Made by a program: the position numbers and the translations under genes
The notes under the pieces: generated by a model
Told to the model about the DNA's origin: nothing
Database searches by the model: none
The model's input: the letters and a program-made list of their open reading frames with translations, nothing else
Part shown: one piece after another, positions 1 to 34,503 of the stretch
How the letters are laid out: every line of letters begins with the position of its first letter
Position numbering within the stretch: the first letter of the stretch is position 1
Source of the DNA: Okeania sp. KiyG1
GTDB taxonomy: Bacteria > Cyanobacteriota > Cyanobacteriia > Cyanobacteriales > Microcoleaceae
Assembly (NCBI RefSeq): GCF_014132355.1
Contig: NZ_BLZO01000123.1
Span: 1-34,503 of the forward strand
Reading direction: 5' to 3'
DNA: 34,503 bases

Positions 1-88
1 TTTGGAGCTTGAATACTTTCCTCCGAACTTTTGCCCAGGGGATGTTAGACCATTCTGTGAACGTAGTCTTGAGACTCGCTTGCGACAT
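1..88 (-). CDS. Group II intron-encoded reverse transcriptase/maturase, N-terminus only
   Basis: The ATG at 88-86 is preceded by a Shine-Dalgarno-like GGAG about 7 nt upstream and opens 29 codons that run off the left edge. The peptide contains the TEWSNIPWAKVRRKVFKLQ segment. Cyanobacterial intron-encoded proteins typically open with this W-x2-IPW-x7-VFKLQ pattern before the reverse transcriptase domain. The full protein would provide reverse transcriptase and maturase functions for splicing and retrohoming. Only the first 29 residues are visible, so catalytic motifs cannot be judged. Confidence 0.75.
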   Translation of the reverse strand, partial: MSQASLKTTFTEWSNIPWAKVRRKVFKLQ

Positions 89-748
89 TGTGACTCCTAA
101 TCAGTTCCTTATCTTTTAGTTAAATCGTGAGTACGTCAGCATATCCTTCCCATTACAGGTTGGCTTTGGCTTTTTACTCCATCTCTATCCCCATATAGCT
201 TGCGCTGAGATTTTTCACTACTACAATATCGACCTTATTTGTAGAGCTATACAGGGGTTACTTCGTTCCATATATCCGGGTTTTCTGACTTTAGATTCAT
301 CCTTTCTCCAGGGGTACTTTTGTAAGTCTGTATGAGTAGCCGGGATAGACCCTCATCTTTCCCCATGTACATATTTTGTACGCAGTGTATCAATTTGGAT
401 TTCACTACTTGAAACTTACTGGAGTTCAAGCCAGATGTTCACTTTCGTTAATCATTGTCAGTTAGTTCGGGTTCTATTTTGTGAGTCCAAATTACTCCTC
501 AGTTCCCTTTTCTCCCAGCTTCAATCCTTTGATAATCAGTCTTAGAACTGTGGGAGATACCGTACTTCTCCGGGCGGTGATGTTTCCCTGTATGAGCCAG
601 GATTCCTACCCTTTGACTTAGAAATTGGCCACCTTTTTCAGGCCACAGATATATAGTTATAAGGTAGTTAGGTATATACCTTTCCTTTCCTTACGAGCTG
701 CACGTTTTCAGTCTTTAGACCTAGACTTTTCAGCTCAACGAATCGCAC
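1..748 (-). mobile_element. Group II intron, 5' portion (ribozyme domains plus start of its ORF), inserted in ribonuclease D gene
   Basis: On the minus strand the RNase D reading frame stops making sense immediately after position 749, where the sequence begins GTGCG, the classic 5' end of a bacterial group II intron. About 660 nt without a sensible reading frame follow, as expected for the structured domains I-IV, and then a reverse-transcriptase-like ORF starts at 88 and leaves the window. The intron lies in the same orientation as its host gene, so splicing could restore the mRNA. A candidate EBS1 (RNA ATCCCG, at 346-341) could pair with the exon end TGGGAT (754-749) with one U-G wobble; this pairing is speculative. 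The 3' half of the intron and the 3' exon lie outside the window. Confidence 0.82.
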
Positions 749-848
749 ATCCCATTGTTTCTGTATCAATAGCAATACTATCAGCTTGTAAATAATTAGA
801 TAGGATAGTTGCGTTCAAATCGCGATCGCATACTTGAAAATCACTCAT
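749..848 (-). CDS. rnd: Ribonuclease D (3'-5' exonuclease), 5' exon interrupted by group II intron
   Basis: From the ATG at 848 the minus strand encodes 33 codons plus one base before the intron's GTGCG. The peptide starts MSDFQVCDRDL and ends IAIDTETMG. This matches the exonuclease I motif of cyanobacterial RNase D-type DEDD nucleases, which continue LLPQRDRLCLVQL; D28 and E30 would be the metal-binding D-x-E pair. The family trims the 3' ends of structured RNAs. Expression of full-length protein would require intron splicing, because the intron splits codon 34 after its first base. The rest of the gene is outside the window. I know of no other family with this start, but only 33 residues are available. 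Confidence 0.75.
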
Positions 849-978
849 TGTTTTCTCTGAATTATTAGTTGATTTGCAAACTTAGTAATTATAACGCTAC
901 ATTTGAGGTATCAAAAGCTTAAAACTCAGACAGCGCTATATTTTTTTGGTTTTCGGTTCTTCCTTCTCTGGTAGAGAA

Positions 979-1094
979 TATAGAATCCGCTTATACAGTG
1001 TATGTTGATAATTTTATAATTACTTCAATCTCCCCACCTCCCCACCCCCATTTCTCCCAACAACTCTAATAAGTATTCAACCGGATTTGATATA
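979..1094. repeat. MITE-like repeat, AATCCGG family (copy 1)
   Basis: The element starts TATAGAATCCG and ends CCGGATTTGATATA. Related copies occur at 6401-6540, 13006-13119 and, inverted, 31891-32065; all but the 6401 copy share the inner segment around 'tgttgataatt...acttcaa' or its complement. It lies between the RNase D start and the prk terminator. It has no coding capacity; a runaway non-autonomous transposon is inferred. Confidence 0.6.
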
Positions 1095-1158
1095 ACTAAT
1101 CGTCTAGATAACTAAACGCCTTCTTCCTTCTTACTTCTTCCCTCTTCCTTCTTAAAAC

Positions 1159-1192
1159 AAAAAAAACGCGAAGTGAAATTAACCACTCGCGC
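1159..1192 (-). terminator. Rho-independent terminator of prk
   Basis: On the minus strand, about 40 nt after the prk stop codon, CGCGAGTG and CACTTCGCG form a stem with one bulged base around an AT-rich loop, followed by a run of eight T. Position and orientation fit termination of prk. Confidence 0.8.
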
Positions 1193-1230
1193 TTATTTTC
1201 AGATAGAAAATTTTCTTTTAGATGTTGATG

Positions 1231-2244
1231 TTATGAAACTGCTGCTGCTACCTTTTCGTCAGGGGAAACTTTAGCAGTCAAACGCTCATAAGTTGAACGC
1301 ATTTTCAAACCGACCAAAACTTGGAAAAGTCCACTACCATTATTGGAACCTGGATAGTCTTGGTGTTCCCTCATCATGTGGGTCATCTCACCATAATATT
1401 TAGTAGAAGTATTGCTGAGGTGTCCTTCAACATAAATCATTTCTTCCAGGTTATCAAAGTTACCATCTACTTCTAAGACAGAAACTTCATGGCCGAAATA
1501 GGCATCTGGGCCATAGAACATTTTAATTCCAGGATAAGAACAAGTAAGCTTACGTCCACAAGGAATCCAGTTAATAGTCGATCCTTCATCAAACAGATAT
1601 ACTGGTTCAAAGTCTTCTACACCTTCACGTTGGATCAAGCGTACTCGTAATACCTTATGTTCTTTGTCATCAGGAATAAGTTTAGTGGGCAAAATTTGAA
1701 TTACCACATCCGCGTGAGCTTTTTGTGGGTCAATATAGGCATCAAAATCTGGACGACGGGCATTGATAGAAGCAAGTACATCTTCATAACGATGGCCTCT
1801 TTCTGCCATATCGCGCTTGATTTTCCAAGCAATTTTTACTTCATCACCAATGTCCAGATAGACACTAAAGTCAAGTAGCGATCGCACGCGCTCATCAAAC
1901 AGAGGATGAAGACCCTCAATTACTATGATATGATTGGGATGAACTTTTTCCGGTGGGTCAATCAGGCCAGTTTCGTGGTTATAAATTGGCTTATCGATAG
2001 ACTGACCTTCCTTTAGAGCTTTAATTTGCTCATACATCAAGTCAAAATTATTGGCCCTTGGGTCAAGAGCAGTAATTCCTGTTTCTTTACGTTGCTTACG
2101 ATCTAAGCTATGGTAGTCGTCCAGGCAGATAACTGTAACAAAATCTTCTCCAAATACATCTGTTACACGACGCAAAAAAGTAGATTTTCCGCATCCAGAG
2201 TCTCCGGCAACTCCAATTAATACTACTCTATCTGGTTTTTTCAC
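1231..2244 (-). CDS. prk: Phosphoribulokinase
   Basis: Catalyses ATP-dependent phosphorylation of ribulose 5-phosphate to ribulose 1,5-bisphosphate, supplying RuBisCO in the Calvin cycle (cytosol/carboxysome periphery). The 337-residue protein has the P-loop GDSGCGKST at about 14-22, the catalytic-region motif LDDYHSLDR (41-49) and IEGLHPLFDERV (109-120). Cyanobacterial/plant regulatory cysteines are all present: C18 and C40 for the N-terminal thioredoxin-sensitive pair, C229 and C235 for the C-terminal pair that binds CP12/GAPDH complexes in the dark. Length is normal for class II PRK. The start is GTG at 2244; a GAGGG purine tract lies about 9 nt upstream and the residues that follow match the family. 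Its leader contains a strong palindrome (2307-2338), and the region further upstream is filled with IS605 debris. It appears monocistronic, with its own terminator. Confidence 0.98.
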   Translation of the reverse strand: MKKPDRVVLIGVAGDSGCGKSTFLRRVTDVFGEDFVTVICLDDYHSLDRKQRKETGITALDPRANNFDLMYEQIKALKEGQSIDKPIYNHETGLIDPPEKVHPNHIIVIEGLHPLFDERVRSLLDFSVYLDIGDEVKIAWKIKRDMAERGHRYEDVLASINARRPDFDAYIDPQKAHADVVIQILPTKLIPDDKEHKVLRVRLIQREGVEDFEPVYLFDEGSTINWIPCGRKLTCSYPGIKMFYGPDAYFGHEVSVLEVDGNFDNLEEMIYVEGHLSNTSTKYYGEMTHMMREHQDYPGSNNGSGLFQVLVGLKMRSTYERLTAKVSPDEKVAAAVS

Positions 2245-2306
2245 AATAGTTTCCCTCTAACACAAAACAAAGTTGAATGACATATCCCATATTTTTGTGA
2301 CGTTCT

Positions 2307-2338
2307 CTCCTGCTAAATCTCGCGAGACTTAGCAGGAG
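2307..2338. other. Near-perfect palindrome in the prk leader region
   Basis: A 32-bp palindrome, CTCCTGCTAA...TTAGCAGGAG around a TCTCGCGAGA centre with one mismatch, lies 63-94 nt upstream of the prk start codon. It could be an IS200/IS605-type end hairpin left by the element at 2590-2965, or a leader hairpin of the prk mRNA. The surrounding minus-strand sequence (2228-2422) stays open and reads like a TnpB C-terminal tail, which favours the transposon explanation. Confidence 0.45.
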
Positions 2339-2589
2339 CTTCTCCCTCCTCACGGATGGAACTTCCTGCTTCCCTGGCTGACTAATGTCTACGCCTCCAC
2401 AGGCAGCAACGATGAGACCCACCGCTGTCTTGTAATAAAAGTTCTGTACTCACCTGGCTTCCTTCAAGATTTTACCTCAAATACGGAATTACCAGGACTT
2501 CACAAGTTGAACCCCATATCTTGAGTTGTCTAGGTTCAGCCGTCAGGTGCGTATTACCGCTACTCCTAACAGGCCATAGGTGACATACT

Positions 2590-2965
2590 CCCACACTATA
2601 GCTTCAGCTTAGTGTGGGCTTCTCGTTTCGCAGTCCCGGTATCCCGTCGGACTCCACGAGCTTTAAAGACGTCTGGGCCCTACCGCCCTATTTTTGATAT
2701 TTATTGCTGCATTCCAGTCGCGGTCTATGACAATACCGCAATGCGGACAAGAATGGGTTCGTATGTTTAATTCTTTATCAACTTTTTCTCCACAATTTGA
2801 GCAATCTTGGCTGGTATTTTTGGGGTTCACTGCTATGGTTTTCACCTCCAGCATTTTCGGCTTTGACAGTTAAAATAGTCAGGAATTGTCCCCCAAATCG
2901 CATATCGAACCCATTAAATTTGCTGCCGATTCATCTCACACCAAATCTGCATATTATAGTGTGAG
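2590..2965 (-). mobile_element. Internally deleted IS200/IS605-type element
   Basis: A tnpB remnant on the minus strand is bracketed by two hairpins: CTCACAC...GTGTGAG at 2935-2965 (left end) and CCCACACTA...TAGTGTGGG at 2590-2618 (right end). Subterminal hairpins rather than inverted repeats are characteristic of IS200/IS605 ends. Only about 376 bp remain, with no TnpA, so the element could move only if another copy supplied transposase. It separates prk from petH. Confidence 0.6.
2663..2903 (-). pseudogene. TnpB (OrfB) C-terminal zinc-ribbon remnant
   Basis: The minus strand reads MRFGGQFLTILTVKAENAG in one frame and then, after a frameshift in the GGAGGTG stretch, KTIAVNPKNTSQDCSNCG continuing to a second CPHCG and then DRDWNAAINIKNRAVG. 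This is the C-terminal region of IS605-family TnpB, an RNA-guided nuclease ancestor of Cas12: a four-cysteine zinc ribbon (C-x2-C...C-x2-C) followed by the last RuvC motif, D-R-D-x-N-A-A. About 80 of roughly 400 residues remain, so it is not functional. Confidence 0.85.
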
Positions 2966-4979
<2,014 letters not shown>

Positions 4980-5349
4980 TGACGGGAGAAAAGTTCCCGG
5001 AAGATTTATCCCCTGGTTGAATAACGACGCGCGGGTAATAAAGCGGAGTAAAAGTATGCTATACTGGAAGTAGTGAGTAAGAACAAGGTTTGTCGCCATG
5101 ACCTCTAGCTAGTGCGGTGGAATTCCCGCAGACAGGAGACGGGGACAATGCTTCCTACGACGGCTGTTTGCGCAGCATTCCGCAGGAAAAGCAAGTAACG
5201 CAGCTAGAGCAGCGATTTATAGCTCCAATATCTAGAGTAAAACCACTCGTGAAAGCTGCAAAAAAAAGGTAAGCTCACAGCTAGACAATGATCTATGCCG
5301 AGGAGTTTAGAAGTCTGTTGACAGGCTTTAAGCAAATGTGGATTTATGA

Positions 5350-5450
5350 GGGGCTGCGTGCGGAATTTACTTCCGCACATTTATTCGCCCCGTCCCATTT
5401 GCGGTGGATTTGCCACAGAATCCAGGGTGTTTCAACCCCTGGAGATGTCA
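5350..5450 (+). other. Structured segment resembling an IS605/TnpB right end
   Basis: Two hairpins occur close together: GTGCGGAA...TTCCGCAC (5358-5378) and CCAGGG...CCCTGG (5422-5442), the second followed by GATGTCAA. Hairpins in this arrangement are typical of the right ends of IS605-type elements, where the TnpB guide (omega) RNA is encoded. No tnpB frame survives beside it, so this is at best a relic. Confidence 0.4.
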
Positions 5451-5510
5451 ATCAATTCAACAGTTATGATATAATAGGTAACTATTAATTGCTTCATTTC
5501 TGAGAACTTA

Positions 5511-5542
5511 GGGAAAGGTACATTTGATACCTCTCCCTTTTT
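5511..5542 (+). terminator. Orphan rho-independent terminator
   Basis: GGGAAAGGTA and TACCTCTCCC form a 10-bp stem (one mismatch) around a 7-nt loop, followed immediately by TTTTT. No protein gene ends just upstream; the nearest, petH, stops about 560 nt earlier. It may terminate a non-coding transcript from the structured segment at 5290-5450. Confidence 0.7.
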
Positions 5543-5586
5543 AGTTGAATGGACAAAAAAATAGGGTCCTTATTCAACAATGAATA

Positions 5587-5954
5587 ATTAGGGTTTGCGC
5601 TCAAAAGTCTTTTAACCCACCCCTCGCCCCTCCCCTCCCAACCCACCCCTAACCCCTCCCTGGAGGGGAGGGGAAGGTAGGAGACAACCCACCCCTCGCC
5701 CCTCCCCTCCCAACCCACCCTAACCCCTCCCTGGAGGGGAGGGGAAGACAGGAGACAGGAGACAGGAGGAACGGGGAATTAACGAGGAGGTAGAAGTAAG
5801 AATTGTAAGAATGATTTTTCTGCCCAACTATGCGCCTAAAATACGCTCTTTCTTTGAGCATGAAGAGCTGAAACAGGCGCACTGCAATTCGACTCCAAAA
5901 AGGCACTTGTCTTTATATGTCAATGCTTTTAGATTTAATCAGCAAGCCCTAATT
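5587..5954. repeat. MITE-like element, AGGGTTTGCTGA family (copy A)
   Basis: It begins AATTAGGGTTTGC and ends AATCAGCAAGCCCTAATT, an imperfect terminal inverted repeat. A second copy is at 10394-10652 and an inverted partial copy at 12873-12995; all share the segments 'caatgcttttagatttaat' and 'ttttctgc' or their complements. This copy is enlarged by a C-rich tandem repeat (5614-5745) and a GACAGGA heptamer run. Confidence 0.65.
5614..5745. repeat. C-rich tandem repeat (two 72-bp units), G-quadruplex potential on minus strand
   Basis: Two units 72 bp apart contain ACCCACCCCTCGCCCCTCCC followed by CTGGAGGGGAGGGG. The minus strand therefore carries many closely spaced G runs. Related G/C-rich blocks are at 20461-20541 and around 31920-31990. 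Open reading frames across it consist of repeat-derived residues and are not genes. Confidence 0.8.
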
Positions 5955-5967
5955 AATAATTAATAAT

Positions 5968-6355
5968 TACCGAATAATTAAGGTTTAAAGCCTCTCACTC
6001 GCCGTGGAGAAACAAGTCGTCGTAGCGGAGCTTCCCGTAGGGTGGGATGGCGTTTTGCTGGCGCATAACTACGTTAAGGCTGTCGCCGACATGGCAAGCG
6101 TAGTATTCCGCACCGAAAAGCGGAACGGCTCTGATAAGATAAGAGCGGGTCTCGGAGCCATATCCATGAGACCAAGAGAGAAAAATTTTCCTTTTATTCA
6201 ATCCTCTTCCTTTTAGGGAGAGGTGATTATCAATTATCAATTATCAATTATCAATTATTGAACTCTCCTTTAAAACGGATAGGATTGACTAATAATGAAA
6301 ATTTTTCTTTATTATCCCCTTAAAAGGGGAGGCTTTAAACCACAATTTTTTGGTA
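5968..6355. repeat. Inverted-repeat element, ACCGAATAATTAAGG family, with nested insertion
   Basis: The left arm (ACCGAATAATTAAGGTTT, then a segment ending TTCAATCCT) is matched by a diverged inverted right arm at about 6279-6355. Half-copies are at 10681-10803 (inverted) and about 12676-12770. Compared with the 12676 copy, this one carries about 130 bp of GC-richer extra sequence between 'gagaaacaag' and 'gaaaaattttcc', apparently a small nested insertion. It includes an ATCAATT heptamer run at 6229-6259. Confidence 0.5.
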
Positions 6356-6400
6356 ATTGTTTGCCATCGACAAATTCTGATACTATCAAGTGGGTTGAGT

Positions 6401-6540
6401 TATATCAAATCCGTTGGCTTCGGAGTAATATAATTCCGTTGATCGTCATACAATGCGTAAGGGCGAATGGCCATTCGCCCCTACAATATAGACTCTTGTG
6501 TTGAAATACTGAATAACACCGATGCTACTGGATTTGATAT
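6401..6540. repeat. MITE-like repeat with TATATCAAATCC ends
   Basis: It opens TATATCAAATCCG and closes GGATTTGATAT, a terminal inverted repeat shared with one end of the copies at 979-1094 and 31891-32065. The centre holds a small palindrome, GGGCGAATGGCCATTCGCCC. It is non-coding. Confidence 0.6.
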
Positions 6541-6652
6541 TACTAATAAATTGAGACAGGGGACAAAAGTTGCCTAGATATTCTCCCAATATTTGGGTTG
6601 GTGCCACATCTGTCAAATTTAATTAGTCCAGAATCAAAATTAGGAGAACAAA

Positions 6653-7171
6653 ATGAACTTTGGTAATCTTGCTAAAATTGTCGCTGGTGTTGCTGGTGTA
6701 GCAGCTACTGGGTATGGTGTAAAAAAAGCTGTAGATTATTTCCAGAACCGCGATCAAGAAGAACCCGATCCAGAAGCAACTGAAGACGCAGAAGTAGAGC
6801 TAGAAGCTGATGATATTGCTTTTGCGACTGTGGAACCTGAGTCAGTACAGCCTTTCCTTGATGCTAGTTTTGGCGCTCCTGGTCGTTATGTTCCTACTCG
6901 TCCACCTAAAGTATTTGAATATCAAGACCTACAATACATGGTAATATGGTGTTACGATAATGAGAAAGAAAAAAATCAATTGATGGGCTTCCAATACACT
7001 GATGCAGGTAGGCAAATGCTTGCTAGTGTGGGATATACTGCTGATGCTACTGATTATAATGTTAACTTAGACGGTACAAATTTAGCGGTTGAAGTTAATG
7101 GAGAACAAATTACATCTGGTCAAGGTGAAACTGATGGTGCAGATGAAGTTGATTTAGTTCCAGTCGGATAA
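6653..7171 (+). CDS. Hypothetical acidic protein with N-terminal hydrophobic segment
   Basis: A 172-residue protein with no family I can name. It starts at an ATG preceded by AGGAGA about 7 nt upstream, a good ribosome binding site. Residues 5-27 are hydrophobic and glycine/alanine-rich (IVAGVAGVAATGYGVKKAV), either one membrane-associated helix or a glycine-zipper-like segment. Residues 33-54 are strongly acidic. The remainder (about 60-172) looks globular, with an aromatic patch (VFEYQDLQYMVIWCYDNEK) and an acidic C-terminus. The gene stands alone between repeat-rich regions; a possible hairpin terminator lies at 7221-7251. Real expression is likely from the RBS and codon pattern, but the function is unknown. 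Confidence 0.75.
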   Translation: MNFGNLAKIVAGVAGVAATGYGVKKAVDYFQNRDQEEPDPEATEDAEVELEADDIAFATVEPESVQPFLDASFGAPGRYVPTRPPKVFEYQDLQYMVIWCYDNEKEKNQLMGFQYTDAGRQMLASVGYTADATDYNVNLDGTNLAVEVNGEQITSGQGETDGADEVDLVPVG

Positions 7172-7220
7172 TTCGATTTAGAAATTAAGTGGTAGTGGTG
7201 CATCGTTGATATTGATATTC

Positions 7221-7251
7221 TCCCGACGCTGCTCTATAAGACAGCGCGGGA
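7221..7251 (+). terminator. Possible terminator hairpin after the hypothetical gene
   Basis: TCCCGACGCTG and CAGCGCGGGA pair with one bulged base around a 10-nt loop, 50 nt after the stop codon at 7171. Only ATTT follows, so the U tract is weak. Confidence 0.4.
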
Positions 7252-7581
7252 TTTCCGGTGATCACTGAGTAAGCATTTCCTGCGGAATGCTGCGCAAACA
7301 GCAGTCAGCTAGTCTCCTATGGTCGGAACTTTCCTAGGTCATGCTACGCAAACGTTAACAGCTATCAGCTTTATTACCGAAAAATTGTGGTCAAAAGCTT
7401 CCCTTTTTAAGGGGATAAAAAGCGGTTGAGGGATGGTGAGGAGACCTCGCCATATCCAATCAACCAAGAGAAAAGAGCATATTCCTTATTTCAAGTCTCC
7501 TTATTGCAGAGGTACTGTTTTGCTCCGCGACATGTTTGCGGAGCATGACCTAGGAAAAAGCGTAGCTCCTCCGGAGGGGGC

Positions 7582-7616
7582 TAACTGATAACTGATAACT
7601 GATAACTGATAACTGA
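7582..7616. repeat. Heptamer short tandem repeat (TAACTGA)5
   Basis: About five tandem copies of a 7-bp unit, the same sequence family (complement TCAGTTA) as the runs at 9909-9940 and 18233-18264. Confidence 0.9.
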
Positions 7617-7638
7617 AATGGCATCACTTATAGGGACT

Positions 7639-8301
7639 TTATGTTCCCTCTTTAACTTTTTTTGCTTCTGAAGTAAGAGAATTTTTGCCAAATAGTTGAG
7701 GAATAATTAATCCAGAATTAGCTTGATATTCTGCAAATTCTGGATAGCGAGATAGAGATTTATCTTTTTTCAGCATATTAGGGATAAATATTGCGGCGAC
7801 AAATGCTCCTAATATTAAATAAGGCAGCCAATGTTGGACTAACATTGCAAAAGCAAGATAGATAAATATTTCTCCTAAATAGTTAGTATTTCGGCAACGG
7901 GCAAAGAATCCTTCTGTAATTAATCCTGACTTATATTTGAGAGTATAATATTTTTGAGCATCGCTAGTGTAGTGGAAGAAAATGCCAAAAATATTCAGAG
8001 AAATTGCAGCAGCTACTAAAGGTATTGGAGGTTCAGTTCCACTACTAATTAAAATGTAGGGAGCTATCCAATATAAGGAGACTATTCCAAAAATTATAAT
8101 ACCTTGTACAAAAGGAACTTCTTGTTCCCATTGCTTGTCTGGATAAATACGGTCTTTCAGTAACCATAAAATTCCATAAGTACCATGTAGGGATAGATAT
8201 ACCCACGCAACTAAAGAAAAGTTTTGATAGGCTATCATCAGCGCTAATATAAATATAAAAGTTGTAGCTTTGGATAGATTAATTGGATGTTTGACTTTCA
8301 T
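7639..8301 (-). CDS. Integral membrane protein, DUF1295/ICMT-like methyltransferase or steroid-reductase fold
   Basis: A 220-residue polytopic protein with about five or six hydrophobic segments (roughly 11-40, 64-85, 92-112, 142-175). The motif region SDAQKYYTLKYKSGLI followed by GFFARCRNTNYLGEI and, near the end, SLSRYPEFAEY with SGLIIPQLF matches the C-terminal cofactor-binding core of the DUF1295 / isoprenylcysteine carboxyl methyltransferase-like membrane family, which in other members binds S-adenosylmethionine or NADPH. The substrate cannot be predicted from sequence. It lies on the same strand as the kinase at 8506-9906, separated by a MITE, so an operon is unlikely. The ATG at 8301 lacks a strong ribosome binding site. 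Confidence 0.7.
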   Translation of the reverse strand: MKVKHPINLSKATTFIFILALMIAYQNFSLVAWVYLSLHGTYGILWLLKDRIYPDKQWEQEVPFVQGIIIFGIVSLYWIAPYILISSGTEPPIPLVAAAISLNIFGIFFHYTSDAQKYYTLKYKSGLITEGFFARCRNTNYLGEIFIYLAFAMLVQHWLPYLILGAFVAAIFIPNMLKKDKSLSRYPEFAEYQANSGLIIPQLFGKNSLTSEAKKVKEGT

Positions 8302-8373
8302 AATGAGAGTTAGTTATGCTATCAAAAAGATACTTATATTATAGAAATAATTTATTCACAATTCAACTTTTAA

Positions 8374-8490
8374 TAGACATATCCAATAATAAAAAATAAA
8401 AAATAAAATCAATTATCGTGCAGGAATTATCAATTATTTCCCCTACTGCCTACTGCATACTGCCTACTGCCTCTTTTCTGGAGAGGTCTA
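8374..8490. repeat. MITE-like repeat, TAGACATMTCC family (copy 1)
   Basis: The ends TAGACATATCC and GGAGAGGTCTA are inverted. The interior 'aataaaatcaattat...aggaattatcaattatt' and a heptamer run (CTACTGC, about 8449-8473) match the layout of the better-preserved copy at 30146-30255. Confidence 0.65.
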
Positions 8491-8505
8491 ATGATATTAA
8501 TCTTT

Positions 8506-9906
8506 TTAACCAGCAATAAAAGCAGCAATAACAAACAGAAATAAAATGACTAAAATTCCAAGAATTACGGCAATTGAAATTAACAATAAAGAGATAATTG
8601 ACCACATTCTCTGATGCTTTTTAAACTCAGCAATACTTTTCCATTTTCGACTTTTCCATGCCCACTCATTTCCTTTATATCCTAATATTATTCCTGTTAT
8701 TAACCATCCCGTGCCAAATGTGACTCCACTGAGGTCTATCCAAGCAATTAATCCTACCCATACATGATTAGTTAAACACCAGAAACCAGGCCAGAAAAAT
8801 GCACCCCAATTCCAATCAATAATTTCTGCTGGTACGTCATTAGAAGTGTGAATAATATTTCTTGATTTTGGAGCAGAAACTATAGCTGTTTTTTTCTCTG
8901 TTTCTCGATCGCTTTGCTGAGTTTTACTGATTTTAGTTGATGCAATATTTTCCGGTTTTGGAGGTTGTAGCTGTGCTAATATTTCCTCTGCTGACTGGAA
9001 GCGATCGCCAGGAATAGGAGCTAACATTCTATTTAAAATACCTTCAAAATTAGGACTTAATTTTAACTCTTGATTCCATTGCCACTGCATTGTTTTTACA
9101 TTAATTAATTCAAAGGGAATTTTACCAGTCATTAATACTAAACAAGTTACTCCTAAAGCATACAAATCACTATGTGGAGCAACAATTCCTAAACGCATTT
9201 GTTCATCAGGTGCATAACCAAATTTACCTAATTTAGTGCCAGCAGAAGCAACATTTTCAGAACTGTCAGCTTTGTGAGAAACTTCGGCAGCAATTTGTTT
9301 TACTCCACCCAAATCTATCAAAATTGGTAACCCATCTTCTGCACGACAAATAATATTATCGGGAGCAATATCTCGGTGAATAATTCCTCTATTATGTAGA
9401 TAATTTAAAACTGGTAAAATTTGACGAAGAAAATCAATTGTTTCAATTTCGCTAAAAAAAATGCCTTGTCGCCGACGTCGATCTAATAAAGATTCATAAG
9501 TTTGTCCTTCAATAAAATCTTGCACTAAAAACAAACATTTATTTTCTTGAATAAATTCCCAAAAACGCGGAATTTGAGGATGATTAATTTGATGTAATGT
9601 CATTGCTTCTCGGTGAAAAAGTTCCTCCGCTTTTTTCACAAATTCAGTGCCTTGGTTTCCTGGTGTTAATTGTTTTAAAACTACTGCTTGTTTAAATCTA
9701 CCTGTGTCTTCTGCTAAGTAAGTTTTGCCGAATCCACCTTGACCTATTTGGCGAATAATTATGTAGCGATCGCGTAATTTTGTGCCTGGTTTTAATTCCG
9801 TAGATGTTGTTTGATAGGGTTTTATTTCCTCTAGAGAAGCACCACAATTAGAGCAAAAACGGGAGGCAATAGTATTATTATGTCCACAGTTTGTACAAAT
9901 AGTCAT
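8506..9906 (-). CDS. Serine/threonine protein kinase with N-terminal zinc ribbon and C-terminal membrane segments
   Basis: A 466-residue Hanks-type kinase. Residues 1-25 form a four-Cys zinc ribbon (C4, C7, C18, C21). The kinase domain spans about 48-315: glycine loop GQGGFG (55-60), catalytic Lys in VVLKQL (K78), helix-C Glu near E100, catalytic loop HRDIAPDN (177-184) and a DLG in place of DFG (198-200). The Lys usual two residues after HRD is Ala here, a variant known in some bacterial kinases; activity is still plausible because D179 and N184 remain. After a polar linker (about 316-365) come an aromatic segment (WGAFFWPGFWCLTNHVWVG) and two or three membrane helices to the C-terminus, which would tether the kinase to the membrane. 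The start codon is preceded directly by a heptamer array, not by a Shine-Dalgarno sequence. Confidence 0.93.
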   Translation of the reverse strand: MTICTNCGHNNTIASRFCSNCGASLEEIKPYQTTSTELKPGTKLRDRYIIIRQIGQGGFGKTYLAEDTGRFKQAVVLKQLTPGNQGTEFVKKAEELFHREAMTLHQINHPQIPRFWEFIQENKCLFLVQDFIEGQTYESLLDRRRRQGIFFSEIETIDFLRQILPVLNYLHNRGIIHRDIAPDNIICRAEDGLPILIDLGGVKQIAAEVSHKADSSENVASAGTKLGKFGYAPDEQMRLGIVAPHSDLYALGVTCLVLMTGKIPFELINVKTMQWQWNQELKLSPNFEGILNRMLAPIPGDRFQSAEEILAQLQPPKPENIASTKISKTQQSDRETEKKTAIVSAPKSRNIIHTSNDVPAEIIDWNWGAFFWPGFWCLTNHVWVGLIAWIDLSGVTFGTGWLITGIILGYKGNEWAWKSRKWKSIAEFKKHQRMWSIISLLLISIAVILGILVILFLFVIAAFIAG

Positions 9907-9908
9907 TT

Positions 9909-9940
9909 CAGTTATCAGTTATCAGTTATCAGTTATCAGT
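9909..9940. repeat. Heptamer short tandem repeat (CAGTTAT)4 abutting the kinase start codon
   Basis: Four and a half 7-bp units lie just 2 nt upstream of the minus-strand kinase ATG (9906), so its 5' leader consists of repeat sequence. Confidence 0.9.
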
Positions 9941-10107
9941 ACTTCTATTAGCTATCAGCTATTAATTTTGGGGAAGGCAAAAGCAACCTTTGAAATTGAG
10001 AAAGAGTAAAAATTACTGCCAAAGTCCCCGGACTAAACCTTAGAAGTAATTATTCATTACTAATTGCTGTTTACGCAGCATTCCAAAGGAATAGCTGACT
10101 GCTAATA

Positions 10108-10142
10108 GCTGTTTGCGCAGCATTCCGCAGGAAATGCTTACT
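10108..10142. repeat. Dispersed short repeat GCTGTTTGCGCAGCATTCC (representative copy)
   Basis: A block of roughly 30 bp, GCTGTTTGCGCAGCATTCC then GCAGGAAATGCTTA, recurs at about 5163-5191, 10068-10095 (diverged), 12557-12592 and 27024-27052, and inverted at 7267-7300. It contains the short palindrome TTGCGCA(G) and an imperfect GCATT/AATGC stem, so it resembles a REP-type element. All copies are intergenic. Confidence 0.7.
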
Positions 10143-10393
10143 GGGTAATTACCAACATTATAGCTTTGCTTATAGGTTTATCTATTTTAGAGGTCCTTAC
10201 TTTTGCTGCATTTGTTATTATTTTTGAAGTGCCTTGACAAGAAAATGACTGGTCTCCATACCCATTACCATTAGGTTATTTCTTGAAAATTTTGATAACT
10301 TGAGTAATTTTAACTGCTTTACAATGGTTTTTACTACGACAAAAAATTACTTATGCTCTGTGGTGGGCAGCATTCAAAAATTAATAATTAATA

Positions 10394-10652
<259 letters not shown>

Positions 10653-10680
10653 ATAATTACTCTTCTTGAAAACAAGAGGA

Positions 10681-10803
10681 TTGACTAATAATGAAAATTT
10701 TTTCTTCTCTTGGTCGATTGGATATGGTGAGGAGACTTCGCCATCCCCCGACCGCTTTTTTCTCCTTTAAAGGAGAGGTTTAAAACCTTAATTATTCGGT
10801 AAA
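10681..10803. repeat. Half copy (inverted) of the ACCGAATAATTAAGG repeat with a nested insertion
   Basis: It reads GATTGACTAATAATGAAAA ... AAACCTTAATTATTCGGT and matches the right arm of the element at 5968-6355. It is interrupted by about 48 bp containing 'gattggatatggtgaggagacttcgcc' in part; the related sequence recurs inverted-like near 7425-7470. Confidence 0.5.
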
Positions 10804-10895
10804 TAGTACAGTTCAGTTAATGGCATTATTTCTGTTTTTGCGGAGTCAATTTAATTATCCGGATTTTATATTAAACCTTAATTATTCGGTAAATA

Positions 10896-11090
10896 TTAAG
10901 CTAAATTCCGCCACCTATTACTTTCATTACTAGGGGAAGTTGGATTATCCTTACTTTTGTTCATTAAATCTTCCAAATCTGGAGGAAGAAATCCCCCGAC
11001 CACACTTTCTAGTTCATGTTCTTGTAATGGCACTAAACCATTCTCTACTTGATTGATTTTTTGATTTTTCTTGGCTTGGTTTTTCTTCAT
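10896..11090 (-). CDS. Small peptide with double-glycine leader, candidate RiPP/bacteriocin precursor
   Basis: A 64-residue peptide with a lysine-rich N-terminus and a leader segment LQEHELESVVGG (22-33). That matches the L-x4-EL-x2-V-x-GG pattern of leaders cut after Gly-Gly by C39-type peptidase/ABC exporters. The predicted 31-residue product (34-64) starts FLPPDLEDLMNK, is rich in Ser/Asn/Pro, has no Cys and ends NRWRNLA. No modifying enzyme or exporter is in the window, so maturation would have to be supplied in trans. The next gene upstream on the same strand (11312-11482) encodes another small protein, 220 nt away with a hairpin (11246-11273) between. Leader-type annotation is moderately confident; the product's activity is unknown. 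Confidence 0.65.
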   Translation of the reverse strand: MKKNQAKKNQKINQVENGLVPLQEHELESVVGGFLPPDLEDLMNKSKDNPTSPSNESNRWRNLA

Positions 11091-11311
11091 ACTTAATATT
11101 TGTCTCTTTGTATTGAGGAATTTAGACTCAGTAGAGAAGTTGAGGGGTCATACAAATTAGGTTATCAAAGATACTTTATGAGGATGCAAGATTCAACCTT
11201 TTCCCCATCTCCCCTAAACCTTCTCTCCGCAGAAGTTAGTATAATGTAGGGATGTTCTATGAAATATCCCTACTCACTACCTAATACTTAATACTTGATT
11301 TAAGCTTTTAC

Positions 11312-11482
11312 TTAACAATTAAGAGAATTATTTGTTTCATTACTTTTGCTTAGTGCTTGTTCTAAAATTTGTGACCGGATAAAAGTACGTTGTTGATACA
11401 GTGTATAGAGTAATAATTCTTGCTGTTTAATCTGCTCTTGTGTTTTTTGATAAAGTATCTGCCAATCATGTTCTGCTGACAT
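11312..11482 (-). CDS. Small coiled-coil-like hypothetical protein
   Basis: The likely start is the ATG at 11482, because AAGGAG lies 8 nt upstream; the frame is open slightly further (to 11506) but without a ribosome binding site. The 56-residue product is Gln- and Leu-rich (QKTQEQIKQQELLLYTLYQQ) and would form one long amphipathic helix; it ends in an Asn/Ser-rich tail with a single Cys as the last residue. I do not recognise a family. It is co-oriented with the double-glycine peptide gene downstream and might belong to the same locus. Confidence 0.55.
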   Translation of the reverse strand: MSAEHDWQILYQKTQEQIKQQELLLYTLYQQRTFIRSQILEQALSKSNETNNSLNC

Positions 11483-11675
11483 AATAAAGACTCCTTTAGA
11501 TATCAAGTATGAAGTTGAATTTCAAGATATAACTTAACAAGATTGTTATTAAGTGTGATTAAATAATTTAGCTCTAAAATAACTTTTTTTGATAGTTATA
11601 AAGACTAAATTTATGAGGGTTTTGGTACTAGCTAAATAGCAATTTATTTCCTGGGATAAATTGACTACATAGTGC

Positions 11676-11955
11676 CTAAATAATGGGTGATTTAATCAAA
11701 TAAAAATAGGGTAAAGCTGCATACTCCATAGGATAATTGATGAGATTAAATTCATTAGCATCTCCATATATTTTATGAAGTTGCAATGTTAAATAAGCCT
11801 TGTATTCTTTAACAGTAAAATCAGTATAAAAGAGGTATGTATCAACTAATTCTATTTGCTAAAATTTGAGATAATTCTCAAATATTCCCATTGAAAGGTA
11901 CTTTTAGAAATCTTTCCTAACCCTTCAGCATAGCTACCCTCTGCTTTATATTCAT
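11676..11955 (-). pseudogene. Broken or frameshifted gene of unknown function
   Basis: An ATG at 11955 has AGGAG about 8 nt upstream but its frame closes after 12 codons. The frame beside it encodes YEYKAEGSYAEGLGKISKS and on to a stop; a third frame then continues IELVDTYLFYTDF...YPMEYAALPYFYLIKSPII and stops at 11676. Joining the second and third pieces needs one extra A in 'agcaaatag'. The residue composition is protein-like (aromatic-rich, mixed charge) but I recognise no family. It is either a small gene with sequence errors or a decaying one. Confidence 0.5.
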
Positions 11956-12021
11956 AATAAAACTCCTATTTAAACTGGATTTAGTATTACTGAGCAATGA
12001 AGACTTTAAAGCTCTCTTTGG

Positions 12022-12240
12022 CTACGTCATGGGGTGTATCTCTACAGAGATTAAAGAAGAAAAAATTTGATTTTTAGTAAATCCCCTTCTTTTTATTAAT
12101 TTTTGAACAGGGGAAAATAGAGTAGATTCATGCCCACGGCAGACTAACTCATATTTCAAGGGATCTACTATTAATTCAATGCCACTATAGCCAACGGGAA
12201 AAACTCTTTCCCATAGAGGAATAACTTGAGAAATCCGCAT
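12022..12240 (-). pseudogene. Glycosyltransferase family 4 N-terminal fragment
   Basis: The first 44 residues, MRISQVIPLWERVFPVGYSG continuing IELIVDPLKYELVCRGHESTLF, match the start of GT-B glycosyltransferases (consensus MRIAQVAPLWERVPPxGYGGIELVV...LVRRGHEVTLFASG). The match ends there; the remaining 28 residues are unrelated and the frame stops. A full enzyme would be about 350-400 residues, so this is the N-terminal tip of a nucleotide-sugar-dependent transferase. A near-perfect AGGAGG sits 7 nt before the ATG, so the fragment could still be translated. Confidence 0.75.
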
Positions 12241-12841
12241 ATAAAAACCTCCTAAGTCTTGAGATGAAAATTTTTAGAAGTAATATTTTTGGTACACAGT
12301 TTTACTCAGCTATGAGCTGTAAATCTTTATAAAAAAATATGTAAGCATTCAGCTATTAGCTCTCAGCTAGCCTCCTCCGGAGGAACTGCGGACTTCAGCA
12401 ACAAGACTCTCTCATACTAGGACAGTGTTTAAATTAATATAGACTTTAAGGGCAAGGGAGACAACTTTTATAGTAAGACAATTAATAAAACTTTTATCCT
12501 AAACTAAAAGCAATAGCTGATAGCTGATAACGTAGTTCCGACCATAGGAGGCTGGCTGACGGCTGTTTGCGCAGCATTCCGGAGGAAATGCTTACAAAAA
12601 TATTAATTAAGATTTTTGATTATTGCCAAGGTAGGTATAGCCGTTCAAAAGGTAGGGAAATCTACACTTACTTACCGAATAATTAAGGTTTAAAGCCTCT
12701 CCTTTTAAGGAGAAACAAGAAAAAATTTTCCTTTGATTCAATCCTCTTCCTTTTAGGGAGAGGTAATTATCAATTATCCATTATCAATTATCAATTATTG
12801 AAGGTGTTTATATGTTGCCCTAGCAAAAGGGGTGGGGATTC

Positions 12842-12874
12842 AACAATTAATAATTAATAATTAATAATTAATAA
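12842..12874. repeat. Heptamer short tandem repeat (AATTAAT)n
   Basis: Four to five 7-bp units directly at the edge of the partial MITE 12873-12995. The same heptamer flanks the other copies of that MITE. Confidence 0.85.
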
Positions 12875-12995
12875 TCAGGGCTTGCTGATTAAATATTAAA
12901 GCATTGACAGATAAAGATTTTAGCCTTTTTAGGTCTTGAAAAAGTGCCTGGTTTTCAGCTCTTTATGCTCAAAAAGTTAGGATTTTGAGCAGACA
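12873..12995. repeat. Partial, inverted MITE of the AGGGTTTGCTGA family (copy C)
   Basis: It begins AATCAGGGCTTGCTGATTAAA and follows the complement of the right part of copy A (5587-5954) through 'aaagcattgaca' and 'ttcagctctttatgctcaaa'. The other terminus is missing; the match fades just before the neighbouring MITE at 13006. Confidence 0.6.
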
Positions 12996-13005
12996 AGATT
13001 CTTAT

Positions 13006-13119
13006 ATAGAATCCGGTTATATAGTATATGTTGATAATTTCTTAAATTACTTCAAACCTTTAATCTCCCCTACTGTGGTCTACCCAAATGAAAACCGCTG
13101 TATATAACCGGATTCTATA
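13006..13119. repeat. MITE with perfect 19-bp terminal inverted repeats (AATCCGG family)
   Basis: The ends are TATAGAATCCGGTTATATA and its exact complement, enclosing about 75 bp. This is the best-preserved copy of the family that also occurs at 979-1094, 31891-32065 and, partly, 6401-6540. The perfect ends suggest relatively recent insertion. Confidence 0.8.
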
Positions 13120-13261
13120 TAAAAAGGCTTTTTCCTACAAAATTCTACACAAATATATGGGTAGCAAACTGTTAACTGAAATTACTACTTCTTAAAGGTT
13201 ATTTTTGATGTGAAATTATCCTGTAGAGACATTCCAGAGAAAATCTCTACTAAAAACTAAA

Positions 13262-13358
13262 ATTATAGTCATTCTGAATAAGACTGGAACACTTTTTTAG
13301 CTGAAACTCTTTCAAGACAAGAAACCCTTGTCTCAATCTTAACTGGAATGACTATAAT
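13262..13358. repeat. MITE-like repeat with ATTATAGTCATTC ends
   Basis: The 13-bp ends ATTATAGTCATTC and GAATGACTATAAT are perfect inverted repeats enclosing about 70 bp. It lies immediately downstream of the stop codon of the TIGR03032 fusion gene and may serve as its 3' hairpin. Confidence 0.7.
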
Positions 13359-13373
13359 ACTTAATTTAAGCTT

Positions 13374-15716
13374 CTACTTAACACTTACAATCATTTTTTT
13401 TCCCATAATTTTCCATAACTCTGCTTGTACCTTTTCAACTACTTCTTGCCATTCCCTTGACTGAGACTGACGGAATAATTTCATTGTTGGATACCAAGGG
13501 GTATTTTCTACTTCTTGTAACCAACGCCAATCAGCATTAAAACATAATAAAGTCCATACAGGTTTACCTAATGCTCCTGCTAAATGTGCCACTGAAGTAT
13601 CAACACTTATTACCAAATCTAGTCGATCTATTATTGCTGCTGTATCGGCATAATTATTTAACTGAGAACTCATATCTTCTATCTGAATATTCCTGGAAAA
13701 TTGAGTTAATTCTTGAGTTCTTTCTCCTTTTTGTAAACTATAAAACTGTACTCCAGGCACTTGTAAAATAGGTAAAAAGTCAGTTAATTTACAAGAACGA
13801 TTATGGTCATTTTTGTGAGTAGAACTCCCACCCCAAACAATACCTACTTTATATAGCGCATCGGGAAGGTTAATAGAATTAGTATTGGAGTATCTTAAAT
13901 AGGGAATTTTAGCAGGAATTGTTTCTAAAGTTGTGTCGAAAATATAAGGCAAACTCATCAAGGGTACATAAACATCAAATTCTGATAATTGTAGTTCTCC
14001 TGGTGGCATTAATTTATCAATTCCTGGAACACTTTTAAAAATAGGAATTAACTCTGGCGTACATACCAAAATAATCCGTTGACAGCGTTTTGTCACTAGA
14101 GAAATATAGCGGATAAATTGAATAGCATCTCCTGACCCTTGTTCGGTATGAATTAACAAAGTTTTATCGCTAATATCTTCCCCTTTCCATTGAGGATGAG
14201 GACATTTAAAGGGAGTAAATTCTCCTGTTTGCCAACGCCATTCACATTCAGCAAATCCTCGTTTAAACTCTCCATTTTTCAACAATGTCATGCCTAAATT
14301 AAAATGAGCTTTGGCAAAACTACCATTAAGATTAATTGCCTTTTCATAATGTTGAATTGCTGCTTCTAATTCACCTTTTTGACTATAAGCATAAGCAATA
14401 CTATTGTGAGCATCCGCATTATCTGGCTCTGTGTTAATTACCTGTTGTAAAACATTAATTGCTGCTTCATACTGCTGATTATCTCCGAAAGCTACCCCCA
14501 AATTATATTTAGCCCTAGTCAAATCCGGTTGTAACTTCAGACATTCTTGATACTCAGCGATCGCTTCTACTAATTTACCTTCTTGATAGAACTGATTTCC
14601 TTTGGCTAAATGAGTTTCTGACATGGCTATTTCTGAAGCTGGTTGTACTGTTTCTGCCAAAGCTTCATCAGGTAAAACATAAGAACTAGCAAGTAAATTT
14701 TCATTCCATTCAATAATTTCCGGGAAGCGAATATTAGGCAAAACTGCTACAGAAAATATTTCCTGAACTCCTTCTTCAAACCTTAAAAAAGCAATAGTTT
14801 CTCCAGTTAAAATATTTACCACCCATACTCCACAAATTCTTTCTTGAAGTTGAGTAATTGGCATCCCAGTAAAAACAGCAGTTTCTCTAACTTGTGATAA
14901 ACCAATAAATGCTAAATTTCCCCAGAAATCTATACCACGAGTAAACCCAGGCAACTTAGCAACAGTTTCTAATTTTCTCTGGTTTAAATCAACTTTTGCC
15001 AGACTACCATTTCCCGATTCTAATAACCATAATTCCTCCTGATACCATCTAGGAGAATGAGGCATAGATAAACCCCGCATCAATATTTCATTTGTTTCGA
15101 TATCCATTAATATGCCACCATTAGCTTTATTCTTTCTCCACCCCGCAGCAGTATCAGTTTCTCCTAAAGCTGTGGCATATTTTGGTAGGTCATTTTTTAA
15201 ACATAATCCATTCAAATGACAGCGGTCGGTTAAGTCATATCCACTAATAAAAGGAGGTCTCCATCTAGGTACAAAACTATTAGGATGACCGAGAGTACAA
15301 AGACAAGAAAAACGAGTATTAATAAACCATAATTCATCCTTTACCCAAGCCATTTCGTGAATATCAATATCCCCAGTTATATGAATATTTCTGGGTAAAT
15401 AACAAGCATCATGTTTACCATGAGGTTCTATTTTTTCTCCTACTGCTGGAACATTGCGAAAATCCCAAATTTGATAAGCAGTTCCCAGGGCAATTTTTTC
15501 GTGAGTTGCTGCTAACCCCATGGGTTTATTAAAGGTGCGAAAATGAGTATTAATTACACCATTATCGGCACGCAAAACAATTAATTTACCTGCTTGATAG
15601 GTGGAAACTACTAAGGATATGCCTAACTGGTCTAAAATTTGGGGGAAGTTGTTTGTATGTACACTTCTTAATAAATAATTGTCGGTATTAACAGGAGCAT
15701 TAGTTTGATTGTTCAT
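13374..15716 (-). CDS. TIGR03032-family domain fused to TPR repeats and a GT9-like glycosyltransferase domain
   Basis: A 780-residue protein from the ATG at 15716; an in-frame TTG at 15767 is less likely because the added residues look like non-coding sequence. Residues about 12-350 match the TIGR03032 family (LLRSVHTNNFPQIL, STYQAGKLIVLR, SCLCTLGHPNSFVPRWRPPF, CHLNGLC), a beta-propeller-like domain of unknown role. Residues about 365-475 are three or four TPR units (AKGNQFYQEGKLVEAIAEY; ADAHNSIAYAYSQKGELEAA). Residues about 490-780 resemble the TPR-linked glycosyltransferase 9/heptosyltransferase-like domain (WKGEDISDKTLLIHTEQGSGD; VGIVWGGSSTHKND; DLVISVDTSVAHLAGALGKPVW). The arrangement suggests a surface glycan or glycoprotein role, which is inference. 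A glycosyltransferase fragment lies 1.1 kb downstream. Confidence 0.88.
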   Translation of the reverse strand: MNNQTNAPVNTDNYLLRSVHTNNFPQILDQLGISLVVSTYQAGKLIVLRADNGVINTHFRTFNKPMGLAATHEKIALGTAYQIWDFRNVPAVGEKIEPHGKHDACYLPRNIHITGDIDIHEMAWVKDELWFINTRFSCLCTLGHPNSFVPRWRPPFISGYDLTDRCHLNGLCLKNDLPKYATALGETDTAAGWRKNKANGGILMDIETNEILMRGLSMPHSPRWYQEELWLLESGNGSLAKVDLNQRKLETVAKLPGFTRGIDFWGNLAFIGLSQVRETAVFTGMPITQLQERICGVWVVNILTGETIAFLRFEEGVQEIFSVAVLPNIRFPEIIEWNENLLASSYVLPDEALAETVQPASEIAMSETHLAKGNQFYQEGKLVEAIAEYQECLKLQPDLTRAKYNLGVAFGDNQQYEAAINVLQQVINTEPDNADAHNSIAYAYSQKGELEAAIQHYEKAINLNGSFAKAHFNLGMTLLKNGEFKRGFAECEWRWQTGEFTPFKCPHPQWKGEDISDKTLLIHTEQGSGDAIQFIRYISLVTKRCQRIILVCTPELIPIFKSVPGIDKLMPPGELQLSEFDVYVPLMSLPYIFDTTLETIPAKIPYLRYSNTNSINLPDALYKVGIVWGGSSTHKNDHNRSCKLTDFLPILQVPGVQFYSLQKGERTQELTQFSRNIQIEDMSSQLNNYADTAAIIDRLDLVISVDTSVAHLAGALGKPVWTLLCFNADWRWLQEVENTPWYPTMKLFRQSQSREWQEVVEKVQAELWKIMGKKMIVSVK

Positions 15717-15767
15717 TGTTAGGTTATCTAAAATTAGGGTCAAAATAGGTATAACTATATTAAACAA

Positions 15768-16021
15768 TAAAAATAACTCAGAATCCGGACTATTAGCAAA
15801 CTCCAGACGAATTCCTATATAAAATTTGGTGATTTTTAATTTCTAGAACACTTAATACCAAGCGTGAAAAAATAATGCTACACAAAAAGGCTGCAAATTA
15901 TATCTAAAAATAACTTCTCCAATCCTAATAATACCAATTTCGATTGTTCTTCCTTTTTTTTCCCGATTTGTTTATTACTTCTTCCTTTATTTCTGCTGAA
16001 ATTCAAAGCAATATCTCTGTT
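15768..16021. other. Spacer between the TIGR03032 fusion gene and the 86-bp repeat array
   Basis: AT-rich sequence with no gene. CAGAATCCGGACT at about 15779 may be a stray end of the AATCCGG repeat. A T/C-rich tract at 15950-15990 borders the array. Confidence 0.5.
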
Positions 16022-16967
16022 GGAGCAGGATACTATCGCAGATTAGCTATAGTTGGTTTAACTTTAAAATATGTTCCGGAACAGTTTTCTATTTTTGGTG
16101 ATTTATCGCAACAGGATACTATCGCAGATTAGCTATAGCTGTTTCAACTTCAAAATGTGTTCCGGAACAGTTTTCTATTTTTGGTGATTTATCGGAGCAG
16201 GGTACTATCGTGGATAAGTTATAGTTGGTTCAGCTTCAAAATGTGTTCCGGAACAGTTTTCTATTTTTGGTGATTTATCGGAGCAGGGTACTATCGTGGA
16301 TAAGTTATAGTTGGTTCAGCTTCAAAATGTGTTCCGGAACAGTTTTCTATTTTTGGTGATTTATCGGAGCAGGGTACTATCGTGGATAAGTTATAGTTGG
16401 TTCAACTTCAAAATGTGTTCCGGAACAGTTTTCTATTTTTGGTGATTTATCGGAGCAGGGTACTATCGTGGATAAGTTATAGTTGGTTCAACTTCAAAAT
16501 GTGTTCCGGAACAGTTTTCTATTTTTGGTGATTTATCGGAGCAGGGTACTATCGTGGATAAGTTATAGTTGGTTCAGCTTCAAAATGTGTTCCGGAACAG
16601 TTTTCTATTTTTGGTGATTTATCGGAGCAGGGTACTATCGTGGATAAGTTATAGTTGGTTCAGCTTCAAAATGTGTTCCGGAACAGTTTTCTATTTTTGG
16701 TGATTTATCGGAGCAGGGTACTATCGTGGATAAGTTATAGTTGGTTCAGCTTCAAAATGTGTTCCGGAACAGTTTTCTATTTTTGGTGATTTATCGGAGC
16801 AGGGTACTATCGTGGATAAGTTATAGTTGGTTCAGCTTCAAAATGTGTTCCGGAACAGTTTTCTATTTTTGGTGATTTATCGGAGCAGGGTACTATCGTG
16901 GATAAGTTATAGTTGGTTCAGCTTCAAAATGTGTTCCGGAACAGTTTTCTATTTTTGGTTATCTAGT
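16022..16967. repeat. Tandem array: eleven 86-bp units, each with the 12-bp palindrome TGTTCCGGAACA
   Basis: The core TTCCGGA occurs at 16074, 16160, 16246, 16332, 16418, 16504, 16590, 16676, 16762, 16848 and 16934, exactly 86 bp apart. Each unit runs from GGAGCAGGGTACTATCG through a TCAAAATGTG stretch to the palindrome and CTATTTTTGGTGATTTATC. The first two units are diverged (ACTATCGCAGATTAGC); units 3-11 are almost identical, with only C/G differences at 'ggttca(a/g)c'. The 86-bp length is not a multiple of three, so the array cannot be a coding repeat. It sits between the 5' end of the TIGR03032 fusion gene and the 3' end of the GIY-YIG gene. Confidence 0.97.
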
Positions 16968-16987
16968 TTTAGCTGCTGTTGGTATTG

Positions 16988-17830
16988 TCACTTTATCCAA
17001 AGCAAAGGAACTGGATCGCTGATATAACAAGATAACCGGGAAAATTCATAGTCATTACTTTTTTGTGCCTCAGAAAATGCTTCTGGAGTAATTGCAGACA
17101 AGTTTACTCTTGCTAGCTTTAACTTTTGAGTCTTCTCTTTATACTTACTATACGAGTCCACAGGTGTAATGTGAATTACCACACCATTGCACGCAAGTTC
17201 CCAATGATTGTTATATGAGCGATGTTCTCTTGCTCTCTTCTTGTGCGCTCTACTACCCGGTCGAAAAACTTCTCCAGCAAAATCGTCAAATCTACTATAT
17301 CTGTGCCGCTTGAATTTTAAACTTGTATTTCGATCCTTATTTGTCTTGATATATTCTTTGATTTTTGCCGCCGTTCCTTTAGGTGAGCAATCAGTCCAAT
17401 CATATTTGAGATGAACGTGAAGAAGTTGATCGGAACTCTTAAGTTCAGTTCCAAAAATAATTAGTCGTCGTGAAAAAGTCTTTAGAAATTCTATCAACAC
17501 ATCCTCTGATGGAATTACAGTTGGAGTTTCAACCTTTGTATTGTTTAATAACGGCTGAAAAATTCTAATTAACCTTTTTTCTGCTTCAGCTAAATCGTCT
17601 TTATTCCATGCTTTCCAAGCAAGTCGCACGGGAGATTCTTTATCAATTTCTTCCAATTTGTAAAAGCGATGATGACTTTTCCATCTTGCTGCTAAGTTTA
17701 AAGCTTTACCAATATATAGAATTCTATCACTTGCATCTATTGCAAAGTAGATAGCTGAACAAGTTGGTAGTTGCTTACGATCGGGTAAAGAGACAGAAGG
17801 TAGTTGCAAAGGATTGAGTGAAATGGACAT
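16988..17830 (-). CDS. GIY-YIG nuclease-domain protein
   Basis: A 280-residue protein. Residues about 24-95 are a GIY-YIG domain: the first motif is degenerate (CSAIYFAIDA for GIY) and the second intact (ILYIGKALNLAARWKSHHR), with the Arg of the catalytic helix (R49) and a conserved Glu further on (AEAEKRLI). The domain cleaves DNA in UvrC and homing enzymes; many cyanobacterial stand-alone copies are uncharacterised. Residues 100-280 hold a basic stretch (about 165-215, KFKRHRYSRFDDF..., HKKRAREHRSYNNHW) that could bind nucleic acid. The start ATG at 17830 has no clear Shine-Dalgarno sequence. The 3' end reaches the 86-bp tandem array within about 20 bp. Confidence 0.8.
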   Translation of the reverse strand: MSISLNPLQLPSVSLPDRKQLPTCSAIYFAIDASDRILYIGKALNLAARWKSHHRFYKLEEIDKESPVRLAWKAWNKDDLAEAEKRLIRIFQPLLNNTKVETPTVIPSEDVLIEFLKTFSRRLIIFGTELKSSDQLLHVHLKYDWTDCSPKGTAAKIKEYIKTNKDRNTSLKFKRHRYSRFDDFAGEVFRPGSRAHKKRAREHRSYNNHWELACNGVVIHITPVDSYSKYKEKTQKLKLARVNLSAITPEAFSEAQKSNDYEFSRLSCYISDPVPLLWIK

Positions 17831-18319
17831 TTTATAATTTGCAGCTCATCAATTTCAATAATTAATTTATCATTGTAAAATTTCCTCAGAATTAGTAGCA
17901 AAATTTGGGTAAGCAGCAAATAAATCAATCAAAGGTTCGGTTTATAAATCAAATTACCAACGCCGGAAAATAAATTACAATATAATTCTTATTATTATAA
18001 CATATCAAAGGCAGGGAATAGGAAACTGTTAACTAAGATGGGCAAAATTCCCTCCTAGGAATAAATCTTCATTACTCAATATTTGCCCATCCAATAAACT
18101 ACAAAATTATGATAATTTTCAACAGACAGAATAAACTAGATTTTATCCAATGACAAAAAAAACAAAAAAGTCGATATTAGTAGTAAACGTTTAATTGGAA
18201 TTCCCCTCAGTCGTTGGGTATAATGGGTCATTCAGTTATCAGTTATCAGTTATCAGTTATCAGTTTTTTATCCCCTTAAAATAGTCAGCTTCAGACCCAA
18301 TTTTTCGGTTACATAAATT
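17831..18319. other. AT-rich intergenic region
   Basis: No gene or strong signal is seen apart from a CAGTTAT heptamer array at 18233-18264 and, just after it, a fragment resembling the 'tatccccttaaaa...cggtta' repeat end. Confidence 0.5.
18233..18264. repeat. Heptamer short tandem repeat (CAGTTAT)4
   Basis: Four and a half tandem 7-bp units, the same sequence as at 9909-9940. Confidence 0.9.
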
Positions 18320-18996
18320 ACCAATATTACTGTCGAAGAAATAATTTCTTCAGACTTCCAATGGTTAAGTCGAGAAGGGGATGTTTTGCTCAGTGTTTCT
18401 AGTCAAGAACATGGAGAATTTCTGGTCCTCAATGAAATGCAATTAAGAACTGTTCAACAATTATTAATTATTAATTATTAATTATTAATTATTAAACGCC
18501 TTTTGTTCCTATTCTAAAAGCAGGAGGAGAAGAAGCAACTGTCAGACAAGCATTGCAACTTTTACGAGAAGATGAACAACTCTTAGAATTAGAAAATTTA
18601 CTAGCATTTTTTGCTACATTTGTATTGAATACCGAAATAGTACAACAGATAATGAGGTGGGATATGGCAGTTTTACAAGAATCTCCTTGGTATCAACAAA
18701 TCTTACAAGAGGGAGTAACAATTGGCGAACAACGAGGTGAACAACGAGGAATTGAAATTGGTCAACAAAGAGGAATTGAAGTTGGTCAACAAAGAGGAAT
18801 TGAAATTGGTCAACAAAGAGGAATACTTTCTGGAATAGAACTAGGATTAGAATTGAAATTTGGCGAATCAGGAAAAGAGATATTTTCAGAGATTAATACA
18901 ATTGAAAATATTCAGGTTTTAGAAACAATTCTCGCCTCTCTCAAAACTGTGGAAACTATCGAGCAATTACGGCAAATTTTTCAGTCAGATTCTTAA
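18320..18996 (+). pseudogene. Nuclease/transposase-like (Rpn/DUF4351-type) gene, middle lost and replaced by a heptamer array
   Basis: The N-terminal fragment (18320-18480) reads ITVEEIISSDFQWLSREGD then VLLSVSSQEHGEFLVLNEMQLR. It is followed by an ATTAATT heptamer array (about 18460-18495) that supplies stop codons. From 18496, in another frame, the sequence resumes TPFVPILKAGGEEATVRQAL and continues for 167 codons to the stop at 18996. The C-terminal piece, with ...REDEQLLELENLL, FATFVLNTEIVQQIMRWDM and three RGIEIGQQ-type octapeptides, matches the tail of cyanobacterial PD-(D/E)XK nuclease-like proteins of the Rpn/DUF4351 group. The central region that would carry catalytic residues is missing. 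Translation of the C-terminal part from an internal start (for example TTG 18553) is possible but unlikely to be functional. Confidence 0.7.
18460..18495. repeat. Heptamer short tandem repeat (ATTAATT)5 inside a broken gene
   Basis: Five tandem 7-bp units mark exactly the junction between the two remaining halves of the nuclease-like pseudogene. Confidence 0.85.
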
Positions 18997-19055
18997 ATAA
19001 GATATTCTCAAAAAACTGGGAATTCTGTTTCCTTCCTTTTCTTCCTATTCTTAAA

Positions 19056-19079
19056 GGTGGCGGGCATCTTGCCCGCACC
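19056..19079. other. Small hairpin GCGGGCA...TGCCCGC
   Basis: A 7-bp stem with a short loop lies between the nuclease pseudogene and gcvT. Sequences of this type are dispersed intergenic hairpins in cyanobacteria. There is no T tract, so a terminator role is uncertain. Confidence 0.4.
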
Positions 19080-19198
19080 ACAAGAATAAAACTGTCAGCA
19101 GACTCTGATCGCTTTGCCATGGCTACTCTCTCCTGATTCCTGTAAATACCTACTATGTCCTAAAATCAATAAAGTTATTATAAATTAGGGACATACCA

Positions 19199-20344
19199 GT
19201 GGCCAAATCAACAGAATCTAATACACAATCTCTTTCTCGCACACCTCTATATGACTTATGCACGGAACTTAAGGCCAGAATGGTAGAATTTTCTGGGTGG
19301 GAAATGCCAGTACAATACACCAGCATCAGTACCGAACATGAGGCAGTACGCACAAAAGCGGGAATGTTCGACATTTCCCACATGGGTAAGTTTATCGCTC
19401 AAGGCCACGATTTAATCGAAAAAATTCAACTTTTAGTACCTTCCGACCTGAGTAGTTTAGAACCTGGTAAAGCTCAATATACTGTCTTATTAAACCCCCA
19501 GGGAGGCATTATTGATGACTTCATTTTCTATCGTCAAAGTGATGACCCCGTTACCAACGAAGCACGGGGTTTTATGATTGTTAATGCTGCCACTAAAGCT
19601 AATGATAAAGCATGGATATTAAGTAATCTAGAAAATAGTGGTGTTAAATTCCAAGATATCTCTGAGGAAAAAGTGTTATTAGCTGTGCAAGGTCCGGAAG
19701 CAGAATCTTATGTGCAGCAATTTGTTAAGGAAAATTTGGCATCAATTGGATTTTTCGGGCATTCAGATATTACTGTATTAGAGCAACCTGGTTTTATTGC
19801 CAGAACTGGTTACACTGGGGAAGATGGGTTTGAAATTATGGTTGACCCGTCTGTGGGTGTGGAGTTATGGCGCAGTTTATTGAATGCTGGCGTTACTCCC
19901 TGCGGTTTGGGAGCAAGAGATACTCTACGTTTAGAAGCTGCAATGGCACTTTACGGTCAAGATATTGATACTGAAACTACTCCTTTGGAAGCGGGTTTAA
20001 GTTGGTTAGTTCACCTTGATAAAAAGGGAGAATTTATTGGTCGTCAGGTCTTGGAAACACAAAAAGCAGAAGGAGTCTCAAAACGTTTGGTAGGTTTGGA
20101 AATGCTCGATCGCTCTATTGCTCGTCATGGTTATTCTGTTGTGAGTGATGGCAAAGTGGTGGGAGAAGTTACCAGCGGTACTAAGTCTCCTACTTTGGGG
20201 AAAGCGATCGCTCTAGCTTATGTACCGAAAAAATTAGCTAAGGTTGGTCAAAAATTGGAAGTAGAAGTTAGGGGTAAAAATTATGCAGCTATTGTTGTTA
20301 AGCGCCCCTTTTATAGAAGTCAAAAGTCAAAAGTTAAAAGTTAA
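19199..20344 (+). CDS. gcvT: Aminomethyltransferase (glycine cleavage system T protein)
   Basis: Transfers the methylene group from aminomethyl-lipoyl H protein to tetrahydrofolate and releases ammonia, the T step of glycine cleavage used for photorespiratory glycine and one-carbon supply. The 381-residue protein shows the family landmarks: TPLYDLCTELKARMVEFSGW (residues 15-34), FDISHMGKF (57-65), QYTVLLNPQGGIIDDFIFYR with the conserved acidic pair (about 93-112), GYTGEDGFEI (about 205) and GLGARDTLRLEAAMALYG (about 237-254). The start is GTG at 19199; the next Met is inside the conserved domain. The last eight residues, SQKSKVKS, lie beyond the usual C-terminus and come from an AAAAGTC heptamer run (20320-20347). 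No glycine riboswitch or gcvH/gcvP was seen nearby. Confidence 0.97.
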   Translation: MAKSTESNTQSLSRTPLYDLCTELKARMVEFSGWEMPVQYTSISTEHEAVRTKAGMFDISHMGKFIAQGHDLIEKIQLLVPSDLSSLEPGKAQYTVLLNPQGGIIDDFIFYRQSDDPVTNEARGFMIVNAATKANDKAWILSNLENSGVKFQDISEEKVLLAVQGPEAESYVQQFVKENLASIGFFGHSDITVLEQPGFIARTGYTGEDGFEIMVDPSVGVELWRSLLNAGVTPCGLGARDTLRLEAAMALYGQDIDTETTPLEAGLSWLVHLDKKGEFIGRQVLETQKAEGVSKRLVGLEMLDRSIARHGYSVVSDGKVVGEVTSGTKSPTLGKAIALAYVPKKLAKVGQKLEVEVRGKNYAAIVVKRPFYRSQKSKVKS

Positions 20345-20351
20345 AAGTAGT

Positions 20352-20377
20352 GGGAGCAAGATGCTCCCTAAATTTTT
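20352..20377 (+). terminator. Probable gcvT terminator
   Basis: GGGAGCA and TGCTCCC form a perfect 7-bp stem around AGA, beginning 7 nt after the stop codon and followed by TAAATTTTT. Confidence 0.6.
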
Positions 20378-20460
20378 GGGTAGTATAGATAGTGTGTAGT
20401 AGATGCTCCACAGCTAAAACTGTGCACTCTTATTTTTGTTTATAGATGTCTTTATCTCCC

Positions 20461-20541
20461 CACATTCCCCCTCCTGGGAGGGGTTAGGGGTGGGTTGGGA
20501 GGGGTTAGGGGTGGGTTGGGAGGGGTTAGGGGTGGGTCCCA
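20461..20541. repeat. G-rich 21-bp tandem repeat, G-quadruplex potential
   Basis: Three tandem 21-bp units (three heptamers long) contain GGGAGGGGTTAGGGGTGGG. Each unit alone has four G runs of three or more with loops of 1-3 nt, the classic G-quadruplex pattern, on the plus strand. The block lies upstream of the first Uma2 gene. The minus-strand version of the same unit is at 5614-5745. Confidence 0.85.
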
Positions 20542-20611
20542 CACTTCCCATCTAAGGCAAAGGCACTATTTTAGCTGAAACAGTCCACTACATAATGTGA
20601 GGAAATAAAAT

Positions 20612-21313
20612 ATGGCAATACAACTTCCCTTGTCCCAAACTAACTCAGAAATAGTTTATCCAGATAGTAATGGGCAACCAATGGCAGATAATACAATTCA
20701 ATTTCGTTGGATTACAGTTATTCATTATAATTTAGCTTGGTTATTTGCAGATAATACTGAAGTTTTTGTGGCAGGAGATTTACTTTGGTATCCGGTAGAA
20801 GGGAATAATAAATTACGACAAGCGCCAGATGTTATGGTGGTTTTTGGAGTGCCGAAAGGAAACAGGGGTTCTGATCAGCAATGGAAAGAAAATAATATTG
20901 CTCCACAAGTAGTATTTGAGATTCTTTCTCCGGGAAAGACACCTAAAGAAATGGAGCGTAAGTTATTATTTTATGACCGCTATGGAGTGGAAGAATATTA
21001 TCTTTATGACCCGCAAAAAAATAGTTTAACGGGATGGTTACGTTCAGAACTTTTCCTAGAAAGAATTGATGAAATAAATGGCTTTGTTTCGCCTAGGTTA
21101 GGTATCAGGTTTGAGTTAACAACAGAAACACTAATTTTGTACCGTCCTGATGAACAACCGTTTACAGATTATATTGAAGTTCAGCAACAACTTGAGGCAA
21201 CAGAAAATCGTGCTTTAGAAGCAGAAAATCGTGCCATTGTTGCTGAAGAGCGCGCCAAACGTTTAGAACAATTATTGCGAGAAGCGGGTATCGATCCTGA
21301 AAGCAATGGATAG
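20612..21313 (+). CDS. Uma2 (DUF820) family PD-(D/E)XK endonuclease-like protein, copy 1
   Basis: The 233-residue protein carries the Uma2 core: APDVMVVF (D73), VVFEILSPG (E103) and, in the helix after, ERKLLFYDRYGVEEYYLYDP. Residues about 185-225 form an Ala/Arg/Glu-rich coiled coil (ENRALEAENRAIVAEERAK), and the end REAGIDP is conserved. The family adopts a restriction-endonuclease fold and is greatly expanded in cyanobacteria; its biological role is not established. Translation starts at an ATG 9 nt after GTGAGG. The leader directly abuts the end of a MITE-like sequence (TTTTAGCTGAAACAGTCC). It is the first of four tandem paralogues. Confidence 0.92.
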   Translation: MAIQLPLSQTNSEIVYPDSNGQPMADNTIQFRWITVIHYNLAWLFADNTEVFVAGDLLWYPVEGNNKLRQAPDVMVVFGVPKGNRGSDQQWKENNIAPQVVFEILSPGKTPKEMERKLLFYDRYGVEEYYLYDPQKNSLTGWLRSELFLERIDEINGFVSPRLGIRFELTTETLILYRPDEQPFTDYIEVQQQLEATENRALEAENRAIVAEERAKRLEQLLREAGIDPESNG

Positions 21314-21521
21314 GTTGAATTTTTAGAAAAAGTAGGATGGTGCGTTACGTTACCACTAACGCACCCTAATGGACCGACACACCTTAAATGGTGCATTAGA
21401 TGGGGAGTGTGGGGAGGGTGGGAAGTGTGGGAAGGGTGGGGAGAAAAAGACACCTAGAAATAAAAATCTATTCCACAGTTTTAGCTGTGTCAGTCTACTA
21501 AATAATGTGAGGAAATAAAAT
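21314..21521. repeat. Spacer of the Uma2 tandem duplication (unit 1)
   Basis: This sequence and 22094-22301 look identical: 'gttgaatttttagaaaaag', a GTGCGTTACGTTACCACTAA / GCACC segment, a G-rich tract (GGGGAGTGTGGGGAGGGTGG) and TTTTAGCTGTGTCAGTC before the next ribosome binding site. The inverted ends 'ggaccgacacacctta' and 'ttttagctgtgtcagtc' suggest a MITE carried along in the duplication. Confidence 0.8.
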
Positions 21522-22106
21522 ATGGCAATACAACTTCCCTTGTCCCAAACTAACTCAGAAATAGTTGATCCAGATAGTGATGGACAACCAATGGCAGATA
21601 ATACAATTCAATTTCGTTGGATTACAGTTATTCATTATAATTTAGCCTGGTTATTTGCAGATAATACTGAAGTTTTTGTGGCAGGAGATTTACTTTGGTA
21701 TCCGGTAGAAGGGAATAATAAATTACGACAAGCGCCAGATGTTATGGTGGTTTTTGGAGTGCCGAAAGGAGACAGGGGTTCTTATCAACAATGGAAAGAA
21801 AATAATATTGCTCCACAAGTAGTATTTGAGATTCTTTCTCCGGGAAATACACCTAAAGAAATGGAGCGTAAGTTATTATTTTATGACCGCTATGGAGTGG
21901 AAGAATATTATTTATATGACCCGCAAAAAAATAGTTTAACGGGATGGTTACGTTCAGAACTTTTCCTAGAAAGAATTGATGAAATAAATGGCTTTGTTTC
22001 GCCTCGGTTGGGTATTAGATTTCAACTAACAACAGAAACACTAATGTTGTACTGTCCTGATGACCAACCGTTTACAGATTATATTGAAGTTAGGTTGAAT
22101 TTTTAG
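21522..22106 (+). CDS. Uma2 family protein, copy 2, lacking the C-terminal coiled coil
   Basis: The 194-residue product is nearly identical to copies 1 and 3 through residue 190 and retains D73 and E103 of the nuclease core. It then ends EVRLNF: the sequence jumps from TATTGAAGTT straight to AGGTTGAATTTTTAG, which in copy 1 lies after the stop codon. About 130 bp encoding the coiled coil and the REAGIDP end have been deleted. The catalytic domain could still fold, but any oligomerisation by the coil would be lost. Its 5' leader and spacer are duplicated from the neighbours. Confidence 0.85.
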   Translation: MAIQLPLSQTNSEIVDPDSDGQPMADNTIQFRWITVIHYNLAWLFADNTEVFVAGDLLWYPVEGNNKLRQAPDVMVVFGVPKGDRGSYQQWKENNIAPQVVFEILSPGNTPKEMERKLLFYDRYGVEEYYLYDPQKNSLTGWLRSELFLERIDEINGFVSPRLGIRFQLTTETLMLYCPDDQPFTDYIEVRLNF

Positions 22107-22301
22107 AAAAAGTAGGATGGTGCGTTACGTTACCACTAACGCACCCTAATGGACCGACACACCTTAAATGGTGCATTAGATGGGGAGTGTGGGGAGGGTG
22201 GGAAGTGTGGGAAGGGTGGGGAGAAAAAGACACCTAGAAATAAAAATCTATTCCACAGTTTTAGCTGTGTCAGTCTACTAAATAATGTGAGGAAATAAAA
22301 T
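22107..22301. repeat. Spacer of the Uma2 tandem duplication (unit 2)
   Basis: A second copy of the spacer at 21314-21521, 780 bp further on. The repeat length of 780 bp (gene plus spacer) equals the distance between the starts of copies 2 and 3. Confidence 0.8.
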
Positions 22302-23024
22302 ATGGCAATACAACTTCCCTTGTCCCAAACTAACTCAGAAATAGTTGATCCAGATAGTGATGGACAACCAATGGCAGATAATACAATTCAATTTCGTTGG
22401 ATTACAGTTATTCATTATAATTTAGCTTGGTTATTTGCAGATAATACTGAAGTTTTTGTGGCAGGAGATTTACTTTGGTATCCGGTAGAAGGGAATAATA
22501 AATTACGACAAGCGCCAGATGTTATGGTGGTTTTTGGAGTGCTAAAAGGAGACCGAGGTTCTTATCAACAATGGAAAGAAAATAATATTGCTCCACAAGT
22601 AGTATTTGAGATTCTTTCTCCGGGAAATACACCCAAAGAAATGAATCGCAAATTATTATTTTATGACCGCTATGGAGTGGAAGAATATTATTTATATGAC
22701 CCGCAAAAAAATAGTTTAACGGGATGGTTACGTTCAGAACTTTTCCTGGAAATAATTGATGAAATAAATGGCTTTGTTTCGCCTAGGTTAGGTATCAGGT
22801 TTGAGTTAACAGCAGAAACACTAATGTTGTACCGTCCTGATGAGCAACAGTTTACAGATTATATTGAAGTGCAGCAACAACTTGAGGTGGCAAAAAATCG
22901 TGCCATTGTTGCTGAAGAACAACTTCAACAAGAACGCCAAGAGAAAGAAATTGCTCAAGAACGTGCAAAACGCTTAGAACAATTATTACGAGAAGCGGGG
23001 ATAGATCCCGAAACCAATAGATAG
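22302..23024 (+). CDS. Uma2 family PD-(D/E)XK endonuclease-like protein, copy 3
   Basis: A 240-residue paralogue with the same core (PDVMVVFGVLKG, VVFEILSPGNT). It differs at EMNRKLLF (ERK in the other copies) and LEIIDE, and its coiled coil is distinct: AKNRAIVAEEQLQQERQEKE then IAQERAKRLEQLLREAGIDP. The coil therefore varies between copies while the nuclease core is constant. It has the same GTGAGG ribosome binding site. The spacer after it differs from the earlier ones and carries 'gcgttcgcggagcgttgcgt' instead. Confidence 0.92.
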   Translation: MAIQLPLSQTNSEIVDPDSDGQPMADNTIQFRWITVIHYNLAWLFADNTEVFVAGDLLWYPVEGNNKLRQAPDVMVVFGVLKGDRGSYQQWKENNIAPQVVFEILSPGNTPKEMNRKLLFYDRYGVEEYYLYDPQKNSLTGWLRSELFLEIIDEINGFVSPRLGIRFELTAETLMLYRPDEQQFTDYIEVQQQLEVAKNRAIVAEEQLQQERQEKEIAQERAKRLEQLLREAGIDPETNR

Positions 23025-23142
23025 GTTAAATTTTGAGATGAAGTAGGCGTTCGCGGAGCGTTGCGTCAGCAGTATCGCTATATATATCGTCTACGATCTT
23101 TTCTTAATACTAAAAATACTGAGGCGCGTGAGGAAATAAAAT

Positions 23143-23886
23143 ATGGTAATACAACTTCCCTTGTCCCAAACTAACTCAGAAATAGTTTATCCAGATAGTG
23201 ATGGACAACCCATGGCAGATAATACAATTCAATTTCGTTGGATTACAGTTATTCATTATAATTTAGCTTGGTTATTTAAAGATAATGCTGAAGTTTTTGT
23301 GGCAGGAGATTTACTTTGGTATCCGGTAGAAAAAAATAATAAATTAAGACAAGCGCCAGATGTAATGGTGGTTTTTGGAGTGCCAAAAGGAGACCGAGGT
23401 TCTTATCAACAATGGAAAGAAAATAATATTGCTCCACAAGTAGTATTTGAGATTCTTTCTCCGGGAAATACACCTAAAGAAATGGAGCGTAAGTTATTAT
23501 TTTATGACCGCTATGGAGTGGAAGAATATTATCTTTATGACCCGCAAAAAAATAGTTTAACGGGATGGTTACGTTCAGAACTTTTCCTAGAAAGAATTGA
23601 TGAAATAAATGGCTTTGTTTCGCCTAGGTTAGGAATTAGGTTTGAGTTAACAGCAGAAACACTAATGTTGTACCGTCCTGATGACCAACCATTTACAGAT
23701 TACATTGAAGTGCAGCAACAATTGGAGGCAACAGAAAATCGTGCTTTAGAATCAGAAAATCGTGCTTTAGAAGCAGAAAGTCGTGCTTTAGAAGCAGAAA
23801 GTCGTGCCACTGTTGCTGAAGAGCGTACCAAACGGTTAGAACAATTATTACGAGAAGCGGGGATAGATCCCGAAACTAATGGATAG
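23143..23886 (+). CDS. Uma2 family PD-(D/E)XK endonuclease-like protein, copy 4
   Basis: A 247-residue paralogue, MVIQLPLSQ at the start, with the conserved D73 and E103 and a few private changes (AWLFKDNAEV, VEKNNKLRQ). Its coiled coil is the longest, with heptads of the ENRALEA / ESRALEA type repeated about four times (21 bp per heptad). This suggests expansion by tandem repetition in register with the reading frame. The start has GTGAGG 9 nt upstream. The downstream spacer repeats the 'ggcgttcgcggagcgttgcg' segment found after copy 3. Confidence 0.92.
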   Translation: MVIQLPLSQTNSEIVYPDSDGQPMADNTIQFRWITVIHYNLAWLFKDNAEVFVAGDLLWYPVEKNNKLRQAPDVMVVFGVPKGDRGSYQQWKENNIAPQVVFEILSPGNTPKEMERKLLFYDRYGVEEYYLYDPQKNSLTGWLRSELFLERIDEINGFVSPRLGIRFELTAETLMLYRPDDQPFTDYIEVQQQLEATENRALESENRALEAESRALEAESRATVAEERTKRLEQLLREAGIDPETNG

Positions 23887-23952
23887 GTTGAGTTTTTAGA
23901 GAAAATAGGCGTTCGCGGAGCGTTGCGTCAGCAGTATCGCTATTCAAATCTC

Positions 23953-24070
23953 TTGGGTGCATCTCATAGCAAGCAAAAATACTTTTTTCCTATATATTCC
24001 CTATTCCCTGTTGCCTGTTGCCTAAAAGCCATAATTTTTTGGCTTTATTCATGCATTGAGATGCACCCAA
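23953..24070. repeat. MITE, 118 bp, 14-bp perfect TIR TTGGGTGCATCTCA
   Basis: The ends TTGGGTGCATCTCA and TGAGATGCACCCAA are exact complements and are flanked by TCTC on both sides, a probable 4-bp target duplication. The centre contains heptamers TTCCCTA/TTCCCTG/TTGCCTG. It lies between the Uma2 array and the TIGR02921 gene. Confidence 0.8.
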
Positions 24071-24121
24071 TCTCTTTTGTTCTTTTACTCGATAACTAAA
24101 TAATTTGCAGGAGTAAATTTT

Positions 24122-26931
24122 ATGAAAATTAAAAAATTCTGAATCTGACTTTTTACAGTATCTTTTGGGTCTGGAATGTGACATTTTTGGGAGTTGTCTA
24201 TTTCTGGATTTTACCAGCTATTGGATGGTCTTTAATTGAAGATACTTTCTCTGGTTTAATTCCCAGTCAATTTTTAATTACTTTCATTGGAATAGTAGCA
24301 ATTCCCACTATTTTTACTATCATTGGTGGATGGCGTTTTCGGAAACAACCTCTGCAATTAATTCGTTTATTTTATGGGGTCGAAGCTCCTCTATTTTTAC
24401 TCTGTCTTTTACGTTTATTCGTACTACGAGAACTTACTCAAGCTAGCACTTTAATTTTAGCCACAATTTTCATTAGTATTATCGCTTTTGCTCTGGAAAT
24501 GTTACATGGTTATGCTAATCGAAATAAGTTAGTATCATGGCTACAAATGTTTGCCCACACCCTAATGTTATTAACAGGTTTATATGTGGGAGTATTACTA
24601 CTATTTTATGCCGTGCCAGTATCCGTAATGTTAGTACGAGAATTTTTCTCATTTTACTGGCTTCGAGGAATTATTTCTGAGTTAACTTATTCTCCGGGCT
24701 ATGTATTTACATTGCTCTTATTTTTATTTGTCTTGGCTTTAACAACAACTTTATTTGTGTTTATGCCCTCAGCATTAGCCAGTTTATACGTTCATTCTGG
24801 ACAAAGAATACTCAGAACATTTGCTCATCAACATGGTCATCAACGTACATTTCAGGGAATTATTGCAGTAATAACTGCTTGGATGATTCTGTTTGTTTCA
24901 TTTCAACAACAACCCCAAGTTGTAGCTTTTCAAATGTTAGATTTACCAGTCAGAAATAATAGCGATCGCCAAGAACTTTTAGCTAATTATAATTTAATTA
25001 AAGATGGATTAGTCAATGCCTATTTATCCTCATATCGTTATCTCGGTACTGCTGCCCAAAGTAACCAAATTCGGATTATGTATAGAAGCACATTTGGCTT
25101 ACCAGAACCGATCAATCAATCATTACAAAATTACTTCAATCATCTAATTTCACCATTCTTATATCAAGGCTCTCCTAAAGATAGAGAAAAAGCTGGAAAA
25201 CTATACAGTCAATTTTTCGATACTCCCATCCAAAAAGGAGAACAAAAAACAATTATTAAGGCCATCCAATCAACAGCAAATCGAGATGAAGTTAAGGCTG
25301 GATTATTAAATATTGGACAACAAAAAGTCTGGCTGAAAGAACAAGAAATTACAGTTACAGAACATGGAGACTGGGCAGATATAGAACTATATGAAATTTA
25401 TGAAAATCAAACCTTTGAACCCCAAGAAATACTCTATTATTTTACCCTGCCAGAAAGTGCAGTTATTACAGGTATTTGGTTAGGCGATACTGACAACCTA
25501 GAAAAACGTTTTCCTTTCAAAGTTTCCCCCCGTGGTGCAGCTCAAAAAGTCTATACTTCCCAAGTACGACGAGAGCGACCCGTTGACCCTGCACTTCTAG
25601 AAAAAGTCGGACCCAGACAATATCGTTTACGAGCATTTCCCGTACCAGCAAAATTGTCCGCAACCCAACGAGAAGAAAACCCCGAACAACCCACTCAAAT
25701 GCACCTGTGGTTAACCTATCAAGTAATGGCACAAAACAATAGTTGGGCATTACCGCAGTTGACAGAGAAACGCAACATATATTGGAATAAAGACACTCAA
25801 CGAATGTATAACGCTGAGTTTGTCAGAAATTATCAAGAAACATGGTTGCCACCCACCGTACCAGCGATCGCCGAACAAACTCCCCGACAACATCAGATAA
25901 ATTTCCCTAACAACTACAGTATTTCTGCTCAACCCCTAGAAACACCAGAAGAATTTTTAGTAGAAAGCGGACGCTTTGCAGTGGTACTGGATACTTCCTA
26001 TAGTATGAAAGCTCAAACCAAAGAACTCAAAAAGACAATTAACTCCTTGCTGGAAAATGGTTTTGGAGACCTGAGTTTTGGCAATGGTGATGCTGACTTA
26101 TTTCTGACTAATGTTACACTGCCACCCGAACGCATTGATGATATTAGTCAGTTTGATGTAGAGAAAGTAACATTTTTCGGTACACTCCAATACAAAGAAA
26201 TGCTGGAACAGTATCTCCAGTTACGAGGTGACACTCGCTACAAAGGGGTAATATTAGTCAGCGATGAAGGTAGTTATGAATTATCTAGAAACAATAAAGA
26301 GATGCCAAATTTATCTGCACCTTTGTGGATGTTGCATTTAGGTGCGATGCCGCCTGCTTATGATGATGCCACATTAAAATTGATTCAAAAAAGCGGGGGT
26401 GGTGTAGCAACAAAACTTGCCGAAATATTCCAACAAGTGACCGCAAAATCAAATTTCGGAGATTCTGTTGTCAGCGTTGCTGATGGTTACGCTTGGTTCC
26501 TGGATAAAAAATCTCCTGATGAAACAACTGAGGAGAATTTTGCACCTCTGGCCGCTCAACAGTTAGCAGCTCAACAGTTAGTTTTGGGGTTGAGTAAACA
26601 AATGAACTTAGAAACTCTTGATGAATTGGATACTATTCACGCGATCGCCAAGACTTATAAAATAGTCACTCCTTATTCTTCAATGATCGTCTTAGTTAAC
26701 GACGAACAACGGGAAGCACTCAGACGCGCAGAAGCAGCAGCAGACCGTTTTAACCGCAAAGTTGAAGATGGCAAGGAACAGTTAAGCGACCCCAATAACC
26801 CATTAGAGGATGTAAGTGTACCTGAACCTGGTATGGTATTAGGAATGGTGGCAATGGGAATAGGGTTATGGGTAAGTCAAAACAAGTTAAAATTCAAAAG
26901 TCAAAAGTCAAAAGTTAAAAGTAATTTCTGA
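24122..26931 (+). CDS. TIGR02921-type VIT/VWA integral membrane protein with PEP-CTERM signal (1-nt frameshift near the start)
   Basis: The long frame opens at 24133; with only a GTG at 24178 as start it would lack a ribosome binding site and cut a membrane helix. Upstream, ATG 24122 has CAGGAG 8 nt before it. Adding one A to the A run at 24131-24136 joins MKIKKILNLTFYSIFWVWN to the frame, giving about 936 residues. The first 240 residues of the frame (counting from 24178) hold about six membrane helices. A VIT-like domain (about 375-500) and a VWA domain (about 598-760) with the MIDAS motif DTSYS follow. VPEPGMVLGMVAMGIGLWV (881-899) plus a Lys-rich tail is a PEP-CTERM exosortase signal. The last residues, KSQKSKVKS, derive from a heptamer run. 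The role is inferred to be envelope-related; function is not established. Confidence 0.88.
26892..26924 (+). repeat. AAAAGTC-type heptamer run inside the 3' end of the TIGR02921 gene
   Basis: Four units (CAAAAGT/TAAAAGT) are translated as the terminal KSQKSKVKS. The same heptamer is translated at the end of gcvT (20320-20347). Confidence 0.8.
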
Positions 26932-27009
26932 CAACTGATAACTATAGCGATTTTACAGCATATTTCGGGCAAAAAATGTACAGGGTAAATGCTGAAAATC
27001 CTGTAGTCC

Positions 27010-27110
27010 AGTAGGGTGTCTTAGCGTTTGCGCAGCATTCCGTAGGAAAGCGTAACGCACCAAAAATTATGGAAGAGGCGGTGCGTTACATTGCATTAAC
27101 GCACCCTACT
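27010..27110. repeat. MITE-like repeat with AGTAGGGTG ends
   Basis: The ends AGTAGGGTGTCTTA and TTAACGCACCCTACT are inverted. The interior contains a GCGCAGCATTCC repeat and two CGTAACGCACC/GGTGCGTTAC arms. A 64-bp version is at 29366-29429, right after the STAND gene. Confidence 0.65.
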
Positions 27111-27407
27111 AGCTGTACAAGGTAAAAAGTGTCAGCGAAACACACCGAAAATTAACATTATAGGTGGTGCGTTACATTTTATTAGCGTACCCTAAAAAAG
27201 CGAGCGCACTATTCGTAGTGTTATAGCTAAAATACTCCTTGCAGCCACCGACAATGAAGCAAAGCACAAGAAATATGATTATAATAATAGCAAGATCACT
27301 TATGTTCTTAGGAAGTCTTATAATTTTTAGATACTTAGGAAGTCTCATAATGTTTAGATACTAATGTTTAGACAGTGAAAGAAGTAAAAACTAAATGAAG
27401 GCAAGAA

Positions 27408-27433
27408 ATCTACTAATTCTAATGTTAGTAGAT
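27408..27433 (-). terminator. Possible terminator of the glycine-rich small protein gene
   Basis: ATCTACTAA and TTAGTAGAT form a perfect 9-bp stem; read on the minus strand it follows the stop codon at 27456 by about 22 nt and is followed by TTTC. The T tract is short. Confidence 0.45.
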
Positions 27434-27455
27434 TTTCCAAGAAATTGCTCTGAGA

Positions 27456-27722
27456 TTAGTTACGCTTGTCTGATCTTGACGAGTCTATAAGCGAAGCAGT
27501 ATCAGATACACCGCTCAAAAATGACGAGACATCATCAACACTTTCTAAGCCTTTTCCAACTGCTCTGCCCCAATTAACTTTATTCTTTTTGAGTTTTTGG
27601 ACCATAGCACTTCCGGCAGTTCCCCCAGCTACTCCTGCTCCAAATATTTTTCCAAGGGCTACTAATGCTACTGTAGTTGTGACTGGCTCGATCGCCAAGT
27701 GAATAAAATGAGTTGTGAACAT
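27456..27722 (-). CDS. Small glycine-rich hydrophobic protein, unknown function
   Basis: An 88-residue protein with no family I recognise. Residues about 10-42 are hydrophobic with glycine-zipper spacing (VALVALGKIFGAGVAGGTAG), followed by a basic patch (QKLKKNKVNWGR) and a polar Ser/Asp-rich C-terminus. This layout is seen in small membrane-active or membrane-anchored peptides. The ATG at 27722 has AAGG about 5 nt upstream. It is divergently transcribed from the STAND ATPase gene, with about 200 bp between, so the two could be co-regulated. The complementary strand is also open over the same stretch but lacks a ribosome binding site. Confidence 0.55.
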   Translation of the reverse strand: MFTTHFIHLAIEPVTTTVALVALGKIFGAGVAGGTAGSAMVQKLKKNKVNWGRAVGKGLESVDDVSSFLSGVSDTASLIDSSRSDKRN

Positions 27723-27921
27723 TACCTTATTCTAGATTTGATTTACGTTGGACGTTTTATCTATAATTGCCTATGTATTAACGTTTTGCCTACTCAAAAG
27801 CTTCCATTTTTGTCCGTTTTTTGTCTCTATTTCATCTAAATTTTGTACAAAAATGTTAAAATGTACTAAACTGTTCTCAAATGTAAACAATAATACAAAT
27901 CAAATCCTATCCCCTAATCCC

Positions 27922-29355
27922 ATGAGTCTAGAAGAAGCCTTAAAACTGGCCGATCAAATAGTCTTTGAGAAAACAGGTCAACATTTAGACGATTTACAAA
28001 AAGCGGTACTACAAGGAACTCTAAAACGTAAGATATATAGACAAATAGCTGAAGATTTTAACTACTCTGAAAGTTGCATTAGAGGTGTGGGTGCAGAATT
28101 ATGGAAAATTCTTTCAAAGGAATTAGGGGAAGATATCAATAAATCAAATTTTCGTTCAGCAATGGAGAGATTTTATAACTCTAATATTTTAAACTTCGCA
28201 GAAAACGTGAGCGGTAGTGTCAATATCTGTCAAAAACAAAGACACCCCCCAGACACACCAAAGTCACACCAACCTAACCAAGAAAAATCTCACAGCAAAC
28301 AACCCGCAACGCTACATCAAGATTTAGACGAAATGCCAGAGTTAGGCATTTTCTACAACCGCACCACTGAACTCGAAGCCCTAAAAACTTGGATTTTACA
28401 ACAAAATTGTCACCTCATAGCACTTACAGGTATCATTGGTATCGGCAAAACCACATTAGCAGTAAAACTGGTTCAACAAATTAAAGATAATTTTGACTAT
28501 ATAATTTGGCGCAGTCTAGAAACATCCCCCACTTTTGCAGAATTTCAAGCTGACTTAGTTCAGTTTTTCTCCCAGTCTCAACCAGAAAATTTACTCGAAA
28601 ACACACAAAAATTTTTACCTCTAATCAAATATTTACAAAAGCATCATTGTTTAGTTGTCTTAGATGATATTCATCACCTTTTCAGCAGTGGGGAGTTAGC
28701 TGGAAAGTACAAACTAGGATACGAAGAATATGACTGCTTTTTCAAGCAGATAGAAAAATTATCCCATGAAAGTTGCTTCCTATTAATAGGTTGGGAACAA
28801 CCCATAAAACTGCTTCAAGTCAAAAGCAAAAAAACTCTCATTCCTATTTTACAACTGACTGGTTTAGATATTAATAATGCCAGAGAAATACTCAAAGATT
28901 ATGATTTGGCAGAAATTGAAAATTGGGAAAGACTTATTCACCTTTATCAAGGCAACCCTTTATGGTTAAAAAGTGTGGCAAGTCAAATTCAAGAATTAGA
29001 AGAAAATTTGATTGAATTATTGCCTGATGATGCTGTTTTATTACCAGAAGATTTGAAAGATAGTTTACAACAGCAAAGCGATCGCCTCTCCCAACCAGAA
29101 AAAGAAACTCTGTCACTCTTAGTAACAAAAAATCAACCTATTAGTCTGGCGCAACTGTTAGAAACTACACAAATACCACCATCAGATTTATTCAACACAC
29201 TACAGTCTTTGTGTCAGCGTTCCTTGATTCAAAAACAAAAAAGTCTCTATAGTGTGCCACCTGTAATTAGGCAATATTATGGGAATAAACTAAGGCTTAA
29301 TATTGAGGGGTTTGGAGACAAAACCCTTACGAAATCCGAATTTATCGACAGTTAA
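27922..29355 (+). CDS. STAND-type NTPase: vMAP N-terminal HTH domain, NB-ARC ATPase and winged helix
   Basis: The 477-residue protein starts at ATG 27922; a longer in-frame reading from TTG 27748 adds a Cys/Phe-rich stretch unlike a protein. Residues 1-83 (MSLEEALKLADQIVFEKTGQ..., YRQIAEDFNYSESCIRGVGAELW) match the helix-turn-helix domain found at the N-terminus of cyanobacterial vWA-MoxR-associated signalling proteins. A linker follows, then an NB-ARC ATPase (about 140-400) with P-loop GIIGIGKTT (near 170) and Walker B CLVVLDDIHHLF (near 245). A winged-helix-like region (about 390-460, LSLLVTKNQPISLAQLL) precedes the end. The usual C-terminal sensor repeats (WD40, TPR) are absent, so it may partner with another protein. 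Such proteins act as signal-controlled switches; the signal here is unknown. It is divergent from the small protein at 27456. Confidence 0.85.
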   Translation: MSLEEALKLADQIVFEKTGQHLDDLQKAVLQGTLKRKIYRQIAEDFNYSESCIRGVGAELWKILSKELGEDINKSNFRSAMERFYNSNILNFAENVSGSVNICQKQRHPPDTPKSHQPNQEKSHSKQPATLHQDLDEMPELGIFYNRTTELEALKTWILQQNCHLIALTGIIGIGKTTLAVKLVQQIKDNFDYIIWRSLETSPTFAEFQADLVQFFSQSQPENLLENTQKFLPLIKYLQKHHCLVVLDDIHHLFSSGELAGKYKLGYEEYDCFFKQIEKLSHESCFLLIGWEQPIKLLQVKSKKTLIPILQLTGLDINNAREILKDYDLAEIENWERLIHLYQGNPLWLKSVASQIQELEENLIELLPDDAVLLPEDLKDSLQQQSDRLSQPEKETLSLLVTKNQPISLAQLLETTQIPPSDLFNTLQSLCQRSLIQKQKSLYSVPPVIRQYYGNKLRLNIEGFGDKTLTKSEFIDS

Positions 29356-29365
29356 TAGACACAAC

Positions 29366-29534
29366 AGTAGGGTGTGTTAGCGTCAGCGTAACGCACCGCC
29401 TTTTCTTTGTTCCGCTAACGCACCCTACTGGACTGTTTCATCTTAAATAGTGTGTTAGAATTGTCATTGCGAACGACAGTGAAGCAATCTCTAACCAATT
29501 TTCTATTGCATCATTTTAGCTGAAACAGTCCACT
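29366..29534. repeat. Two adjacent MITE-like repeats after the STAND gene
   Basis: 29366-29429 begins AGTAGGGTGTGTTAGCG and ends CGCTAACGCACCCTACT, almost a 64-bp hairpin. 29427-29534 begins ACTGGACTGTTTCATCTTAA and ends TTTTAGCTGAAACAGTCCACT. The second family's end also precedes the first Uma2 gene (20572-20592). The interior has 'tcattgcgaacgacagtgaa', a commonly dispersed sequence. Confidence 0.65.
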
Positions 29535-29537
29535 TTT

Positions 29538-30145
29538 GAGCATTAATTTAACTATTGTCCAATAGTTAAGGGAGCAAACTCACAAAGTAGCGATCGCCTA
29601 ATTATTCAGTATCGAGCATTAATTTAACTATTGTCCAATAGTTAAGGGAGCAAACTCACAAGGTAGCGATCGCTTGATTACTCAGTCTCAATTATTAATT
29701 TAACTATTGTCCAATAGCTAGCAGAGCAAACTCACAAGGTAGCGATCGCCTGATTATTCAGTATCGAGCATTAATTTAACTATTGTCCAATAGTTAAGGG
29801 AGCAAACTCACAAGGTAGCGATCGCCTGATTATTCAGTATGGATAATTCATTTAACTATTGTCCAATAGTTAAGGGAGCAAACTCACAAGGTAGCGATCG
29901 CCTAATTATTCAGTCTCAAGCATTAATTTAACTATTGTCCAATAGTTAAGGGAGGAAACTCACAAGGTAGCGATCGCCTAATTATTCAGTATCGAGCATT
30001 AATTTAACTATTGTCCAATAGTTAAGGGAGGAAACTCACAAGGTAGCGATCGCCTGATTATTCAGTCTCAAGCATTAATTTAACTATTGTCCAATAGTTA
30101 AGGGAGCAAACTCACAAAGTAGCGATCGCCTGATTATTCAGTATT
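29538..30145. repeat. Tandem array: eight 76-bp units, each with an inverted repeat and a HIP1 octamer
   Basis: Corresponding points fall at 29542, 29618, 29694, 29770, 29846, 29922, 29998 and 30074, exactly 76 bp apart. Each unit has a near-perfect hairpin, TTAACTATTG / CAATAGTTAA around TC, then AGGGAGCAAACTCACAA and GTAGCGATCGC. All eight keep the HIP1 octamer GCGATCGC. Unit 3 is diverged in the right hairpin arm (CAATAGCTAG) and unit 5 in the leading bases. No convincing reading frame crosses it. It ends directly against a MITE (30146) and lies upstream of a Ser/Thr kinase gene. Confidence 0.97.
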
Positions 30146-30255
30146 AGACATCTCCAAAAATCAAAAATAAAATCAATTATTACCCAGAAATTATCAATTA
30201 TTCTTCCCTGTTCCCTGTTCCCTGTTCCCTGTCCCCTCTTTTGAAGGAGATGTCT
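30146..30255. repeat. MITE, TAGACATCTCC family (copy 2)
   Basis: The ends AGACATCTCC and GGAGATGTCT are perfect inverted repeats. The interior matches the copy at 8374-8490 and holds a TTCCCTG heptamer run (about 30207-30236). Confidence 0.75.
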
Positions 30256-30324
30256 ATTGTGATAATTGATATCAGTTTTGCCTCACTTGCCAACCTACGG
30301 TATTATGATTCAATAATATTCAGA

Positions 30325-30371
30325 TTACTTTTAACTTTTAACTTTTGACTTTTGAATTTTGAATTTTGACT
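30325..30371 (+). repeat. Heptamer short tandem repeat (TTTTAAC/TTTTGAC/TTTTGAA) before the kinase start
   Basis: Six or seven 7-bp units, the complement of the AAAAGTC family, end about 5 nt before the ATG at 30376. The kinase leader therefore consists of repeat sequence without a clear ribosome binding site. Confidence 0.85.
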
Positions 30372-30375
30372 TACT

Positions 30376-31687
30376 ATGTTAACTCCAGGAAAAATTTTAA
30401 AAGAACGTTACCAACTACAAAAACAATTAGGTCATGTTGTAGCAGGTCGTAAAACTTGGCTAGCATTTGACTCCCAGTCAGAAGAACAAGTAACTATCAA
30501 AATGTTAGCTTATAGTCCAGAAATGTTAGGGCAAGAATTAAATTTATTTGAAGCAGAAGCCCAAATTTTACAAGCCCTAAATCATCCCCGCATCCCTAAT
30601 TATCGCGATTATTTTTTATTATATAAAGAAGCTGATGCAGGTTTATCATGGTTTGCATTAGTACAAGATTATATTCCTGGCTTTTCCCTCCAAGAATTAT
30701 TAGATAGAGAGAAAAATTCATAGAAGAAGATGCGAATAAAATTGCCAAAGAAGTGCTAGAAATTCTGATTTATCTCCACGAACTAGAACCTCCTGTTTTG
30801 CATCGAGATATTAAACCAAGTAACTTAATTATGGGTGCAGACCAACAAGTTTATCTGGTAGATTTTGGCGGAGTCCAATCTCAAGGTAATGCTAATGGAG
30901 CAACTTTTACTATTGTAGGAACTATCGGTTATGCACCCCTAGAACAATTTTGGGGTAGAGCAGTACCAGCTTCAGATTTATATGCTTTAGGAACAACTTT
31001 AATTCATTTACTAACTGGAATTATCCCTGCAGATTTACCACAAAAAAATTATCAGATTCAATTTACTGACAAAGTTTATATTAGTCCTAGTTTAGGAAAA
31101 TGGATTAATCAAATCACAGAAATGGATTTGGAAAGACGTTTTAAAAATGCTCGTGAAGCATTAGTAAACCTCGAATCAGAAGCTAAATCTCAATCCAGAT
31201 TGCAACCAAGATTTTTCTCTGCCAAAAAACCTCTAAATTTCAGCAGTATTATTAGTATTAATAAATCTTCAGATATGATAGAAATATATACTCATGCTCC
31301 TAGTTTAAGAGAGCTAAAAAAATCTGGAATTGTTGGTGGAGCGCTTTGTATATTTTTTGGTTTACTGCTAACTAATCCAATTTATGGAATATTATTTTTA
31401 TTATTATTTTTGTGGGAACATATATACTCTTTGGAGAAAAGAATTATATTTATATTGACCGTAATACTTTTCAGGTAGAACGACATTTGTTTAATTTTGT
31501 TTACGGGAAATGTCAGGGAAATACTAGAGATATTTTACAGGTATTATCATCTAAGTTTGAATCTGGTTATCAAGTGATAATTCAATCTCAAATAGATAAA
31601 TATCAACTCGAGCGAGCGATGAATACAAAAGATAGCGCGCGGTTGGCTCAGGAAATTAATGAATGGTTAAATCAAAAACAAAATTGA
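30376..31687 (+). pseudogene. Serine/threonine protein kinase with two 1-nt frameshifts
   Basis: Three frames together encode one typical cyanobacterial kinase of about 437 residues. Frame one (30376-30723): MLTPGKILKERYQLQKQLG, an atypical glycine loop (LGHVVAGRKTWLA), VTIKML with the catalytic Lys, and a PNYRDYF motif. Frame two, entered by adding one A to the A run at 30714-30718: HRDIKPSNLI, VDFGGVQ and GYAPLEQFWGRAVPASDLYALG, then two hydrophobic segments. Frame three, entered by adding one T to the T run near 31406-31410: LFGEKNYIYIDRN... to the stop at 31687, a C-terminal domain (YGKCQGNTRDI). All catalytic motifs (HRD, DFG-like) are present. Restoration of a perfect family match by two single bases in homopolymers suggests sequence error or very recent decay. 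Confidence 0.85.
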
Positions 31688-31691
31688 AGAA

Positions 31692-31738
31692 GGAAGTTAA
31701 TAATTAATAATTAATAATTAATAATTAATAATTAATAA
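31692..31738. repeat. Heptamer short tandem repeat (AATTAAT)6
   Basis: Six or more 7-bp units begin a few bases after the kinase stop codon. Confidence 0.9.
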
Positions 31739-31890
31739 TGGCTTTGTTGCATGAAAGTAGCGATATAGCTGCCGCTAGGCTCCGCCAACGCAGCAAACCC
31801 CCTCTAGAATATTTGGCGTTGGTGAATCAACATAAGAATTAAGATATTTGGGCGAACCGTAATCAAGATTGAATTATAAATACCCCTTTC

Positions 31891-32065
31891 ATATCAAATC
31901 CGGTTGAATACTTATCATATATTTGGGTGTGGGAAGGGTGGGAACCCACCTAACCCCTCCCAGGAGGAGTGTGGGGAGTGTGGGGAGGGTGGAGAGTTTC
32001 GGGATATTGAAGGCGAGAAAGTGTGGATAGAATTATAAACATATACTGTATAATCGGATTCTATA
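31891..32065. repeat. MITE-like repeat, AATCCGG family (inverted, enlarged copy)
   Basis: It opens ATATCAAATCCGGTTGAATA and closes TAATCGGATTCTATA; it is the complement of the copy at 979-1094, with a G/C-rich insert (GGGTGTGGGAAGGGTGGG ... CACCTAACCCCTCCC) in the middle. Confidence 0.65.
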
Positions 32066-32223
32066 TCAGTACTTGTTCCTGAACAACCTCATGAATGAAC
32101 TAATCTGTACGGACGTTGTATGCAACATCCCTACCTATTCCCTATTCCCTATTCCCTGTTGCCAGATGAGCTGTTGCCTAAGCACGAAAATCATAGCTAA
32201 ATTCACCAACGCCGAATATTTAT

Positions 32224-33132
32224 CAGGACTTACGCAAAGACACTATATATAGCGTCTACTCAATAGAGCGATTGCTGACGCAAAGCTCCGCTAACGCTAT
32301 GATTTTTAGAGAGCGATATAGCTGCCGCTAGGCTCCGCCAACGCTTGAACAACAAAATTATCATAACTAATACTAAAGATAGGCTATTTAAATTGATTTG
32401 AGCTAATTGTCAATGTGGCCAATTATCAATAAATTTTACTAATTAAGACTGTATTAATGGATAGTTTGTATGCAACACAAAGCTTAATGGGATTGATAGA
32501 TAATATGAAAAAAATCTATTATTATCCCTTAAAAATAAATCGCGCGCGTAGATGATACTGGTGGTGTTGAAAAATATAAAAAAATAGAAGAATTAAGTTG
32601 GAACTCCTCAGAAAAATATCAGGAAAAATAATTAAAATTAAAGGTTTTCCAAGGAATAAAAAGTTAAGCTCCATACGGGCAAATGTTTCTACCAACAGAA
32701 CAGAATATATTGTTACTAAAAACTTAAGTCAATCTTCGCATTTATGCTGTATAATTTGAATCTCAAACGAGATGGAAAATTGAAGAATTTCACACCAGAA
32801 TTAAGCAATTGACAGGTATTGAATTTTGGATAGGGTCGTCTCAGGGAAATTCAAAAAAATCACATAGCCTGTTCTATGTTAGTCTGGAATTTATTAAAAA
32901 GGTTAGCAGTGAAAATAGGAAAAACTATTTATCAGATCAAACACGAATTACTCTCAGATTATCTGATTCAGGAGCTAAAAAAGCCCACAATAAAATTCAG
33001 AGCTATTGTTATTTTATAGTTGTTTTTTACCTTGTTTTAACAATGCCAAAAACTTGCAGGCGATCGCTATAATTTTTGAAGCGATCGCTCTATTTAGTAG
33101 ACGCTATATATAGTGTCTTTGCGTAAGTCCTG
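32224..33132 (+). mobile_element. Decayed insertion sequence with about 49-bp terminal inverted repeats and target duplication
   Basis: Both ends start CAGGACTTACGCAAAGACAC and continue through TATATATAGCGTCTACT to an ATAGAGCGAT segment, with one or two differences. The flanks TTTAT|CAGG and CCTG|TTTAT give a 5-bp direct repeat, a probable target duplication. The 909-bp interior carries a fragmentary transposase. The left end also contains a copy of the GCGATATAGCTGCC segment, so another small element may have inserted there. Confidence 0.8.
32470..33055 (+). pseudogene. Transposase remnant (IS4-superfamily/IS701-like DDE type)
   Basis: Pieces in three frames resemble one transposase: LMGLIDNMKKIYYYPLKINR; IKGFPRNKKL with VSTNRTEYIVTKNLSQSS; RWKIEEFHTRIKQLTGIE; and, after a further shift, REIQKNHIACSMLVWNLLKR with KIGKTIYQIKHELLSDYLIQ. 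The E in KIEEFH would be the last acidic residue of the DDE triad. At least three frameshifts or stops and an N-terminal loss make it inactive. The IS family name is from memory of similar sequences and is less certain than the transposase call. Confidence 0.75.
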
Positions 33133-33165
33133 TTTATAACAAACATTGATCGCACCTGCTATTAT

Positions 33166-33322
33166 ACTATTGGTCTGTCAAGATAGTTTTGAGAGTTAGC
33201 ATTACCCAAAAATCTATCAGTAAAATCACAGTTACAAAAATCACAGTTACAAAAATCTATCCATAAAATCACAGTTACAAAAATCTATCCATCATTTCAA
33301 AGTTGACAGACCACTATAGTGC
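33166..33322. repeat. MITE-like repeat with CTATTGGTCTGTCAA ends
   Basis: ACTATTGGTCTGTCAA at the left is complemented by TTGACAGACCACTATAGT at the right. The interior contains AATCACAGTTACAAA repeated three times. It lies about 100 bp upstream of the CHASE sensor gene. Confidence 0.65.
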
Positions 33323-33427
33323 AGATTTGAATCAAATATTTTTTAAAAATTTATTAAAAATTACTTAAATTATAATATTACGATATAATCCTATTGCGAA
33401 TTATTATTAATAGAAATTATAAAATTT

Positions 33428-34503
33428 ATGTATTTATTCAAGCGGTACACAGCCACTGGAATAGTAGGATTTGCTGGAATCAGCCTTTCGATCGTCGCTA
33501 CCTTCATGGTTCACCGCTGGGAAGTTGCTAAAGATAGACAGCGGTTTGAACAACAATCTATGGCATTAGTGGGTGAATTGCAAAGGCAATTGGATAGCTA
33601 TATCCAACTCACAAGATCGGTTGGAGCATTATTTAATACCGCTAAAATAATCACTAGGCAAGAATTTCAAGAATTTTCTAGTTCTCTATTACCATATTAC
33701 AACGGCTTGTTGGGATTAGGTTGGACTAAAAAAGTAGATGCTCAGGAACGCCAAATTTATGAGCAAAAGTTACAAACCCAAGGAATAATTAATTTTCAGA
33801 TTCGCGAGTATGATTCAACAGGAAACCATGTTGTGGCTGGTGATAGACCTGTTTACTTCCCCACAACCTATTTTGAACCCTTGGATCGATGGCAAGATTA
33901 TATTAGTTGGGACGCAGTATCCGATCCGAAACGTTTGCGGACTATAAAAAAGCAGAACGTCTTGGTATTAATGTAAGTACGCCTTTAGTGCAGTTGGAAA
34001 ATGGCAAACCAGGTTTTGTGCTTTACTCTCCAGTATTCACTTCTAATAATCTAAATGCACAAAATTCTCTTGACAGTAAACAACTTAATTCCAAGACTAA
34101 ATTTCAAGGAGTAGTGTTTGGTCTTTTTGAACTTCAGACTTTCATAGAAAAAGCAGTAGCTCATCTCGATCTCAATGGACTAGATTTCTATCTATATGGT
34201 TTGCCAGAAGATCAGTTAGACTCAGCCTTAAACAAAACAGCAATCACAGCCACTGAATTTTTCCTAATTGCTTACAAAGCGGATACCGAAACTCTCACAA
34301 AATCCACTCAAGTTGCAAACTTGGACATTCTTGAGCGCCCCATGATTCAATCCTCAAACCCCTGTCATTATACTAATGAATGGCAATTTTGTATCCGTTC
34401 TCTTCATCTGGCGCAACAGGAACTTTCTGTGCTAGTGCTACCTTCTTCCAAACGTTATATTTATAGTTGGCGGCCTGCAACAGTTCTAGCATTTGGGTTA
34501 TTA
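33428..34503 (+). pseudogene. CHASE-domain membrane sensor (histidine kinase or cyclase), 1-nt frameshift, truncated by window end
   Basis: Residues 12-28 form a membrane helix (ATGIVGFAGISLSIVATFMV). A CHASE domain follows, with the conserved signatures SVGALFNTAKIITRQEF, GLLGLGWTKKV and REYDSTG. The first frame stops at 33976 after VSDPKRLRTIKK. The frame beside it encodes SETFADYKKAERLGINVSTP, PGFVLYSPVF and onward without a stop to the window edge, where a second membrane helix (WRPATVLAFGLL) begins. One missing base near 33921-33925 explains the break. CHASE domains sense extracellular small molecules and usually precede PAS, histidine kinase or cyclase modules, which would lie to the right. 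A sequence error is as likely as true inactivation. Confidence 0.8.

Follow-up and report, generated by a model that had tools for sequence, protein, structure and literature searches.

Arrays of short DNA sites bound by self-regulated proteins are known from the iterons of plasmid Rep proteins and from the centromeres bound by ParR and TubR. In eukaryotes, the CENP-B box satellites keep one protein-binding box in units that otherwise differ. Among bacterial repeats, the NEMIS/Correia elements carry an IHF site, and the small dispersed repeats of Nostoc, 20-27 bp long, move on their own.

Here we compare these systems with a tandem array of Okeania sp. KiyG1, encoded in a stretch of 34,503 nucleotides that we refer to as the window (contig NZ_BLZO01000123.1 of assembly GCF_014132355.1, positions 1 to 34,503). 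Each unit of this array carries a dyad that recurs across the genome, both in other arrays and in front of genes for small HTH proteins. We consider it likely, judging from the DNA, that the arrays serve a family of self-regulated HTH proteins as binding sites and that they were spread in part by MITE-like elements.

Results

A 76-bp array with one dyad per unit

The array described in the original prediction, in which every unit pairs a hairpin with a HIP1 octamer, is confirmed as real: TRF places it at 29538-30144 with a period of 76, 8.0 copies, 92% matches and 0% indels. Its features and immediate neighbours are as follows.

29538-30145, no strand: tandem array of 8 units of 76 bp (from the sequence and TRF)
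29549-29568, minus strand: first of 8 dyads, reading TAACTATTGTCCAATAGTTA on the plus strand; candidate HTH group-1 binding site
29590-29597, no strand: HIP1 GCGATCGC, first of 8, spaced 76 bp
29429-29532, no strand: MITE-like element with ends TGGACTGTTTCA and TGAAACAGTCCA, directly left of the array (from the sequence; recurs elsewhere in genomes of the genus)
30145-30256, no strand: MITE-like element with ends TAGACATCTCC and GGAGATGTCTA, abutting the array on the right (from the sequence; many copies in the genus)
30376-31478, plus strand: protein kinase gene that follows the array, in two ORFs (30376-30723 and 30753-31478)

Each unit consists of a 20-bp near-perfect dyad (TAACTATTG TC CAATAGTTA) followed by HIP1 at a constant offset, and the dyads recur each 76 bp up to the last at 30081-30100. 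The fixed position of HIP1 was described correctly, as the octamer lies 21 nt past the 20-nt dyad on the plus strand in 8/8 units. The claim that all eight units keep the inverted repeat (10-bp arms, 2-nt gap; TTAACTATTG TC CAATAGTTAA) was slightly too strong: it is perfect in seven, and the third (dyad at 29701, CAATAGCTAG) has one base altered within the 20 nt and two of ten pairs mismatched.

A domain scan identified an NB-ARC protein and the kinase as the neighbours of the array; no replication or partition gene was seen among these window neighbours. The kinase is broken into two ORFs, reflecting either a disrupted gene or an assembly error. Array and kinase are also adjacent in five other genomes of the genus (6/6 including our own), where the main array has 12, 16, 8, 8 and 4 units, the last two ending at contig ends. 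In these five orthologous arrays the dyad is kept with small changes, rather than showing the random decay of hairpin arms that the original prediction had named as evidence against it.

Two familiar repeat types were considered for the window array and rejected. Its spacers are near copies of one another and not unique, unlike those of a CRISPR array, and its units lack the GTAG or CGTC tag at one palindrome end that defines REP/BIME in the portion of PMC3733652 cited here. Since eight in-register copies represent a single tandem amplification and not eight events, the decisive test of the dyad lies in the rest of the genome.

The array dyads match sites upstream of HTH-protein genes

At C93 and C60, which lie outside arrays, the dyad, with one base changed, precedes the ATG of a 157-aa gene by 12 nt. 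A search of 119 related genomes with this 157-aa protein gave matches in 30, and the HTH genes analysed here come from that search, except for C93, C60 and C84 (group 1), which were first met through the site. Group 1 was drawn from 39 hits with ≥69% identity over ≥140 aa (31 taken, 30 after dropping one identical protein); groups 2-5 are a subset of the hits. HTH ORFs below 130 aa and identical proteins were excluded from the palindrome and motif tests of upstream regions.

The group-1 array dyad aligns upstream of the 30 group-1 genes with a mean of 1.9 mismatches in 20 bases, compared to 8.8 in shuffles, and beats the first percentile of shuffled upstreams in 29 of them, L290 being the one gene without a site. 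The upstream site is usually the array dyad with one base changed. In 27 of 29 aligned genes (27/30 close homologues) its end lies 10-12 nt ahead of the ATG, and mean column identity is 94% in the site versus 57% in the 40 nt upstream.

A second paralogue group is paired in the same manner with the other array of the window:

16022-16959, no strand: another array of this class, with 86-bp units in 10.9 copies and dyad TGTTCCGGAACAGTTT; candidate HTH group-3 site
16072-16087, plus strand: first of 11 group-3 dyads, one each 86 bp

The dyad of this 86-bp array scores better than the first percentile of shuffled upstreams in 16/17 group-3 genes, where TGTTCCGAAACAGTTT or near forms end at the ATG (16/17). 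In group 2, AAACTATTGTACAATGGTTA or near forms overlap the start codon in 5/5 genes, and in group 4, AAACTATAGTGCTATAGT or near forms are present in 6/6. The dyads of groups 1 and 3 do not cross-match (0/30 and 0/17 genes), and because both were defined from the window arrays, these two pairings are not circular. The dyads of groups 2 and 4 were read from the gene upstreams themselves. Groups 1, 2 and 4 have related dyads that do cross-match (the group-2 dyad, for example, in 28/30 group-1 genes), so that the pairing among these three is not exclusive. The groups 'g5' and 'other' (19/85 family genes) have no single shared dyad. A generic palindrome score of the HTH upstreams was negative (5/85 above the 95th percentile of shuffles), since AT-rich hairpins swamp the score; the motif test was used instead.

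The original prediction had guessed that a single functional class may hold both the 76-bp and the 86-bp array. This guess gains support from the finding that their dyads match sites in front of the genes of two paralogue groups within one HTH family, although HIP1, its proposed defining partner, drops out.

The candidate binding protein, which has about 157 aa and is probably self-regulated, combines an excisionase-like HTH with a C-terminal domain known from phages. The HTH_17 profile is found in 19/29 family members at E ≤0.01 (best E 2.5e-8), the protein of L021 staying under the Pfam cut-off (15.2 of 27 bits), and 13/29 match excisionase PHROG 4691. All 29 members match a phage family of unknown function (PHROG; residues 65-140 in L154), and a phage search gave five weakly matching records, four over residues 68-142 and one over 28-150. 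A search of solved structures returned no relative; the predicted fold is poor (mean pLDDT 42.7), with the first 40 residues drawn as helix-helix-strand-strand.

We counted at least 29 HTH-protein matches in the own genome and 22 to at least 30 in five other genomes of the genus; elsewhere there are at least 31 in G017, at least 28 in G022, at least 27 in G035, 16 in G012, and 7 each in G011 and G026. For G035, no close full-length homologue was listed, only a 90-aa piece of 67% identity. Across 60 related genomes, the 16-bp heart of the dyad, AACTATTGGACAATAG, is present in 12, namely 6/6 of the genus (34-338 copies) and six of two other genera (1-66 copies). These 12 are the same 12 that have at least 7 HTH matches, the other 48 having at most 4, a concordance that spans three genera only. 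In an even sample of the phylum, the family alignment matched in 13/386 genomes, five of them by short N-terminal stretches only. Genomes of other families can also be rich in HTH-protein matches (24 in G101, 25 in G103). An upstream motif of G101 (near TTATCGGAATAGTTA) has 18 sites compared to 6 in the control and forms no arrays. The prediction that G101 bears arrays of its own upstream motif thus failed for the motif tried, and a large HTH family alone does not bring arrays.

When L021 was compared with 12 close HTH loci, the start of DNA homology ranged from about 50 nt ahead of the dyad to the dyad's first bases, and its end from 10 nt ahead of the stop codon to about 320 nt past it. In L282 (534-867), the site and a truncated 43-aa HTH ORF occur twice, followed by a full HTH gene, showing that regions with site and HTH ORF can be duplicated in tandem. 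This tandem may represent a birth stage of an array.

Dyad arrays recur across the genome and the genus

The own genome (G000) is a draft of 10.98 Mb in 198 contigs, in which arrays may be collapsed. A DNA search of it with the window array gave 83 matches over many contigs, and AACTATTGGACAATAG has 338 exact copies (208 + 130; reversed control 0). Dyad arrays have periods from about 64 to about 220 bp, and the dyad consensus of all 45 other arrays compared lies 0-2 of 20 bases from that of the window. Among the matches listed, named contigs with the dyad are mostly Okeania. One array, L057, lies on contig JASJEE010000117.1 of a genome named only Microcoleaceae; its spacers are related to those of the window array (identity 0.74, z 4.8). 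A lone dyad with identical flanks occurs in three differently named genomes (L055:531, L094:5873, L126:5871), apparently just 3' of one gene's stop codon (frame read by eye). The plasmid collection searched held neither array DNA nor the HTH protein; ten viral contigs had one dyad match each, and the viral contigs searched contained no relative of the HTH protein. A literature search by title or abstract start found no paper on these arrays.

The dyads of both window arrays recur in arrays built of different units. The dyad of the 86-bp array, GTTCCGGAACAGTTT, has 130 + 99 own-genome matches at ≤2 mismatches compared to 7 in the control, a count in which a palindromic site can score on both strands. 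Group-3 dyad arrays lie at C24 (139 bp, 19.6 copies), C46 (69 bp, 13.1), C30 (96 bp, 13.1) and C109 (101 bp, 6.0 and 4.0 copies), and the 86-bp array itself is matched in 4/6 genomes of the genus, own included. Two more family dyads are found in arrays, more weakly: group-4 dyads (47 sites, 2 in the control) form short arrays, and AACTATAACGTTATAGTT or a near form is present in arrays at C85 and C32. The latter dyad resembles the site before the HTH gene of L068, a link that rests on one gene. Next to the 86-bp array, the window encodes a GIY-YIG domain protein (16988-17830). At L363 (C86:80500-89500), several group-4 dyads lie a few kb from the group-3 site of an HTH gene.

The original prediction had further proposed to compare other long arrays of the genome for the plan of one dyad with exact spacing. 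In a 400-kb sample, drawn from the own genome at fixed positions and in part from contigs already known to bear arrays, none of 19 array places had any of five HTH-linked dyads (≤3 mismatches). A perfect palindrome with arms of ≥7 bp was present at three, one of them a CRISPR array. A dyad in every long array is therefore not supported, and the dyad arrays are one class among several. Repeats of CRISPR type were seen at L204:3538-4532 and L353:42-78.

Many group-1 arrays lie in MITE-like elements

Many dyad clusters are bounded by GGCTTTGTTGCATGAAAG and its complement, which we call type-A elements. Their ends mostly begin 72-76 nt before the first dyad and finish 75-93 nt past the last. Paired GGCTTTGTTGCATGAAAG ends within 2.6 kb are present at 13 of the 27 own-genome loci scanned, and a perfect 9-bp target duplication surrounds 11 of these 13, enclosing 1-22 dyads in 269-1556 bp; three of the 11 are weaker cases, with the simple context ATTATTAAT, and the paired-end loci L012 and L226 have none. 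Type-A elements thus show the terminal inverted repeats and target duplication of MITEs, and we take their ends to resemble the IS903 group. Ten ORFs near type-A ends include one OrfB_IS605 and one PDDEXK_2 transposase, neither linked to these ends. A second element, of about 89 bp, has AGGACTTACGCA ends; 35 of 40 such elements have no target duplication at the ends assumed. Its centres appear interchangeable: by eye, 50 listed elements (83 counted) hold the dyad or a near form in 17 cases, a group-4 dyad in one, others in four, and a GGGGCGAATGGCATTCGCCCC-like palindrome, the commonest read, in 28.

This element structure could point to a selfish satellite, in which the dyad would serve only the mobility or amplification of the MITE-like elements, for example as an architectural site bent by the HTH protein, and the arrays would be by-products with no host role. 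We regard this explanation as possible but on balance unlikely. The perfect duplications, the exchange of centres (including one for a group-4 dyad) and the position of the dyad, exactly central in the 89-bp type (35/34 nt) and mid-element in L092, a type-A copy with one dyad (72/78 nt from the outer ends), would all suit a part that serves transposition. However, another single-dyad type-A copy, L010 (391 bp), has its dyad far from the centre, and the six group-3 array loci are not bounded by two ends of either element type, two having one-sided 89-bp-type ends. The window array also speaks against it, as its dyads are intact in six genomes even though it has no element ends: we found no inverted-repeat pair in its 260-bp flanks and no type-A or 89-bp-type ends within 160 bp. 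It is an old copy of the class without element ends. Elsewhere in the window, a type-A end GGCTTTGTTGCATGAAAG lies at 31740-31757, with no partner end listed in the window.

Dyad and HIP1 vary less than the remainder of the units

We measured variation in 46 TRF arrays (period 55-140, ≥4.5 copies, dyad in the consensus), each aligned to its own consensus. Mismatches amount to 99/7696 positions in the 16-nt dyad, 15/2854 in HIP1 and 1323/24041 in the remainder, that is, variation about 4x lower in the dyad and about 10x lower in HIP1. The mismatch rate lies under that of the remainder for the dyad in 43/46 arrays and for HIP1 in 33/35. Two L011 arrays, a cluster of mixed orientations, account for 46 of the 99 dyad mismatches.

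Neutral minisatellites, produced by slippage and alike in their dyads through descent from one source, are therefore a very improbable account of the arrays, given how little the dyad varies within those of group 1. Some arrays do share more than the dyad: the spacers of 10/45 other arrays (the orthologues, the C134 set with L009 and L192, L056, and L057) are clearly related to the window unit (z > 3 against shuffles). Those of the remaining 35, HIP1 included, are not clearly closer to the window's than shuffles are (z < 3), so that most spacers have drifted apart and the dyads have not. Grouping arrays by spacer at 60% identity was uninformative, as shuffles reach up to 59%. The group-3 dyads speak for neutrality, as they show no overall constraint (32/840 mismatches versus 193/5030 in the remainder); 22 of these 32 come from C30.

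It is more improbable still that each unit is a small RNA gene with its own promoter and a short hairpin RNA. A precedent exists in Nostoc, whose NsiR1, of about 60 nt, is encoded in 12 tandem copies with individual promoters according to the part of PMC9045159 drawn on here, and the isolated 26-nt hairpin of our array does fold better than shuffles (z -3.0). On neither strand, however, does the first whole unit fold better than its shuffles (z -0.33 and -1.24). Rfam gave no window match at gathering score, with chance matches far below threshold in the array region, and 12 array loci yielded only a CRISPR repeat. In addition, the outermost pair of the 16-mer is broken on one side in 171/394 array dyads and changed on both sides in 0/394, an uncompensated pattern that fits a DNA half-site, CTATTG, more readily than the maintenance of a hairpin. 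An RNA gene would also leave the subgroup-specific dyads at HTH genes unexplained.

Turning to HIP1, the octamer lies 23-28 nt past the dyad (GA strand) in 32/35 arrays and 15, 16 and 83 nt past it in the other three; background HIP1 density is 0.44 per kb in the 400-kb sample. Seven of these 35 arrays are the window array and its orthologues, and type-A arrays clearly share ancestry, so neither the arrays nor their common offsets are independent cases. The least probable reading, that methylated HIP1 beside hairpins is the functional part, can call on its presence in 35/46 consensuses, its near-constant offset and its variation of 0.5%, but HIP1 is missing from 11/46 arrays that carry the window's dyad and from five tabulated group-3 arrays of the 86-bp type, and its constancy requires no array function given a published general model of upkeep by methylation-linked mismatch repair (PMC4390886). 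HIP1 is a frequent but dispensable accessory of the array class and not, as the original prediction had it, a defining partner.

Discussion

The reading of the arrays as binding sites for the HTH family draws together the shared sequence of the dyads, their position before the genes, the subgroup pairing, the constraint on group-1 dyads, the structure of the elements and the co-occurrence of dyad and HTH family. In the mechanism that we propose, the unit dyad would be a close copy of the operator-like site of a small HTH_17-type protein, and paralogue groups have dyads of their own at their start codons. At least two such dyads are found in tandem arrays (that of group 1 at window position 29538 and many other places; that of group 3 at window position 16022 and at least four others), as are, more weakly, two more. 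Many group-1 arrays would have grown by tandem duplication inside MITE-like elements. Most likely, dimers of the HTH protein would fill the arrays. These would act as a sink that determines how much of the protein is free, and the DNA would be coated locally.

A one-base difference between arrays and genes suggests an order of occupancy. At 26 own-genome array loci, 384/394 dyads contain CAATAG and none contains CAACAG; two CAACAG units occur in G002 arrays (L187, L193). Of 30 group-1 gene sites, 22 contain CAACAG and 6 CAATAG. As arrays carry the symmetric CAATAG and Okeania gene sites mostly CAACAG, arrays are predicted to bind first. They would then be the better sites, and the gene would be repressed only once they are occupied. 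We infer binding, self-repression and titration from these patterns, the titration proposal depending on the single base.

A further, rather doubtful extension is that the arrays are a counterpart of box-bearing satellites, in which the chromosome copies of this large filamentous cyanobacterium would be organised or tethered by paralogous HTH proteins, each with a genome-wide set of arrays where just its own site is kept.

The long arrays of large cyanobacterial genomes are easily dismissed as junk, yet one class of them can be read by a rule: each unit holds a single site, and that site corresponds to one paralogue group within a DNA-binding family. Under this rule, array function becomes testable with a single purified protein. 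The arrays offer a natural system in which many chromosomal site arrays occur alongside their likely regulator, and they connect the spread of MITEs with the growth of satellites and the evolution of regulators in a bacterium.

Several described systems share part of this arrangement. HIP1, as treated in the cited part of PMC4390886, is present as GCGATCGC in 8/8 window units, but is a mere accessory of the array class. The NsiR1 array of Nostoc, in the portion of PMC9045159 cited, is likewise a tandem array in a filamentous cyanobacterium; ours, by contrast, occupies many loci and is known from DNA sequence alone. The bacterial MITEs NEMIS, RUP, ERIC and Nezha, as described in the portion of PMC3733652 cited, resemble the carrier elements in their short inverted ends, target duplication and inner palindrome. 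They differ from them in that the interior here consists of as many as 22 dyads in tandem and that the window copy has no ends.

Similar in plan are the iteron and centromere arrays, likewise tandem short sites accompanied by a DNA-binding protein with a site at its own gene, where binding in our case is predicted from sequence. Unlike these, the Okeania arrays occupy many chromosomal loci, have several paralogue-specific dyads and often sit in MITE-like carriers. With the CENP-B box satellites, whose segregation role we do not carry over from the eukaryotic case, they share units of differing sequence that keep one box; here, the satellites are bacterial, and there are several proteins, each with its own box.
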